From: Methanosarcina barkeri 3
GTDB lineage: Archaea; Halobacteriota; Methanosarcinia; Methanosarcinales; Methanosarcinaceae
Assembly: GCF_000970305.1 (NCBI RefSeq)
Contig: NZ_CP009517.1
Location: 4,092,001-4,156,000, forward strand
Direction: 5' to 3'
Length of the DNA stretch: 64,000 bases
Numbering within the stretch: position 1 is the stretch's first letter; each line of letters begins with the position of its first letter. Of this stretch, positions 1-64,000 are shown piece by piece. A model generated the notes under the pieces. That model did not search any database, was not told where the DNA came from, and saw only the letters and a program-made list of their open reading frames with translations. Both the position numbers and the translations under genes were made by a program.

Positions 1-186
1 GGGAAGTTTCCATACTGGCAAATTCCGAAGTAAAATGTCGAATAAGTCAGTATATACTAAATATATATTACAATTCCGCTTCTATATAAATATTTTAAGA
101 CATTCACAGTCCCAATTAGTGAATTCATACAAAAAGCTTTTATGTGAAAACGCTCATTTCGTATTCCGTACTAAGAAAAGCAAACA

Positions 187-261
187 GGGCTCGTGGCTTA
201 GCCAGGATATAGCGCTGGGCTTCTAACCCAGACGTCGGGGGTTCAAATCCCTTCGAGCCCG
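187..261 (+). tRNA. tRNA-Arg (anticodon TCT)
   Basis: A 75-nt cloverleaf can be drawn by eye: a 7-bp acceptor stem GGGCTCG/CGAGCCC, D arm with GCC..GGATAT..GC, anticodon stem CTGGG/CCCAG around loop CTTCTAA (anticodon TCT), and T arm GGGGG-TTCAAAT-CCCTT. There is no intron and CCA is not encoded. It would read AGA codons. TATA-like stretches lie about 90-135 bp upstream (near 52-70 and 80-95), which is further than usual, so the promoter is not assigned. Confidence 0.96.
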
Positions 262-539
262 CTTAATTCTTTATTTTTTCCAACAAGCCTTAGAAAGTAG
301 TTTTTTAATTTACTACTTACTTCAAATTAACCTGCACAACTGTTTTCGCTCTAGTTTTTAATAACAACTTACCTTTTAGTATAGAGCTTCGTCTTTCTAT
401 CTACCCTTTCTGTTTTTAAGCCTTCTATGCAGTAAAGAGCCTTAACATAAGCTGCAGTTTTACCATAGTACGTGCAGCTTTTGGTTTGAAACGTTTTATA
501 TTAAAAATTGTGGATCAAAACTATAGGGTTAAAATTGTA

Positions 540-695
540 GAATCAAAATTGAAGGATCGAAATTTGAGGATTAGAGTTAGAGGATTAGAGTTAGAGAATT
601 AAGATTAGAGGACTGAAATTGGAAGATCGAAATCGGGGAATAGAAATCGGAGAATAGAAATCGGAGAATAGAAATCGGAGAATAGAAATCGGAGG
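540..695. repeat. degenerate-to-exact 14-bp tandem array
   Basis: From about 540 the sequence drifts through variants of 'ggattagagttaga' and 'gatcgaaatt', then becomes near-exact at 634-689: four copies of cggagaatagaaat (first with one change). The gradient from diverged to identical units suggests recent expansion at one edge. The rest of the spacer 262-768 shows no gene. Confidence 0.85.
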
Positions 696-768
696 AGACA
701 TAGATAAAGTAATGTATAAAAAATTCTGTAAAAAGGAAGCCTAAAGAATCACTGGATGAAATCTGTTT

Positions 769-1080
769 TCATAATAACAGGCACCCCAACCCCAGTATGA
801 AAAGCATTACTCCTGACATTACTGATGTAATCAGCCCGATCTACCTGATGCTTTCGACTTTAGCTGCGAGACCCAGTGGCACCAGTAATATGAGATAAAA
901 TGAAGTTCCGATAAAAAATCCTCCAAATAGTAATATGCTGCCTGCAATACTGGCATACGATAAAGCTGCGGACATTGCCAGAAGGAATGGAGGACATACA
1001 TTAATTCCTGTCAGGAAGCCAAAAAAAGCAGGACAATTCATGTATTTTTTACTTAGCTTGCATAACCTGAAGTGAGGCCA
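769..1080 (-). pseudogene. C-terminal fragment of a TauE/UreH-like membrane protein with in-frame TAG
   Basis: An open frame of 66 codons from the ATG at 1041 to a TAG at 841 encodes a hydrophobic stretch with GINVCPPFLLA and FFIGTS, typical of the second half of sulfite exporter TauE/SafE or UreH-domain membrane proteins. Homology-like sequence also extends upstream of that ATG to about 1080 (ending CKLSKKY), so the ATG is internal. After the TAG the same frame runs 23 more codons (IGLITSVMSG...) to a TGA at 769-771 and looks like the family's C-terminal helix. The N-terminal half is missing, so it is most simply a decayed remnant. Since Methanosarcina decodes TAG as pyrrolysine, readthrough is possible but unproven. 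Confidence 0.6.
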
Positions 1081-1224
1081 TTTTTTACTGCTACGAAGAC
1101 TAGCATCAAGAAAAAAGTAGAATCGTAGCAGTCCCTTAAGAGAAAGAAAAGTTGAAAAAGAAAAGTATTAAGAGAAAGAAAGAAAAGTTGAAAAATAGAA
1201 TTTGTAATATTTCACTGCTGGAAG

Positions 1225-1932
1225 TTACTGCCCTGAGCTAGAAATCATTTTATATCCCTCTCCAGAGGGCATAATTATTGCCAGGATAATATACAGGACA
1301 ATACCAATTCCTTGCAAAGCAAGGGCTGCAAAAGCAAGCCTTATAAAGGTAGGGTCAATGCCAAAATACTCACCCAACCCCCCACAGACTCCGAAGAGCA
1401 TACGTTCTTTCTTGCTTTTAGTCAGGCGCTTTTTCATAGTGTAGGTGGTACGCTTTTCTCCTCCAGCTTCTTCCTGGGCTTTCCTGGATTCTTCTTTGAC
1501 CTTTTCTCTAGCTTCTCTAGAAAATTCCTCTTTTTTCTCCCCAGGTTCTATAATGACTCTCCCTTCCATATCTATAGGCTTTGTCCAGGATCTCTCAGTA
1601 TAGCCGGTCTCAAGTTCTCCCTGAGCCTTGAAATCGCTTTTATCCGGAACTTTTCTCTCTTTGAATGCTGGACTTTCTACGACTTCTTCCATATCTTCAG
1701 GTTTTTTCCAGGATTCCTCTTTATAGCCAGTTTCAAGGTCTCCTTGAGGTTTGAATTCGCTCTTTTTCGGCTCCTCTCTTTGCAGAGGTGCTCCACTTCC
1801 ACTGGTCACGTCGGTTTTCCCCCCAGGTTTCGTACTTGTTCCCCTTTCAGATTCGGCTTTAGCTATCCCTGGAACTTCAAAAAAACTTTTTTTAGTTACC
1901 TTTTTTTCTTGAGATTCGGGATTTTCCTGCAT
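1225..1932 (-). CDS. PspC-domain membrane protein with repeated N-terminal region
   Basis: 235 aa. Residues 167-223 are a PspC domain: basic KKRLTKSKKERM, then GVCGGLGEYFGID, then a membrane helix at about 198-221 ending IMPSG. PspC domains occur in phage-shock and envelope-stress proteins; a role in membrane stress here is inference. The first 160 residues are charged and probably disordered, and carry two copies of a motif of about 25 residues (58-82 and 99-123) sharing QG(D/E)LETGY and SW.KP.DME. The protein is likely anchored by its C-terminal helix with a cytoplasmic tail. It stands alone between AT-rich spacers. Confidence 0.82.
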   Translation of the reverse strand: MQENPESQEKKVTKKSFFEVPGIAKAESERGTSTKPGGKTDVTSGSGAPLQREEPKKSEFKPQGDLETGYKEESWKKPEDMEEVVESPAFKERKVPDKSDFKAQGELETGYTERSWTKPIDMEGRVIIEPGEKKEEFSREAREKVKEESRKAQEEAGGEKRTTYTMKKRLTKSKKERMLFGVCGGLGEYFGIDPTFIRLAFAALALQGIGIVLYIILAIIMPSGEGYKMISSSGQ

Positions 1933-2032
1933 AATGATTATTCTATTTTTGAGGATTTATAATATGCTGGTACATTTTCTATTCTCTTTGCTATTCTATT
2001 CTCTTTACTATTTTCATTTTTCCTCTTAGATT

Positions 2033-3487
2033 TCAGTGGCATTCCGAGCAGCCGCATTCATTTTTACTGCGGAAAATTCCATATAACATCAAGGGGAGAA
2101 GGAAAAATGCAAAACCTAACTTTAGATCTTCGGGAAGCAGCTCTTTTGCAGTCCCTACAGTTGCTACTGCATTAATCCCGAGTTTTAGATAAAACCAGTC
2201 CAGCAGGAAACCTGCCCCAAGTGCACAGAGGGAAATCATCCCAAGATATAGAGCTGCCGAACGTTTACCAAGAAAACGCGCAACCATCGTTATGGTTGCT
2301 GCATTAGTTGCCGGGCCTGCAAGTAGAAAGACAAAAGCTGTACCCGGACTCATGCCCTTGGATATGAGGCTTGCGGCAAGAGGAGTAGAAGCTGTTGCAC
2401 AGATATAAAGCGGAATTCCCACTAAGAGCATGACCAGCATTGAGCTAAAGCCGCCTCCCAGATAATTCTGAATCAGATTTTCGGGAATTGCATAGGAAAT
2501 TATTCCTGCAAAAAAGATTCCGATGAGCATCCATTTGGAGATCTCGGCTGGCAGCTCGATATAAGCATACTTAACTCCTTTAATCAGTGTAGATTTTATC
2601 GACTCCTTATTTTTTCTATCTTCTCCAGGCTCTAGATTTATCCCTTCTTTTCCGGGTTCCAGATTTATCCCTTCTTTTCCGAATTTTTTATATTTCCCAT
2701 CTTTTCCCAATTCTTGTTCTTCATACCCGCATTCCTGACATCCACAGGAAGAAACCTCTTTTCGGAAGTCCGAACTTACCATGGAAAGCCTCTGGATGTT
2801 TTCAGAGTTATTATTGATTTTCAGAAGCTTTGATCCTGAAGGCTTTACATCTATGGCCCTAGTCATAGTGCCTATAGACTCAATTTTTTCGCTACCGGAA
2901 TCTGCTGGCTTATGGCAACTGCAAGAGGAAGAGCTGCACGTTTTCTCCTGTAAAGGGGTACCGATAAAGGTTGAAACTGCAAGAACTCCTGCTTTTTTCC
3001 CGTAATTTTCCGGTTTTTTTATATTCATCTTTTCCGAATGTTCCCCGATCAAAAAGTTATCTGCAAGCCCTACAAGGACAGCGGTCACAAGGGCAGCAAG
3101 TGGACGGAAAACTGCCATCAGAGGATCCAGGAGAGCGTAACTAACTGCTATAGAGTCTACTCCTGTCTCAGGAGTCGAGATGAGGAAGGAAAGGGTTGCT
3201 CCCCTATTAGCTCCCCTTTTTCTGATTGACATAGCAGTAGGAACCACCCCACAGGAGCAGAGCGGTAAGGGAAGGCCTGCAAGGGCTGCATTGACAACAG
3301 AGCGAACTTTTCCTGCCGACGCTCCAAGATAATCCACGATCTTCTGGTCAGGCACCAGGACATTGAGAAGACCTGCAATACCCAGGCCGAAAATCAGATA
3401 AGGAGCCGTTTCTACGAAGATGTTCCAGGATTCCAGGAGAACTCCTAAAAGAAAAGCCAGAAAAGTGTTTAAAAATTCAAAGTTCAT
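2033..3487 (-). CDS. SO_0444-type Cu/Zn efflux permease (DUF318/ArsP_1 family)
   Basis: 484 aa from the ATG at 3487, which overlaps the upstream arsR stop (ATGA); an ATG-less 9-residue upstream extension is unlikely. Two DUF318-like membrane halves (about 1-145 and 310-475) are joined by a long cytosolic loop. The first half has the family signature PLPLCSCGVVPTAMSIRK with a Cys pair; the second has TASTPLAASLISKGMSPG. The loop is Cys/His-rich (CSSSSCSCH, CGCQEC) and also holds a short duplicated EGINLEPG segment; the C-terminus is CGCSECH. Members export heavy metals or arsenicals. Coupling to the metal-sensing ArsR supports metal efflux; the exact ion is not known. Confidence 0.85.
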   Translation of the reverse strand: MNFEFLNTFLAFLLGVLLESWNIFVETAPYLIFGLGIAGLLNVLVPDQKIVDYLGASAGKVRSVVNAALAGLPLPLCSCGVVPTAMSIRKRGANRGATLSFLISTPETGVDSIAVSYALLDPLMAVFRPLAALVTAVLVGLADNFLIGEHSEKMNIKKPENYGKKAGVLAVSTFIGTPLQEKTCSSSSCSCHKPADSGSEKIESIGTMTRAIDVKPSGSKLLKINNNSENIQRLSMVSSDFRKEVSSCGCQECGYEEQELGKDGKYKKFGKEGINLEPGKEGINLEPGEDRKNKESIKSTLIKGVKYAYIELPAEISKWMLIGIFFAGIISYAIPENLIQNYLGGGFSSMLVMLLVGIPLYICATASTPLAASLISKGMSPGTAFVFLLAGPATNAATITMVARFLGKRSAALYLGMISLCALGAGFLLDWFYLKLGINAVATVGTAKELLPEDLKLGFAFFLLPLMLYGIFRSKNECGCSECH

Positions 3488-3831
3488 GCTTTTTCCTCCA
3501 CATGTTCGAGGCACATTTCAATTAGTATGCTGACGTGCTCGTCTGCAATATAATAAATTGTAAATTTTCCTTCCCTTCTGACCCGTACGAGGTCAAGCTG
3601 CCTGAGGGTTCGAAGCCCGTGCGATACTGCGGATTGAGTGACACTAAGTGCCTGTTCGAGTTCACAGACGCACATCTCCTTTTGCTTTAATAAGAAAAGG
3701 ATCTTAAGACGAGTATCAGACTGGAGTGCCTGAAAAACTGCAGCCATCCGCGTGATACTTTCGGGGTCCGGAACTTTTTGTAACAATTTTTCTAGCTGTA
3801 TTGAGTCAACTCGTTCACAGTTGTCATGCAT
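3484..3831 (-). CDS. ArsR/SmtB-family metal-sensing repressor, CadC-like
   Basis: 115-aa winged-helix repressor. The recognition helix region (about 62-80, VTQSAVSHGLRTLRQ) is canonical. Potential metal ligands of both known site classes are present: C5, C54 and C56 (CVC) match an alpha-3N thiolate site, and D97, H99, H110 and E113 reproduce the 2-11-3 spacing of the alpha-5 site of SmtB and CadC. This combination predicts sensing of soft metals (Cd, Pb, Zn). It sits first in an operon with the efflux permease (4-bp overlap) and immediately behind a 12-2-12 palindrome overlapping its start, so autoregulation is expected. The metal is inferred, not shown. Confidence 0.93.
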   Translation of the reverse strand: MHDNCERVDSIQLEKLLQKVPDPESITRMAAVFQALQSDTRLKILFLLKQKEMCVCELEQALSVTQSAVSHGLRTLRQLDLVRVRREGKFTIYYIADEHVSILIEMCLEHVEEKA

Positions 3832-3832
3832 G

Positions 3833-3858
3833 AATATATGAACAGTTGTTCATATATT
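3833..3858. promoter_or_regulatory. 12-2-12 ArsR/SmtB operator
   Basis: A perfect inverted repeat: aatatatgaaca, spacer gt, tgttcatatatt. It contains the TGAACA..TGTTCA core of ArsR/SmtB operators and lies directly upstream of the arsR start (3831), where bound repressor would block transcription or translation initiation. Confidence 0.9.
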
Positions 3859-4005
3859 AATATCTTTTTAGGAATTGAATCACCTAAGAAAGTTGTCAGA
3901 ACCCTGGCGTTATGTTAAAACTCTAGAGTTTGTTAAAACCTTTAAATATCAAAACTGAAAATTTGTCAAAACTGAGGATTTGTCAAAATTCACGCTTCTT
4001 CGGGT

Positions 4006-4068
4006 ATAAAAAAGCTGTTCGAATGTTTATTTCATAAAAAAGCTGTTCGAATGTTTATTTCATAAAAA
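4006..4068. repeat. 28-bp direct repeat, two copies
   Basis: The unit begins ataaaaaagctgttcgaatg and is present at 4006-4033 and 4034-4061, with the start of a third copy. Just upstream, 3945-3990 holds shorter repeats of 'atttgtcaaaact'. All lie between the ecfT stop and the arsR promoter. Confidence 0.9.
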
Positions 4069-4086
4069 ATCCTCTTGAGCATTCGT

Positions 4087-4860
4087 TCAGAGAATTAGAA
4101 TAAAGAGAATAAAAAGTACGAGTATAAAAAAGGCTTCCCAATCATTTTTCTGCATGGAAAGCTCGTGTATTGATGTCCTTTGATTTCCCTGATAACCTCT
4201 GCCCTCCATCGCAAGGGCCAATTCTTCTGCGTCCCGAATTACGCCTCTTAGCAAAGGAACTGCAAGTGCAGGAATTGAACGGAAAGGATTTTTTACGAAG
4301 TCCATTCCTCTTGCAGTCTGAGCCGCTTTTGTCCGCTCTACCCTCTCGAACAGAAGGGGGAAAAATGCTATAGATATGTTCATCATTGTGGCAAGTTCAA
4401 AAGAGCTAATCCCCAGCCAGCGCAATGGCAAAGGCCTTACCATCCTTTCTACACCGCAGGTAATTGCAGACGGATCGGTGCTGGCTGTCAGGAGGGCTGC
4501 GAAAAGCAAAAGGAATATAAATCGGGCAGCAAGTTTGAGTCCTTTTTCCAGCCCTTCCAGACTTGGCTGCAGAATCCAGTAAGAAGCAAAGGGCCTTCCA
4601 TCAGTAAAAAACATCTGCGTAAGAAAGATAAAAAATATAAACAGCATCATAGGCCTTACTGCTCTGAGAAATATTTTTATTGGCAGTCCTGAAAGCAAAG
4701 CGAGGACAAAGAAAAATGCGAAAAGAGCCACTATTCCTGCAAAATTATCAACCCTGAATGTCAGAATTCCGAGCAGCATTACGGTTGTAACTTTTGTCCT
4801 GGGGTCAAGCCTGTGGATAACGGAAGCCCCGGGCACGTAACTGAAGACAGGTTCCTGCAT
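4087..4860 (-). CDS. ecfT: ECF transporter transmembrane (T) component
   Basis: 257 aa with about five to six membrane helices. It starts with the family N-terminus (FSYVPGASVIHRLDPRTKV) and carries the two cytoplasmic coupling motifs AQTARGMDF and AMEGRGY (A-R-G and G-R-G) that dock on the EcfA ATPases. EcfT couples ATP hydrolysis to the toppling of the substrate-binding S component. As last gene of the cluster bioY-ecfA-ecfA-ecfT it most likely serves biotin uptake, though T units can be shared with other S components. A 229-bp repeat-filled gap separates it from the preceding ATPase gene. Confidence 0.92.
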   Translation of the reverse strand: MQEPVFSYVPGASVIHRLDPRTKVTTVMLLGILTFRVDNFAGIVALFAFFFVLALLSGLPIKIFLRAVRPMMLFIFFIFLTQMFFTDGRPFASYWILQPSLEGLEKGLKLAARFIFLLLFAALLTASTDPSAITCGVERMVRPLPLRWLGISSFELATMMNISIAFFPLLFERVERTKAAQTARGMDFVKNPFRSIPALAVPLLRGVIRDAEELALAMEGRGYQGNQRTSIHELSMQKNDWEAFFILVLFILFILIL

Positions 4861-4914
4861 ATTTCCTTCGATTTTCTTTATAAATTATCTTTCAGGAATT
4901 TTTCGGAGCTTCCC

Positions 4915-5085
4915 GTTTTAGTTAATTCCCGTTTTAGTTAATTCCCGTTTTAGTTAGTTTCCATTTTAGTTAGTTTTCACTTTAGTTAATTCACACTTTA
5001 GTTAATTCACACTTTAGTTAATTCACGTTTTAATTAGTTTCCGTTTTAGTTAATCACCTTTCCAGTTAATTACCATTCCAGTGAA
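4915..5085. repeat. about 16-bp tandem array (ttttagttaattcccg variants)
   Basis: About ten degenerate copies of a 16-17 bp unit with the core tttagttaattcac or cccgttttagtta. It fills the gap between the ecfA and ecfT genes of one operon. Confidence 0.88.
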
Positions 5086-5089
5086 TTAC

Positions 5090-5929
5090 CTATTTATTCT
5101 CATTATTGTCTCTTCCAAGAATCGATTTTAATCTCATAATCTCTTCAAGAGCGTCTTCAACCGTGAAGACTGTAAGGTTTACTGGCAGTCCTCTTGCTCC
5201 GAGTTCTTTCATCATGGAAGCTATAGGCGGAAGAGGCTCGAACCCCTTTTTGAGGTAGCTTTCCCGGCTTCCCTGAAAAGCTATTCTTCCTTCCCTTAGG
5301 AGAACTATCTTTTCCAGCAAGGGGAAGAATCCTTTAAGATTATGGGTTACAGTTATGACTGCAGTACCCTTTTCTTTTATTCTGTAAAGTGTCTTAAGAA
5401 TGTCCTTTTTCCCAATCGGGTCAAGCCCTGTTATGGGTTCATCGAGTACCAGATAGTCTGGCCTGAGGGCAAGAGCACTTGCAAGAGCAACTCTTTGCAT
5501 TTCCCCTCCACTCAGATTGAAAGGGTCTCGAGAAAGCTCGGTCTGGTCAAGAGAAACAGCTTCAATTGCCTCATATACCCTTTGCTCGGTTTCTTTTTTT
5601 GAGTACCCAAAATTCAGGGGCCCAAAAGCTATTTCCTCGTACACAGTTTTACAAAAGAGTTGATCAGCAGCTTGTTGGAAAACCATCCCTATCTTACGTT
5701 TTGCTTCTCTTGAAGAAGGATCAAGACCATCCACACGAACGATTCCGGTTTCCGGCTTAAAAATTCCGTTGAAAAGTTTTATTAGGGTAGATTTCCCTGC
5801 GCCTTTTTCCCCCAGTATTCCTACAAACTCTCCTTTTTCTATCCGCAGGTTAATTTCTCTCAAAGCGGAGGTTTCTAGAGGAGTCTTTTTGGAGTAGGAA
5901 AAGCTTACGTTTTCAAGAATAATTGGCAT
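5090..5929 (-). CDS. ecfA2: ECF transporter ATP-binding protein (second A component)
   Basis: 279-aa ABC ATPase. Walker A GEKGAGKS at 40-47, Q-loop VFQQAADQLF, signature LSGGEMQRVALA and Walker B YLVLDEPITGLD are intact. A C-terminal tail of about 60 residues with a late acidic helix is typical of EcfA. It overlaps the upstream ATPase gene by 25 bp, with its ribosome site (agagga) inside that gene. Together with the other A component it forms the asymmetric ATPase dimer of the ECF module. Confidence 0.92.
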   Translation of the reverse strand: MPIILENVSFSYSKKTPLETSALREINLRIEKGEFVGILGEKGAGKSTLIKLFNGIFKPETGIVRVDGLDPSSREAKRKIGMVFQQAADQLFCKTVYEEIAFGPLNFGYSKKETEQRVYEAIEAVSLDQTELSRDPFNLSGGEMQRVALASALALRPDYLVLDEPITGLDPIGKKDILKTLYRIKEKGTAVITVTHNLKGFFPLLEKIVLLREGRIAFQGSRESYLKKGFEPLPPIASMMKELGARGLPVNLTVFTVEDALEEIMRLKSILGRDNNENK

Positions 5930-6729
5930 ATTTCCTCTGCAAAGCTCTGGGGGGAAGCGGTTTTTTCCCAGGGAATTATTACTCCATGTGTTTTCAGGGT
6001 CTCTGCTAGCTCTATCAGGGAAGGCAGGTCAAGTCCAAGGGCCTCGAGGGAAATATCGGAAAAAATGCTTTCCGGCTCGCCTTCAAGCATTATTTTCCCT
6101 TTTTCCATGACAATAATTCGGTCTGCGTCATGAAGTTCTTCGAGATTGTGAGTGATATATATAATGGTCTTTCCTTTCCCGTGCAGCTTTTTTATAATTT
6201 CCAGGACAGAAATTCCGGATTCAGGGTCAAGCATGGAAGTTACCTCATCAAAGATGAGACATTCAGGCCTCATTGCAAGAACCCCTGCCAGGGCTACACA
6301 CTGTCCCTGTCCTCCACTCAAAGTTTTCGGAGAACGATGCCTGTACTTCTCAAGACCGGTTTCGGCAAGTGCCATATCAACACACTTTCTGATTTCCATG
6401 GGGGAAAAGCAAAGATTTTCTGGGCCAAAAGCCAGATCTTCTTCGACTGTCCGGCCTACAAATTGAGTTTCAGGATTCTGGAACACGATACCTACGAACT
6501 TTCGGATTTCTGGAAGTTTTGAGGGATCGCGGGTGTCCATTCCCCTTATCATTACCTTGCCAGCCTGTGGTTTCAGGAGCCCACTTAATTGAAGAGCAAG
6601 TGTGGATTTTCCACTGCCATTTTTTCCGATTACCCCTATGAATTCCCCTTTTTTTATAACCAGATTTAGGTTCTTAAGCGCAGGAGTACCATCAGGATAA
6701 CTGTAACTCACTTTTTCAAGCCTGATCAT
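5905..6729 (-). CDS. ecfA1: ECF transporter ATP-binding protein (first A component)
   Basis: 274-aa ABC ATPase with Walker A GKNGSGKS (35-42), Q-loop VFQNPETQFVG, signature LSGGQGQ and Walker B CLIFDEVTSMLDPES. The residue after the signature is Cys (GQC) where Arg is usual, a minor oddity. It is translated with the downstream A component (25-bp overlap) and follows bioY by 128 bp. Confidence 0.92.
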   Translation of the reverse strand: MIRLEKVSYSYPDGTPALKNLNLVIKKGEFIGVIGKNGSGKSTLALQLSGLLKPQAGKVMIRGMDTRDPSKLPEIRKFVGIVFQNPETQFVGRTVEEDLAFGPENLCFSPMEIRKCVDMALAETGLEKYRHRSPKTLSGGQGQCVALAGVLAMRPECLIFDEVTSMLDPESGISVLEIIKKLHGKGKTIIYITHNLEELHDADRIIVMEKGKIMLEGEPESIFSDISLEALGLDLPSLIELAETLKTHGVIIPWEKTASPQSFAEEICQLFLKT

Positions 6730-6857
6730 GTTTACTCTGAATTTTAAGTTTCATTTCAAATTCTTTATAAATTTCTCAATAATTTGAGTTTCATTTATAT
6801 TTTCTGCTTACCTAGAAAAAAATTAAAAGAAAATAGCTTTAGAGCTTGAGAGTAGCT

Positions 6858-7421
6858 TTAGAGCTTGTAAGTTGAAGCAATATATGCGGCAACTCCAGTT
6901 TTTACAATTTCTCCAGGCAGAAAAGGAACGACGCCAAGAACAAGGGCTGTTCCAGGCCCGATTTCAGACATAAACATTAATTGAATAAATCCGCAGGTAT
7001 AGATAACCAGGACTCCTGCGCTCATATTAATGACATTAATCAAGAGGCCGGGCTTGCTAGCGTTTTCAGCCTTTTCGGAGAGTTTTCCCACAGTATAAGC
7101 CGCCAGAATGAAACCGATTATGTACCCGCCTGTTGGCCCAAAAAGTACGCCCATTCCGGAACTACCTCCTGCAAATACAGGAAGTCCTGCAATACCAAGC
7201 AGGGTATATACTATTATACTCAAGCCTCCCCATTTGCTTTTCAGCATGCTTCCGGCAAGCAGGACAAAGAAAACCTGCAGTGTAACAGGAAGTGGAGAGA
7301 AAGGTATAGGGATCTGTATGTAAGCTCCTACTGCGGTCAGGGCTGCAAAAAGAGATGCGAAAACCATCATTCTTAGTTCAGGAGTCTGGTTGGAATAGAG
7401 CTCGTTGTTTTTTATATGCAC
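6858..7421 (-). CDS. bioY: Biotin ECF transporter S component BioY
   Basis: 187 aa from the GTG at 7421, chosen because AGAGGA lies 6 nt before it; an in-frame TTG at 7439 is possible. The sequence has the BioY pattern: IPIPFSPLPVTLQVF near the N-terminus, six hydrophobic helices, and a GPTGGYIIGF motif in the middle, which belongs to the biotin-binding core. It captures biotin in the membrane and docks on EcfT. Methanosarcina need biotin for pyruvate carboxylase. Confidence 0.93.
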   Translation of the reverse strand: MHIKNNELYSNQTPELRMMVFASLFAALTAVGAYIQIPIPFSPLPVTLQVFFVLLAGSMLKSKWGGLSIIVYTLLGIAGLPVFAGGSSGMGVLFGPTGGYIIGFILAAYTVGKLSEKAENASKPGLLINVINMSAGVLVIYTCGFIQLMFMSEIGPGTALVLGVVPFLPGEIVKTGVAAYIASTYKL

Positions 7422-7439
7422 ATATTTTCCTCTTATCAA

Positions 7440-7854
7440 TTATTATTGGGTTTTTCTAATTTTTTCACCTTTTTCAAGCCTGTCAAAGCTTTTTATGCCC
7501 CTAAATTGGCAGGCAATATAATCCGGTTCAAAGAAAGGATATAACAGGTATAAAGACTGGAACCGCAGTAAACTTACTATCCTTATAATGATAACTTCAT
7601 AAAGGTTAATTTCAGCCCTGGAAGATATATTTCAATTGAAAACTTGAAAATGTAAAGTATTGTTAACCTTTGGAAGATTAATGGTTTACATTGGATTTAA
7701 AACTTTCCTGAAAAATGCTGGTTCTTGTTTCCAGGTTTACATTTCTCAGCTATGAAGCGATAATTTGATATATATCTTATACCGGTATTATGGATCACCT
7801 GAAATGTAAATTCAGTAGATAGTTGTAAGATTGTATTTTGAGGAAGCTTTTCAT
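7440..7854. other. intergenic spacer between bioY and tRNA-Arg
   Basis: 415 bp, AT-rich, no ORF that looks coding. A TATA-like stretch at about 7766-7782 (tttgatatatatctt) could serve the tRNA. Short 'ggtttacatt' copies at about 7683 and 7734 and an inverted 'aatgtaaat' near 7803 are noted, but no known biotin operator is recognisable. Confidence 0.5.
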
Positions 7855-7929
7855 GGGCGCGTGGCCTAGCCAGGATATGGCGGCAGCCTCCTAAGCTGTA
7901 AATCGGGGGTTCAAATCCCTTCGCGCCCG
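7855..7929 (+). tRNA. tRNA-Arg (anticodon CCT)
   Basis: 75 nt; acceptor stem GGGCGCG/CGCGCCC, anticodon stem GCAGC/GCTGT (one G-T pair) with loop CTCCTAA (anticodon CCT), T arm GGGGG-TTCAAAT-CCCTT. It has the same overall layout as the TCT tRNA at 187-261 and reads AGG codons. No intron, no encoded CCA. Confidence 0.96.
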
Positions 7930-7944
7930 CTAATTTCCTTTGAT

Positions 7945-8240
7945 CTGTCTTTTTTGTAACCAGTATTACTTAACTGTCTTTTTTGTAATCAGTATTACTT
8001 AACTGTCTTTTTTGTAATCAGTATTACTTAACTGTCTTTTTCGTAACCAGTATTTACTTAACCTGTCCTTTTGTAATTCTATTTGTTAAACTCGTCTTTT
8101 TCGTAACTCATATTTACCTAATCTGTTTTTTGTAATCTTATTTATTTAACCTACTTTTTTCATAATCCCATTTGTTTAACCTACTTTTTTCGTAATCCTA
8201 TTTGTTTAACCTGCTTTTTTCGTAATTTTATTTGCTTAAC
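7945..8240. repeat. about 29-30 bp degenerate tandem array
   Basis: About ten copies of a unit like 'aactgtcttttttgtaatcagtattactt'. The first three are nearly identical and later ones drift (cttttttcgtaatcctatttgtttaac). Pyrimidine-rich, no ORF. It fills most of the gap between the tRNA and the acetyltransferase gene. Confidence 0.88.
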
Positions 8241-8445
8241 CTGTATCCTTCGGTTTTTTTAAGGAGTGGAAGTCTATTTTTGAACCACATAGCTTTCAAC
8301 TCTAAGGCTTGCTGAATATTCTGCCTGCTTAGAAGAACCGAATTTTTCTGAGTAACCGGGTACTCTTGTAAACAATGGAAAATTTCTTATCTGGAAAGTA
8401 AGTATTGCATAGAAGTACACAATAAGGTTTTATTATTATGACCCA

Positions 8446-8952
8446 GTGGATTCTGTTTTATTAGAAAAGAAAACGCTAACCCAGAGGAAACACGAATTGA
8501 TCAGAAAAGCCAGAGTAAATGACGTAGTTGTAATGAAACAAATCATCAATACTTATTCGAAGGAAGAGCTAATGCTCGCCCGTTCTCTGAGTGAGATGTA
8601 TGAGAACATCAGGGATTATTACGTCTGTGAGATTGATGGAGAAGTTGTAGGCTGTTGTGCCCTACATGTAGTGTGGGAAGACCTTGCAGAGATACTTGCT
8701 CTTGCCGTGAACCCGGTATGTGCAAGAAAAGGAATAGGTACAAAGCTTGTTTCTGCCTGTCTTGAGGATGCTAAAAACCTTGGTATGAAAGAAGTTTTTG
8801 CTCTTACTTACGTACCCGGCTTTTTCGAGACTCTGGACTTTAAGGTTGTAGACAAAAACAGCCTTCCTAGAAAGATATGGTCCGGCTGCTTGAGATGCCC
8901 TAAGTTTCCGGATTGTAATGAAATTGCTGTTATGAAGTCGGTTAATCCCTGA
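8446..8952 (+). CDS. GNAT N-acetyltransferase, N-acetylglutamate synthase-like
   Basis: Up to 168 aa; the GTG start at 8446 is uncertain and a TTG near 8497, just before IRKARVNDV, would match the usual family N-terminus. The GNAT core is clear: VVGCCALHV, then EILALAVNP, then the acetyl-CoA loop ARKGIGTKLV, then VFALTYVPGFF. The tail has LPRKIWSGCLRCPKFPDC. It resembles short ArgA-like acetyltransferases that make N-acetylglutamate, but members of the family differ in substrate and there is no arginine gene nearby. Confidence 0.72.
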   Translation: MDSVLLEKKTLTQRKHELIRKARVNDVVVMKQIINTYSKEELMLARSLSEMYENIRDYYVCEIDGEVVGCCALHVVWEDLAEILALAVNPVCARKGIGTKLVSACLEDAKNLGMKEVFALTYVPGFFETLDFKVVDKNSLPRKIWSGCLRCPKFPDCNEIAVMKSVNP

Positions 8953-9115
8953 ACTGCTTATGAAATCCATCTTCAGGATCTTTCTTTTCTATTTTTTGAA
9001 CATAAAGCTCGAAACTTGAAACTCGAAATTTGAAATACAGGATTTAAATTTGCAAGATTTAAAATAAATACAAATAGCCAAAGATCAAAAATTATTTATT
9101 CAGGTGGTTACATTT

Positions 9116-9129
9116 TTAGGCTATCCTAA
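9116..9129. promoter_or_regulatory. DtxR-type operator upstream of the regulator gene
   Basis: TTAGG-ctat-CCTAA, a perfect 5-bp-arm palindrome matching the core of the DtxR/IdeR iron box. It lies 41 bp before the start of a DtxR-family regulator followed by feoB, which implies iron-dependent autorepression of both genes. Confidence 0.75.
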
Positions 9130-9170
9130 TAACGGGTCTTGAATCAGGCATACGCTGGCGGGATGACGTA

Positions 9171-9836
9171 ATGCATATAGATCGATTTGAAGAATATCTT
9201 GAAACTATTCTCTATCTCATTAGAAAAAATCAGAGCCCTGCAAAGACAAAACAGATCTCTGAAGAACTCAATGTATCTCCGCCGAGCGTGACGGAAATGG
9301 TAAAAAAGTTACATTCTTCAGGGCTTGTAGAGTATACACCTTATCAGGGAGTTGAATTGACAAAGAAAGGAACTGATCAGGCTATCAAGATCAAAAGAAA
9401 ACACCAGGTACTTGAAACCTTCCTGGTTGATGTCCTTGATTTTGATAGGAAGGAAGCCCATAAAGAAGCCTGTGAACTTGAGCATGCAGTCTCGGATGCC
9501 GTACTTGAAAAGATCTACGAATTTCTGGGATGCCCCGAATATTGCCCTGACGGGAATCCTATCAATATTGATAAAAATAATATAAGGCAAGAGGAAAGTT
9601 TTATCCCGCTTGATGAAATGGAAGAAGGTAGTTCAGGCAAAGTTGCCAGAGTGACCCTTCCAAGAGAGACAAAAGAGCGTTTGACTTCCCTTGGTATTCT
9701 TACAGGAGAAGATATCGAGATTAGGAGAAAGCAGAAACAGGGCTGTATCTCGGTTATAGTGGTAGGATCAGAAATAGCTCTCGGAAGGGACATTGCAAAG
9801 AAAATATTCATAGCTCCAAAAAGCAAAAAAGTGTAA
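9171..9836 (+). CDS. DtxR-family metal-dependent repressor with FeoA-like C-terminal domain
   Basis: 221 aa. An N-terminal winged helix (about 8-65, SEELNVSPPSVTEMVKKL) is followed by the DtxR dimerisation and metal-binding region with HKEACELEHAVSD and the CPDG block, then an SH3/FeoA-like domain from about 150 (GKVARVTLPRETKERLTSLGI). It is expected to bind Fe(II) or Mn(II) and repress when metal is plentiful. It lies 47 bp before feoB, with a DtxR-box operator in its own promoter, so it probably controls ferrous iron import. No separate feoA gene is present next to it. Confidence 0.9.
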   Translation: MHIDRFEEYLETILYLIRKNQSPAKTKQISEELNVSPPSVTEMVKKLHSSGLVEYTPYQGVELTKKGTDQAIKIKRKHQVLETFLVDVLDFDRKEAHKEACELEHAVSDAVLEKIYEFLGCPEYCPDGNPINIDKNNIRQEESFIPLDEMEEGSSGKVARVTLPRETKERLTSLGILTGEDIEIRRKQKQGCISVIVVGSEIALGRDIAKKIFIAPKSKKV

Positions 9837-9883
9837 AAGTACGAGAAGGCATACAACTGGAACGGAGTAAAATAACCAGAGAT

Positions 9884-11863
9884 ATGACAGGAATTTCAAG
9901 TTCATGCTGCACTTCGGGAAGTGAAAGTAAGAACAAAAGTCCCTATGACCTTACAATAGCTTTCATAGGAAACCCAAGCGTTGGAAAAAGCGTATTCTTC
10001 AGTAGATTAACCGGGGTAGGTGTAGAGATCTCGAATTATCCGGGTACGACAGTTGCTCTTAAAAGGGGAATTGTAAAGGCTCGGGGAAAAACTATTGAAA
10101 TCGTTGACCTGCCAGGCATTTATTCTCTTGGGGTCACAAATGAAGATGAGAAAGTAACGAAGAAATTTCTGATTGAAGACAGGCCGGATGTTATAGTCAA
10201 TGTCGTTGACGCAAGCAGGCTTGAAAGGAATCTGTACCTGACTCTGCAGCTTCTGGAACTCGATATTCCGATGGTTGTTGCATTAAACCAGGTAGATCTG
10301 GCTGCAGACCTTGGAATTCTCGTTGATAAGGACGGACTCTCGGAACTTCTTGGCCTGCCTGTAGTGCCAACGGTTGCGACCTGGGGAATAGGGCTCGATG
10401 AGGTAATGCTTGTAGCCCTTGACGAACAGAATGAAAATCAGGAACACCACCAGGTAAAATATAGCCAGTGGATCCGGCAGGCTCTTTCTAGCCTTGACTA
10501 TGCTTTTCCCAACATACCGCCAATCGTAAAAATGGCAGCTCTACTAAATGATGCTGAGTTTGTAGAACTATGCTGTATGCCACCTGAGGCTAATGCCTTG
10601 CTCTCTTCTGCCAGGCGGTTAAGACAAAACCTGGAGATAGAACAGGAAATTTCAGTACCTGATACTGTTGCAAGAGATCTCTATGGAGAAACAGGATATA
10701 TTGTGGACAGCGTGGTTTCAAGGTTTGAACCTAAAAAAAATATAAGAGAAAGAATAGATGCCATCCTTACTTCCCCGAATTTCGGAATTGCAGTGCTCAT
10801 ATCTGCCCTGCTCTTTACTTTCCTTCTTGTTTTCCGGGTAGGCGGCTTCCTTGAGACCTGGATTGTGAATGAAATCTTTGAGCCTCATGTGATCCTTCCT
10901 GCCGAAGCCGCAACTTCGGGCATGTCACCTGTCATGAAAAATCTGATTGTATATTCTCTTCGGGGAGTAGAGGCAGGTTTTGCAATTGCCATTCCATACA
11001 TCGCAGTTTTTTACGCCATTCTTTCCATATTCGAGGATTCGGGTTATCTTACAAGAGCGGCTTTTCTGCTCGATAATCTGACGCATAAGCTTGGTCTCCA
11101 CGGAAGAGCCGTGATTCCGCTAGTTCTTGGCTTTGGTTGCAATGTTCCTGCAATTATGGCAGTGCATTCCCTTGGCACGCAGAGGGAAAGGAGGATAGCT
11201 TCTCTTCTTATAGCTCTAATTCCCTGCTCTGCACGGACCGTCATTATCCTGGGACTTGTTGGAACTTTCGTAGGTTTCTGGCCTGCAGTTTCAATCTATC
11301 TTATGGAGATTTTCATTATTGCTGGCATGGGTTTGATTCTGGGAAAGAGCCTGCCAGGACAGAGGAGTGGCTTCATCATGGAAATGACTCCTCTTAGAAA
11401 ACCGGAACTGAAATCTACCCTCAAAAAGACGTGGATGAAAAGTAGAGAGTTTTTGTATATTGCTTTCCCGCTTCTACTCGTTGGAAGCGCGTTTTTGGGA
11501 GTTGCCGATGCTCTTGGCCTTCTTTCAGTCTTCCAGGACTTTGTAGAACCTATATCCGTGGGTATGCTGGGCCTTCCGGCATTTGCGGTGACTGCTCTGG
11601 TTTTTGGGATACTTAGAAAGGAAATGGCTCTTCAGATTCTTGCAGTACTTGCAGGTACAGCCAATTTTGCAGCTGTAATGACACCTGTCCAGATGTACCA
11701 GTTTGCTGTAATTACAACCATTTATATGCCATGTGTGGCAACGATTGCAGTACTGAAGCACGAACTCGGAACAAAGGATACGGCTTTGATAGTTATTTTC
11801 ACTATACTACTGGCTATTGGAATGGGCATCCTGATCCGAATTTTTGGGCCTATTTTTCTATGA
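9884..11863 (+). CDS. feoB: Ferrous iron transport protein B
   Basis: 659 aa, normal for FeoB. The N-terminal G domain has G1 GNPSVGKS (29-36), G2 region NYPGTT (51-56), G3 DLPG (75-78) and G4 NQVD (135-138). A GDI-like helical region follows to about 260, and the rest holds two Gate motifs with about eight membrane helices (GCNVPAIMA, IPCSARTVII, FGILRKEMALQIL). It imports Fe(II) in a GTP-dependent way. Cys8, Cys9 and the poorly conserved first 20 residues are unusual but not diagnostic. Co-transcribed with the DtxR-like gene. Confidence 0.96.
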   Translation: MTGISSSCCTSGSESKNKSPYDLTIAFIGNPSVGKSVFFSRLTGVGVEISNYPGTTVALKRGIVKARGKTIEIVDLPGIYSLGVTNEDEKVTKKFLIEDRPDVIVNVVDASRLERNLYLTLQLLELDIPMVVALNQVDLAADLGILVDKDGLSELLGLPVVPTVATWGIGLDEVMLVALDEQNENQEHHQVKYSQWIRQALSSLDYAFPNIPPIVKMAALLNDAEFVELCCMPPEANALLSSARRLRQNLEIEQEISVPDTVARDLYGETGYIVDSVVSRFEPKKNIRERIDAILTSPNFGIAVLISALLFTFLLVFRVGGFLETWIVNEIFEPHVILPAEAATSGMSPVMKNLIVYSLRGVEAGFAIAIPYIAVFYAILSIFEDSGYLTRAAFLLDNLTHKLGLHGRAVIPLVLGFGCNVPAIMAVHSLGTQRERRIASLLIALIPCSARTVIILGLVGTFVGFWPAVSIYLMEIFIIAGMGLILGKSLPGQRSGFIMEMTPLRKPELKSTLKKTWMKSREFLYIAFPLLLVGSAFLGVADALGLLSVFQDFVEPISVGMLGLPAFAVTALVFGILRKEMALQILAVLAGTANFAAVMTPVQMYQFAVITTIYMPCVATIAVLKHELGTKDTALIVIFTILLAIGMGILIRIFGPIFL

Positions 11864-11864
11864 T

Positions 11865-11960
11865 TTCTTTATTCCGGTTTCTGTTTTGTTCTTTATTCCG
11901 GTTTCTATTTTGTTCTTTATTCCGGTTTCTATTTTGTTCTTTATTCCGGTTTCTGTTTTT
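11865..11960. repeat. 24-bp tandem array after feoB
   Basis: Four copies of ttctttattccggtttct(a/g)ttttg starting 2 bp after the feoB stop codon. No gene is visible from here to about 12170. Confidence 0.93.
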
Positions 11961-12171
11961 ATACTATGTTGCAAGTTTTCTTACCCAGACTTGCCTCAAA
12001 AGTAACTATCTTTCTTTACTTATTTATCTAAGTTTATGTGATTAATTTAGCAAAAGGAAATTTTTGCCATACCTGGCGCAACATTTATATATTAATAAAT
12101 GTGTTTCTTCTTTTCAAAAAATTCTGTTTTTATCGCAAACTATTAATATTTGATACATAGTGTTATTTCCG

Positions 12172-12411
12172 ATGACCCGAATTACCACTCACTTACACAA
12201 AAACGTGTTGAGTGTTATTATGGATATAATCGAAATGGACAATTTCCGCGAGCCTGAACTTGATGAGGTTCAATTTTTCCTTGAAAGCACCGGAACTCAC
12301 GGTTCCGTTGTTAATGAAGCTGCTGCGGAAATGGACTGTACCTCTTCCAAAATTCAATCGAGGGAGAATGTACTGGTCGATTTTAAGAGTTCCTTTTCGT
12401 CCATTAACTAA
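12172..12411 (+). CDS. doubtful small hypothetical protein
   Basis: 79 codons from the ATG at 12172 (MTRITTHLH...). A TATA-like element tttatatattaata lies about 80 bp upstream, but no clear ribosome site precedes the start and the composition is unremarkable. An antisense frame of similar length overlaps it. No family recognised. Listed because a promoter-like element and an open frame coincide in an otherwise empty stretch. Confidence 0.25.
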   Translation: MTRITTHLHKNVLSVIMDIIEMDNFREPELDEVQFFLESTGTHGSVVNEAAAEMDCTSSKIQSRENVLVDFKSSFSSIN

Positions 12412-12669
12412 CACTTCCCTTAAGGATATTCTCCCTTCTTGAAATCCAACTCTTTAACTCTTTTATTTTAAGTTAAACTTGGGTTTCATGTACTTATTTT
12501 ACAGTTTATGAACCATTTTTCTGGATTTCCCTATAAATTTATCGGGATTTAAATACTACCCTCACTCGATTTTTTCAGGCATGCAAGAACTGTACAAGTA
12601 TTCTATTTATTACTTTTATCATGCATATATCGAAAAATATTTATATAAATTTTCGACCAAGTTATTCCC

Positions 12670-12840
12670 CTTTTGCTTCTTAATTTTCTTTTGCTTCCTA
12701 ATCTTCTTTTGCTTCCTAATCTTCTTTTGCTTCCTAATCTTCTTTTATTTCCTCAATCCTCTTTTGTCTTTAATTTTCTTTTGTTCCCTAACCCTCTTTT
12801 GTCCCTTGATCCCTTTTAGTCCTCTTCTATTGTTTCCTTG
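12670..12840. repeat. 18-bp pyrimidine-rich tandem array
   Basis: The unit ttcttttgcttcctaatc is repeated about three times exactly and then drifts (ttcttttgtccctaacc) for about 100 bp more. The open frame running through it is a product of the repeat, not a gene. Confidence 0.9.
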
Positions 12841-12984
12841 AAAAATCAGTTTCCGCTTCGGGAAGTTTTATATCACAGTTTTTGTGCATCTCCAGCACGA
12901 TACGGAGCATTTCGGCAAAAATTAAATAAAAAGATTTTTGTTCCTCTTTGTAGGAGTTAGAAAAGGCAGGAAAAACTATCGATT

Positions 12985-13025
12985 ACCATATATATTTAAA
13001 GTAAGATTACATGTACTTTGTACAT
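12985..13025 (+). promoter_or_regulatory. putative promoter and palindrome upstream of the smc gene block
   Basis: A TATA-like run catatatatttaaag (about 12987-13001) is followed by a perfect palindrome ATGTAC-ttt-GTACAT at 13011-13025, close to where transcription would start. The coding sequence begins at 13144. The rest of 12842-13143 shows nothing else. Confidence 0.45.
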
Positions 13026-13143
13026 ATTATTTAAATTCCTATGATCTAATCAATTTAATTATTATTGTGCTGACTGCTTTATCACCAGAAAATTCCGGGC
13101 AGTCAGAAAATCGGAACCCGAATTTATCATAAGAGGTACTTTT

Positions 13144-14160
13144 ATGAGAACTGGACAGAGGGATGTGCACAATACACCGCTTAAAAGGCGATTATCGGTA
13201 ACCTATGAGGAGCTTGAGACTCTCAAGAAATCGATTAAGGTTTCGGTTCTCAATGAACTGCGGGCCGAAATGGAAAATGTTTCCGATCAGGACTCCATCA
13301 AAGATCTTGTCCTTTCCGAAATCAGAACAGAGCTTATGGGAATTCCTAATCCTGCCTTACTCAAGGCTTCAATCCTGAACGAATTAAGAACAGAATTGAA
13401 AGCATCAGGAGAAAATGACTCGGGAACAGCTGACAGGAAACTTAGGGAACTTGGAAGCATTCAGGATGGGCTTGTCCGCGAGTTGCTTGACCAGAAAACG
13501 ATAATTAAAAAACTGGAAACACAGATAGGAGATCTTGCTAAACAACTGGATGATGCAAAAAAAACTGCTCCGGTTGCTCCACCTTCTGTAGTCCCGTCTT
13601 CTCCTTCTACAGTTCCATCTTCTATTACTCTGACTCTTCCTGAAGACCCTCTTGACCTTCCGCCTCTTTCCAGAAAAGCCAAACCGAAACCTGAGCTTAA
13701 AAAAGAAAAACCGGCATATAGACTGGGTCAATTTAAGGAAGCTCCTGCCTCCCTGCCAGGTATAGGCGCAAAAGTTCAGCTAAAACTCAGAGAAATTGAG
13801 CCGGCAGATCTTGACAGAGAGGAAGCCGAAACTAAGTGTGAATATATTATTGCAGAAAGTGGTGATAAAAGAGGGCTTAGAGGCATTCTTAGACAGGGAC
13901 ACTCAGTTAGAGAACCTGCCAGGCAACAGCAGCCGATCAAAACACAGTTCAGGCAGCCATCCCCAGTACCTTCGTTACGTGAAAGACAGCCTTCTACTGA
14001 TAATACCGGCCCTACGAATCAACCCGCAGATGATTATAAATGTGAGTATATAATTGCTGAGAGGCCTTCGAAAAAGCATTTCATAGAAGAGTCAGTGGAC
14101 GTGCGGGACAACGAAGATGCCGAAGTTATCACATGTAGCCGGAAAAAAAGATCTCGGTGA
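13144..14160 (+). CDS. unrecognised coiled-coil/linker protein heading the smc operon
   Basis: 338 aa, ATG with GAGGT ribosome site 8 nt upstream. Residues about 20-145 are helical, with related segments around VSVLNELRAEM, LVLSEIRTEL and ASILNELRTEL, then a heptad-like stretch LLDQKTIIKKLETQIGDLAKQL. Residues 145-185 are Pro/Ser-rich. The C-terminal third carries an identical 8-residue motif twice, KCEYIIAE (about 229 and 299), separated by a Gln/Pro-rich linker. No membrane helix. It ends 57 bp before smc on the same strand. I do not recognise the family; a role with SMC-ScpAB is inferred from position only. Confidence 0.8.
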   Translation: MRTGQRDVHNTPLKRRLSVTYEELETLKKSIKVSVLNELRAEMENVSDQDSIKDLVLSEIRTELMGIPNPALLKASILNELRTELKASGENDSGTADRKLRELGSIQDGLVRELLDQKTIIKKLETQIGDLAKQLDDAKKTAPVAPPSVVPSSPSTVPSSITLTLPEDPLDLPPLSRKAKPKPELKKEKPAYRLGQFKEAPASLPGIGAKVQLKLREIEPADLDREEAETKCEYIIAESGDKRGLRGILRQGHSVREPARQQQPIKTQFRQPSPVPSLRERQPSTDNTGPTNQPADDYKCEYIIAERPSKKHFIEESVDVRDNEDAEVITCSRKKRSR

Positions 14161-14217
14161 AATAAAGCTTAAAACGACAGAAACATTCTCAAAAACGTAA
14201 GATTACAGAGGCATTCT

Positions 14218-17200
14218 GTGTATATAAAAGAGATTGAATTTGTTAACTTTAAGTCTTTCGGAAAAAAAGTAAAGATTCCCTTTTATAATGACTTTACTAC
14301 AATTTCGGGTCCGAACGGGAGTGGGAAGTCTAACATAATAGACGGGATTCTTTTTGCACTCGGGCTCACAAGTTCAAGGACTCTTCGTGCTGAAAAACTT
14401 ACCGATCTGATTTATAACGGCGATGCGTCAAAAAAGCCTGATTTTGCTCAGGTTACGATCCGTTTTGATAACTCTGACCATAAGTTACCTTTAGAGCTTG
14501 ATGAAGTTGAGGTCTCAAGAAAGATCCGGCGGACAAAAAGCGGGTACTACAGCTATTTTTATTTCAATGGAAAAGCCGTAAGTCTTGGAGAGATCCATTC
14601 CCAGCTTGAAAAAGCCGGAATAACGCCTGAAGGCTACAATGTGGTTATGCAGGGAGATGTAACGCAAATTATCTCCATGACCTCCGTAGAAAGAAGAAAG
14701 ATTATAGACGAAATCGCAGGAGTTGCGGAGTTTGACGAACGAAAGCAAAAGGCACTTGATGAACTGGAAGTTGTAAGGCAGCAAATCGAACGAGTGGATA
14801 TAATCCTTGAAGAGGTACGCACTCAGTTAGAAAAACTTGCAGGGGAACGGGACCAGGCCTTAAAATACCAGGCACTCAAGGCTGAAAAAGTAAAATTTGA
14901 AGGATATCTCCTGCTTTCCAAACTCAAGGACGCCAGGGCTGAACTGCAAAATATTGATAAGGAACTCACAGGCAAGGAAGAACACCTTGAAAAAGTCCAG
15001 CTACTCCTGAACGAAAGAATGAAGGAACTTCAAGCTCTTGAAGAAAACCTGGAAGAGCTTTCAGTCGAAATCCGAAAGAAAGGAGAGGATGAACAGCTTC
15101 AGGTTAAGAGGGAGATCGAAGAAATAAAGGGAGAAATTTCTCGCTGCGTAGATAGTATAGAGCTTTCGGAATCCGAACTTGAAGAAGCTGACTCACGACG
15201 CAGGAAAGCCTTTGTAGAAATCGATTCCACCAAGGGCAAGGTAAGGGAACTAGAAGAAAAGATTGAAGCCGAAAACCTGAGAAAAGAAAGCATTTCTTCA
15301 GAGCTTTCCGAGCGTAAAACGGAACGCATGCTGCTCCAGAGCAAGATTGCGGATGTAGACGCAAAATTTGCTGCTACACGGGATGAGCTCATGACTGTCA
15401 GGAAGAAACTGGAAGATGTAAAAAATGAAAAAAACGAGCTGATCCGAACAGAGGACCGACTTCTTGACACACTCAGGAGAAAATCATTGGAACTTCGGGA
15501 GATCGAAAACCAGATTCGAGACGCTGAAGCAGCAGTTGCTACTTCTGACAGTGATACGCTTTCTGTCAGGTACGAGCTTGAAAAGCTTTCCGAAAATCTG
15601 GAATCTCTTATTCGGGACCGTGATGATATCGAAAGCAGCCATTTCAGGATAAAGGAAGATATAAGGAAACTTGAAAACAAACTCCACAGCCTCCAGCAGG
15701 AGTACACAATCACGGAGGCAAGAGTGCGGGCATCTGAACAGGGCGGAGGCTATTCCAGGTCTGTGGAAATGGTAATAGGGGCTGCTAGGCAGGAAGATCT
15801 TTTTGGAATTCACGGGACCATTGCCCAGCTTGGAAGAGTGGACAGGCAATACTCAATAGCTCTGGAAGTTGCTGCAGGAAACCGAATGCAGGCAATTGTT
15901 GTGGATACTGATGCCGATGCTGCCGAAGCAATCGAATACCTGAAGCGTAGGAAAGGAGGAAGAGCTACCTTCCTTCCCCTCAATAAAATGAAAGAGCCCA
16001 GGCGGCTTGAAAACCTGAGTTACGAAGATGGAGTAATAGGGTACGCAATTGACCTTATTCAGTTTGATTCCGATTTTGAACCTGCTTTCTGGTATGTTTT
16101 TCAGGACACTCTTGTTATGGAAAACCTTGCAAGTGCCCGTCGCCTCATGGGAAAGGCGAGAATGGTAACCCTTGAAGGCGAACTTCTGGAAAAAAGCGGA
16201 GCAATGGTAGGAGGATCAGTTTCCTCTAAATCAGGAGCTTCTTTTGCGGCTGCAGAAAAAGATAAACTGCTTGAACTTGCAGAGGAGATCAGGTCCCTGG
16301 ATGCAAGCCGGAGTGCAGCCATAAGCAAGCAGGACAGTATTGAAAGCCATCTTTTCGAGCTTAGCAGGAAAATTCGAGACTGTGAAGCTACGATCTCAAG
16401 AAAAGAGAACCAGCTTGAGGAAATTTCAGGCAGGGAAGCAAAACTTGCTGAACTTCTTGAATTCAAACAGGCCGACCTTAAATTAATCGAGGAGTCCAGA
16501 ACCGAACTCGGAACTGAAATGGAAAAGGTATCTGCAGAGAAATCCGACAAAGAAAAGATCGTATCCGAGCTTGAGGAGCAGATCTCAGGGCTTGAAACTA
16601 AACTTGCTGATTCCCCTCTGCCTGAAATCAACAAAAAAATCGAATTCGTTGACGAAGAACTCCGCAGGCTAGATGGCCGAATACGGGATACTGAAGCCAC
16701 ATTAAACGCCTTGCAGCTTGAAAAAGAGTATACCGAACAGAAAATTACTGAAGCAAAGGAAGTTATCAGGGAACTTGATGAGAAGAAAGCTTCAAGAATG
16801 GAGAAAGTTAATTATCTAAAGATAAAAATAAAGGAGTTTGAAGAAAAGCTTGAAGAAAAGAAAGTCAGGGAGGTTGAACTTTCGGATGAACTACTAGGTC
16901 TTCAGCAAGAACGGGAAAAAGTTCAGGTTGAATACAATGCGGTCAAACGCAGGGTAAGTATTGCCTCAACCACACTTGAAAAAGCGAAGCAGCAGGTTCT
17001 TACGCTCACAGCTACTAAAAATGCGCTCTTAGATCAGGAAAAGCAATTTGCCGAAGAAATCCTGAAAAGAGGCATAGAAGAGACTGACGAAGTCCCTAAT
17101 TACGAAACTGTTTATATGCGGATTCAGGCAATCGATGAAGCCCTCAGGCAACTCGAGCCCGTAAACATGCGAGCAATTGACGAGTATAATGAGGTACAGT

Positions 17201-17745
17201 TAAGGCTTTCGGATTTGCAGGGAAAGCGGGATACTCTATTTACCGAAAGAGAGCAGCTCCTTGAGCGCATTGAACAGTATGAGCATTTAAAGCGAGATGC
17301 CTTTATGGAAGCTTATACAAGCATTAATTCCAACTTCAAGGAGATTTTCCATGAGCTTTCTGACGGGATGGGTGAACTCTTGCTTGATGACCCTGATGAC
17401 CCTTTTGCAGGAGGAATGACACTTCGGGCACAGCCAAAAGAAAAAACTCTCCAGAGGATCGAGGCAATGTCCGGAGGGGAAAAGAGTCTTACTGCACTTG
17501 CTTTCATTTTCGCGATCCAACAATACCGTCCTGCTCCTTTCTATGCTTTTGATGAAATTGATATGTTTCTGGACGGCTGGAACGTGGAGAGGGTTTCAAG
17601 GCGCGTTAAAACCTCAGGATCAAAAGTCCAGTTTATTGTTGTTTCCTTAAGAAAACCTATGATCCAGGCCGCATCCAGGACAATAGGGGTTACAATGCAG
17701 GAAAATAATCTCACAAGCATTACCGGAGTGAGACTTAATGGCTGA
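14218..17745 (+). CDS. smc: Chromosome segregation SMC ATPase
   Basis: 1175 aa, GTG start. Head motifs: Walker A GPNGSGKS (31-38) at the N-terminus; signature MSGGEKSLTALA and Walker B FYAFDEID near 1083-1117 at the C-terminus. Two long coiled coils (about 165-500 and 665-1000) flank a hinge with the Gly-rich sequence GRVDRQYSIALEVAAGNR. SMC dimers with ScpA and ScpB extrude or tether DNA loops. The residues after Walker B are MFLDGWNV, where bacterial SMCs usually have AALD. The gene overlaps scpA by 8 bp, so the two are translationally linked. Confidence 0.97.
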   Translation: MYIKEIEFVNFKSFGKKVKIPFYNDFTTISGPNGSGKSNIIDGILFALGLTSSRTLRAEKLTDLIYNGDASKKPDFAQVTIRFDNSDHKLPLELDEVEVSRKIRRTKSGYYSYFYFNGKAVSLGEIHSQLEKAGITPEGYNVVMQGDVTQIISMTSVERRKIIDEIAGVAEFDERKQKALDELEVVRQQIERVDIILEEVRTQLEKLAGERDQALKYQALKAEKVKFEGYLLLSKLKDARAELQNIDKELTGKEEHLEKVQLLLNERMKELQALEENLEELSVEIRKKGEDEQLQVKREIEEIKGEISRCVDSIELSESELEEADSRRRKAFVEIDSTKGKVRELEEKIEAENLRKESISSELSERKTERMLLQSKIADVDAKFAATRDELMTVRKKLEDVKNEKNELIRTEDRLLDTLRRKSLELREIENQIRDAEAAVATSDSDTLSVRYELEKLSENLESLIRDRDDIESSHFRIKEDIRKLENKLHSLQQEYTITEARVRASEQGGGYSRSVEMVIGAARQEDLFGIHGTIAQLGRVDRQYSIALEVAAGNRMQAIVVDTDADAAEAIEYLKRRKGGRATFLPLNKMKEPRRLENLSYEDGVIGYAIDLIQFDSDFEPAFWYVFQDTLVMENLASARRLMGKARMVTLEGELLEKSGAMVGGSVSSKSGASFAAAEKDKLLELAEEIRSLDASRSAAISKQDSIESHLFELSRKIRDCEATISRKENQLEEISGREAKLAELLEFKQADLKLIEESRTELGTEMEKVSAEKSDKEKIVSELEEQISGLETKLADSPLPEINKKIEFVDEELRRLDGRIRDTEATLNALQLEKEYTEQKITEAKEVIRELDEKKASRMEKVNYLKIKIKEFEEKLEEKKVREVELSDELLGLQQEREKVQVEYNAVKRRVSIASTTLEKAKQQVLTLTATKNALLDQEKQFAEEILKRGIEETDEVPNYETVYMRIQAIDEALRQLEPVNMRAIDEYNEVQLRLSDLQGKRDTLFTEREQLLERIEQYEHLKRDAFMEAYTSINSNFKEIFHELSDGMGELLLDDPDDPFAGGMTLRAQPKEKTLQRIEAMSGGEKSLTALAFIFAIQQYRPAPFYAFDEIDMFLDGWNVERVSRRVKTSGSKVQFIVVSLRKPMIQAASRTIGVTMQENNLTSITGVRLNG

Positions 17746-18757
17746 GCTTATGGATAACGAGGGGGCAGCGCTTGAAGTACCGCTTCTTCAAGCTAATAAG
17801 GTTTCCGAATCCAGAGAAAATGACTCTCTTTTTGTGAAATCCGAGATTTATGAGCTGTCAGGTACTGTTTCAAGCCTTGGAATCGATTGGAACCTGCTTG
17901 ATATTTCGGAGTTTGAGACCTCCGAACCTCTGGGCATACTGGTTGAACTTGCACGAGCAGGAAAAATCGATCCCTGGGATATAGACATAGTACAGCTTAC
18001 TGACAGTTTTCTGGGAAGGGTGGAAGAGCTAAAGCAGATGGACCTCAGAATTTCCTCAAGGACGCTTCTTTATTCTGCTATTCTCCTGCGCATGAAGTCC
18101 TCGGGAATCCTTGAGGTAGAGGAGGAAGAGGTTGATACATTTGATTCGGATTTCCCTGAAGATCCTGATTTCCCCGAACCTGCAGAGTTTCCTATCCCGA
18201 AACTTCCAGTTCGTCGTGTTTCCACAAGGCCGGTAACACTAAATGAACTGATTCTTGAACTCAAGAAAGCCGAAAAAAGCCTTTCAAGAAAAAATGAGAA
18301 AAAAACCAGCCAAAATTCAGAAGAATCAAGTCCTCGTCCCAGGCTTACTACAGGAGATGTACTGGGTATTGCACATGATGAAGCCATAAGCTCTCGGTTG
18401 TCCCTTATGTGGCAAAGGCTTGCCGAACTATTTACGAAGCAATCTGTAGTGGTTTTTTCCAGTTTACAGGAAAGAAGTGAGGACAAAATTATGGATTATC
18501 TTTCTCTTCTTTTTCTTGCCTCAAGCAGGAAGATATGGCTTTTCCAGGATGGACTTTTTGAAGAATTATATATTTATCCGGGAGAAGAATCCGGTTTTTC
18601 CACCGAGGCTAATCCATCCCTTTTCCATGAAATGTCAGTAAAATCAAAAACTGAACTTTCAAAACCTGAAATTAAAGACTCTTCAAAACCGAATTTGACA
18701 GAGGAGGTTCCTTCACATAAAAACCAGGATGAGGAGCCTGAGTTAATTGTGCATTGA
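17738..18757 (+). CDS. scpA: Segregation and condensation protein A (kleisin)
   Basis: 339 aa, starting inside the smc stop region with GGAGTGAG 6 nt before the ATG. The N-terminal kleisin domain (about 50-140) has the family pattern EPLGILVELARAGKIDPWDIDIVQLTDSFL and LRISSRTLLYSAILLRMKS. A charged linker follows, and the C-terminal winged-helix region (about 205-280) should bind the SMC head. The last 50 residues are Ser/Glu/Lys-rich and probably disordered. It bridges the SMC heads and recruits ScpB. Confidence 0.93.
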   Translation: MAELMDNEGAALEVPLLQANKVSESRENDSLFVKSEIYELSGTVSSLGIDWNLLDISEFETSEPLGILVELARAGKIDPWDIDIVQLTDSFLGRVEELKQMDLRISSRTLLYSAILLRMKSSGILEVEEEEVDTFDSDFPEDPDFPEPAEFPIPKLPVRRVSTRPVTLNELILELKKAEKSLSRKNEKKTSQNSEESSPRPRLTTGDVLGIAHDEAISSRLSLMWQRLAELFTKQSVVVFSSLQERSEDKIMDYLSLLFLASSRKIWLFQDGLFEELYIYPGEESGFSTEANPSLFHEMSVKSKTELSKPEIKDSSKPNLTEEVPSHKNQDEEPELIVH

Positions 18758-18810
18758 TACTTACCCTTATACTTTGACATTATCCTTATAACTTGACATA
18801 CCTTGGTATC

Positions 18811-18882
18811 TTGAATATTATCTTGAGTATTATCTTGAATATTATCTTGAGTATTATCTTGAATATTATCTTGAATATTATC
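18811..18882. repeat. 12-bp tandem array between scpA and scpB
   Basis: Six contiguous copies of ttga(a/g)tattatc. It separates scpB from the scpA-smc unit by about 240 bp. Confidence 0.93.
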
Positions 18883-18996
18883 TTGTGCTCTAGGCTTTAA
18901 TCTTAGTAAAAGCCTGCAAAAACGACTAATTAACCCCGTCTTATTACAATTAACCTGATTAAAGAATATTTTGTTCTTTTTCTGGAAGTGAGAATT

Positions 18997-20112
18997 ATGA
19001 GTGAGCTTGAGATTATCGAAGCCGCGCTTTTTGCTGCTGGCAGGGCTGTAAGCCTCGAAAAGCTTACAAAAATTACAGGAAAACCAAAAAAAACAGTTCT
19101 TTCAGCAGTACAGAAATTGACAGAGGCTTATTCTTCCCGAGGATCCGGGATTGAGATTCTTGATCTTGGAGAGAGATATGTTATGCAGGTCAAACCTGAA
19201 TACTCCGAGCTTATGCGGGAAGTAGCCCCAAAAGAGCTTTCAGCCCCAAAACTTCGTACCCTTTCCATGATTGCCTATCATCAGCCCCTGCTTCAGTCAG
19301 ACCTCATTGATATGAGAGGAAGCGGAGCCTATGACCATATAAAGGACCTTATAGAGCGAGGTTTTGTAGACTCTGTGCCTTGCGGGAGAAGCAGGCAGCT
19401 TTCTACAACTCCTCTTTTTGCAGATTATTTCGGGCTTAAAAGAAATGACCCTAAAGCCATAAAAGATAAAATCCTTGAACTTTTGAGATTACAGGCCGGG
19501 CAAAGTGATATCAACCTATGGATAGGAAGGAAGACTATTGCCGTGACACCTATGTACGAATCTCTTATGAGCATGTGCGGAATTAAGGAATATTTCATAG
19601 CAAATGCTTACTCGCCCTCAAAGGAGGAAATTTCCCGGCTACTTGAAACCGATGTAGTCATTATCTCGGCAGGTTATTCCGATACTGTAAGGCAGTACTG
19701 CGACGGAGAAATCCTTGAGATGCGTTCAACAACTTTTGAAGACCTTATAGAAGCTCTTGCCCTACTTGCGGAAGAACTTCCCGATGAAGTAGACTCCGAA
19801 ATGGTGGAAAAAAGCGTTGAGAAAATTAGAGAAACCAGGGAAAGATATGTTTCTTCGGCTGTCCTTATCGAGAAGAAGGTTAAACCTGCAACTGAAATGG
19901 TTTCAAGAATCGTAAACGATCTTTCCCTTGGAATTTCCGCAGACGGGGTTCTTATCGCACCTGACTATGGAGTTTCGAAAAGTGGGATTAAGATCGAAAA
20001 GGATGCTCAGATCCTTATACCCACACACCGTAATGTTGAGGGTGATCTTCTTCAGAGAGTCTGTGCAAAGTATGACTCTATTCTCGAAGGTCTTAAGAAG
20101 TTTGAAGACTAA
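18997..20112 (+). CDS. scpB: ScpB-like protein with large C-terminal extension
   Basis: 371 aa from the ATG at 18997 (ribosome site GGAAGTGAG just before; a GTG at 18988 is less likely). Residues 1-170 are a ScpB module of two winged helices (SELEIIEAALFAAGR, PKLRTLSMIAYHQPLLQSDLIDMRG, RGFVDSVPCGRSRQLSTTPLF). ScpB is normally about 200 aa; here about 190 extra residues follow, with VVIISAGYSDTVRQYCDG, a helical EALALLAEELPDEVDSEMV segment and a C-terminal globular part. I do not recognise this extension. It should work with SMC-ScpA in chromosome compaction. Confidence 0.88.
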   Translation: MSELEIIEAALFAAGRAVSLEKLTKITGKPKKTVLSAVQKLTEAYSSRGSGIEILDLGERYVMQVKPEYSELMREVAPKELSAPKLRTLSMIAYHQPLLQSDLIDMRGSGAYDHIKDLIERGFVDSVPCGRSRQLSTTPLFADYFGLKRNDPKAIKDKILELLRLQAGQSDINLWIGRKTIAVTPMYESLMSMCGIKEYFIANAYSPSKEEISRLLETDVVIISAGYSDTVRQYCDGEILEMRSTTFEDLIEALALLAEELPDEVDSEMVEKSVEKIRETRERYVSSAVLIEKKVKPATEMVSRIVNDLSLGISADGVLIAPDYGVSKSGIKIEKDAQILIPTHRNVEGDLLQRVCAKYDSILEGLKKFED

Positions 20113-20199
20113 ATTACCTTATAAAATATACAAACTCCCTCGTCCCCACTTATTTTTTCCAAATGACGCGCGTTCTTAATTTAAGCTTTTCTATGGCCT

Positions 20200-20306
20200 T
20201 TATATTCTATATATAAACCATTTATATAGTAACCTGGGTATTTAACTATAGCTTTATATACTGGTTAGAGGATATTACCTTTGCTTTATATACTGAGGGT
20301 TGACTA
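20200..20306 (+). promoter_or_regulatory. multiple TATA-box promoter region of tbp
   Basis: Four TATA-like elements: ttatattctatatataaacc (about 20200-20219), catttatatag (about 20219-20229), and two identical gctttatatactg copies (about 20250 and 20283). The last is only about 12 bp before the tbp start, too close to act as a normal promoter. Binding of TBP there would be autoregulatory; this is inference. Confidence 0.55.
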
Positions 20307-20858
20307 ATGAGCGAATCTAGCATCAAGATCGAAAATGTGGTTGCATCCACTAAACTCGCTGAAGAATTCGACTTAACTGTTATCGAATCCCAGTTCGAAG
20401 GAGCCGAGTACAACAAACAGAAGTTCCCCGGACTCGTTTACAGGGTTTCAGATCCTAAAGCTGCATTCCTGGTCTTTACTTCCGGTAAGGTTGTCTGTAC
20501 AGGGGCAAAAAATGTTGCCGATGTACATACAGTTATAGGCAATATGGCGAGAAAGCTGAACAGTATAGGGATCAAGACCATAGAGAATCCCCAGATTACT
20601 GTCCAGAATATTGTTGCTTCAGCAGACCTGCATACTATTTTGAACCTGAACGCAATTGCAATAGGGCTTGGACTTGAAAACATTGAATATGAGCCCGAGC
20701 AGTTCCCTGGTCTTGTATACAGAATTGATGAACCCAAAGTAGTTGTGCTTATATTCAGCTCCGGAAAACTGGTAGTTACAGGTGGAAAATCTCCTGAAGA
20801 CTGCGAGAGAGGAGTTGAAGTCGTCCGCCAGCAGCTCGACAACATGGGGCTTTTATAA
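20307..20858 (+). CDS. tbp: TATA-box-binding protein
   Basis: 183 aa, the archaeal core TBP length. The two pseudo-symmetric repeats are plain: [14 protein letters not shown]...[28 protein letters not shown] and [12 protein letters not shown]...[30 protein letters not shown]. It recognises box A promoters and recruits TFB. No acidic tail of note. Start ATG has gagggttga upstream. It is separated from scpB by a multi-TATA promoter region. Confidence 0.98.
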
Positions 20859-20911
20859 GAACCCTCAATATATTGCATACAACCTTTACTGGAAGTAAAG
20901 TAACCGATATA

Positions 20912-20964
20912 ACTTATACAATAAAATGGACTTATACAATAAAATTAATTTATACAATAAAACG
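20912..20964. repeat. 18-bp repeat, three copies
   Basis: ttatacaataaaa recurs at 20914, 20932 and 20950 (18-bp period), upstream of the glycosyltransferase gene. The copies are TATA-like and may double as promoter elements. Confidence 0.8.
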
Positions 20965-21011
20965 GGTTCTGCGATGCGCGTAGAGGTTCCGGCAAAGGAT
21001 ATGTGTGAGAC

Positions 21012-21932
21012 GTGAACAGCACAGATGTTTGCATTCTGATTCCCACCCTGAACGAAGCTGCAACAATAGGGCAGCTTATTAAAGACTTCAAGCAGGAAGG
21101 CTTTTCCAACATTCTGGTAATTGATGGAAACAGCAAGGACGGCACTGGGCAAATCGCAGAAGCTGAAGGCGCAAAAGTTGTCATGCAGACCGGAAAAGGT
21201 AAAGGGCAGGCAATGATTCAGGCTTTCGAGCTTATAGAAAGCCCTTACATAATAATGGTTGACGGTGACGGAACATACCTTGCCCGAGAAGCTCGCTCCC
21301 TTCTAAGGCCTTTACTGGAAGATAGTGCCGACCATGTAATAGGCAACAGGCTGGAGAATTACTCCAAGGGAGCTTTTACGAGGCTCAATCTTGTGGGCAA
21401 TCATCTTATAAACATGTTTTTTGACGTTGCATATGGCGTAAAATTAAAAGATATCCTCTCAGGTTACCGTGCGTTTACGCTTGAAAGTGTAAAAGAACTT
21501 GAACTTAATAAGACAGGTTTCGAGATAGAAACCGAAATTTCTGTAGAATGTATTCTTAAAAAACAGAGGGTCGAAGAAGTTCCTATCACTTATTTACCGA
21601 GAAGTAAAAAAGGCGCAACCAAGTTAAATCCGGTAAAAGACGGATTCAGGATTGGATCTACAATCTATAGGCTTGCAAAAATGCACAATCCTATGTTCTA
21701 CTTTGGGATAATAGGTTCTATCTTTATCCTGACAGGGCTGTTCACAGGAATCTTTGTTGTAATTGAGTGGTGGTCCCGTGATATCACTCATAACCAGCTT
21801 TCCGTTTTAACAACACTGCTAATTGTGTTCGGCCTTCAGATGTATATATTCGGACTCTTGAGTGATTTCATATTAACTCTCCATAGGCAAACAGTCCGTT
21901 TAATTATGGAGCAGAACAAACAAAAGAAATAA
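21012..21932 (+). CDS. AglJ-like dolichyl-phosphate sugar transferase (GT2 family)
   Basis: 306 aa, GTG start. The GT2 fold is complete: CILIPTLNEAATIGQLI, VIDGNSKDGT, KGKGQAM, catalytic MVDGDGTY (DGD), and DILSGYRAFT. Two C-terminal membrane helices (about 228-256 and 268-292) anchor it. The pattern fits the archaeal S-layer N-glycosylation enzyme AglJ, which loads the first sugar onto dolichyl phosphate, but related dolichol-phosphate mannosyltransferases look similar. No other glycosylation gene adjoins it. Confidence 0.85.
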   Translation: MNSTDVCILIPTLNEAATIGQLIKDFKQEGFSNILVIDGNSKDGTGQIAEAEGAKVVMQTGKGKGQAMIQAFELIESPYIIMVDGDGTYLAREARSLLRPLLEDSADHVIGNRLENYSKGAFTRLNLVGNHLINMFFDVAYGVKLKDILSGYRAFTLESVKELELNKTGFEIETEISVECILKKQRVEEVPITYLPRSKKGATKLNPVKDGFRIGSTIYRLAKMHNPMFYFGIIGSIFILTGLFTGIFVVIEWWSRDITHNQLSVLTTLLIVFGLQMYIFGLLSDFILTLHRQTVRLIMEQNKQKK

Positions 21933-22401
21933 AAAATTTCTATTTTTTCAGTCTATGTTTTTTGATTTTAAGTTAATGACTTTTTGAAGCTAAGAGGTCA
22001 TTAAAACTGTTTAGCATCAATTGTCTTAACGATTTTTCCTTATTTTTAGAATGAGCATAGCTTATGTTTCCAAAAGGTAACCTGGGATATAAAGCCTGGT
22101 AAAAAAATAACTGATTGTAATTACCCTATAGATAATTTCTGCCTAAAAAATCTTAACTAATTTTTGATCCTCTTGTCTCCAATACATAAATGTTCTTTTA
22201 TCCAAAATTGTTAAAATTTTAGCCCGAAAACTTATAAAGAATTAATTCGAAGTAAGGAGTGTAGAGTTCAAACAAAAAATTTAAAAGTTAACTTGAGTTT
22301 CATACGTCCAGAGGCAAGAGAATCATAGACATTACAGTATCTGCTTACAGTATCTGCTTGCAAACGTTGAAACTGTACCTTAATTCTTAGAGGTAAACAA
22401 A
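21933..22401. other. AT-rich spacer
   Basis: 469 bp, no coding frame. A T-rich run right after the glycosyltransferase stop (tttctattttttcag) may end its transcript. 'acagtatctgctt' is directly repeated at about 22333-22360, just upstream of the next gene. Confidence 0.5.
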
Positions 22402-22695
22402 ATGTTATTAGTTACACAATTTGATATTGATGCGGATATTATAGATGTTCCGCAAACAATAGTAGAAGACGCTGAATATTATCAAGATCAATTTCTCAAA
22501 TGGCTTTACAACAAATCTGTCAACCATTCATACTGGTATTATAAAGACGGCAAGAAGTATGGTTTGGTGTATCGTTCCGATGCATTTGTAGAATGGTTGA
22601 ATAAGTATCCACTAAAAGAAAATAGTCAAAAGGCAAAGATTGTATCACAACATTTGAGTGAGTATGAAAAAGCCTTGCCGATTTTGTTCTATTGA
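22402..22695 (+). CDS. hypothetical protein
   Basis: 97 aa, ATG with a clear GAGGT ribosome site 10 nt upstream, which argues it is real. Soluble, aromatic-rich (SYWYYKDGKKYGLVYRSDAF), acidic N-terminus. The gene is AT-rich compared with its neighbours and is followed after 13 bp by another unknown gene, so the two may be an operon. No family recognised. Confidence 0.65.
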   Translation: MLLVTQFDIDADIIDVPQTIVEDAEYYQDQFLKWLYNKSVNHSYWYYKDGKKYGLVYRSDAFVEWLNKYPLKENSQKAKIVSQHLSEYEKALPILFY

Positions 22696-22708
22696 GAGAG
22701 CAATAAAC

Positions 22709-23518
22709 ATGACGAAAAAAGATCGATATTTTATTGCTCTATTTTTAATTCTTGTTGTCGGGGGTATTCCCATGAGCATTATTCTCCATTCAATCTATAT
22801 GGATTCAATAGATTGGAGAGATAGAGGTCAACGGTATAATTGCATATATGACGTCAATGTAGGGGGCCTTTCTGGAAGGGACGTATTAGGGCCTACCGTA
22901 ATAATGGTTCCAATTCCTGCAACTAAAGAAGGCAAATTTTTTACTCCCCCTGCTCAGAAAAACCCTTGTTTTACTCAGGAGATAATGCACGAGATCGATA
23001 ACTGGCCTGAACAATACCGCAAAGGTCCTTACTTTGAAAATGCAACTGAAACCTTTGACAACAAAACAACACCAGGAGGTTGGACAACCTTTATTGCAGA
23101 AACTGAGAAAGGATATATGCTTGGATTCAGGACAAATGAATCCAGGCTTCAGGATATTTCTTTTAGTGCAAATTTTGTTGCAGACTATTTTGATATTTTT
23201 GATCCTATAAGTAACGGAAGTCCAATATTATTCCCAGTTGAAAATATTTCGAATATTTCTGTAATCCCTTATGGAGAATACACCAGGTATGACTCAAATC
23301 CGACTTATGACAGTTATGTCTATGTAAGTGAATGTAGACAAGGAGCACCGATATATTTCCACATCCGTTTGGAAGCAAATAATGACCCCGGGGAGTGGCC
23401 CAGGGAATACAGAGGTCAATATTTGAACGAAATAAAAGAAACTACTAGTGGCACAGGCTTTTTAAAAGCCAAGGTTACTCTGGGACAGGAATTTTATTTT
23501 ATGGCAATACCTGAATAA
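22709..23518 (+). CDS. hypothetical membrane-anchored extracellular protein
   Basis: 269 aa from the ATG at 22709 (13 nt after the previous stop, gagag upstream). A basic N-terminus MTKKDR is followed by one hydrophobic helix (about 7-27) and an extracytoplasmic domain of about 240 residues rich in Asn, Pro and aromatic residues, with several N-glycosylation sequons (NAT, NKT, NES, NIS). No lipobox. No domain recognised; it could be a cell-surface protein. Confidence 0.7.
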   Translation: MTKKDRYFIALFLILVVGGIPMSIILHSIYMDSIDWRDRGQRYNCIYDVNVGGLSGRDVLGPTVIMVPIPATKEGKFFTPPAQKNPCFTQEIMHEIDNWPEQYRKGPYFENATETFDNKTTPGGWTTFIAETEKGYMLGFRTNESRLQDISFSANFVADYFDIFDPISNGSPILFPVENISNISVIPYGEYTRYDSNPTYDSYVYVSECRQGAPIYFHIRLEANNDPGEWPREYRGQYLNEIKETTSGTGFLKAKVTLGQEFYFMAIPE

Positions 23519-24083
23519 GTCTGAATATTAACTACAGTGTTTTTGTGGAGTTCAAGCAAACTTTCCAGGACATTTGAACTCCACAACTAGTAGTAAATAA
23601 ATGGTTTTTTGAAATAATACAAGTATCAAATAGCGTAGAAATTATGTGAATTTATTATGGCAATGTTTACCAATATATTTGCCAAATAGATAATAGTTCA
23701 AAATAGTAAACTAATTTTTGAATATAGAAAATTGAGGTCTTGTGTTTCTCCCGTTAGACTATCCATATTATGCCTCATTTTACTATGAACCTTGCCTTCT
23801 TCACCCATCAAGTTAAAACAAATTTACTTGTTTTTTACTCAATGAATGTTTAGTAATTATTTATAAAATATTTATTTTAATCACATATCTTATATTTTCC
23901 AATAACTATAGACATTGAAGTAAAGTAAACTTGATTAAGGTTAAAGTTAATTTTTTAAAAAGTGTTATATATAATTACGCGCCTTTTATGATCTAACTCA
24001 CCCTTGCCCTAATTACAAACTTATCTTACAGACAGATCTTACAGACAAATTCTATAGATTATCAAAATCTTGAGGTTAATAAT
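23519..24083. other. long upstream region of thiC
   Basis: 565 bp without a gene. A TATA-like ttatatataatt (about 23966-23977) is the likely thiC box, giving a leader of roughly 80-90 nt. The leader holds 'cttacagacagatcttacagacaa', a short direct repeat. I see no TPP-riboswitch (THI box) signature. Confidence 0.5.
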
Positions 24084-25370
24084 ATGACGATCGTGGAAGA
24101 TGCACAAAAAGGGATTATCACCGAAGAAATGAAGATTGTTGCAAAGGACGAAGGACTTGACCCTGAATTCATCCGTCGTGGGGTTGCAGCCGGAAGAATT
24201 GTTATTCCAACATCTCCATACAGACAGGTAAAAATCTGCGGTATAGGAGAAGGTCTCAGGACCAAGGTCAATGCATCCATTGGTGTATCCTCGGACATTG
24301 TTGATGCAGATATGGAAGTTAAAAAAGCTCAGGCGGCCGAAGCTGCAGGCGCAGACACACTTATGGAGCTCGGAACTGGCGGAGATTTCCTTGCAATTAG
24401 AAAAAAGGTCATCGACAGCATTTCTCTTTCAGTGGGTTCAGTACCTCTTTACCAGGCTTTCATTGAGGCTGCAAGAAAATACGGTTCAATTGTGCATATG
24501 ACCGAAGAAGAACTCTTCAAGGCAACCGAAGACCAGGCAAAGCTCGGAACCAACTTCATGGCAATCCACACAGGAATCAACAATATCACCATGGATCGGC
24601 TTAAAGCCCATGGCAGGTACGGTGGCCTCTGCTCCCGTGGTGGTGCCTTCATGACTTCCTGGATGCTCCACAACGAAAAGGAAAACCCTCTTTATGCAAA
24701 CTTTGATTATCTCATTGAAATCCTCAAGGAGCACGAAGTAGTCCTTTCTACAGGAAATGGAATGCGTGCAGGTGCAGTCCACGACGCAACTGACCGTGCC
24801 CAGATCCAGGAACTCATTATCAATGCCGAACTGGCTGATAAAGCCCACAAACAGGGTCTACAGGTCATTGTCGAAGGTCCGGGTCACGTCCCTCTAGACC
24901 AGATCGGAACCAACGTAAAACTCATGAAGGAAATGAGCGGTCACAAGCCTTTCTACATGCTCGGTCCACTTGTAACTGACATCGCACCCGGTTATGACCA
25001 CATCGTAACCGCAATCGGAGCATCTGTATCTGCATCATACGGATGTGATTTCCTCTGCTACGTTACTCCTGCAGAACACCTGGCTCTTCCAAACCTCGAA
25101 GATGTCATCACAGGAGTCAAAACCTCCAGGATTGCAGCTCATGTAGGCGATATGGTGAAATATCCAGACAGGGCAAGAGAACAGGACCTTGCGATGGGCA
25201 GGGCCAGAAGAGAACTTGATTGGCAAAAGATGTACTCTCTTGCAATCGATCCAGAACACGCAAAAGAAGTTAGGAACAGCAGGGCTCCCGAAGATACAGA
25301 TGCCTGCACAATGTGCGGTAACTTCTGCGCCCTCAAGATCGTAAACCAGAACTACAACCTTGCAAAATAA
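24084..25370 (+). CDS. thiC: Phosphomethylpyrimidine synthase ThiC
   Basis: 428 aa, the short archaeal and clostridial form. Core motifs: SIGVSSDI, ADTLMELGTGGD, GGAFMTSWML, GNGMRAGAVHDA, VEGPGHVPLDQI, MLGPLVTDIAPGYDHI and YVTPAEHL. The C-terminal cluster ligands are C408, C411 and C415 (CX2CX3C), whereas E. coli ThiC has CX2CX4C. ThiC is a radical-SAM enzyme that converts aminoimidazole ribotide to HMP phosphate for thiamin. Ribosome site GAGGT is 9 nt upstream. No other thi gene is adjacent. Confidence 0.97.
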   Translation: MTIVEDAQKGIITEEMKIVAKDEGLDPEFIRRGVAAGRIVIPTSPYRQVKICGIGEGLRTKVNASIGVSSDIVDADMEVKKAQAAEAAGADTLMELGTGGDFLAIRKKVIDSISLSVGSVPLYQAFIEAARKYGSIVHMTEEELFKATEDQAKLGTNFMAIHTGINNITMDRLKAHGRYGGLCSRGGAFMTSWMLHNEKENPLYANFDYLIEILKEHEVVLSTGNGMRAGAVHDATDRAQIQELIINAELADKAHKQGLQVIVEGPGHVPLDQIGTNVKLMKEMSGHKPFYMLGPLVTDIAPGYDHIVTAIGASVSASYGCDFLCYVTPAEHLALPNLEDVITGVKTSRIAAHVGDMVKYPDRAREQDLAMGRARRELDWQKMYSLAIDPEHAKEVRNSRAPEDTDACTMCGNFCALKIVNQNYNLAK

Positions 25371-25390
25371 GCAGGTACTGGTAACGTAAA

Positions 25391-25420
25391 GTAAAGCCTT
25401 CGGGCTTTACTGATCTCATC
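25391..25420 (+). terminator. terminator after thiC
   Basis: A perfect 8-bp stem GTAAAGCC/GGCTTTAC closed by a TTCG tetraloop at 25391-25410, 20 nt after the thiC stop, followed by a moderately T-rich tail. Confidence 0.75.
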
Positions 25421-25490
25421 TTTTAAACGTTTGTATGTTCTATTTTTCATTGCGTTTTTTCCAGAACGAGTTCTCTCTCCGGTTATTAAT

Positions 25491-25605
25491 TTCTAACCTC
25501 TGCAGTAAGTTTATTCACCAAATATCATTTTCTAACCTCTGCAGTGAGTTTATTCACCAAATATCATTTTCTAACCTCTGCAGTGAGTTTATTCGCCAAG
25601 TTATC
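25491..25605. repeat. 39-bp tandem repeat upstream of ogt
   Basis: Three nearly identical copies begin with ttctaacctctgcagt at 25491, 25530 and 25569. They end about 60 bp before the ogt start. Confidence 0.93.
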
Positions 25606-25667
25606 GAATAAACATTTTTACTAGAAATAAACAACTACCTGTAACTGAGATACGGAAGGAGAACAAA

Positions 25668-26141
25668 ATGTACTACGACATAATAGAATCCCCAATCGGT
25701 CCCATTCTTCTGGCAGGAGATGAAAAAGGGCTGAAACACCTTAATTTCCTGCAAGGCAAGAAGAGAATAGAAGTCCCTGCTGACTGGGTAGAAAATAAAG
25801 ATTTTTTCAGGGAGGCTGCAAGGCAGCTTGAAGCTTATTTTTTGGGGGAACTCAAATCCTTTGATCTTAAACTGGCTCCTGAAGGAACGGATTTTCAAAA
25901 GTCAGTCTGGAAAGCTCTATGCGAAATCCCTTATGGGGAAACTCGAACTTATAAAGAAATAGCTGTATCTATTGGAAAGCCAAAGGCTTATAGAGCGGTG
26001 GGACTTGCAAATAACAGGAATCCGATTGCAATAATAGTGCCCTGCCACAGGGTCATAGGCTCGGATGGAAAACTTACAGGTTATGCCAGTGGGCTGGATG
26101 TAAAAGAGTTTTTATTGAAACTTGAAGAAAAAAAAGTTTGA
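25668..26141 (+). CDS. ogt: Methylated-DNA-protein-cysteine methyltransferase
   Basis: 157 aa. The active-site IVPCHRVIG has the acceptor Cys at 126, with the upstream DNA-binding helix (GETRTYKEIAVSIGKP..YRAVGLANNRNP) and the C-terminal LTGYASGLDVKEFLL. It repairs O6-alkylguanine by suicide transfer. Ribosome site GGAGAA precedes the ATG. A decayed second copy of its C-terminal part lies at 27696-27832. Confidence 0.96.
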   Translation: MYYDIIESPIGPILLAGDEKGLKHLNFLQGKKRIEVPADWVENKDFFREAARQLEAYFLGELKSFDLKLAPEGTDFQKSVWKALCEIPYGETRTYKEIAVSIGKPKAYRAVGLANNRNPIAIIVPCHRVIGSDGKLTGYASGLDVKEFLLKLEEKKV

Positions 26142-26144
26142 GAT

Positions 26145-26175
26145 CAGAAAAACAAAAACTTATCTCGTTTTTCTG
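26145..26175. terminator. bidirectional hairpin between convergent genes
   Basis: A perfect 9-bp inverted repeat cagaaaaac/gtttttctg (26145-26153 and 26167-26175) between the convergent ogt and lipoprotein genes. Its arms supply the T-rich run on both strands. Confidence 0.6.
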
Positions 26176-26208
26176 TATTCCTTTTTATCTATCTGTGAAT
26201 CATTTCCG

Positions 26209-27324
26209 TTATTTTTTATTATTCTCTAAAGCAGGTTCTGGAATGGACTCTGCAATTTTCAGCATCTCGGCCTTTTCAAGGAAACCACTCAGGGTCATTT
26301 CAAATTCTCCAATATTCCACGCAAGGAGTTTGAACTCTCCAAACTGGTTGGTATATTTTCCTTCCTTTCCGTTGATACTTATATTTTCAGCTGTCTGTGC
26401 GAGCATGACATCTTCTTCAGGCTTATCTTCGTAAATGGTTTGTGTTACATGGAAAAATTCATCTTCTTTCTGGTAGTTAAGAATTACAGTCTCGTGACTC
26501 TGGTCTTCAAGAGCTGTCTTGTAATCTATCATCGTGTAGTTAAGCGCATAGCCTTCGGGGATGTATTCTGGGACAAGTATTTCAAAACTGGCTTTTTTTC
26601 TGGCTTCTTCAAGGCTCATTTTTTCAGGAACTTCGAGATTGTTCAGATCAATAACTTTTATTTCTGCTCCTGCTGGAACCTCAAACTCAAATTCGGAATC
26701 CGGAATTCCAGTATTTACTTTAAGGTTGCTTATTTCCGTTTCTATCATCAAGTTTCCTTTGCTGTCATATATCTTACATTTAAGAGCCATCCAGGTCTCT
26801 TTATCCACCCACATTTTTGTGCGGGAAACCAGGCTGTGATTTTCTTCACTCTTTGCTTCCAGTTCAGCTTCAAGGACGTATGCACTTCTTCCGTCTACCT
26901 CTTCGATTCCCAGGAGTGAAACATTTGTTTTATTCAAAAAACCTTCTATGAGCCCGACATAATCACTTTCATTTATAAGTGGTTCTTCTGGTAGTTTAAT
27001 TTTTGTGACGGTATTTGTCCCTTCGTCATAACTCCATAAGAATTCTCCGTCCGAAACCGCTGCAACTTCTTCTTTTCCCTGTTCTATGGTCCAGCTCTTC
27101 ATCATCCTCGGTTTTTTGCTTATTACTCGCTCTTCATTTTCCTGAATCTTTTCCCCATTAGCATAAGTCGCCGTATGCATTATACAAGAATAATCTTTGA
27201 TGCTTTCTCCTTTTTCCTGCATCTTCGTTGCGATCTCTTCTGCACTGAGCTCTTCTTCGCATCCTGATGCAAAGAGAGCCAGGCTAATTAAAATCATTAA
27301 TGATAGCACTTTTGTCTTTTTCAT
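26209..27324 (-). CDS. LolA-like lipoprotein with DUF4367 domain
   Basis: 371 aa from the ATG at 27324 (an upstream frame start at 27354 adds no signal). A signal peptide ends in the lipobox FASGC. Residues about 25-215 look like the LolA/outer-membrane-lipoprotein-sorting fold (MQEKGESIKDYSC, KPRMMKSWTIEQG, MWVDKETWMALKCKIYD). About 235-360 matches DUF4367 (FEILVPEYIPEGYAL). It would be exported and lipid-anchored outside the cell membrane. Function unknown. Its signal peptide resembles that of the lipoprotein at 30004-30519, and both are divergent from a DUF62 gene or pseudogene. Confidence 0.85.
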   Translation of the reverse strand: MKKTKVLSLMILISLALFASGCEEELSAEEIATKMQEKGESIKDYSCIMHTATYANGEKIQENEERVISKKPRMMKSWTIEQGKEEVAAVSDGEFLWSYDEGTNTVTKIKLPEEPLINESDYVGLIEGFLNKTNVSLLGIEEVDGRSAYVLEAELEAKSEENHSLVSRTKMWVDKETWMALKCKIYDSKGNLMIETEISNLKVNTGIPDSEFEFEVPAGAEIKVIDLNNLEVPEKMSLEEARKKASFEILVPEYIPEGYALNYTMIDYKTALEDQSHETVILNYQKEDEFFHVTQTIYEDKPEEDVMLAQTAENISINGKEGKYTNQFGEFKLLAWNIGEFEMTLSGFLEKAEMLKIAESIPEPALENNKK

Positions 27325-27442
27325 TTCCCGGTCACTTTCCAACATTTTGTACATTTAGTATAATCGCCTGTATCTCTTCACATCTTAATATTCTTTTTTG
27401 ATTCAACATATTCTGAAATAGCAAAAAAGCAGAATAATATTC

Positions 27443-27640
27443 ATGTCCGTTATTTCCCTTGCCACTGATTTTGGAGACCTATATCCAAGAGCGATAAAAG
27501 ACGCGATTCTCGGAATTAATCCCAACGTGTAGATAACTGATGCAACCCATTAAATCCGTAGGGCAGAAATCCTGGGAGGTGCCTTTGCGCTGTACCCACT
27601 TGTTCCTTATTTTCCGGTTAAAAGCGTGCACGTAAGTCTT
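27443..27640 (+). pseudogene. decayed DUF62 (SAM hydroxide adenosyltransferase) copy
   Basis: The frame MSVISLATDFGDLYPRA.. is closely related to the start of the intact gene at 30640. It is broken by TAG (27530) and TAA (27551), continues recognisably as IRRAEILGGAFALYPLVPYFP to about codon 60, and then dissolves. The upstream region also resembles that of the intact gene (catatt..aaatag.aaaaaa..aga.taatatt.atg), so promoter and gene were duplicated together. Confidence 0.9.
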
Positions 27641-27695
27641 GGAGTTACAAATACACAATCATCTATCGGGAAACAAAAGATTTCCCGGTTAGAGG

Positions 27696-27832
27696 AGCTC
27701 GCAAACAACCGGAACCCAATTTCAATCAATAGTGCCCTGCCATAGAGTTATTGGGGCAAATGGAAAACTTAAGGATTTGCAAGTGGACTAGATATAAAGG
27801 AATTTTTACTACGGCTTGAAAGTGAGTACTGA
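27696..27832 (+). pseudogene. decayed ogt C-terminal copy
   Basis: It reads LANNRNPISI, then after a 1-nt frameshift the active-site segment (VPCHRVIGANGKL), then after another frameshift GLDIKEFLLRLE. It matches residues 113 to the end of the intact ogt at 25668. The N-terminal two thirds are absent. It lies directly behind the decayed DUF62 copy. Confidence 0.88.
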
Positions 27833-28011
27833 GAGATCCTTGAGTGCCATGATATATTGTAAATAAAAAAATTTAATTACCAGAACACTTATAAAACTCT
27901 ATAGTATTTTTTAAGAGATACAGAGAGTTATTTTTCTGCTTATGATGCAAGTAAATATTATTCGTCGTTTTGATTGAAGAGCGGAATGATTCTAAAATCG
28001 CTGGTAGTACC

Positions 28012-28869
28012 ATGGATAAAGAGATAGTTACTGAGAATTTATCTAAAAAATATGGGAATTTCGAAGCTGTGAAGAATGTTTCGCTCAGTATCAAAAAAGG
28101 GACTATATTCGGACTTCTAGGCCCGAACGGAGCAGGAAAATCCACTACTATTAAGATTCTTACCTGTCAACTTCCTCCTACCTCAGGTACTGCATATATC
28201 GGAGGACTAAACACCGTATCGGATGCAGTAAAGATAAAAAAGAAAATCGGAGTTGTTTTTGAGTCTCAAAACCTGTATGAAGAATTATCGGTGTATGAAA
28301 ACCTCAACTTTTTTCGCAGGTTATACAATTCTCCGAAAAAAAGAATAAGTGAAGTACTGAAAGCCGTAGGAATGGAAAGGTATCAAAAAGACAAAGTAAA
28401 GACTTTTTCAAAAGGCATGAAACAAAAGATAATGATTTCTCGGGCCCTTCTCAATGATCCCGAGGTTTTATTTCTTGATGAACCCGGAAGCGGATTGGAC
28501 CCACGTTCTGCAAGGGAAATAAGGCAAATGATTCTTGATCTTAAAGAACAGGGAAAAACAATCCTCATAACGACACATAATATGGAAGAAGCCGATTTTT
28601 TATGCGACTATCTGGCTATCATACATAAAGGATCTATAAGAGATATGGACACTCCTACAAATCTGAAAAAAAGGTATGGGGAAGATGTTCTAATAATCAA
28701 GACCGTAAAAGGAGATATTTACGAATCGCCGCTAAATACAAAAACCAGTAGCGACATCTATGAGAAACTCTCCGAAAATAATCAGGTGTCCTTTGTACAT
28801 TCGAAAGAGGCTACAATTGAAGATGTTTTCATAAAACTGACCGGGGAGAAATTAACTGATGAATCTTAA
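28012..28869 (+). CDS. ABC transporter ATP-binding protein
   Basis: 285 aa from the ATG at 28012 (a TTG at 27970 would add 14 unrelated residues). Walker A GPNGAGKST, signature variant FSKGMKQKIMIS, Walker B VLFLDEPGSGLDP and the H-loop TTHNMEEAD mark an ABC-2 type exporter ATPase (drug/NatA-like). Its last bases overlap the permease gene by 11 bp. Substrate unknown. The block lies just after the ogt/DUF62 remnants. Confidence 0.93.
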   Translation: MDKEIVTENLSKKYGNFEAVKNVSLSIKKGTIFGLLGPNGAGKSTTIKILTCQLPPTSGTAYIGGLNTVSDAVKIKKKIGVVFESQNLYEELSVYENLNFFRRLYNSPKKRISEVLKAVGMERYQKDKVKTFSKGMKQKIMISRALLNDPEVLFLDEPGSGLDPRSAREIRQMILDLKEQGKTILITTHNMEEADFLCDYLAIIHKGSIRDMDTPTNLKKRYGEDVLIIKTVKGDIYESPLNTKTSSDIYEKLSENNQVSFVHSKEATIEDVFIKLTGEKLTDES

Positions 28870-29902
28870 TGTTGTGCTGGCTATTTTTAGAAAGGACTTG
28901 ATAACATCGGTAAAGAGCAAGAACTTATTGATAATACTATTAACTCCGGTTTTTTTGTCTCTTCTATTTAATTCTACGATTTCATTGACTGATAACACTG
29001 TAGTACCTGTTGCAGTTTATGATGAAGGTTCCAGTACCGATTTCATTGAATATCTAAGTTCGAGAAGTAACTATGATGTAACTATTGCAGACTCTGCCGT
29101 TAAGTCCGAAGAGTTACTTTATAATCAAAAGGTTGCAGCCGTTATGCTTGTGCCGGAAGGCTTCAGTGCAGGTATAAAAAGCGGGCTCACTCCTTCCCTG
29201 AATATCATTGTCAATCCGTATGAGGCAAAATCAGTCGTATTTTTGCAAACTTATAAAGATATCATTATGGACTTTACAGGACAGAGATATCCGGTGAATA
29301 TTACCTTAAATATGCTTTCTGGAAACCTGCAGTCAAGGTTCAACATCCCTGTGTGGATTATGTTTACCGTAATATTTGTTGGAATGATGGTTTTACCCAA
29401 TACGCTGACTACAGAGAAAGAGAAAAAAACCCTTGACGCAATACTTGTGTCACCAGCTTCGGAAAAAGATGTGATTTATGGCAAATCGCTTTTTGGACTA
29501 TTTTTGACAATACTCATATCCCTCGTTATAATTATTATAAACAGAGGTTTCGTCGGAAACTTCCTACCGGTTACAATTTTTATAGTTCTTGGTTCTGCAG
29601 TATTCACAGGTCTTGGGCTTCTGATTGCCAGTTATGCTGATAATTACTCTTCAGCATCTCTATATTCCACTATTTGCATGGCACCCATGATTTTGCTTGC
29701 CCTGCTGGCCGATTTGTCCCGAGAGATCGGGTATATCTCCCATCTCGTACCAAGCACTTACGTATTTTACGGAATAAAAAGAGCTATGTTGAATAACTCC
29801 GGAATATCTGATCTTTATCCTGAGATTGGAACCCTTCTCATATTTAACATTCTTGTATATGCGCTGACATTTCGTGTTCTCAAGAAGAAAAGATATTCTT
29901 GA
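28859..29902 (+). CDS. ABC-2 type transporter permease
   Basis: 347 aa. One N-terminal helix (about 22-42), an extracytoplasmic region of about 130 residues, then five to six C-terminal helices (about 165-340) with LTTEKEKKTLDAILVSPASEKDVIYGK, the coupling segment of ABC-2 permeases. It pairs with the upstream ATPase (overlapping genes). NatB- or YhgE-like exporters share this plan; the substrate cannot be told. Confidence 0.9.
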   Translation: MNLNVVLAIFRKDLITSVKSKNLLIILLTPVFLSLLFNSTISLTDNTVVPVAVYDEGSSTDFIEYLSSRSNYDVTIADSAVKSEELLYNQKVAAVMLVPEGFSAGIKSGLTPSLNIIVNPYEAKSVVFLQTYKDIIMDFTGQRYPVNITLNMLSGNLQSRFNIPVWIMFTVIFVGMMVLPNTLTTEKEKKTLDAILVSPASEKDVIYGKSLFGLFLTILISLVIIIINRGFVGNFLPVTIFIVLGSAVFTGLGLLIASYADNYSSASLYSTICMAPMILLALLADLSREIGYISHLVPSTYVFYGIKRAMLNNSGISDLYPEIGTLLIFNILVYALTFRVLKKKRYS

Positions 29903-30003
29903 GAACACGGATTAGAACTGCCCGATTTTATTATTCCAGCCTTTCTTGAGATGAACAGGGGTCAGTGCCTAACCTAAGCTCAGTTGCTTCTCAGCTCAGT
30001 TGC

Positions 30004-30519
30004 TTATATTGCCGTTGAAGGAGTTGAATTATTCTTCGAGAAATTCTGCGTTGTTACATTTATCCATAGGTTAAGATTTCTGTAAGGTATACTGACATTC
30101 TCTTCTAACATGTCCTTTTTATCGTTATTATAGAGCAAAAACTGAAGTTTCATGTTTGTTCCCTCGAAGAGAGGAGTTATAGTGACTGCTTTTTCCAGGG
30201 TCTCATTGTTCCCGAGGCATATTTTTTTCCAAATATCCGACAAAGGTAGAGGCATGTCCTCGAGCTTGACTTCCAGCGTATAGTTTACGGGTTTCTGCTC
30301 ATGATTTATAATTCCTATTATTACAGTCCCATTTTCCCCGAGTACATAGTCGATAGGATAATTTTCAGCTGTTCCATCAGGACCCAGAATATAAAATTCG
30401 GTAGAGGGTTCCTGTAAGGATTCAGAACTCTGTTTGACGTTCATTATTTCCTCGCAGCCCGATGCAAGAAGAGCAAGGCTTATTAGAATCAGTATGACTA
30501 ATCTCCTTATATACATCAT
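30004..30519 (-). CDS. DUF1616-domain lipoprotein
   Basis: 171 aa; start ATG at 30519 or GTG at 30528. Signal peptide with lipobox LASGC. The exported part has the DUF1616-like core (GPDGTAENYPIDYVLGENGTV, GIINHEQKPVNYTLEV) and several sequons. In larger DUF1616 proteins this domain sits behind membrane helices; here it stands alone. Its gene is divergent from the DUF62 gene at 30640, mirroring the pair at 26209-27640. Confidence 0.8.
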   Translation of the reverse strand: MMYIRRLVILILISLALLASGCEEIMNVKQSSESLQEPSTEFYILGPDGTAENYPIDYVLGENGTVIIGIINHEQKPVNYTLEVKLEDMPLPLSDIWKKICLGNNETLEKAVTITPLFEGTNMKLQFLLYNNDKKDMLEENVSIPYRNLNLWINVTTQNFSKNNSTPSTAI

Positions 30520-30639
30520 CCGTCTCACTGCGTCTCCAAGTTCCCTAAAAATTTTTATTTTTGACTATTACATCCTCACATCTTTATATAATTTTTCAGT
30601 CCTGCATATTATAAAATAGAAAAAAACAGAGTAATATTT

Positions 30640-31428
30640 ATGCCTTTAATTTCCCTAACCACCGATTTTGGAGACCTCTATCCCGCAGCCATGAAAGCCG
30701 TAATTCTGGGAATAAACCCTGCTGTACAGATTGTTGATATCACTCACTCCATCCGACAGGCAGGAATCCGGGAAGGAGCTTTTGCGCTTTACTCCCTTGT
30801 TCGATATTTCCCGCAGGGAACCATACATATAGGCGTTATCGATCCCGGAGTCGGAACTTCACGCCGCGCTCTTGCCATTAAAGCAGGCTGTGAAGGAGAG
30901 GAACAATTTTTTGTCGGCCCTGACAACGGTCTGTTGATCCCTGCAGCTCGCAGCCTTGGAAAAATGGAAGTCTACGAAATCACAAATCCTGAACTTATGC
31001 TGAAATCAGGAGTTTCTGCAACTTTCCATGGCAGGGATATTTTTGCACCTGCAGGGGCCCGTCTCTCAAAAGGCACACCTATCGAGGCTGTAGGACCGAG
31101 AATTTCGGACTTTGTTAACCTTGACTTTGAAAATTTCGGAATTGACGGTCCCTTCATTATAGGTGAGGTTATTTTTGCAGACAGCTTCGGAAATGTTATT
31201 ACCAATATCCCGGAAGAAATAGTTTTAAAATTCTCTAGTTTTGGCTCACAGATAGAAATAAACAGCAGAAGGATCTCCTTTGTTCAAACCTATAGTTTTG
31301 TAGGGGAGAAAGAGCCCCTTGCCCTTATAGGCAGTCACAGATTCCTGGAAATTGCCGTAAACAAAGGAAATGCTGCACGTCAGTTCGGACTTAAAAGCAG
31401 AGATCAGGTAGTAGTAAAGACTGTATGA
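30640..31428 (+). CDS. SAM hydroxide adenosyltransferase (DUF62 family)
   Basis: 262 aa. N-terminal SAM-binding domain with ISLTTDFGDLYPAAMK, DITHSI and HIGVIDPGVGTSRR; FVGPDNGLL in the middle; C-terminal beta-barrel with FADSFGNVITNIP. The family includes fluorinases and chlorinases, but archaeal members of this type use water or hydroxide and hydrolyse SAM to adenosine and methionine. Physiological role unclear. Intact, unlike its decayed relative at 27443. Confidence 0.92.
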   Translation: MPLISLTTDFGDLYPAAMKAVILGINPAVQIVDITHSIRQAGIREGAFALYSLVRYFPQGTIHIGVIDPGVGTSRRALAIKAGCEGEEQFFVGPDNGLLIPAARSLGKMEVYEITNPELMLKSGVSATFHGRDIFAPAGARLSKGTPIEAVGPRISDFVNLDFENFGIDGPFIIGEVIFADSFGNVITNIPEEIVLKFSSFGSQIEINSRRISFVQTYSFVGEKEPLALIGSHRFLEIAVNKGNAARQFGLKSRDQVVVKTV

Positions 31429-31534
31429 AAATGACCGTATGAAAATGACCGTATGAAAATGACCGTATGAAAATGACCGTATGAAAATGACCGTATGAAA
31501 ATGACCGTATGAAAATGACCGTATAAAAAATGGC
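31423..31534. repeat. 14-bp tandem array starting in a stop codon
   Basis: Seven exact copies of gtatgaaaatgacc (31423-31520) and one degenerate copy. The first copy contains the last Val codon and the TGA stop of the DUF62 gene, so the array grew out of the gene's 3' end. Downstream to about 31625 are further gatca/ttattta repeats. Confidence 0.97.
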
Positions 31535-31751
31535 TGTATAAAAGCAGACTAGCAATTCTAGATCAATTACTTAGATCAATTATTTAGATCGGCTTTTTTA
31601 GATCGGTTTTTTTAGATCAGATCAGTTATTTTTTAACTTTGCGATTTCCTTTGCAGTAAAGCTGAAATGGTTTTCTTTCTCAAAAGTCAACAAGATACTT
31701 AATTCAGCGGAATTTTTATATAACTATCCGGGTACAGGCAGTCTGTTGAGA

Positions 31752-33257
31752 ATGAAACTGACTTCCTTGAAAACTTACAAGCTTGAAGTTTTCTTTTTAT
31801 TTGCTCTGGTTATTTTGAGCATTTTTACCCTCTCAGGAAATGGAAATGCAGATAATTCTGCAGCAAGCTCTGGGGGAACTTTCTGGCTTCCCTCAACAGT
31901 AATGCAATCAGTAGCCGCATTGTATGCCGTGTTTATTGCTATTTTCATATTATCTCTGCAAAGCAACAGGGACAGCACTAACTCAATTGCCAACCGTATA
32001 AAACCGCTTCTGAAGATAGTATCATATACAGCAGCAGGGACAATATATTTTAACGGACTGATACTGATTGTTTTTAGCTTTGGCTCATTTTCCGAAGCCA
32101 AAATGAAACTTCTACTGATTTCCTCTCTTATTTCAATGGTTCTATCCCTTGTAGCCATCGTTTACTCCTCTATGAACCTGTTAAGCAACGTTTCGGGTTT
32201 AAAAACCTCTTCTGAAAAGCTTTCATACATTTCGGATCTTCTTAGAGGACAGGAAGAAAATCCTGTTAACCCACTTAAACAAAGCGAAAAAGATACACAA
32301 TTCTGCATCAAAGCTCTGGAAGACGAAAATCCTGAGGTCAGAACAATTGCAGCCGAAGCCCTGGGCCAGGCAAGAGGCCCTGAAGTAGAGAAGGCACTTC
32401 TTGGACTCCTTGAGGACAAGAATTCAAGAGTAAGAATAACTGCAGCCAGAAACCTTGGTCGGATAGGAACAGAAAATGCATCAGTGCCGTTAATTAAACG
32501 ATTGGCTGTAGACAAAGACCCTGTGTTCCGAGCGTGTGCTATAGAATCCCTTGGGAACCTTAAAGACAAACAGGCAATTGAACCTTTAATTAAGAGCCTG
32601 GACGACAAGGTTCCCGAAGTCAGGATAACTGCAGCCCGTTTCCTGGGGATTTTAGGTGATGAGAAAGCTGAGGAAGCCCTTATCGCAAAACTGGATAAGA
32701 GCTCTCCAGAACTGCAAAAACAGATAGTATTGGCTCTGGGGAGCTCTGGCAGCAAAAAACCCACAGGACTCAGTAGTAAAAAAGCCGCAGAAGCCCTTAT
32801 CCGCAAACTAAGAAATAAGGACCCCGAAATTCGAAAGTGTGCTGCCGAATCCCTTGGAAAACTGGAAAATCCAGAATCAGTAGCCCCACTTCTCAAATGC
32901 CTTGATGATACGAATCCTGAAGTAAGAAATGCTGCTGCTTACTCTTTAGGAACTCTTAGAGCTGAAAAAGCAATAGACGCTCTTCTGGAAATGCTGGCCG
33001 AAGAAGATTCCGAACTCCGAATCACTGCAGTCTATGCCCTTGGGAATATAAGCAGCCGAAAAGCCGTTGATGCACTTCTCGAAACTCTCAATGACAGCAA
33101 CCCCTGGGTCAGACGGTACGCCGCCGAAGCCCTTGCAAAAATAGGTGATCAAAAAGCAACAGCTTCCCTTGTCAAAAACTTAAACGATCCTGACCCTGAA
33201 GTCAGGTGGGCTACGGCTGAAGCTTTAAGGGTACTGGATAAGCAGAACTCAAGGTAA
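31752..33257 (+). CDS. membrane protein with HEAT-repeat (PBS lyase-like) domain
   Basis: 501 aa from the ATG at 31752 (TTG at 31746 possible). Four hydrophobic helices in the first 145 residues are followed by about ten HEAT/PBS-lyase repeats of 31 residues (pattern D.NPEVR..AA.ALG.....A...L...L), covering about 175-500. The repeats would form a cytosolic solenoid for protein binding. Such fusions are common in Methanosarcina, and their partners are unknown. Confidence 0.88.
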   Translation: MKLTSLKTYKLEVFFLFALVILSIFTLSGNGNADNSAASSGGTFWLPSTVMQSVAALYAVFIAIFILSLQSNRDSTNSIANRIKPLLKIVSYTAAGTIYFNGLILIVFSFGSFSEAKMKLLLISSLISMVLSLVAIVYSSMNLLSNVSGLKTSSEKLSYISDLLRGQEENPVNPLKQSEKDTQFCIKALEDENPEVRTIAAEALGQARGPEVEKALLGLLEDKNSRVRITAARNLGRIGTENASVPLIKRLAVDKDPVFRACAIESLGNLKDKQAIEPLIKSLDDKVPEVRITAARFLGILGDEKAEEALIAKLDKSSPELQKQIVLALGSSGSKKPTGLSSKKAAEALIRKLRNKDPEIRKCAAESLGKLENPESVAPLLKCLDDTNPEVRNAAAYSLGTLRAEKAIDALLEMLAEEDSELRITAVYALGNISSRKAVDALLETLNDSNPWVRRYAAEALAKIGDQKATASLVKNLNDPDPEVRWATAEALRVLDKQNSR

Positions 33258-33283
33258 AAGAAAATTATACCTTAGCTTCCTTT

Positions 33284-33450
33284 CGTGCTCCCGAAGCGAA
33301 ATTCGGGTAGTTCAGCCCTCTTGAGCGAGCAAAGAGAGCGAAAAGGGCTTCGTGCTCCCGAAGCGAAATTCGGGTAATTCAGCCCTCTTGAGCGAGCAAA
33401 GCGAGCGAAAAGGGCACCGTCCTCCCGAGACGGGACTCGGGAGGCGGAAC
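33284..33450. repeat. 67-bp hairpin-forming repeat, two copies plus a partial third
   Basis: Units begin cgtgctcccgaa at 33284 and 33351. Each holds two stems: CCCGAA/TTCGGG and GCCCT/AGGGC. A variant third unit from 33418 forms CTCCCGAG-acggga-CTCGGGAG. The region lies between convergent genes and is much more GC-rich than its surroundings. It may act as a two-way terminator. Confidence 0.9.
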
Positions 33451-33457
33451 TCGGGAG

Positions 33458-34450
33458 TTACATCCACTCGTAATGCATCAGAACTTCAGGGTTAAAACTC
33501 TGCATCAAACTGTTTTCCGTATATCCGAAAAAGAGGCAGCCACTGCAATTTTCAACAATTTCCTTTCTGTGTTCTTCCGAGTTTTTCCAGACGCTCTCAA
33601 AACCGTCCCAGATCACGTTTCCAAGGGATTCATTATGCACACGGCAGGTTTCCAGAGTGCCGTCATGCGTCACATTCATAATAATCCCGCTAGCTCTGCA
33701 TTTGTAGTCCATTTTTCCGTCCCTGACCATTTTGAGATAGGTTTTGGAATTGATTATAGGGTAACCCTGCTTCTTAAGCTCGATTATGTGGTCAACTGTA
33801 CAGTGGAACTTTTCCTTATTTCGAATCCCGATATCGTTCCAGATCTCATCACTGATTCCGGGAAACTCGTGGACAGGCTCGAAGGAAACCTTTACTCCCA
33901 GCTTTTTTGCAAGTAAAATAAGTGTCTCGATATCGTCCAGGTTTTTTCCTGTTAGCACGCAGTTCATCAAAATGGGATTTTTCTTTTTCTGAAGTTTTCT
34001 AACCTTAATAGCTTTTTTTAGACCCTTCAATAGAGTTTCAAAATCCATCCTGCGGATTTCTTTATAACTATCTATTCCATCCACTGAAACCGAAAGGTAG
34101 TCCACATCTCCAAGCTCTTCCGCTCTCTCGTAAAGTAGTTTTCCATTTGTGACCATGGAAGTGATCAAACCGATTCTTTTAGCATGTGCCATAATATTAG
34201 GCAGGTCTTTTCTAAGAAGAGGCTCTACGGTCCAGGCATTATAAACTCCGATTCCGAATTCTCTCGCATCATTTAATAATTTGAAAATCTCTTCTTTGGT
34301 CGGCTCTTCTCCGGTTTTCTTCCAGTACTCACAGAATTTGCAGCGCATATTGCAGCGGGCATTTACACCATGGGAAAGGACAAAAGGACGCTTTCTCACA
34401 CGGATCTGCCAGAGCGCTCTTGAAGCCAGGATAGGATCAAATCGGGACAT
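33458..34450 (-). CDS. Radical SAM protein with SPASM-like C-terminus
   Basis: 330 aa. The radical SAM cluster motif is C33-x3-C37-x2-C40 (CNMRCKFC), followed by a TIM-barrel-like region with YLSVSVDGIDSYKEIRRMDF. The C-terminal part has further Cys (YKCRAS, ETCRVHN, ENCSGCLF) fitting a twitch/SPASM auxiliary cluster. Substrate unknown; heme-, peptide- and lipid-modifying enzymes share this plan. It is a single gene, convergent with the HEAT protein across the hairpin repeats. Confidence 0.88.
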   Translation of the reverse strand: MSRFDPILASRALWQIRVRKRPFVLSHGVNARCNMRCKFCEYWKKTGEEPTKEEIFKLLNDAREFGIGVYNAWTVEPLLRKDLPNIMAHAKRIGLITSMVTNGKLLYERAEELGDVDYLSVSVDGIDSYKEIRRMDFETLLKGLKKAIKVRKLQKKKNPILMNCVLTGKNLDDIETLILLAKKLGVKVSFEPVHEFPGISDEIWNDIGIRNKEKFHCTVDHIIELKKQGYPIINSKTYLKMVRDGKMDYKCRASGIIMNVTHDGTLETCRVHNESLGNVIWDGFESVWKNSEEHRKEIVENCSGCLFFGYTENSLMQSFNPEVLMHYEWM

Positions 34451-34736
34451 GGAACTCTCTTATATATTTTTTTGTGGAAGACTGCTTATTATTCATTATC
34501 TCTTCTATTATAACCTTTTTTTGGAGAACTGGTTTGTAACATATTTTTCGGCTCCATCTAGCTTACTGACTTATGAGCCGAAGTTCGTGGATAATTTGTT
34601 AAACCGTTTAAACCTGGAGAGTGATCAGATATGATATTAAAGTAAGCTAAGTCAAAGTTATCTGCCAGGAATCGTGTGAAAATTCCTTGTAAATAAATAT
34701 AAATTGAGTTAATTGCTAATTTACTCATAACTAATT

Positions 34737-35372
34737 TTAAGTAGATCCAATAGTTACCGGATTTAAAACGATTCCAGAATTCCTGTATGTTATTGCTCTA
34801 ACTAAAAAACATATTCCTATAACCGGCATCACAATGAGCCAATAAAATGCCTGAAAAGCGACAACAGCATCAAAAGTAGGCCCTCCTCTTGAAAGTGCAT
34901 GTGAAAGTCCACTGAGCGTGAAGAAAAGGAGTAACATCGAAAGCATACTCGCTACAGATGAAACTGCAAGATATGCATTCATCGAGTCAGGATGTCTATT
35001 CATAGATAAGAAGACCAGTGCCGAGAATGGGGACAGTAATGCCATAAATAGCATCACGAGTGTTTCTGCGATGCCGATGTGGTCACTAAGAAGTTCTCTA
35101 CCACTAAAAATAACCCAAAAATTTACGATAACCAGTATAAATAGAGAGATGCTTAACGGGACTGCCAGATACCATCTGGGTAGTACTTTTCTTGCTTCCA
35201 CCAAAAAAAGAACGGAACCCAAAAATGAAATAATGCTCATTAAATTTATAAAATCAATAAAAGACAGATTTAATGTTGTTATCAATGAGTAGCGTATATA
35301 GCTTATTAACATTAGAGCCCAGTACATCATAAAGATAGCAGACATCAATGCCAGTGCGATTTTTATCCTCAT
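34737..35372 (-). CDS. membrane protein, paralogue A of a tandem pair
   Basis: 211 aa from the ATG at 35372; GGTGATGAT just upstream is a good ribosome site, and the 13 upstream residues look untranslated. About six to seven membrane helices. It shares long identical blocks with the next gene: MRIKIALALMS, SVLFLVEARKVLPRWYLAVPL, ALLSPFS, HPDSMN and CFLVRAITY. No family recognised. Confidence 0.75.
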   Translation of the reverse strand: MRIKIALALMSAIFMMYWALMLISYIRYSLITTLNLSFIDFINLMSIISFLGSVLFLVEARKVLPRWYLAVPLSISLFILVIVNFWVIFSGRELLSDHIGIAETLVMLFMALLSPFSALVFLSMNRHPDSMNAYLAVSSVASMLSMLLLFFTLSGLSHALSRGGPTFDAVVAFQAFYWLIVMPVIGICFLVRAITYRNSGIVLNPVTIGST

Positions 35373-35511
35373 CAAATCATCACCATAAATTTCCACAACA
35401 AATGTTTTCAAATTTCATATGTCTTGCACCACACTGGCAATTGCAGATTTAATTATAGTAGGACTTACGCAGTCGAACCAAGAAATTAACAGTACTAAAT
35501 CTTTGACATAA

Positions 35512-36141
35512 CTAATTTTGAGTAGACCCAACAGTTACCGAGGTTAAAACGTTTCCAGGATTTTTGTACGTTATCGCTCTAACTAAAAAACATACTCCTA
35601 TAATTGGCATCACAATAACCCAATAAACATATGGAAAAAAAAGAAGTGGTTCATAAGAGGACCATTTTAAAATTTCCTGGATTATGAGGAAAAGGGAAAA
35701 CATTGAAAAAATACTTACTACACATGAAATTACAAGGTATACGTTCATCGAGTCGGGATGTCCATTCAAAGACAGGAAGACTAGTCCAGAGAATGGAGAC
35801 AGTAAAGCCGTAAGTATTATCCAAAATATTTCGGCAGTGCTTGTAGGGTCACCAAAAGGAAATTTTTCAACATCAAAATAAATCCAAAAGTTTACGATAA
35901 CCAGTGCAAATAAAGAAGCACATAACGGGACTGCCAGATACCATCTGGGTAGTACTTTTCTTGCTTCCACTAAAAAAAGAACGGAACTCAAAAACGAAAT
36001 AATGCTCAGCAACTCTATAACTAAAATAGGTCTACGAATTAATTGTAATGGACTTGAAAGAAATATATAACCTAATAAAATTGCAATCCAGACCATCATA
36101 AAGACACCAGACATCAATGCCAGTGCGATTTTTATCCTCAT
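35512..36141 (-). CDS. membrane protein, paralogue B of a tandem pair
   Basis: 209 aa from the ATG at 36141 (GGCGATGAT upstream). Same topology and conserved blocks as paralogue A; the loops between helices 1-2 and 5-6 differ most. The two genes are 139 bp apart and clearly arose by tandem duplication. The gene begins just downstream of a broken P-domain-like fragment. Confidence 0.75.
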   Translation of the reverse strand: MRIKIALALMSGVFMMVWIAILLGYIFLSSPLQLIRRPILVIELLSIISFLSSVLFLVEARKVLPRWYLAVPLCASLFALVIVNFWIYFDVEKFPFGDPTSTAEIFWIILTALLSPFSGLVFLSLNGHPDSMNVYLVISCVVSIFSMFSLFLIIQEILKWSSYEPLLFFPYVYWVIVMPIIGVCFLVRAITYKNPGNVLTSVTVGSTQN

Positions 36142-36182
36142 TAAATCATCGCCATAAAATATAAAAATCGGGTGAAAATTGT

Positions 36183-36392
36183 TCACCCTATCAGGTCATA
36201 GAATTCGGTTATTGATCCTTCGTCTCCTGCTGCACTATCTACAACCCTCAGCCGCCAGTTGTGCACATTCTGGAGGCCTTGCACGTGTACTGTAAGCTGG
36301 AGGTTACTTCCTCCCTGATGGTCCCATATCTTCTGTTCTAAGTACGTGGATGATGATGGGTCCCACCGGCCTATCCATACTTCCAGGTCGCC
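36183..36392 (-). pseudogene. C-terminal remnant, P-domain-like (proprotein convertase type)
   Basis: A 69-codon frame with no start codon, preceded in frame by TAA and ending in TGA at 36183. It reads GDLEVWIGRWDPSSSTYLEQK..., then NVHNWRLRVVDSAAGDEGSITEFYDL. The GDL..., W.L.V.D.AAGD.G.I pattern is that of a P/Homo B domain as found at the C-terminus of secreted subtilases and surface proteins. Assignment by eye only. Confidence 0.5.
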
Positions 36393-36921
36393 TTATTTAA
36401 TCAGGATTCACAATTTTTTAAATTACTAGTTTTAAAAAATCTTCTCAAGTATATGTAAATTTTACATATACTTTAAACAGTTAGCTTTAAGATTATAAAT
36501 TATTTTCTACTAATAAGTTTAATTCAGCCACAGTTAAAAATGATGAGTCAGTTTCAAAATCTCAGCTTATCTTGAATATACCTAAGTAACTTCTTATTTG
36601 CTTCTTTAGATACCGGATTTTGGAAAACCAGTTTATTTATTACAGAATATTACAGAAAACAACCTAATAATTTTTAATTGTCCAGACTAAAAATGAGTTT
36701 TGGTAATGAGTTTCGGCACCTTCTCTCAATAACCCTATTATTCTTTTAGTCTCATTATATTCTGTTTTTAAGTCAAATAAAAGGGATATTATACTGTAGT
36801 ATAGAGAACCAAGTAGAAAAGAGAAATATTTTTAGAAAATAAGTATTTTAAGAAATAATAAAGAATTCTACAGTAAAACCAGCTAATTCTACGTTATTAA
36901 ACTACTACGAAAGTTTCTATT
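36393..36921. other. AT-rich spacer
   Basis: 530 bp of AT-rich DNA with no coding frame or clear repeat, between the P-domain-like remnant and the terminator of the ribosomal L1-L10-L12 operon. Confidence 0.5.
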
Positions 36922-36951
36922 GAAAAAAAGAATGCTCGCCGTAGGGCGAGC
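36922..36951 (-). terminator. terminator after the L12 gene
   Basis: On the minus strand: perfect 7-bp stem GCTCGCC-ctac-GGCGAGC (36951-36934), then attcTTTTTTTC. It is 27 bp past the L12 stop. Confidence 0.88.
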
Positions 36952-36977
36952 TGTAGGTATCAAAGTTTTATTTGTGT

Positions 36978-37295
36978 TTATCCGAAGAGAGCACCGAGGC
37001 CGGCCATTCCGTCTTCTTCGGCGTGGTCTTCTTCCTCTTCCTTCTCTTCTTCAGCAGGAGCTTCTTCTGCTGCTGGAGCGGCTGCGGCTGCAGGAGCGGC
37101 TGCGGCTGCAGGAGCGGCGAATGCGGCCTTTGCAATTGCTTCTTCTATGTCCACGCCTTCAAGGGCTGCGACAAGGGCCTTTACTCTAGCGTCGTTAACT
37201 TCGATACCTGCTGCCTGGAGAACGGCAGTGATTGCGTCTTCGGTAATTGCTTTACCAGCGTTGTGCAATAAGAGAGCTGCATATATATATTCCAT
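36978..37295 (-). CDS. rpl12: Ribosomal protein P1 (archaeal L12)
   Basis: 105 aa. N-terminal dimerisation helices ([17 protein letters not shown]), Ala-rich hinge, acidic tail and the conserved [10 protein letters not shown] end that recruits translation GTPases. Ribosome site AGGTGAT. It is the last gene of the L1-L10-L12 operon, 34 bp after L10. Confidence 0.97.
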
Positions 37296-37329
37296 CGTTA
37301 ATCACCTAATTTTAATTATCGTAATTTAT

Positions 37330-38373
37330 TTATCCGAAAAGAGCACCAAGACCGGCCATTCCATCTTCTTCGGAGCGGTCTTCTTCCTCTTCCTCTTCTT
37401 TCTCTTCTTCCTTTACTTCTTCTTTCTTCTCGGGCACTTTGGCTGCTGCGGCTGCTGCGCTTGCAGCTGCTCCGAGAACTTCCCTCAGTTGGTCATCCAC
37501 AGCATTTGCATCTTTGTCTGCGGCTTTGGATGCAACGGATGTCATCTGGACGTGAGCTTTTGCCAGTAAGGTGTCCATGACTCCTGAATCAAACACGACA
37601 GCATTGACACCAAGGTTCTTTGACTCTGCAAAGGCTTTTGCCAGCAGGGTGCCGATTGTTGCGCTTGTCGGGTATGCAGTGTTGACAGCGAGGTTGAAAG
37701 CGTTCTGGGCTGCTCTGGTAATGTCAGAGAAGTACTGGCTTTCATCAATTGCAAGGAGTTCCGGCTCGTAAATTGTCCCATTGTCATAAGCGGCTCTTAA
37801 GTCCAGCCCTACAATGAGAGGGTATATTTCCAGCTTTGCAAGCATGGTTGCGAGCTTCTGAGGGACTGCCTCACCTGCTTTACAGACAACCTTAGTTTCC
37901 TTTACTGCAACTTTTCCTGCGTCTATTGAAGCTGGAATTCCTGCACTCTGGAGTTCTCCGAGAATCGGACCAGGTGGGAAACTGGTAGGTCCTTTCTGAA
38001 CAATAATGTCCTCAGGAGCTATTGCACCTCCTTTAATAGGAGAAGGAGTTTTTGTCTGTTCTAGCACTTTGTAAAGTTTGAAGGGACTTTCATTAGTAAA
38101 TACCAGAGCAGTCTGCTTGTCAAGGTATTTATTCATCTCGGGAATGCTTTCTCCGAGCTGGTTTAAAGCCCGCTCAGTAAGGGTGTTCCTTGAAACCTTG
38201 AGCACTGCAACATCTTTAAGGTCCCTGCGAATTTTCTGGATCTTGGTCGCAAGAATACCTTCGATTCCGACCATCCCGAAAACCTTATGGGACTGAATGA
38301 GCTCCATTATATTTTCGATCTCATTCTTTTTCCACTCTGGGACGTGCTCCGTGTGATGTTTCTCCTCTGCCAT
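37330..38373 (-). CDS. rpl10: Ribosomal protein uL10 (P0)
   Basis: 347 aa. N-terminal rRNA-binding domain (VPEWKKNEIENIMELIQSHK, GMVGIEGI), an inserted archaeal domain, and a C-terminal helical spine with the same acidic tail and [10 protein letters not shown] as L12, showing it is the stalk base. The start follows the L1 stop directly (TAAATG), with GGTGGTG as ribosome site. Confidence 0.97.
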   Translation of the reverse strand: MAEEKHHTEHVPEWKKNEIENIMELIQSHKVFGMVGIEGILATKIQKIRRDLKDVAVLKVSRNTLTERALNQLGESIPEMNKYLDKQTALVFTNESPFKLYKVLEQTKTPSPIKGGAIAPEDIIVQKGPTSFPPGPILGELQSAGIPASIDAGKVAVKETKVVCKAGEAVPQKLATMLAKLEIYPLIVGLDLRAAYDNGTIYEPELLAIDESQYFSDITRAAQNAFNLAVNTAYPTSATIGTLLAKAFAESKNLGVNAVVFDSGVMDTLLAKAHVQMTSVASKAADKDANAVDDQLREVLGAAASAAAAAAKVPEKKEEVKEEEKEEEEEEDRSEEDGMAGLGALFG

Positions 38374-39015
38374 TTACACCACCCTTTCGGATTTTCCCAT
38401 AGTTGTCGTGACATAGACTGTTCTCAGGTTGTGCTTGCCTTTGTCCAGTACGCGTTCCAGCCTGGACACTATAGTCTCAATGTTTTCGGCAAGGTCATCG
38501 GGATTCATATTCCTTCGGCCAACAGGCACATGGAAAGTGAGCTTGTCTTTTGACCTCAGTCTGACCGCATTCTGCTTACTCTGGATAAGTTCGCCTATGT
38601 CTTTGTTAGGTAAAAGCGGAATAGGCATTTTCCCTCTGGGTCCGAGAACAATACCCAGGTTCTTACCAATTATCGGCATAAACTGGGTTTCTGCGATAAA
38701 AAGGTCACATTCATTTGCAAGAGTCCTGGCTTGGTTTTTATCAGCCGCCAGTTCGTCGAGCTCAACGTCAGAAATAACATACGCAGCACCGGCAGCCTTT
38801 GCTCTGAGGCCCACATCACCTTTTGCAAAAACACCGATCTTCAGTTCTTTTCCGAGCCCGTGAGGAAGAATTACTTCTTCATCAACTCTGTTCTTCGGTT
38901 GGTTCATGTCAAGATTCTTTAAGTTAATCGCCAGGTCCACGCTTTCAGAGAAGTTGCGTTTTGGCGATTCTTCAAGAAGTTTCTTGACAGCTTCCAGTAT
39001 ACTTTTCTCTGCCAT
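38374..39015 (-). CDS. rpl1: Ribosomal protein uL1
   Basis: 213 aa. Typical L1 features: RNFSESVDLAINLKNLDMNQPKNR near the start, GPRGKMPIPLLP in the middle, and a C-terminal TTMGKS. L1 binds 23S rRNA at the E-site stalk and in many archaea represses its own operon by binding mRNA. A structured leader with a ribosome site at its base precedes the gene. Confidence 0.97.
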   Translation of the reverse strand: MAEKSILEAVKKLLEESPKRNFSESVDLAINLKNLDMNQPKNRVDEEVILPHGLGKELKIGVFAKGDVGLRAKAAGAAYVISDVELDELAADKNQARTLANECDLFIAETQFMPIIGKNLGIVLGPRGKMPIPLLPNKDIGELIQSKQNAVRLRSKDKLTFHVPVGRRNMNPDDLAENIETIVSRLERVLDKGKHNLRTVYVTTTMGKSERVV

Positions 39016-39026
39016 CTTGTTCCTCC

Positions 39027-39075
39027 CCGTAGTGTTTGAACTACATGTCCAAGCAGCCTTTTCGGCTTACTACGG
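39027..39075 (-). promoter_or_regulatory. structured mRNA leader in front of the L1-L10-L12 operon
   Basis: On the mRNA strand, CCGTAGT (39075-39069) can pair with ACTACGG (39033-39027), enclosing a small AGCC-gaaaa-GGCT hairpin. Alternatively a local GTAGT-tcaaac-ACTAC hairpin forms using the same 3' arm. The 3' arm abuts GGGGAGG, the L1 ribosome site. Mutually exclusive structures next to the site fit L1 autoregulation, which is inference. Confidence 0.5.
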
Positions 39076-39271
39076 TTGGTTTTAGGGCTTTCCCATTAAT
39101 CCGGATTATTCTGTATTCTTGACAATAAGCAACTAACAACTGTCTTACAACTGCTGTATTTTTTATTTATTGCAAAGACATACAAGGTTCTTGAGCTATT
39201 AGTGCTATCCAATTTAAAACTATTGGTGATGGAAGAAATTCCGGATTAAATAGTAAAGGGAATGGAAAGGT

Positions 39272-39757
39272 TTACCACTCCTCACCGGCAAGCAGATCAT
39301 CGAACTTGCCCTGATCGAGTGCCTTTTGGCTGTCTTTAGCCTTAACTCCCTCTACGGTCACGCCCATAGGGACACAGGTACCTATTACCTCTTTCATTGT
39401 TGCCTTGAGATCGTAAGAAAGTACGTCTTCTTTCTTCATGCGGGCAATCTTTGCAACCTGCGAAATATTGAGGTTTCCGACAACTTCGCTTCCTGCATTT
39501 CCTGACCCTTTTTGAATCCCTAACTCTTTCATAATAAGGGATGCAGTGGGTGGAGTACCTACTTCGATCTCGACATTTTTCTTGTCGTCAACAATTACTT
39601 TTACAGGAACCTGCATGCCGTTATAGTCCCTGGTTTTCTCATTGATCTTTTCGACCACTTCTTTTATGTTGACCCCAAGAGGACCAAGTGCCGGACCTAA
39701 AGGTGGTCCAGGATTTGCTTTTCCTCCGGGGACAAGTGCTTCAACAATACTTGTCAT
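39272..39757 (-). CDS. rpl11: Ribosomal protein uL11
   Basis: 161 aa. VEALVPGGKANPGPPLGPALGPLGVNI is the uL11 N-terminal signature, and the C-terminal rRNA-binding domain has KDVLSYDLKATMKEVIGTCVPMGVTVEG. It forms the GTPase-associated centre. It lies 256 bp upstream of L1, so L1 probably has its own promoter. Confidence 0.97.
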   Translation of the reverse strand: MTSIVEALVPGGKANPGPPLGPALGPLGVNIKEVVEKINEKTRDYNGMQVPVKVIVDDKKNVEIEVGTPPTASLIMKELGIQKGSGNAGSEVVGNLNISQVAKIARMKKEDVLSYDLKATMKEVIGTCVPMGVTVEGVKAKDSQKALDQGKFDDLLAGEEW

Positions 39758-39877
39758 CTGAGTTTCACCGGTTTTAATAAGTATAATGTTGTAGATCCGT
39801 TTAGATCCACTTGAGTACTGGTGATATTAGTTAATAAGCTGGAATTTTCGGTATTTTTTCCATCTTGATGTGGACTT

Positions 39878-40336
39878 TCACTCATTCTCTTTTTTAAGTA
39901 TTCTTACAGTATCGCCACGAATCGTGATGGGAATCGGAACCACAGCATCGAACAGTTCCACAGTAATTTCCTCATGCCCTTCATCAACTCTTTTAACCCG
40001 AGCTTTCTCGCCTTTAAAGGGTCCTGAAGTGACCTCAATTATAGCCCCTTCCTTGATCCCTGTCACTGTTGGTTTGGGTTTAAGGAAATGCTCAATTTCA
40101 GTAATTGAAGAGCTCCCTTTCACAAGAGCCCTTGCATGGGGAATAGTCTGGATTGCCAGTTCTACAATTCCGGGTTTAGGAGCCTCGACCAAGACATATC
40201 CTTTTAGCTCATCAGGAGCCAGAATTGCCCTTATATCCAGCTTCTCCTTTTTCGAAATTCTGGCAAGGGCTGTTGCAACCGACCTTTCTTGGTTTGCCGT
40301 GGTTTTGATTACAAATATCTGTGAATCCTCACTCAT
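39878..40336 (-). CDS. spt5: Transcription elongation factor Spt5 (NusG)
   Basis: 152 aa from the ATG at 40336, which overlaps the secE stop (ATGA). NGN domain (QIFVIKTTANQERSVATALA...DELKGYVLVEA) and KOW domain (GAIIEVTSGPFKGEKARVKRVDEGHEEITVELFD). It binds RNA polymerase with Spt4 to aid processivity. The secE-spt5-L11 order is the usual archaeal one. Confidence 0.96.
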   Translation of the reverse strand: MSEDSQIFVIKTTANQERSVATALARISKKEKLDIRAILAPDELKGYVLVEAPKPGIVELAIQTIPHARALVKGSSSITEIEHFLKPKPTVTGIKEGAIIEVTSGPFKGEKARVKRVDEGHEEITVELFDAVVPIPITIRGDTVRILKKENE

Positions 40337-40548
40337 TTGGCCACCCACTGGGGCAACATTGTCAACAGTACGTATACTATAAATCCTATTGCTCCCACAG
40401 CCAGAATGCCAACACCTGCAACTTTGGCAATGGTCAAGAATTCTTCCCTGGACGGTTTTCTAGTAAGTTTCAGGACTCTCAGGTGTGCCCGGATTACCTG
40501 ACCAACGCTTTCTGTATTTATCTTCGGTTCAAACGTGGATTCTACCAT
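40333..40548 (-). CDS. secE: Protein translocase SecE / Sec61 gamma
   Basis: 71 aa from the ATG at 40548 (GGATGTGA upstream). An amphipathic helix RVLKLTRKPSREEFL is followed by one membrane helix near the C-terminus (VAGVGILAVGAIGFIVYVLL). Small subunit of the SecYE translocon. 4-bp overlap with spt5. Confidence 0.93.
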   Translation of the reverse strand: MVESTFEPKINTESVGQVIRAHLRVLKLTRKPSREEFLTIAKVAGVGILAVGAIGFIVYVLLTMLPQWVAK

Positions 40549-40965
40549 CAATTCACATCCAGGTTTTCTTTATTCGATTTATCTTTCTTTAATTTTTGCC
40601 TAGAGTTCTTCCTATGGGTTTCCCATTCCTGAAATTCACTTTTCCTAAATATGGAATTTCCGGATTTATATTAAGGAAGGAACGGGCGGTTTATATTATT
40701 AATTCCTATTATATGAAGATATCACTGACACGACTTTTAAAATGTCAAAAGATTTCGATGCTTGGCTTATATTATATTCCAGAGTTTTAACCGCATCAGT
40801 AAAAATATTTCTTTTTTGATACCAAATTGTATCGGCACCATACGGCATTTACCATAAAAATAGTTTTCGATTGGTTTTTATTCCTATCCCTTATTTTTAT
40901 TTTAAAGAGAGGAAAACAGTATTTTTCTCCAACCGAAGATTTTAGTCCCTTTTGTCTCTGTATGA
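40549..40965. other. spacer with promoter candidates
   Basis: 417 bp between secE and ftsZ, both on the minus strand, so it should hold the secE-spt5 promoter. Candidate minus-strand TATA elements lie near 40660-40710 and 40763-40785. A small inverted repeat gatac-caaatt-gtatc is at 40818-40833. Nothing coding. Confidence 0.45.
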
Positions 40966-42093
40966 TCACTCTACAAAATCAATTCCATACTTAAAGGTAA
41001 TATCTTTGTCGTTTCCGTGACCGTAAATCTGGGCGGATGTTACTCCAGTAACCACGATCATAGTGCGCACTGTCTGCTCGAGATCAGGATCAACCTGTGC
41101 ACCCCAAATCAGGCGGGCATTTGCGTCTATCCGACTATAAACTTCCTGAACCACAGATTCAGCTTCCGAAATTGTCATGTCAGGGCCCCCAACCACATTA
41201 ACAAGAGCAGAAGTTGCACCTGATATGTCGACGTCAAGAAGCGGACTGCGTAGAGCTTTCTGTACTGATTCTACAGCTTTGTTTTCCCCGTCGGATTCCC
41301 CAAGTCCTATCATTGCAACGCCTCCGTTCTGCATAACAGTTCTAATATCTGCAAAATCAAGGTTTACGAGTCCAGGCTTTGTGATAAGTTCGGTTATACC
41401 CTTTACGGCTCTCATAAGAACTTCATCTGATACTTTGAAGGCAGCCTGAAGCGGGAGCCTCGGAACTACTTCGATCAGCTTATCGTTGGGAACAACTATT
41501 ACCGTGTCTGCGACATCTCTAAGGCGTTCAAGACCGGCTTCAGCATTGGTTCTGCGTACATGACCTTCCACACTGAAAGGCAGGGTGACGACTGCAATCG
41601 TAAGGGCTCCTGCATCTCTAGCAGCCTCAGCTACTATAGGTGCTGATCCTGTACCGGTCCCTCCTCCGAGACCTGCGGTAATAAAGACCATATCAGAACC
41701 TTCGACAACGCTGTTAATTTCGTCAATACTTTCGATTGCAGCATCTTCTCCAATCTGGGGGAGGCTGCCGGCTCCAAGTCCACGGGTTTTCTTTTTTCCG
41801 ATAAGAATCTTTTTGCCGGAGCGTATATGAAGAAGATGCTGGGCATCGGTATTCAAGGCAATAAGGTCAGCTCCCTGTATCCCTTCACCCATCATGCGCT
41901 GGATGCTGTTTGAACCGCCGCCTCCGCACCCTATCACTTTGATAGTTGTTTTAAGGCTTCTGAGAATCTCTTCGAGTTCGGCGTCAACATCTGAGTCTAC
42001 TACGTTAGAATAATCTAAATTTGAGTACTCCCTCTGCCCGGCACGTCCTTCCTGGGCAGATCGAGCAAGGGCCTCTTCCACAATGGATCTCAT
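40966..42093 (-). CDS. ftsZ: Cell division protein FtsZ
   Basis: 375 aa from the ATG at 42093; an in-frame ATG at 42111 exists, but the GGAGG ribosome site lies between the two, favouring the second. GTPase features: [14 protein letters not shown], tubulin signature [20 protein letters not shown] and the T7 loop [11 protein letters not shown]. It has the archaeal FtsZ N-terminal extension and no long C-terminal tail. It polymerises into the division ring. Confidence 0.97.
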
Positions 42094-42111
42094 ACTACTG
42101 TTTTCCTCCAT

Positions 42112-42442
42112 CCTATGGGATAATTTTAACTGGTATTAAAGAATAAATGTATTTTTAGAGGGTAAATGTGTATTTTAACCATCACATATACAGTTTCCAA
42201 TTTAATAGTTTTCCTGTTCAAGCCTTTAAACTTATAATGTATTTGTTTAATAATTTCATTAAATTCTTATACTTTCTTGCTTAACTTCAGGTTTTTCTCC
42301 CATGGCTATTATTACCTGGTCTTATTTATGATAAGTCTGAATCTTTATTAATTTCTTTGATTAAACTGTATATTTTTTAGTGTTTATTTTATTTTTCTGA
42401 AGCCTTCCCTGTATTTTTACCTTTCTCTTTTATTAAAAGCAA
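42112..42442. other. ftsZ promoter spacer
   Basis: 330 bp, AT-rich, non-coding. A minus-strand TATA-like ttataagtttaaa (about 42225-42237) may drive ftsZ. Confidence 0.4.
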
Positions 42443-43027
42443 TTATGCTTTTCCTCTGGACTCTCCCAGGATAATACCTGTTGCAATCAAGTGAGCAACC
42501 CTCAATGGTTCAGGAATATTGCTTCTTATTGAGGTAAGCTGAATAATCTTTTTAACAGTCTCTATACCTATGCCTGCTCTCTGAATATAAATAGGACTCT
42601 TTTCTCTTGATATTCTTTCTACTTTCCCAGCTCGTTTTATAATCGTCCATCGTTCCGCTCCATCTGAGAAATATTTAAGAGCGGATTTTATTTTTTCGAA
42701 ATCCGGATAGGAACGCATAACTACAACTACGGGAATTCCGGTTTCCCTGTAAAGCATCTGTATATCGACAACATTAAAGCCTCCATAAGTGATTCCATCG
42801 AGAATAACCGTTCTTATCTGGCCGTAATGTTTACTCTTTTTTATCATTCTACAGATAACTTCAGTAGCATCAAGCCCGTCTTTTGTGATTTCTGACCGAA
42901 GGACTCCGTCAATCCAATTTCCTCCCCGAAAAACAGCCCCGACTATCATCACTTTTTCATTGAAAAGCGCAGAATCGTCTATACCTAAAATTCGAATTTC
43001 AGGCTTGATATGAAAATCTGAATTCAC
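42443..43027 (-). CDS. DUF99 family (endonuclease V-like) protein
   Basis: 194 aa, GTG start. It opens with KPEIRILGIDDSAL and has VMIVGAVFRGGNWIDGVL, VILDGITYGGFNVVDI and PVVVVMRSYPD, all DUF99 hallmarks. The fold is predicted to resemble endonuclease V; catalytic acidic residues (D in GIDD and LDG) are present. Function not established. It stands alone between ftsZ and pan. Confidence 0.88.
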   Translation of the reverse strand: MNSDFHIKPEIRILGIDDSALFNEKVMIVGAVFRGGNWIDGVLRSEITKDGLDATEVICRMIKKSKHYGQIRTVILDGITYGGFNVVDIQMLYRETGIPVVVVMRSYPDFEKIKSALKYFSDGAERWTIIKRAGKVERISREKSPIYIQRAGIGIETVKKIIQLTSIRSNIPEPLRVAHLIATGIILGESRGKA

Positions 43028-43211
43028 AGGTACTTCTATGTATGGATTACAAAAATAGTTTGTCGGTTTCCTATGTGCCTTCTAATAAAAGACTTTTCCA
43101 GGAAATTTTCAATTTTCCGGTAAAACCTCTTTATCTCAGACTAAAGTAAAAATAAACCAAGATAAAAATAAGCCCTCAGATGGCTTATATTCGGTTTACC
43201 GGAAACTTTTT

Positions 43212-44510
43212 TTACACGAACATGGTTTCAGGGAGACTGACGGCAGGCATCATTTTCTGCGTATCTGCAGCCATAGAGACTTTATCCACTGCTTCGAGGA
43301 AATCTTCCATCTCAATCAGTTCTTTGTCTTTCCTGACCGCAAACATACCTGCTTCGGTGGCGATTGCCTTCAGGTCTGCTCCACTCATTCCTTCGGTAGC
43401 TTTTGCAAGTCTCTGAAAGTCAATATCTCCTGCAAGAGTCATTTTCTCACAGTGGATTTTAAGAATCTTTCCTCTTGCCTCTACTCCGGGCATAGGGACA
43501 TGGACAAGCCTGTCAAAGCGGCCTGGCCTGAGAATTGCCGGGTCAAGGACATCAGGACGGTTTGTTGCTGCAATAATCCTGATATTTTTTCTTTTGTCAA
43601 AGCCGTCCATCTCTGCCAGCAACTGCATAAGCGTCCTCTGAACCTCACGGTCTGCCCCAGTCGTTTCATTCAAACGCCTTGCAGCAATTGAGTCCAGCTC
43701 ATCAATGAAAATAATACTTGGGGACTTTTTCCTGGCCATTTCGAAGATTTCTCTTACGAGTTTGGAACCGTCCCCAATGTATTTTTGCACGAGCTCAGAG
43801 CCTACAACTCTAATAAAGGTTGCATTGGTTCTGTGAGCTACAGCTTTCGCAAGCAGAGTTTTGCCTGTTCCCGGAAGTCCATAAAGAAGAACTCCCTTAG
43901 GCGGCTCGATACCTATCCGGGCAAATCGTTCCGGCTCAATGAGAGGAAGTTCGACAGCTTCCTGAAGTTCCTGAATTTGCTCATCGAGACCGCCGATCTG
44001 GTCATAGTCCACTTCTACGCTTTCAAGGACTTCCATTGCAGCAACAAAAGGTTCTTCCGTAGAAGGAATGACCTCGGCAATAGCAAGCGTATGCTGGTTC
44101 AGGGCAACTTTTGCCCCTGGCAACAGTTTTTTCTCATCGATATATTGTGAGACATTAACCAGAAATTGAGGTCCGTTGCTACTTCGGACAATTATCCTAT
44201 CGTTCTTAATTACGTCGATGACCGTACCAATGATGAGCGGAGAGGTCTTCATCCGATCGAGTTCAGACTGCAGCTTTCGGATCTCTCGTTCGTACTTTAT
44301 TTTTTGGTTTTCCAGATAACGCTTTTCGGATTCGATCTGGCTGCACTGCTCTTCCAGATAACTGTTTCGGCTTTCAAGTTGCCTCATTCGGTCCTGGACG
44401 CTTTCAGTTACTTCCCCCAGCTCTCCAGGCTCGATTCCGTCATACACAGGTCCGGGCTTACCAAGGTGACTGCGCATGCTTTCATCCTTACTTTTGGTAC
44501 TTTCCGTCAT
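43212..44510 (-). CDS. pan: Proteasome-activating nucleotidase
   Basis: 432 aa from the ATG at 44510 (GGAG upstream); an upstream frame of 47 residues is unrelated. N-terminal coiled coil (about 35-95), OB domain, then the AAA module: Walker A GLPGTGKT, Walker [12 protein letters not shown], sensor-1 AATNRP, Arg finger region RPGRFDR. PAN unfolds substrates for the 20S proteasome. Its C-terminus is MFV, where the gate-opening HbYX motif would have Tyr in the penultimate place. Divergent from the MBF1 gene with 57 bp between starts. Confidence 0.95.
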
Positions 44511-44567
44511 GGAGCTCCGAATAATATTTAAGTTCATACCGTATATAGCGTTTTCGAAGTGATCAAT
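44511..44567. promoter_or_regulatory. compact divergent promoter pan / MBF1
   Basis: Only 57 bp separate the two start codons. A palindromic TATA-like ctatatac/gtatatag at about 44541-44548 suits pan on the minus strand (35 bp to its start); ataatattta at 44521-44530 suits the MBF1 gene on the plus strand. The promoters overlap, so the two genes probably influence each other. Confidence 0.5.
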
Positions 44568-45053
44568 ATGCAGTGCGAAATATGTGGTGCAGAGATCCGC
44601 GGAAAGCCTATATGCATTACAATTGATAACAGCGAGCTCCAGGTCTGCCAAAAATGCGCTCCTTACGGTAAACCCGTTGATAAGCGAACTCCCGTGTCAA
44701 GAAAAGTCTCTCCGGTGGTTCGGACGGTAACACGAACCGAAAATAGGCCAAAAAAGGACTTTTTCGATATTTTGAAAGATGAACTTCTGGATAACTATGA
44801 TCAGATTATCCGGGATGCCAGAGAAGCAAAAGGTTGGTCTCAGGAAGACCTGGCTGAAAATATCAAAGAAAAAGTATCTCTGATCAAAAAGATAGAACGT
44901 AACGAAATCGTGCCAGAGGATTCCGTCAGAAAGAAACTCGAACACGCTCTTAATGTCAAACTTACGGAACGTGTCGAGGGATCAGAACAGGAAGTTTCTC
45001 ACATGAAGAAAGATATGACCCTCGGAGATATAGTGAAAATAAAAAGAAAGTAA
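44568..45053 (+). CDS. MBF1-like transcriptional coactivator with zinc ribbon and HTH
   Basis: 161 aa from the ATG at 44568 (GAAGTGATC just upstream). The N-terminal zinc ribbon has C-x2-C (CEIC) and C-x2-C (CQKC); the C-terminal HTH (about 80-130) reads [31 protein letters not shown]. This is the archaeal multiprotein bridging factor 1 type, linked to transcription and possibly translation quality control. The stop codon enters a tandem array. Confidence 0.93.
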
Positions 45054-45226
45054 ATTCTAAAGAAGATAAAGAAAAGAGAGTAAATTCTAAAGAAGATAAA
45101 GAAAAAAGAGTAAATTCCAAAAAAGATAAAGAAAAAAAGTAAATTTCAAAGAAGATAAAGAAAAAAGTAAATTCAAAAGAAGATAAAGAAAAGAGAGTAA
45201 ATTCCAAAGGAAATAAAGAGAAGTAG
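45048..45226. repeat. about 28-bp A-rich tandem array after the MBF1 gene
   Basis: About six copies of 'gtaaattctaaagaagataaagaaaaga' with variation. The first copy includes the final codons (AAA GTA... type) and stop of the MBF1 gene. From 45227 to 45552 nothing else is visible. Confidence 0.9.
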
Positions 45227-45552
45227 ATCTCAAAGTAGAATAAGACAAAGTAAATTTTAACTGAGGCTCTGTTCAGGCAGTAGCGCCTGGTTTTTGGCAG
45301 CGTTCTCCTTCCAGAAACAACAGAGGGTTTAATTCGAAGGCGTTTTTTGAATCTCCTTCACCCTCTACATTTACGTGCTTTTTATGGTTTAAAATATTTT
45401 TGCTTTAAACCTTCTTGTATTAAGTTCTTTTTTAAAATTTGTTTAGTCGTTATTCCATAAATACGTGTTATCTTTCCTGTTCTGTCTTCATAAATACGTG
45501 TTGTCTTCTTATTCTGTCTCTTTTTTGTCTGATTTCTCTTTCCTGAAAGGCT

Positions 45553-46395
45553 TTAAAGCTCAATTTCAATCTCATATACTTTTTCAGGGTTTTCTTTGTG
45601 AATGACCCAGAAAGGCTCTTCCCCATACATTTCCATCAGCTTTATGGTTCTTCTGGGAATTGTTTTCGGGCCAAGTACCGCACCTGGTCTGTCAGGATCA
45701 TCAATATAGTCCGTTTCCATCATGAACCGGGTACCTTCTTCAAGCGCATGTTCTATTGCTCCTTTGACCGAGATCACCCCCGGAAAAAGCCCAAGTTCCT
45801 CACAGGTTTTTACCAGAGGCGGAGAATAGTGTTTGACAACTTTGTACATTTTAATTCCTGTTTTTCTTGCTCTCTCTGCTATGTCCTGAAGCTCAGGTTC
45901 CCCCACACTTTCAGTATGAAGCTGGACCGCAAAGTCCTGTTCTTTACCCAGAGAAAAAGCATATTCCATAATCTCATTCGAAGCTGCCCAGACTTCTGCA
46001 GACACCGGATAGTGAGGGCGCCCTGACTTTATCCCAACGGCAAGCCCCTTTTCAACGTATCCAGAGGCAAATTCGAGCCCTTTCTTCATGATTTCTGTAG
46101 CTTTCTGCAGTTCCATATACTCTGTAAGCCTTGAGATTTCTGCAGGATGGACCCCCAGTACGGGAAAAGCTCCAACTCCAAGCTCCCTGATTTTTGATGC
46201 TATTTCTATTGTTTCGTCAAAAACTTTAAGATAATCTTCAGGTTCTTTGACCGTTATTCCAAACGACCAGCTGGGTTTGGTGACAAGAATTATATGAGTT
46301 CCTCCGGAGTTCTTGAAATCTTTTACTGCTTCAAGTCCTCTGGCTCTAGAGTCGATATGCATGTGATTATCGGTAATAGGTATTTTTGCAGGCAT
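45553..46395 (-). CDS. TatD-related metal-dependent hydrolase (archaeal)
   Basis: 280 aa from the ATG at 46395 (GAGG 7 nt upstream). An amidohydrolase-type TIM barrel with N-terminal TDNHMHID metal ligands, VLGVHPAEI, VGIKSGRPHYP, AVQLHTES, KHYSPP and METDYIDDP, which together supply the His and Asp ligands. The family is archaeal COG1831-like; substrate unknown, with DNase activity known only for more distant TatD proteins. Confidence 0.85.
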   Translation of the reverse strand: MPAKIPITDNHMHIDSRARGLEAVKDFKNSGGTHIILVTKPSWSFGITVKEPEDYLKVFDETIEIASKIRELGVGAFPVLGVHPAEISRLTEYMELQKATEIMKKGLEFASGYVEKGLAVGIKSGRPHYPVSAEVWAASNEIMEYAFSLGKEQDFAVQLHTESVGEPELQDIAERARKTGIKMYKVVKHYSPPLVKTCEELGLFPGVISVKGAIEHALEEGTRFMMETDYIDDPDRPGAVLGPKTIPRRTIKLMEMYGEEPFWVIHKENPEKVYEIEIEL

Positions 46396-46490
46396 TTTCA
46401 TTCCTCAAAGGTATGAAGTTCCGGACAAGTTTGAAACGGCGTTTTCTTAAAATTTTGATTAGATTTCTTGAAATGTTCGCATGTGTCTAC

Positions 46491-46582
46491 GTATGGAATA
46501 TAATTTCACTTTTGTATAGGATACAATTTCACTTTTGTATAGGATACAATTTCACTTTTGTATAGGATACAATTTCACTTTA
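46491..46582. repeat. 23-bp tandem array
   Basis: Four contiguous copies of gtataggatacaatttcactttt (first copy slightly diverged), in the divergent spacer between the TatD-like gene and the dehydrogenase gene. Confidence 0.95.
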
Positions 46583-46749
46583 GATATTGCTCGGCATATT
46601 ATTAATTACCCAAAACTTGAAATATATAGCCTTACGTTGAGTACGCTGGAAGATCTAATTATTCTTACTGAATTTGAAAAGTTCCCCTTTTTTAGCTTTT
46701 CAGTCGCTACGGTTCTTTAAATAGGAACCCTGTAGATCTGGTGATAATT

Positions 46750-47778
46750 ATGAGTAAAACCGCAGCAGTAATCAAAGGTGATGGGGTAGGCCCCGAGCTT
46801 GTAGACGCAATGCTTAAAGTTACAGAAGCCGCTGGCACAGACGTCGAATTTATTATGTGTGAGGCAGGAGCCAGCTGGTGGGAAAAGAATGGAGGCAATT
46901 CCCTTATTCCGAACGAAACATGGGAAATCCTTGACAGTTCAGATGCCTGTTTTAAAGGACCGACAACCACACCAGGAGGAATAGGCTCTCCAAGAAGTGT
47001 GGCTGTATCTATAAGGAGTAAGTATAATCTTTATGCAAATGTCAGACCAATCAAGACCTTCCCCAACTCAAGTGCTCCTCTTGGAGACGTGGAAATGGTT
47101 TGTGTGCGCGAGGGTACAGAGGGCCTTTATATTGGAGAGGAAATCCAGCTTACAGATGACGTTTCAATTGCAATTCGTAAAATTACACGTACTGCATCCA
47201 AAAAGATAGCCAGCTATGCTTTCGAGGAAGCAAAGAGAAGAGGCTATGATGCTGTTGTGCCTATCCATAAGAGCAATATTCTTAAGTTGACCTGTGGCTC
47301 TTTCTTAGAAGAAGTAGAAAAAGTTGGGCAGAATTATCCGGATATCGAAATCTGGCCCTATCACATAGACAACATTGCCCAGCAACTGATAAAGAACCCG
47401 CAGATATTCAATAAAAAGGTCCTTCTTTCTACAAACCTCTTTATGGACGTAATCAGTGAGGAATGCTCGGCCCTTGTAGGTAGTATTGGGTTGATTTACT
47501 CTGCCAATATAGGAGACTCTTTCGCAATGTTTGAACCCGCTCACGGTTCCGCTCCAAAGTATGCAGGCCAGGATAAGGTTAACCCTGTGGCAACCGTACT
47601 TGCAGGAGCATGGATGCTTGATTACCTTGGCGAAAAGGAAAAGTCCGAAGCAATATTTAAGGCTACAAACCGTGTAATTTCCGAAGGTAAGTATGTAACT
47701 TACGATCTCGGAGGTAGTGCAAAACTCAGTCAGATGGCTGGTGAGATTGCGAAATATACGGCAGAAATTCTCAAATAA
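46750..47778 (+). CDS. icd: Isocitrate dehydrogenase-family enzyme (NADP type likely)
   Basis: 342 aa from the ATG at 46750 (GGTGAT upstream). Beta-decarboxylating dehydrogenase fold. The cofactor site HGSAPKYAGQDKVNP contains the Lys-Tyr...Val set that binds the NADP 2'-phosphate in E. coli Icd. The substrate loop reads RSVAVSIR, keeping Ser and Arg but with Ala where E. coli has Asn115; YANVRP and the catalytic Lys/Asp positions are present. Isocitrate is the likeliest substrate; homoisocitrate (AksF-type) cannot be excluded. It is convergent with a citrate/homocitrate-synthase-like gene. Confidence 0.78.
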   Translation: MSKTAAVIKGDGVGPELVDAMLKVTEAAGTDVEFIMCEAGASWWEKNGGNSLIPNETWEILDSSDACFKGPTTTPGGIGSPRSVAVSIRSKYNLYANVRPIKTFPNSSAPLGDVEMVCVREGTEGLYIGEEIQLTDDVSIAIRKITRTASKKIASYAFEEAKRRGYDAVVPIHKSNILKLTCGSFLEEVEKVGQNYPDIEIWPYHIDNIAQQLIKNPQIFNKKVLLSTNLFMDVISEECSALVGSIGLIYSANIGDSFAMFEPAHGSAPKYAGQDKVNPVATVLAGAWMLDYLGEKEKSEAIFKATNRVISEGKYVTYDLGGSAKLSQMAGEIAKYTAEILK

Positions 47779-47784
47779 AAAGGT

Positions 47785-47822
47785 ACTGAAGGAAATTCCT
47801 TCTTTTACTCCTTCAGTTTTTC
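47785..47822. terminator. terminator between convergent genes
   Basis: ACTGAAGGA/TCCTTCAGT arms (47785-47793, 47809-47817) followed by TTTTT. The inner gaaggaaattccttc is itself palindromic. It overlaps the end of the synthase gene on the other strand. Confidence 0.75.
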
Positions 47823-49133
47823 TTCCTCTGAATTAGCTATCTTTACTTTATTTTTCAATTTTCCCCGACCTGAACGTCCTGGACTGCAGATAGGCTGGTA
47901 AAGGAAATATCTTTCGACGTAAGCAAGAAGTTCTTCATCCGATATAGATGAAACCCTTTCTTCATTATCATAGAGTTTTTGGATTTCATTCTGAATTTTC
48001 AGAAGTCTGCGGTCATCTTTTTCCACAATGGTTTCAATATCAAGAAGGTCGTTTAAGGTCTCCTGAACCTTATAACGAATAACTTCCAGACCTGAAGAAT
48101 CTCCTATAAGCAGGAGTCTCTTTCCTCCTACTAATTCTGGAGGGTAGGGTTCATAATTAAAAGGGTTTTTAAGAACGCCTGCGGCATGTATTCCGGATTC
48201 ATGGGCAAAAATATTTTTCCCGACAACAGCCTTGTTTCTCGGAACTCTAAGCCCAAGTTCCTTTTCCATGAATGCAGCAAAACGGGTAACCGGTTCAAGG
48301 TTGTACTTACTAAAACCTTCTATTCTATCTTCCAGGAAAAGCAAGATTTTTTCCATTTCACTATTTCCTGCACGTTCTCCTATACCCAGGAAAGTTACGC
48401 TTGTCCAGTTGGCTCCATGCCAGAAGCCTGCAATGGAACTTGCTGACCCGAATCCATAGTCATCATGAATATGGGTCTCTATATTCTTTACCCCAATCTC
48501 TTTTTTGAGATGTTGCACGATTTTCGGAATTCCATAAGGCTCATCAATACTGACGAAAGGCATCCCGTAACCGACAGTATCGCAGACCCGAATAATACAA
48601 TTGGGATCAATCTCCATAATTTTTTCAACTAAAGGGAAAACAAAGCCATAATTATCTGCTCTTGTCATATCTTCAAGGTGAGCACGTGTTCGAAGTCCGT
48701 GATCCACTGCATACTGAAGAGCATCCAGATACTTCTCTTCGGCTTCTGCCCTGCCTGAGAGCTTCATTTTAGAAAAAATATGCGTATCCGATACGGACAT
48801 AAGAATCCCGGTTTCTTTAATTCCGTCAACCTCAAGAATTTTATCTATATCAGCTCTTGAAGCTCTTGCCCAACCTGTAATTTCGGGAAACTCATACCCT
48901 ATGTCAAACATTAGATCTACAGCATCTCTATCCCTCTTATTGAATACGAAGGCCTCGAGTTTTTCAATTCCTATCTCGTGGAGATACTCATATATTTGGA
49001 GCTTCTGTTCTCTGCTCAGGACGATTCCCGGCATCTGAGAACCATCACGAATAGTACTGTCACTTATGTACACATCGTTTCCATAAGGCAGCTTTAATTT
49101 GGGCAGATCTTCATATGATTCGTAAATTTTCAT
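47805..49133 (-). CDS. Homocitrate/isopropylmalate synthase-like enzyme, candidate Re-citrate synthase
   Basis: 442 aa from the ATG at 49133 (GGAGG 7 nt upstream). HMGL-like barrel with ISDSTIRDGSQ, HLEDMTRAD, the metal motif ETHIHDDYG and HESGIHAAGV. No C-terminal LeuA allosteric domain is evident; a helical tail of about 80 residues follows. Sequence and length fit the homocitrate synthase/Re-citrate synthase branch. Methanosarcina are known to use Re-citrate synthase with isocitrate dehydrogenase for 2-oxoglutarate, so this role is suggested by the neighbour but not proven; homocitrate or citramalate synthase remain options. Confidence 0.65.
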   Translation of the reverse strand: MKIYESYEDLPKLKLPYGNDVYISDSTIRDGSQMPGIVLSREQKLQIYEYLHEIGIEKLEAFVFNKRDRDAVDLMFDIGYEFPEITGWARASRADIDKILEVDGIKETGILMSVSDTHIFSKMKLSGRAEAEEKYLDALQYAVDHGLRTRAHLEDMTRADNYGFVFPLVEKIMEIDPNCIIRVCDTVGYGMPFVSIDEPYGIPKIVQHLKKEIGVKNIETHIHDDYGFGSASSIAGFWHGANWTSVTFLGIGERAGNSEMEKILLFLEDRIEGFSKYNLEPVTRFAAFMEKELGLRVPRNKAVVGKNIFAHESGIHAAGVLKNPFNYEPYPPELVGGKRLLLIGDSSGLEVIRYKVQETLNDLLDIETIVEKDDRRLLKIQNEIQKLYDNEERVSSISDEELLAYVERYFLYQPICSPGRSGRGKLKNKVKIANSEEEKLKE

Positions 49134-49728
49134 CACTTTTCCTCCTTTCTTTCAGGCGACAGGGCTCTGCAAAGAGAGAGCAGGCTTTCACTGCAAGGGT
49201 TTCCTGTGAAAAAGACATATTTCCGGTATACAGATCAGAAAATTAGTTGTGTTTAACCTAAGAACTCTAACTTCTTGTTTGAAAAACATTCTTTAAGGGA
49301 ACACCTGTTGCTGTTCTCCGAAACAATACCTTACATTATATTTTGAGGTTCTTGTCTTACGTTATATGCCGATGTTTAAATTATAATATGTCGTTATAGT
49401 TAAAATCTCTTTCTTTCAAAACACCCAATGTATTTTTCTGTTTCAATTCATATATTTATTACGCTCATAGTACTGTGTTACGCTTTTACCTTATAAAGAG
49501 GACAGGAGACATTGCTTCTCTTTTCTTCAGCAAATTCTCTGATATTTCTTGAGAAAAGTCTATTTAAAATTAATATATGAATTAGTCTAAAGTTTTCTTG
49601 CAGAAGTTTTACCTTCCTATTAAGCAGTTCATGAAAGTTTACTTTCCTATCTTGCCCTCCTTGTCGATAATAAGGTATATCTACAGCAAATTATATTTAT
49701 ATTCGGGCTGATTAAAAAATAGGATTTA
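49134..49728. other. AT-rich spacer
   Basis: About 600 bp upstream of the array, non-coding. It includes TATA-like stretches near 49330-49390 and no recognisable RNA or riboswitch. The synthase promoter (minus strand) must lie near 49150-49250. Confidence 0.4.
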
Positions 49729-49846
49729 ACTAGAAACTTGATATAATTAGAAACTTGATATAATTAGAAACTTGATATAATTAGAAACTTGATGTAATTA
49801 GAAACTTGATATAATTAGAAACTTGATACAATTAAAAATTTAATTA
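49729..49846. repeat. 17-bp tandem array upstream of the cbi operon
   Basis: Six near-exact copies of tagaaacttgatataat plus a degenerate seventh. Between this and cbiT (49847-49991) TATA-like atatatttattt (about 49940) and tttatatattt (49957-49967) are promoter candidates; no cobalamin riboswitch is visible. Confidence 0.95.
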
Positions 49847-49991
49847 AATGTTTGTATAAGTGTAACTATCTCTGAATAACGCGTATTTTCCAGCCCTAAT
49901 TAATAAGCATATTACTAAATAAATTAAAGATTACATCGGAATATATTTATTTACATTTTATATATTTACTTTACTTTATCCCGAGGTAAAC

Positions 49992-50546
49992 ATGTTCGAA
50001 ATAGTAAGTGTTAGCGGCGGTCCGACAAAACCTGAAATCATTGCTGTGTCCCTTTCCAAACTCGGGCTGCGGGACGGTGATAGGTTTGCAGATGTAGGCT
50101 GCGGTACGGGATCGGTATCGATTGAAGCCGCAAAGCTTGCCCGAAACCTCACTATCTATGCAATAGATGCCCGAAACGAGGCTCTGAAAGCCACCGAAAT
50201 AAATTTTAAAAATTTCAATATTGAAAATGCCAGGATTTTAGCTGGAGAGGCCTCGGATCTGCTAAACTCGGAAAGTTTTACAGATTTCATAGACTGCGCC
50301 TTTGTCGGTGGAACAAAAAATATTGATTCCGTACTTGAGATCCTTGTTAAGAAAAAAGCTAGAAGTATTGTGGTAAATGCTGTCCGAATAGAAACGGTTG
50401 TCAAGACAATTGAGACAATGAAAAAACTTGGAATTTTTGATGAAGTGGTTCATATTTCGGTTTCGAGAAGTGCACCAATTGCAGGAGAAACAATGTTCAA
50501 ACCTGAAAACCCAGTATACATAGTTGTCGGAAAAAAGCAAAACTGA
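49992..50546 (+). CDS. cbiT: Cobalt-precorrin-6B C15-methyltransferase (decarboxylating)
   Basis: 184 aa. GGPTKPEIIAVSLSKLGLRDGDRFADVGCGTGSVSIEAA is the CbiT start and SAM motif I; DAFVGGT-like DCAFVGGTKNI follows. It methylates C15 and decarboxylates the C12 acetate side chain in the anaerobic B12 pathway. Ribosome site GAGGT. First gene of the cbi operon; corrinoids are essential for methyl transfer in methanogenesis. Confidence 0.95.
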   Translation: MFEIVSVSGGPTKPEIIAVSLSKLGLRDGDRFADVGCGTGSVSIEAAKLARNLTIYAIDARNEALKATEINFKNFNIENARILAGEASDLLNSESFTDFIDCAFVGGTKNIDSVLEILVKKKARSIVVNAVRIETVVKTIETMKKLGIFDEVVHISVSRSAPIAGETMFKPENPVYIVVGKKQN

Positions 50547-50606
50547 AAATCGTCTTATAATTTAAATCTTCTTTACGTTTATTTTTATAATTTATGGAGT
50601 GATAGC

Positions 50607-51215
50607 ATGTTAATTGGAGTAGGACTTGGTCCTGGAGACCCTGAACTTCTGACCCTTAAAGCAGTGGATGTTTTGAAAAACAGTGATAAAGTATATGTGC
50701 CAGGTCGCCTGGCAAAAGATCTTGTGGCTCCTTATGCAGATGCTGAAATCCTTGAGTTTCCCATGATAAGAGATATTGAAGTTCTCAATTCCCTCTGGAA
50801 GGAAAATGCTGACAGGGTGGCAGAAGAGGCAAGAAAAGGCACTGTAGCTTTCGGGCTTATAGGTGACCCAAACTTTTTCTCTACGTTTTCCCATCTCAAA
50901 AAAGTAATGCGTAAGCATTATCCTGATGTTGAGCTTGCAACCATACCCGGTATAAGTTCGATTACCTCCTTTGCTGCCAGGACCGATGTTGCAGTTGAGA
51001 GTTCTTTTGAGGTCAGCGACGGTTCTGATGTGGGATATATGATTCATCTAAAGGCTACGCAACCGAAGTCCATAGTTAAACAGCTTGAGACCGAAGGATA
51101 TACTGAGTTTATCTTTGCAGAAAGACTTTTTTCGGACAACGAACTCATAATCCGGAAGAAAGAAGAAATTCCGGAAAAGGGGAACTACTTCAGTATCATT
51201 TACGGAAAGAAGTGA
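50607..51215 (+). CDS. cbiL: Cobalt-factor II C20-methyltransferase
   Basis: 202 aa tetrapyrrole methylase. [20 protein letters not shown] at the N-terminus (SAM-binding GxGxGD), [15 protein letters not shown] in the middle and [12 protein letters not shown]. Order and length match CbiL. Ribosome site GGAGTGAT. 60 bp after cbiT. Confidence 0.93.
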
Positions 51216-51285
51216 AAGTGACCTTATAATATTCACGAATTCGATATATAATTTGAAAAAAACACGAAAGCAAAGGGATGGTCAG

Positions 51286-52014
51286 ATGGAAAGAAAAGTA
51301 TATTTTGTGGGAGCAGGCCCAGGGAACCCAAAACTAATTACAGTACTCGGGCGTGAGATGCTTGAAAAAGCCGACCTTGTAATGTATGCAGGCTCTCTGG
51401 TAAACCCTGAGGTTCTTAACTACACACAGGGAGAAACAATAGACAGCTATGGGTTGACTCTCGAAGAGACCACTAAAATAATTGCGGACGCGGTAGATGC
51501 AGGAAAATTCGTTGTCCGCCTCCACAGTGGAGATCCGTCTCTTTATGGTTCTGTCATAGAGCAGATGGAAGAACTTAGAAAACACAATATAGAAGTCGAA
51601 AGAGTTGCGGGAGTATCCTCGATTTTTGCAAGTGCTGCCGCTCTAGGCACACAGTTGACTCTTAACGGCGTTTCGGACACTCTAATTATTACCCGACCTG
51701 CCGGAAAAACCCTGGAAAAAGACCTTATCCCCGAGCTTTCTGCCTACAATACTACTATGGCAATTTTCCTTGGCACACAAAAAATAAGGGAAATTATGGA
51801 AAAGGTCAGATGCCCGAAGGATACGCCGGTCGCAGTTGTGTTTCACGCATCCTGGGAAGATGAAGAAATCATCACCGGAACTGTGGAAGATATTGCAGAC
51901 AAGGTAAAAGATGCAGGGATTACACGTTCAGCAATGATAATTATCGGTGGGGTTGTTGACCCTAAAAATTACAGGAGGTCCTATCTATACGGAGTAGCCC
52001 AGGAACCGTTGTAA
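51286..52014 (+). CDS. cbiF: Cobalt-precorrin-4 C11-methyltransferase
   Basis: 242 aa from the ATG at 51286, placed by GGGATGGTC upstream; an earlier in-frame start at 51253 is unlikely. [52 protein letters not shown] and RPAGKT mark CbiF/CobM. Its 3' end overlaps the reading frame of the next gene. Confidence 0.94.
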
Positions 52015-52553
52015 TCACTTTTGAAAGAAATAAGGAAATTGCGGCAAGGATAGCAGAACACCTGAACGCAGACCTGCTTCTTTATGAAAAGGGCATATTT
52101 GAAAAGGCTTTTAAAAGCTATGGAGCAGTAATTGCGGTTTTTGCCACAGGCATTGTGGTAAGGGATATTGCTCCGCTTCTCGATAATAAGTGGTCTGACC
52201 CTGCCGTGGTTGTAGTTGATTCAAACCTGAATTTTGCAATCCCCCTGCTGGGAGGGCATCATGGCGCAAATGAAATTGCCCGCAAACTTTCTGAACTAGG
52301 AGCAATTCCCGTGCTTACAACGGCGACCGAGGTTCACGGCAAACCTTCAGTAGAGGGTATTGCTGATAGGTTAGGCTGCGAAGTCTTCAATAAAGAATCT
52401 ACTGTAGCTGTAAATTGTGCCCTCCTTGATAAGGAAATCGAAGTTCTTGAGGTTAAAGGACCAAAAATTGTTGTTGTAGATGAAGATGTATCCGTACTGA
52501 TAAGAAAACGTACTGAGAACGCTGAAGTCAAAGGCAACAATAAAAAACAGTAA
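51987..52553 (+). CDS. cbiG: CbiG N-terminal and central part (cobalt-precorrin-5A hydrolase), AUA start likely
   Basis: 188 codons. No ATG, GTG or TTG lies in frame before 52155, yet coding sequence [20 protein letters not shown] is plain from about 52000, and family motifs continue as [32 protein letters not shown] and [13 protein letters not shown]. An ideal GGAGGT (51974-51979) sits 7 nt before an in-frame ATA at 51987, which I take as the start; a mutated ATG or a sequence error is the alternative. CbiG opens the lactone ring of cobalt-precorrin-5A. The C-terminal domain is a separate gene. Confidence 0.75.
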
Positions 52554-52633
52554 TTGAGAAGAGTAAATTAAACGATTTGAACTATGCGAATTAACCTTGT
52601 CAGTAATTCTTTAAGAATCAGAGACGATAATGG

Positions 52634-52987
52634 ATGATCATAGGAATCGGAACTCGCAGGGGTATTACGAAAGAAGAGGTTATTGAAGCCATAAAACAGG
52701 CTCTCGATGAATCCGGTCTGAGCCTGGAAGAAATTACGGCTTTAGCTTCTGCGAAACTTAAGGAAAACGAACAAGGGCTTCTGGAAGCGGGAAAAATACT
52801 CGGTATTCCGGTAGATTTTTTGCCGGATGAGACGTTAAACAGCTACAATCCTCCTTCAGCCTCCAAGGCTTCCCGTTTTGGACTAAAAGGAGTTGCAGAA
52901 CCTGCAGCTCTGGCCCTTTCTGAAGAAAAACAATTGATTTGCAGGAAGAAAATCTATGGAAGAGTCACAATCGCAATCGCAAGATAA
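52634..52987 (+). CDS. cbiG: CbiG C-terminal domain protein
   Basis: 117 aa. IGIGTRRGITKEEVIEAI, LASAKLKENEQGLLEAGKILGIPVDFLP and GVAEPAALAL are the CbiG_C domain. In most organisms it is fused behind the hydrolase domain; here 80 bp with stops separate the two, so it is a true split, not a simple frameshift. It overlaps cbiH by 32 bp. Confidence 0.9.
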   Translation: MIIGIGTRRGITKEEVIEAIKQALDESGLSLEEITALASAKLKENEQGLLEAGKILGIPVDFLPDETLNSYNPPSASKASRFGLKGVAEPAALALSEEKQLICRKKIYGRVTIAIAR

Positions 52988-53756
52988 GGCAACCAGAGGA
53001 AAACTTTACATCGTAGGGATCGGTCCAGGATCTGTAGAACAGATGACGATCAGAGCTAGAGATATAATCCTTAATGCCGACTATGTACTCGGAAACAGTA
53101 CTTACCTGGACCAGATAGCAAGCCTCCTTGGAACCCAGGAAGTAATCCGCAGCTATATGGGTAAAGAAGTAGACAGGGCGAGAAAAGCGGTAGAGCTTGC
53201 AAGAGTTGCAAATGTTGCAATGGTAAGCGGCGGTGATACCAACGTATACGGCATGGCAGGCATCGTACTTGAGGTTGCTGAACATCAAGGACTTGAGGTA
53301 GATATAGAGATTCTTCCGGGAGTCACAGCAATTTTAGCCGGGGCAAGTATATTGGGTGCACCTGTTGTAACAGATTTTGCAGTTATCAGCCTCAGTGACC
53401 TCCTGACTCCCTGGAATGTGATTGAAAAACGGCTTAATCTTGCTGCAGAAGCCGATTTTGTAATGGCTCTCTATAACCCGAAAAGCCGCAAGAGACAATC
53501 CAACTTTTCAAGAGCTATAGAAATTATCCGCCAGTACAAGGCCGATTCCGTGCCTGTGGGACTTGTGAAAAATGCTCTGAGGGGAGATGGTGAAGACAGA
53601 GCAGTAACCACTCTTGGAAAAGTTATGGAGTACGAAGATTGGGTAGACATGAGCACTACGATTCTCATTGGAAACGGAGATTCCAGAATCTGGAGCTCTC
53701 AAAAGAAGGATTTCATAATCACCCCCAGGGGGTATCACAAAAAGTATGACTACTGA
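52956..53756 (+). CDS. cbiH: Cobalt-factor III / precorrin-3B C17-methyltransferase
   Basis: 266 aa. KLYIVGIGPGSVEQMTIRARDII, VSGGDTNVYGMAGIVLE, LPGVTAILAGASILGAP, and ALYNPKSRKRQSNFSRA are typical of CbiH/CobJ. A short Ser/Gln-rich N-terminus lies in the overlap with the preceding gene. It contracts the macrocycle to the corrin ring. Confidence 0.94.
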   Translation: MEESQSQSQDKATRGKLYIVGIGPGSVEQMTIRARDIILNADYVLGNSTYLDQIASLLGTQEVIRSYMGKEVDRARKAVELARVANVAMVSGGDTNVYGMAGIVLEVAEHQGLEVDIEILPGVTAILAGASILGAPVVTDFAVISLSDLLTPWNVIEKRLNLAAEADFVMALYNPKSRKRQSNFSRAIEIIRQYKADSVPVGLVKNALRGDGEDRAVTTLGKVMEYEDWVDMSTTILIGNGDSRIWSSQKKDFIITPRGYHKKYDY

Positions 53757-54495
53757 AGAGAGTAATAACGAACAGGTCGGGAACCTCGACAATCTGGAAG
53801 AACTTACCGAACTTACAGTTGATGTGGATACTGAACTTGTAAGCATTTGTAAAGACTCAGGGGCAAGAACCGAAGAAGCAAAAGCCATCTATATGAAAAG
53901 CCGGACAATGATCCAGGAACTCATTGGCAACAAAACTCCTGAAGACCGCTTCCGCCAGCGCTGTGTTATTGCTACCGGAGATCTTTCTGTAGCAGATATC
54001 ATGCGTTTCATGCATGACCCCATTCCTGCAGGTGTGGAAGCTATTAAAAAAGGCGCCCCGATTTTCGTAGATATCAATATGGTAAAAGCCGGAGTTACAA
54101 AGGCAGGGCATAAATCCGAAATTATTTGCGTGCTTGATGAAGACCCGAATGCTGAAATTGCTAACAGATACGGAATTACGCGCACATCAGCAGGCTTCCT
54201 CGCTGCCCGGGAGCGACTCAATGGGAGTATTATTGCAATCGGAAATGCACCTTCTGCCCTTATTATGGTCTGCAAACTTATAGAAAAGGGTGTGAGACCA
54301 GCCCTTGTTATCGGGCTTCCTGTAGGTTTCGTAAACGCAGCCGAATCTAAGGAAATTGTCAGAAATCTGAAAATACCTGTACCCTCGATTAGCTGTGTCG
54401 GGACAAGAGGAGGAACTCCTATGGCGGTTGCATGCGTAAATGAACTTGTTGCAATCGCAAGAGAAAGTGAAGACTCAGAAGAAAGTCAAGGATAA
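53746..54495 (+). CDS. cbiC: Cobalt-precorrin-8 methylmutase
   Basis: 249 aa. After an acidic N-terminus of about 30 residues, the core has RCVIATGDLSVADIMRFMHDP, PIFVDINMVKAGVTKAGH, IGNAPSALIMVCKLIE and GLPVGFVNAAESKE. It moves the methyl group from C11 to C12 to give cobyrinate. 11-bp overlap with cbiH; last gene of the operon. Confidence 0.95.
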   Translation: MTTEESNNEQVGNLDNLEELTELTVDVDTELVSICKDSGARTEEAKAIYMKSRTMIQELIGNKTPEDRFRQRCVIATGDLSVADIMRFMHDPIPAGVEAIKKGAPIFVDINMVKAGVTKAGHKSEIICVLDEDPNAEIANRYGITRTSAGFLAARERLNGSIIAIGNAPSALIMVCKLIEKGVRPALVIGLPVGFVNAAESKEIVRNLKIPVPSISCVGTRGGTPMAVACVNELVAIARESEDSEESQG

Positions 54496-54909
54496 TACTT
54501 TCTCTTATTTTTCATTTTCACTCTCATCTAACTCTTGTTTTCGATGCTCTTTTCAGTTAACTGCTTTATTTCCCAGCGCTTTTGTTTTCGGATCTCTCAC
54601 TTGTAAGCAAAATAAGATAGTGTCATCTACTTGTGTTCCTATGTTGAATAGAACTACAAAAAAGTAAGTAGTATATCTAAAGTTGATAAAAGGGAAGAGG
54701 GATAGTGCAATTATATTAATGGTGCAATCCAGATAAATCTCTTATCCAGATGCAAATTAACTATTTTAGCTTCTGTTGATCCAGAAATTCTCAATACAAC
54801 TGAATTAAGTTATCTCAGGAAGTACATGGTTAAAAAGGATAAGTTTGACCTGTAGATTTCATTTTAAGAATTCTAGTATAGTCCTTTTAAAATGAGTAGA
54901 GGTGAAAAA
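54496..54909. other. spacer after the cbi operon
   Basis: 414 bp. A T-rich start (tttctcttatttttcattttc) may end the cbi transcript. Nothing else coding. The promoter of the next gene should lie near 54840-54890. Confidence 0.4.
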
Positions 54910-55527
54910 ATGGTAACGGAAAATGTTTGGTCCCATTTTGGGATGTGGTGGGTCGTCGGCCTGTGGATCATCATTTACGGGGTGTTCCTGCTATTTGTAC
55001 CGTTTTATAAAAAGAGCCAGATAAAGCCTGCGGGAGTATATACAGCATTTATTGTTGCATTTGCACTTGAGATGTTCGGTGTGCCTTTCAGCATGTTTGC
55101 GATAGGATGGCTCTTCGGCGTTACGCTTCCAGAAGGTGTTTTATGGGGTCATACACTTGTGCAGTATATCGGCTTTTGGGGAATGTACCTAGGAATCCTC
55201 ATATCCCTGACCGGAGCTGCACTGGTAGTGTCAGGCTGGAATCAGATTCATAAGAACTACTGGAGTAAGGAGGAAGGAAAAGGAAAACTTGTTACAACTG
55301 GTATCTACAGGTATATTCGCCATCCTCAATACACTGGCTTTTTCATGATAACCCTGGGAATGATGTTGGAATGGGCTACTCTGCCTCTTATAATCCTTTA
55401 TTCGTTGCTTCTTGTCCTTTATTATAAGCTTGCCAAAAAAGAAGAACTGGACATAGAGAAAGAGTTCGGTAGTGAATATCTTGAATATAAAAAGAAAACA
55501 AAAATGTTTATCCCTTACATCATCTAA
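54910..55527 (+). CDS. ICMT/PEMT-like membrane methyltransferase
   Basis: 205 aa from the ATG at 54910 (GAGGTGA 6 nt upstream; the ATG at 54892 lacks a site). Five or so membrane helices. The C-terminal half has the PEMT/ICMT signature: LVTTGIYRYIRHPQYTGFFMITLG, then a terminal EFGSEYLEYKKKTKMFIP with the conserved Glu/Tyr. It should methylate a lipid or small hydrophobic substrate with SAM; the substrate is unknown. Confidence 0.85.
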   Translation: MVTENVWSHFGMWWVVGLWIIIYGVFLLFVPFYKKSQIKPAGVYTAFIVAFALEMFGVPFSMFAIGWLFGVTLPEGVLWGHTLVQYIGFWGMYLGILISLTGAALVVSGWNQIHKNYWSKEEGKGKLVTTGIYRYIRHPQYTGFFMITLGMMLEWATLPLIILYSLLLVLYYKLAKKEELDIEKEFGSEYLEYKKKTKMFIPYII

Positions 55528-55590
55528 GCCCGAATTTATCCCCTACATCATCTAAGTCCAAATTTATCCCTTACATCATCTGAGTTCGAA
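55507..55590. repeat. 28-bp tandem repeat containing a gene's stop codon
   Basis: Three copies of tttatccc(t/c)tacatcatct(a/g)ag(c/t)ccgaa-like sequence at 55507, 55535 and 55563. The first encodes the last residues (FIPYII) and the stop of the methyltransferase gene. Confidence 0.95.
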
Positions 55591-55719
55591 TGAAAAATCT
55601 ACAATTTTAAGGGGCATGGGCTGGAATATGCCAGCATCTATCCCCAGTCTTAGAATCAAATTCTCAAATGATGTATTCTCAAATGGTATACACTCGAATA
55701 GAACTTCTCCCTCAAAACT

Positions 55720-55738
55720 TGAGGTTTTAGGAGAGAAA
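55720..55738 (+). terminator. small hairpin with T run between convergent genes
   Basis: CCTCAA-aac-TTGAGG followed by TTTT, between the methyltransferase and ccdA genes. Confidence 0.5.
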
Positions 55739-55755
55739 GTTTAGAGGGTGGTGAT

Positions 55756-56406
55756 TTACATGAACCACTGATAATGGTTTTGGTAGATCATCCAGAGCCC
55801 GACAAGTACCAATACTATTCCCACTACTTTTTTGAAAACTGCATCCCACTTTGAAATAAGCCGGATCTTAGAGGCGGAAAAGTGGGCTGAGTAGGCAAGC
55901 AGAAGCATTGGAACCGCAAACCCAAGCGAATAGATTAAAAGAGTAAACGCTCCAGTAGCAGTGTTTCCCTCTACAGCTACCATGGTCAGTATAGAGCCTA
56001 AAATTGGTCCGACGCAAGGGATCCAAAGAACACCTAGGGAAAGACCAAGCAAGAGGCCTGAAAAAGTTCCTTCATCATTCATTTTTCCAAGAAGGGGAAA
56101 TTTTGAAAATGAATTGAATAGGCTTATATCAAAGAGTAGAGCAAAGCCAAGTATGAGAATCAAGACTTCTGCTAGAATCTTAAGTTGATCCGTATACGCA
56201 TAAAACACTGACCCAAAGGCAGAGGTTGCCACTCCCATTATAGTGAAGGATATTGAGACTCCAAGCACTATTGCTAGAGGCCTCAATTTGTTTTTTCCTG
56301 CAGATGTTGCCAGGACAGCAGGCAGAAGAGGAAGGATGCAAGGGGACAGGACACTGGCAATTCCTGCTCCAAATGCAACCACAGGGGAAATAACTTCAGA
56401 ATACAT
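55756..56406 (-). CDS. ccdA: CcdA/DsbD-type thiol transport membrane protein
   Basis: 216 aa, six membrane helices. The two redox Cys sit in SVLSPCILPLLPAV and GVLWIPCVGPILG, as in CcdA. It passes reducing equivalents from cytosolic thioredoxin across the membrane. The thioredoxin-like lipoprotein gene lies upstream on the same strand (130 bp), a natural partner for an outside thiol-reducing pathway. Confidence 0.92.
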   Translation of the reverse strand: MYSEVISPVVAFGAGIASVLSPCILPLLPAVLATSAGKNKLRPLAIVLGVSISFTIMGVATSAFGSVFYAYTDQLKILAEVLILILGFALLFDISLFNSFSKFPLLGKMNDEGTFSGLLLGLSLGVLWIPCVGPILGSILTMVAVEGNTATGAFTLLIYSLGFAVPMLLLAYSAHFSASKIRLISKWDAVFKKVVGIVLVLVGLWMIYQNHYQWFM

Positions 56407-56536
56407 AGTTCCAATTTCTTTTTTAGGGTTTGTTTACTATAGTGTTTTTCCCCGGAACTCCGGGTTTACCATAAGCTTGAACTTCGAAATTAATCAGTTC
56501 AGAAAATAATTCTGATCAGTAATTATATTTTTATTA

Positions 56537-57169
56537 TTATATACTTTTCCCTTCTTGGAGAAGGGCAAGATTTATACGATCCTCATAAACCTTTTTTTCC
56601 ATTTGTCCTTGAATTCTAGCCTGGAATCTATCCTTAGTGACTGTTCCATTCTCTTGCATATACACATAATCCCCGTCTTCAATACCCACGATCAAAGAAG
56701 TGTCAGGGACATATCCGATTTCAAAGTAAGCTTCAAGATCAGGGCTCTCAGTTATATCTATAGACGTAATAGTAGCTTTCCCACTGTATTCTGTTGCCAG
56801 TTCCTTAAGCATGGGTCTCATAGCCTGGCATGGACCGCAGTGTTTGGATCCTATTTTCACAAGAACCGGTCCCTGCTTGAGGGATGTATTTATCTGTTCA
56901 AGAGAAGTCACTGTAAGAACACTACTTCCTTCCTGAGTTTCCTGAGAAGTTTTGTTCTGTCCGGATTTGTTTGTTTCGGCAATGTCATTACTCCCCTGAA
57001 CTGCCTGGGTTTCCTGAGAGACTGTTTCAGACCCGTTTGTTTTGACAATGTCATTACTCTCCTGAACTGCCTGTGCATCTGTGGAATTGTTTTTCTGGCT
57101 TTCATCAGTACAGCCCGCGGCAAAGATTACAGCTGCAAGCATTATCAATAATATAATTAATTTCTTCAT
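56537..57169 (-). CDS. thioredoxin-fold lipoprotein
   Basis: 210 aa. Signal peptide with lipobox IFAAGC (lipidated Cys20), a linker of about 65 residues with two related QAVQ(E/G)SNDI..TN segments, then a thioredoxin domain with active site C111-G-P-C114 preceded by His (KHCGPC, not WCGPC) and the cis-Pro region GYVPDTS. Anchored outside the cell, it probably receives electrons from the CcdA encoded next door. Confidence 0.9.
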   Translation of the reverse strand: MKKLIILLIMLAAVIFAAGCTDESQKNNSTDAQAVQESNDIVKTNGSETVSQETQAVQGSNDIAETNKSGQNKTSQETQEGSSVLTVTSLEQINTSLKQGPVLVKIGSKHCGPCQAMRPMLKELATEYSGKATITSIDITESPDLEAYFEIGYVPDTSLIVGIEDGDYVYMQENGTVTKDRFQARIQGQMEKKVYEDRINLALLQEGKSI

Positions 57170-57589
57170 GTTCTCAACGTTAATTTTTTATTTTATAGTA
57201 TTTTACATATTATATAGCAATTATGTTATATGGTAATAATTTTCTCTTTCCAAAGATAACCTTATTTTAAAATAGCCTTAATTTCTACTGGTTGTGAAAT
57301 TAGAATTATGAAATAGAATTATCGACAAACTTCAAATAACTAATTCTAAGGAAAAGAAAATATATACCTAGTTTAAGAGACTTTTGGTTTACTGGAGAAA
57401 TATAAAAAATTCAAAATTATATATTAAAAGTAAATATAGGAAATAACATTAAACTTGTAAAGGGTAGAAGAGATATTTAAAAAGTCTAATTATAATTACC
57501 GAATGAACCGATTGAACAAAAGTTAGCGGATTAAAGAGAGAGGATTCCTCCAAAAAATGTCAGGTTTAACGTTTGGTTTGGTAAAGAAA
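57170..57589. other. AT-rich spacer
   Basis: 420 bp non-coding, with TATA-like tracts near the lipoprotein start (57200-57240, minus strand). Confidence 0.4.
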
Positions 57590-57613
57590 GGTTAGCCGGT
57601 TGATAGGCTAACC
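57590..57613 (-). terminator. hairpin after the mrp gene
   Basis: GGTTAGCC-ggttgata-GGCTAACC, perfect 8-bp stem, 47 bp past the mrp stop. On the minus strand it is followed by tttcttta. Confidence 0.65.
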
Positions 57614-57659
57614 GGTTGTAAGAGGTTACATAACCAGAAAACGTACCAATATTTCCTTT

Positions 57660-58511
57660 TTATTTTGCCTTATCCTCTCCCAGAGTTTGTTCTACTGCAG
57701 TTATAATAGCTTCAAAGTTCTTCTGCCATTCCGTACTGTGCTCAAGCAGCCCCTGGACAATAGTGCCTTTATCTTCCATTTCTGCAACCTTTGGCTCAAT
57801 AGGAAGTCTGGCAAGAATAGGAATATTGAAGTCTTCTGAAGCTTTTTCCACGCCTCCGGTTCCGAACACCTCTATCGGCTTGCCGCAGTGGGGACAAATA
57901 AGCCCGTGCATATTGTCAACAAGCCCTATGATAGGCACGTTAAGCTTTTCAGAGAATCTGATTGATTTTCGAACACTGATAAGGGCTACGTCCTGAGGAG
58001 TTGTAACAAGAACCGAACCGTCGCAGTTGGGGATAAGCTGGGCCACACTCAAAGGTTCGTCTCCTGTGCCAGGAGGCAAATCTATAATCAGGAAATCGAG
58101 TGCTCCCCAACTAACGTCTTCCAGGAATTGTTTAATTGCTCCCATTTTGGCAGGTCCCCTCCAGATAATAGGAGAATCCTTGTCTCCGAGCAGAAAACCG
58201 ACAGACATCATAGAAAGGTTGGGAAGTACCGAGATTGGAATAATCCCTTCTTCATTAACCTCGGGTCTTTGAGACTCTAACCCAAAAAGTGTAGGAATTG
58301 TCGGGCCGTGAATATCGCAGTCCAGAAGCCCAACTTTGTGTCCTCGCAGGGCAAGCCCGGCAGCCAAATTTGCTGCAACTGTACTTTTCCCTACTCCTCC
58401 CTTCCCACTCATAACCATGATCTTACGCTTAATGCGTCTGAGGTTGACTACTATTTTAGGCTCTTCTGGCTTTTCTGACAAGCTCTCAAGTGGTTGAACC
58501 TTATCTGTCAT
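57660..58511 (-). CDS. Mrp/NBP35-family Fe-S carrier ATPase
   Basis: 283 aa. Deviant Walker A SGKGGVGKS (35-43), LLDCDIHGPTIPTLFG, LIIDLPPGTGDEPLSV, and a C-terminal CxxC (ICPHCG) that bridges an Fe-S cluster in the dimer. It delivers Fe-S clusters to apo-proteins, of which this organism has many. Co-directional with DUF134, 25 bp downstream of it. Confidence 0.93.
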   Translation of the reverse strand: MTDKVQPLESLSEKPEEPKIVVNLRRIKRKIMVMSGKGGVGKSTVAANLAAGLALRGHKVGLLDCDIHGPTIPTLFGLESQRPEVNEEGIIPISVLPNLSMMSVGFLLGDKDSPIIWRGPAKMGAIKQFLEDVSWGALDFLIIDLPPGTGDEPLSVAQLIPNCDGSVLVTTPQDVALISVRKSIRFSEKLNVPIIGLVDNMHGLICPHCGKPIEVFGTGGVEKASEDFNIPILARLPIEPKVAEMEDKGTIVQGLLEHSTEWQKNFEAIITAVEQTLGEDKAK

Positions 58512-58536
58512 TTTTATCGCCTGTATAAATTCCGTA

Positions 58537-58902
58537 TTATTCCCAATTTTCGGATTTCTCTTTTATGTTGTCAGCATCTTCACTATTGTCAGTGCTATCA
58601 GCGCTGATATAGTTACCGCCCTTTATCTCTATTGCTTTTCCTGTGCTAAGGGCGAGAGCAATTTTCATTCTAGCAGCTTTTAGATCTTCCCAGAAAGCTC
58701 TCCTTGAGATTCCTACTCTAATGGCTGCATCTTCCTGCCTCAGACCTTCAACATCTACAAGTCTCAGGGCCTCAAGCTCTTCTACCGTGATAGATACAAC
58801 CTCAAGGTCCGCCAGCGGGACTCCTCTAGGCTTGAAATATGTAATGTCAGGCGTTTGCTCAACACGCCTTGGACACTTTGGTCGTCCTCTGCATTTTTTC
58901 AT
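58537..58902 (-). CDS. DUF134 HTH protein
   Basis: 121 aa. N-terminal [13 protein letters not shown] with clustered Cys, FKPRGVPL, then a sigma-like HTH ([34 protein letters not shown]). The family is widely found next to Mrp and Fe-S genes, and it probably regulates the mrp unit. Possible metal or cluster binding by C4 and C10 is inference. Confidence 0.9.
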
Positions 58903-58981
58903 AGGTTACTTATGCACATTGCGGAATAAATATATAACAATTTCTACTCTTCAACAGAAAAATATATATATTTATGTACAA

Positions 58982-59137
58982 ATGAGTAAAATTATAGTTA
59001 TGGGTAAAATTACCGTTATGGATAAAATCACAGTTGCCTGCTACAAGATTAGAGGAAGTAGTTATAAAATTGCACACCTAAAGGAAGCGATAAAACCCTT
59101 AACATGCTTAATTCCTGAGGAGTCAGGGACTTTGTAG
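58982..59137 (+). CDS. small hypothetical protein with repeated N-terminus
   Basis: 51 aa. A TATA-like atatatatatttatg lies 10-25 bp before the ATG. The first 18 codons are three copies of an 18-bp unit giving MSKIIV-MGKITV-MDKITV; the remainder (ACYKIRGSSYKIAHLKEAIKPL) is not recognised. Ends in TAG. It may be the remnant of a longer gene. Divergent from DUF134. From 59138 to 59431 nothing is seen. Confidence 0.35.
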   Translation: MSKIIVMGKITVMDKITVACYKIRGSSYKIAHLKEAIKPLTCLIPEESGTL

Positions 59138-59431
59138 GCGTTAAGGGAGTCTGGAAAACTTAACTTCTTTTAGTGTAGATCCTTAAAGGAAAGACAACAG
59201 AAAATTTCTGCGAAGACCATATAGATAAGAGTATGAACCTTATCATTAGGAAGAATGTCTTATTATAGTTTTAGTATTATTTTTTCTTTTTTGACTTTTT
59301 TTATCTAACTCGATTTTTTACTGAGATCCAGATATCTATTTCGATACCCCTCGTAGAAATATTTATACCTTCACAGCTTATCTGTGGTTATAATTCCCCA
59401 TCTATGTTAAAAATCCCCGGGAGAAAAAAGT

Positions 59432-59965
59432 GTGCAGTGCGCGTTATGTCGGATTAAGGAATGCGTGAAAGGTAAAAATTGTTCAGTCATTAGATATGGG
59501 CTTGAATATACAGGCGACAATCTTAAATCAATTCAGATTTCTGCCTGGCTTGAATCCGATGGCATGAAAAGGACGAAACTTGAAGAGATAGCTATTTATG
59601 CAAAAAGGCTTGGGTATACAAAAATAGGAATTGCTTTTTGTATTGAATATGAACGAGAAGCAAAGCTAGTTTATGAGATTCTTTCAAGATATTTTGAGGT
59701 GTTTTCGGTTTGCTGCAAAGTCTGCAGCTTCGAAAAAGCTAGTCTCGGAATTAAAAAATCCGAGGGCCAGGAGTTTGAAGCGGTCTGTAATCCTATCGGT
59801 CAGGCGCAGCTACTGAATGATGATCTTACGGATCTCAATATCATGTTGGGGCTTAAAACAGGCTATGATATCCTTTTTGCAAAATACTCCGAAGCTCCTG
59901 CAATAACGCTGCCTATTGAAGAGCTACCCCAGTTAGCTGATCCGAAAATTGACGTTATAGAATAA
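59432..59965 (+). CDS. DUF1847 metal-binding protein
   Basis: 177 aa, GTG start with GGGAG upstream. N-terminal C-x2-C..C..C cluster (CALCRIKECVKGKNC), RLGYTKIGIAFC, VCCKVC, and the family end CNPIGQAQLLNDDLTDLNIMLGL..GYD..F. About ten Cys suggest Fe-S or zinc binding. Function unknown. Followed 63 bp later by DUF1284. Confidence 0.9.
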   Translation: MQCALCRIKECVKGKNCSVIRYGLEYTGDNLKSIQISAWLESDGMKRTKLEEIAIYAKRLGYTKIGIAFCIEYEREAKLVYEILSRYFEVFSVCCKVCSFEKASLGIKKSEGQEFEAVCNPIGQAQLLNDDLTDLNIMLGLKTGYDILFAKYSEAPAITLPIEELPQLADPKIDVIE

Positions 59966-60028
59966 ATTCCTGAAGTTAACTTTTGAAACTTATCCTTAAT
60001 TTTGTGAGTTGAAGTCCTGGAGAAAGAT

Positions 60029-60478
60029 ATGCTCAAAAAATCGAACACATCTGGATCGGATTCTGAAACCAGATCTAAATGCCTGAAGATCAGAGCTCAT
60101 CACCTGTGTTGCATCCAGGGTTTTCAGGGATACGGATACAGCCCGGTTTTCGTGGCTAATATGAGGGCCGTAATTTCAGATATTAAGGCTTTTCCTTCAA
60201 GATCTCTGGAACTGGTATCTGAATGTGATGTAATCTGTGCGTCCTGCCCAGGCAAAAGGGAATGCACTGCTCAAGAATCAACTAGTTCTCGCAGAATAAA
60301 AAGCATGGATCTTGTTGTTATGGAGAAATTAAAGATAAAAGAAGGAACTGTCATGGAGGCAGATGAAGCCTTCAGTTTAGTTAATTCACAACTGGTCAAT
60401 CCATCCGACATTAATGACGTCTGCGGGACCTGCAAATGGAGACAGAAGTGTCTCTGGTACATGCAGGATGAAGAATAA
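60029..60478 (+). CDS. DUF1284 Cys-rich protein
   Basis: 149 aa, ATG with GGAG 9 nt upstream. IRAHHLCCIQGFQGYGYS is the DUF1284 signature; later Cys pairs (CDVICASCPGKREC, CGTCKWRQKC) suit an Fe-S cluster. Function unknown. It forms a likely operon with DUF1847. Confidence 0.9.
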   Translation: MLKKSNTSGSDSETRSKCLKIRAHHLCCIQGFQGYGYSPVFVANMRAVISDIKAFPSRSLELVSECDVICASCPGKRECTAQESTSSRRIKSMDLVVMEKLKIKEGTVMEADEAFSLVNSQLVNPSDINDVCGTCKWRQKCLWYMQDEE

Positions 60479-60715
60479 AACCATGAAAGAAAAATTATGA
60501 AAAAACAATTATGGAAAAAATTATAGAAGAGAAAATAGAAGAGAAGAGAAAATAGAAGAGAAATTATGAAAGAACAAATTGCGATAAATAAAGCATGGAA
60601 GATGAAATTATAAATAAAAAATAATTAAATTCAATAAAAAAGAAAATATTCTCTTTCTCATTTGCTTTCTTCAACTTTTAACTGAAATTTTTTCTTGAGT
60701 GATTTTTCCTGACTT
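60479..60715. repeat. A-rich low-complexity repeats after DUF1284
   Basis: Overlapping copies of 'atgaaagaaaaatt' and 'gaagagaaaatagaa', beginning right at the DUF1284 stop. No gene. Confidence 0.7.
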
Positions 60716-61618
60716 TTATTTTAAACCTGCACTGATCTCATAGATTTTTGCGAGAAACTCAATATTCTGAACTGCATTCTGTTCTATTCCCAATTCATAT
60801 GGAGAAAAGCCGAGAGCAAGACCCAGTAGCTGAGAATAGTGAAGGACAGGGATCGAGTAATCCGTTCCGAATTTTTCGTTGACTGCAAGTTGTCCCCTGT
60901 CAAATTGCAGGTGGCAGAAAGGACATGCATTAACGATACAATCCACTCCTGCTTGCCGAATACAGGCTAGTTTGTGCTCAAGCATTTCAAGGGACTCGGC
61001 AGCATGCCCTGAACGGACTCCTCCTCCGGCTCCACAGCACATCATTTTGTCAGTATAATCTACGCTTTTTGCACCCGTAGCTTCGACAAGTTCATCAAAG
61101 AAAACCGGAGCCTCTGTTTCTCCGAGATTTCGGTCCTTTGAAGGCTTGATAAGGTGACATCCGTAGTGAAGTGCCACTTTAAGGTCAAGCTGGGTTGTGA
61201 TATGATCCTTGAGCTTTTCAGGCCCAAACTCTTTATATAGATATTCGATTATGTGCCTAACTTCGGCAGTGCCTCTGAATTCCATGCCGATTTCTTTAAG
61301 GCAATTATTCGTGCATGCCTTTAATTCAGGGTCCTTTTTAAGCTCCAGATTAGCATCTGCCAGTGAGCCGTAGCAACCATTGCAGACTGTAAGTAAGTCC
61401 CTGCCCATTTTTTCAGAGAGAACTATGTTCCGGCTGGCAAGGGCAAGCCAGGTTGCTTTATCAAAGGATTTGAAAACTCCTGGTGCAGGACAGCAGGAAG
61501 CTCCTGGCAGGTCGGATACGTCTATATCAAGTTTCTGCAGGCAGAGTTTAGTTGCTTTCTCAATGCCGGGATAACGATTGGGTACGATGCATCCAAGGAA
61601 CAGCGATAGTTTTTCCAT
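60716..61618 (-). CDS. hdrB: Heterodisulfide reductase subunit B
   Basis: 300 aa. Two CCG-type motifs: SCCPAPGVFKSF in the N-terminal half and MMCCGAGGGVRSG in the C-terminal half, with the paired CNACPFCH-like NACPFCHLQFD. These bind the noncubane [4Fe-4S] clusters that reduce CoM-S-S-CoB. Ribosome site GGAGG. It follows hdrC by 11 bp. The FAD-binding hdrA is not in the window. Confidence 0.95.
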   Translation of the reverse strand: MEKLSLFLGCIVPNRYPGIEKATKLCLQKLDIDVSDLPGASCCPAPGVFKSFDKATWLALASRNIVLSEKMGRDLLTVCNGCYGSLADANLELKKDPELKACTNNCLKEIGMEFRGTAEVRHIIEYLYKEFGPEKLKDHITTQLDLKVALHYGCHLIKPSKDRNLGETEAPVFFDELVEATGAKSVDYTDKMMCCGAGGGVRSGHAAESLEMLEHKLACIRQAGVDCIVNACPFCHLQFDRGQLAVNEKFGTDYSIPVLHYSQLLGLALGFSPYELGIEQNAVQNIEFLAKIYEISAGLK

Positions 61619-61629
61619 GTTCTGCCTCC

Positions 61630-62115
61630 TTATTTTTCAGCCACCAGCTCGTTAAATTTACATGCTTTAAGAAGGTTCCTTACCTCTTGAAGAGCTTCAG
61701 GATACTTCTGGACAGTCACAGGTATGGGATCAAGCCCAAGTTCTTCCCTCTTTTGCTTTGTTTCTTCGTCCAGAGGGACTGCATGTCCGCACTCCATTAC
61801 CATTTCCGAGATCTTCCTATGTTCCGGAAGCATGAAACCCTTTTTTACTGCAAGTCTCCTTAACTCAAGGAGAGCGTCAGTAATTGGTATATCGCGCGGG
61901 CAGCGTTCCTGACAGGTATAACAGGTAGTACAGAGCCAGAGCGCATCATCAGAAAGGACTGATACTCTGTTCTTGCGTGCGTCCCGAAGAATTCTTCTTG
62001 TATTAAGCCCGGTATGCCGCCCTGAAGGACAACTCCCTGTGCATGTGCCACACTGCATGCAGGAAAGTAAGTCAAGACCTGCATCCTTTAACACTTTTGA
62101 TAATTCTTCACTCAT
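61630..62115 (-). CDS. hdrC: Heterodisulfide reductase subunit C
   Basis: 161 aa with two ferredoxin-type clusters, CMQCGTCTGSCP and CTTCYTCQERCP. It relays electrons from HdrA to HdrB in the soluble HdrABC complex. First gene of the hdrCB unit. Confidence 0.95.
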   Translation of the reverse strand: MSEELSKVLKDAGLDLLSCMQCGTCTGSCPSGRHTGLNTRRILRDARKNRVSVLSDDALWLCTTCYTCQERCPRDIPITDALLELRRLAVKKGFMLPEHRKISEMVMECGHAVPLDEETKQKREELGLDPIPVTVQKYPEALQEVRNLLKACKFNELVAEK

Positions 62116-62590
62116 ACAGGTTCACTGTCTGATTTATTCGGTTCGTCTTTTTTAAAAAAGAAAGATAAGCAAGATAATTAGATAAAGAGAAAATTCCGCA
62201 ACTGAAATTGGTTTTTAGAACTTTACAATAAACAGGTTTTTCCTGAAAAATTCATTGTAAGTGCTTTCAGATTCTTCACTGATAAGTTCTTTTCTTACAA
62301 ATTTTTCTCATGTTGAATTCATTTTTACAGATTTATCTCATGATGAATTCATTTCTTGCAGATTTTACTCATTTTAATTATTAACCTCATAATATTTAAC
62401 ATAAGCTAAATTTGTCCGGTTCAATAAAAGGAGTGAAGAATTTAGTTCAAGATTAACAGTCACAGATTTTAGAATTTCTTTTTATTAACCATCCATTAGT
62501 GGTTAGTTTTTGCCAGTCATTCGTAATAATTAGTTCTTGCCGGTCATTCATTAATGAATTTTTATCAATCATCTGTTACTGAGTTTGTTT

Positions 62591-62652
62591 ATATATCTGA
62601 AGGCACAGGTTCTTGTTTCATATATTCCTAAAACCTGTGCCTTCAGATATAT
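62591..62652. repeat. perfect 21-bp inverted repeat with 20-nt loop
   Basis: Left arm 62591-62611 (atatatctgaaggcacaggt plus t) and right arm 62632-62652 are exact complements. The element lies 115 bp past the fno stop on the minus strand. The surrounding spacer 62116-62766 also has loose ttcattaatgaattt-type repeats and no gene. Confidence 0.97.
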
Positions 62653-62766
62653 TATTTATACGATTATATAAAATTGAGATTCCGGAAGAATACTTGTCTC
62701 TCCAGATTCAATATCTTTCATTTCTGATTTTTTCCTGCATACCTCTCGTGGTTCCAGAAGATATTA

Positions 62767-63462
62767 TCAAGAAAAGTTTATTCCTAGATCTTTTAGTCCG
62801 TTGAGTTTTGCAAGGTTGATCAGTAGTGGCGTAAGCGATTCCATAGTGTTTGCCTGCTTAATAGGACCTCCGTCCAGGGGTCTCAGGCATCCCATATTCT
62901 CTGTAAGCTTAATGACAAGCTTCTTTGCTTCTGCATCATCACCGCATACCAGTGCATGATGCACAGCCTTGCATTTGGCAATATCTTTCAATTTTCTTGC
63001 AGGGATATTGTGAAAAGCTGCAACAACTTTTGTAGAAGCCGGGACATTTTTCTGAATTGCAAGAGCGGCTGAACCTTCTTCTGGAGGTTTATATACAAAT
63101 AAGTCTCCTTCCTTTACCATCGGGACTACAGGAGTAATAATAATCTTGTTTTCAATAACTTCACGAATCTCATGCAGCAATGGTATAACATGGTCAAAAC
63201 GAAGAGAAAGAATTATTATTTCGGCTGCCTTCGCAGCTTCAAAATTAGTGTTTCCTGTAATGTTTATTCTTGAAGTATCGAACCCACAATTTTCAAGCTC
63301 TGATAAGTCTTGTTTTGCAGCTTCATCGGCAGCTTCCTTGGATCTGGACCCTATAATGATCTCGTTCTTTACACCTTCAGCCATAAGATTTTGAAGGGCC
63401 AGCCTGAGCACCATACCTTCTCCTATATTGCCAGTTCCTCCTAAGACAGCTATTTTTAACAT
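62767..63462 (-). CDS. fno: F420-dependent NADP reductase
   Basis: 231 aa from the ATG at 63462. N-terminal Rossmann motif AVLGGTGNIGEGM, NADP 2'-phosphate site IIIGSRSKEAADE, and VVAAFHNIPARKL, GDDAEAK and DGGPIKQANTMESLTPLLINL, all typical of Fno. It exchanges hydride between reduced F420 and NADP for biosynthesis. Confidence 0.95.
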   Translation of the reverse strand: MLKIAVLGGTGNIGEGMVLRLALQNLMAEGVKNEIIIGSRSKEAADEAAKQDLSELENCGFDTSRINITGNTNFEAAKAAEIIILSLRFDHVIPLLHEIREVIENKIIITPVVPMVKEGDLFVYKPPEEGSAALAIQKNVPASTKVVAAFHNIPARKLKDIAKCKAVHHALVCGDDAEAKKLVIKLTENMGCLRPLDGGPIKQANTMESLTPLLINLAKLNGLKDLGINFS

Positions 63463-63550
63463 TTTAGAACTCAATTTGAAAAAACCTCCAGTTTGCTATA
63501 GATTTCATAAAGTATGTTAGAAAGTAGTATACTTTATATCTTTGTTAACT

Positions 63551-63641
63551 AAATTGCGATCGTTAATGAGATTAGAATAATCGCTAATTTAATTAGAATA
63601 ATCACTAATTAAATTAGAATAATCACTAATTAAATTAGAAC
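63551..63641. repeat. 21-bp tandem array upstream of fno
   Basis: Four copies of ttagaataatcactaattaaa (period 21 at 63572, 63593, 63614, 63635) in the fno promoter region. The rest of 63642-63824 is AT-rich with no gene. Confidence 0.93.
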
Positions 63642-63824
63642 GTTGTGTATGGCAACTCAAACTTTTAAATTATTTTTATTAATCAGGATGTTTCTCCTGG
63701 ACTATGAAGCTAAACTCTTTTATTAATTTCGCTTTTTTCATTTAGTATTTCTTTTAATTTTTCGATATTTTAGATGGAAATTTAAAAGGTTTTGAAATAT
63801 GCGTAATTCATTTTGCTTGAATTT

Positions 63825-64000
63825 TTACTCAAGCAGCAAAATTCCTACACACACTGTTTTCTCAGGTTTGCAAAACTCAAGTATAAGTCCTGCCTTTTCC
63901 ATTGCCTTCTGAAGGTTTACTCCTACAGCCTCAGGTGCAAAGCGCCTCAATTCAGGCTTTATGCATTCTTTAAGGTTACAGACATCGCACTCGTTGCATG
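63825..64000 (-). CDS. DUF2284-like metal-binding protein (partial, C-terminus)
   Basis: 58 codons run off the window edge. Sequence begins CNECDVCNLKECIKPELRRF, then PEAVGVNLQKAMEKAGL, ending VGILLLE. Cys pattern C-x2-C-x2-C-x5-C and the following 'PE.R.FAPEA.G' resemble the C-terminal part of DUF2284 proteins. Not listed among standard ORFs because the start is outside. Confidence 0.65.
   Translation of the reverse strand, partial: CNECDVCNLKECIKPELRRFAPEAVGVNLQKAMEKAGLILEFCKPEKTVCVGILLLE

Follow-up and report, generated by a model that had tools for sequence, protein, structure and literature searches.

The locus raises the question of what a protein of 338 residues, matching no family of known function, contributes at the head of an operon for chromosome segregation. 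The recruitment and control of archaeal SMC complexes are little understood, and many such complexes lack ScpB. The window, that is, the whole stretch of 64,000 nucleotides from Methanosarcina barkeri 3 that was analysed, carries the operon on its forward strand in the following order.

13144..14160, + strand: first gene of the smc operon, assigned as a divergent DUF7518-family gene of 338 aa (ATG start; homologues beside smc; family link)
14218..17745, + strand: smc, chromosome segregation ATPase (SMC_N and SMC_hinge, Pfam)
17738..18757, + strand: scpA, kleisin, its first 8 bp shared with the end of smc (Pfam)
18988..20112, + strand: scpB, kite subunit (Pfam)

A sequence-only reading had placed the open reading frame at 13144-14160 in the same direction as smc and 57 bp ahead of it, which is exact, the smc start codon being a GTG at 14218. 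The identities of the neighbours smc, scpA and scpB are upheld by Pfam, and scpB begins 230 bp beyond scpA. Across the loci examined, the median gap between the family gene and smc is 52 bp, and this short, conserved spacing implies co-transcription. Close behind scpB, on the same strand, lies the gene for the TATA-binding protein (20307-20858). On the other side, a DtxR-type iron-dependent repressor fused to a FeoA domain (9171-9836) directly precedes feoB (9884-11863) on the strand of the smc operon, and two unrelated pyrimidine-rich tandem repeats separate feoB from the operon, at 11865-11959 (24 bp, 4.0 copies) and 12670-12801 (18 bp, 7.3 copies). The open reading frames over these repeats (11731-12045 and 12581-12841) are low-complexity repeat products and not credible genes.

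By combining self-comparison, alignments and structure prediction, the 338-residue protein can be divided into the following segments.

13240..13428, + strand: three tandem 21-residue ELR repeats (VSVLNELRAEM.., DLVLSEIRTEL.., ASILNELRTEL..), residues 33-95 (lag-21 self-comparison, alignments)
13465..13497, + strand: core helix motif DGLVRELLDQK, residues 108-118 (alignments; pN/pS 0.056)
13768..13803, + strand: tail segment AKVQLKLREIEP, residues 209-220 (alignment; xFNIREV is the counterpart in the family's other genera)
13834..13857, + strand: putative docking motif, copy 1, KCEYIIAE, residues 231-238 (pN/pS 0.034)
14038..14061, + strand: putative docking motif, copy 2, KCEYIIAE, residues 299-306 (pN/pS 0.028)
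14104..14136, + strand: C-terminal conserved segment RDNEDAEVITC, residues 321-331 (pN/pS 0.143; R[DE]DEDxxI in relatives)

In the AlphaFold2 model (single chain, alignment of 17 sequences), helices are predicted at residues 22-65, 70-87 and 93-140, with pLDDT values up to 96 around residues 111-130, and residues 141-338, a stretch of 198 residues that includes both KCEYIIAE copies, are predicted to be disordered. This matches the architecture proposed beforehand, a helical N-terminal half followed by a Pro-rich linker and a flexible tail. The "related ELR segments" noted at the same time prove to be the three copies of the 21-residue unit (14 of 41 positions match at lag 21), and most relatives from the order's other families carry a single unit. 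Among the family's helical segments, DGLVRELLDQK is the best conserved, and its haloarchaeal counterpart is xGLTEELVETK. The helical half varies as well, since one close relative (L084:1108-2199) bears an N-terminal insertion of several tandem 9-residue units (NTQVLxQxxS) there. The presence of two identical KCEYIIAE motifs was confirmed, and none of 20000 shuffled tails contained a repeated 8-mer. Their identity does not stem from a recent duplication at the DNA level, because synonymous codons differ between the copies.

Direct searches of Pfam and NCBIfam with the protein returned only chance coiled-coil matches, and PF24362 (DUF7518), whose gathering cut-off is 27 bits, gave no match at E values up to 1. 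The same searches and profile searches detected no DNA- or RNA-binding domain, no ParB family match was found in Pfam or NCBIfam, and there was no match to PF02616 or PF04079, ScpA and ScpB being encoded by separate genes of the window. The connection to DUF7518 emerges through intermediates. A relative from another genus of the same family (L089, 35.6 bits) and a Methanomicrobia-like protein (L099, 35.4 bits) pass the PF24362 cut-off, and an order-level relative (L027, 26.8 bits) falls just below it. In profile-profile comparison, the alignment of the window's genus and its neighbour (A5) matches that of the intermediates (A6) with Prob 99.4 and E 8e-22 over 203 columns, and A6 matches the haloarchaeal profile (A4) with Prob 96.2 and E 2.3e-9, while the direct comparison of A5 with A4 is weak (Prob 15.6, E 0.0017). 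In addition, a core HMM of the order, built without the tail, recovers 33 of 36 haloarchaeal proteins (best E 5.7e-10). Judged by this chain of profile links, the window protein is a divergent, enlarged member of DUF7518, a family of unknown function. The earlier description of the protein as unrecognised thus holds at the functional level, because its sole family match is a domain of unknown function. The haloarchaeal DUF7518 proteins correspond to it in the homologous core helix xGLTEELVETK, an acidic linker and a C-terminal [DE]xIIVA, and in a gene that lies directly before smc. The window protein, however, is three times longer: it has an additional N-terminal helix, the three 21-residue repeats and the Pro-rich linker, its two motifs are internal, and another segment follows at the C-terminus.

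The distribution of the gene follows that of smc. With the single sequence as query, 24 of the genus's 25 genomes yielded a relative, and faint matches came from four genomes in other families of the order; in every case the gene immediately precedes smc, in the same orientation. For the phylum, a set of 295 genomes was searched that holds one genome per species, some incomplete. The DUF7518 profile matched 136 of them, and among 14 control genomes it matched Haloferax volcanii only; with the profile of the intermediates, the family gene was found in 213 of the 295. Where SMC is clearly encoded, 211 of 241 genomes have the family gene, and where it is not, 2 of 54 do, a comparison in which shared ancestry inflates the Fisher p-value. 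The sequence-only reading had suggested checking whether homologues adjoin smc, and they do: in 83 of 83 genomes, the best DUF7518 match precedes smc by 10-632 bp, measured from match to match, and has the same orientation. The same arrangement holds for the family gene in 27 of 28 further genomes, and in the sole exception (G192) a contig end cuts the locus. In total, 110 of the 111 genomes with coordinates for both genes have the family gene immediately before smc. This adjacency is common to haloarchaea and to Methanomicrobia-like, Archaeoglobi-like and Methanosarcinales-like lineages (the first three labels were inferred from sequence and gene content). Two families of the order that were missed by the first search, f3 and f4, also have short motif-bearing homologues just before smc, with tails of the form ...STEYIIAEN...DDIIVVC in f3 and ...DDIIIAS... 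or ...DNIIVAD... in f4.

The gene is not seen everywhere. No copy is visible upstream of smc in most sampled genomes of f6, f11, f12, f17, f20 and f21, and about 30 SMC-bearing genomes (f6, f11, f12, f17, f20 and others) lack a detectable copy, of which at least G049 has an undetected one. Upstream of 23 smc loci of Thermococci, Thermoplasmata, Woesearchaeota and Aenigmatarchaeota, nothing similar was found. Two genomes of f16 carry an extra, unlinked and shorter copy (L288:3515-4210 and L289:3389-3844, both on the minus strand), and both of these copies are without the YIIA motif.

The tail motif is the second constant feature. In the family alignment, a typical tail has SEYIIAES followed, about 15-60 residues away, by (C/D/E)(E/D)(Y/I)I(I/V)A(E/D); the consensus [DE][YI]I[IV]A[DE] is beta-prone and occurs in one to three copies per protein, usually two. 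Haloarchaeal proteins have acidic tails and a single copy, with which the chain ends (DDIIVA-stop), and three copies occur in one protein from outside the genus (L090). The count of motifs is not circular, because HMMs of the tail-free core selected the same open reading frame in 112 of 112 loci. Outside family f14, the motif is present in 107 of 109 proteins, where shuffling predicts fewer than one. The conservation of the motif, which had likewise been put forward as a check, is therefore borne out, with two copies as the usual state and one in haloarchaea. In f14 (L142, L143 and L144), the homologues upstream of smc retain the N-terminal helix but show no clear motif (D[KR][YF][VA]A[AS] or similar), and the docking peptide may have been lost.

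Within the window's genus, the codons of 30 distinct sequences were used to assess selection on the motif. The pN/pS values are 0.034 and 0.028 in the two motifs and 0.056 in the core helix, compared to 0.637 in the spacer between the motifs, and synonymous sites inside both motifs are saturated in this sample. The motif is also nearly private to the gene. All 16 genomes of the genus that were tested encode EYIIAE at two sites in this gene and, apart from a single additional site in G008, nowhere else. A search of 34 haloarchaeal genomes for DNA encoding DDIIVA-stop gave a single match in every one, and a reversed control pattern gave no matches; 19 of these 34 matches fall together with DUF7518 profile matches, and all ten loci inspected lie just before smc. 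A hub motif common to many proteins is ruled out by this near-uniqueness of EYIIAE and DDIIVA-stop within each genome. The motif is instead a signature of the DUF7518 protein, which suggests one dedicated receptor.

The fixed position beside smc could have several meanings. Adjacency alone is not function, and a gene serving another process may have settled beside smc by chance or for convenience of expression, as the unlinked paralogues in two genomes could indicate. However, those paralogues are without the motif, genomes without SMC lack the gene with the two exceptions among 54, and the adjacency persists over haloarchaea and the Methanomicrobia-like, Archaeoglobi-like and Methanosarcinales-like lineages, and we regard an unrelated function as highly improbable. 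The short conserved gap of 52 bp (median), with the co-transcription that it implies, would also suit a regulatory or leader-type gene that controls the synthesis or turnover of SMC, by translational coupling or as an autoregulator or degradation adaptor, and not chromosome folding. Such a role is quite unlikely in our view: the tail peptides are under strong selection at the level of amino acids, no DNA- or RNA-binding domain was detected by the searches described above, and outside haloarchaea the motif is not strictly C-terminal, which argues against a simple C-terminal degron.

An adaptor, in contrast, would use its helical core to bind SMC or ScpA and its tail peptide to dock another conserved partner, from replication, transcription or cell division, and could act as an SMC loader or anchor. 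The separate conservation of the core helix and the tail motifs is consistent with this arrangement, as are the acidic haloarchaeal tails that end exactly in DDIIVA and the lack of a ParB-type match in the protein. Nothing in the loci examined points to such a partner, though, and the gene is tied there to smc alone; we consider this adaptor unlikely, if with a real chance of being right.

Since the gene lies beside smc across the whole phylum, its product is probably a dedicated helper of the SMC motor. More specifically, we find it reasonably probable, from conservation and gene order, that the DUF7518-family protein is a dedicated accessory protein of archaeal Smc-ScpA that combines a helical rod with multivalent docking peptides in its tail. 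A helical, probably oligomeric coiled-coil rod with the core xGLxxELLDxK would display the disordered tail, and the tail peptides, which are beta-prone and partly hydrophobic, may dock at a single site, on SMC or ScpA, that is dedicated to them. Two peptides per chain, multiplied by the oligomer, would provide multivalency, by which SMC complexes may be recruited, tethered or clustered, or their ATPase or loading tuned. ScpB is unlikely to be the receptor, because haloarchaea and most Methanomicrobiales, which lack scpB according to PMC7055376, keep both the gene and the motif. Of the earlier proposal of an unknown SMC-ScpAB cofactor in Methanosarcinales, the association with smc therefore stands, while the restriction to Methanosarcinales gives way to a phylum-wide distribution and the involvement of ScpB becomes unlikely.

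A contact site was sought by structure prediction and by covariation of presence. When residues 93-338 were modelled with SMC residues 1-700 as one read-through chain (AlphaFold2), the tail had pLDDT values of about 32, formed no strand and did not dock on the N-terminal half or hinge of SMC; this is a weak negative, since the model was built from an alignment of 22 rows and included neither ScpA nor the C-lobe of the head. SMC and ScpA were also scanned for positions whose conservation is confined to loci with the motif. Residue 1075 of SMC, beside the ATPase signature (window positions 17440-17442), is acidic in 73% of the SMC sequences with a motif-bearing neighbour and in 0 of 16 sequences without one, which have Gly or Arg, but as a contact it is a weak, lineage-confounded lead, because Archaeoglobi-like and Methanomicrobia-like sequences are mixed in this comparison.

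Accessory factors of SMC complexes are already known as a kind. With ScpA and ScpB, the window protein shares the operon and, on the preferred reading as an Smc-ScpA accessory protein, would share the complex; it differs from them in having no detected sequence similarity, a mostly disordered tail and a presence that is retained in ScpB-less lineages. In bacteria, ParB is a factor that recruits SMC to chromosomes without being a subunit, and the DUF7518 protein may be its functional analogue as a recruiter, although it shows no Pfam ParB match and no recognised DNA-binding or nucleotidase domain, and consists of a predicted helical rod and a peptide tail. Another possible analogue is bacterial SSB, whose acidic C-terminal tip recruits partners: an acidic linker that ends in a short hydrophobic peptide resembles the haloarchaeal ...DDIIVA, but there is no OB fold and no homology, and outside haloarchaea the motif is usually internal and in tandem. 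In eukaryotes, short linear motifs in disordered tails (for example, those of CTCF) bind cohesin or condensin subunits, a mode comparable to the proposed docking of a tail peptide on an SMC complex, although the archaeal motif is unrelated to them in sequence.

In the openly licensed literature of PubMed Central, no mention of DUF7518 or of a small protein linked to smc was found, and a description elsewhere is possible. The passages on archaeal SMC available from PMC9764264 and PMC7055376 name Smc, ScpA, ScpB, Sph proteins and coalescin, and no DUF7518-like protein. Three points appear to be new: the presence of DUF7518 outside haloarchaea, the constant location of its gene ahead of smc, and the conserved putative docking peptide. 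In Haloferax volcanii, the only control genome with a profile match, smc is HVO_0689 (PMC11276520); the gene can be deleted there, and its loss removes domain boundaries (PMC9764264). We see about an even chance that the family is a phylum-wide, undescribed multivalent peptide-docking scaffold that works with binary Smc-ScpA, independently of ScpB, and is possibly the missing archaeal SMC loader, anchor or clustering factor. A dedicated extra gene in the smc operon, together with a motif fixed across the phylum, would give a concrete handle on archaeal SMC.
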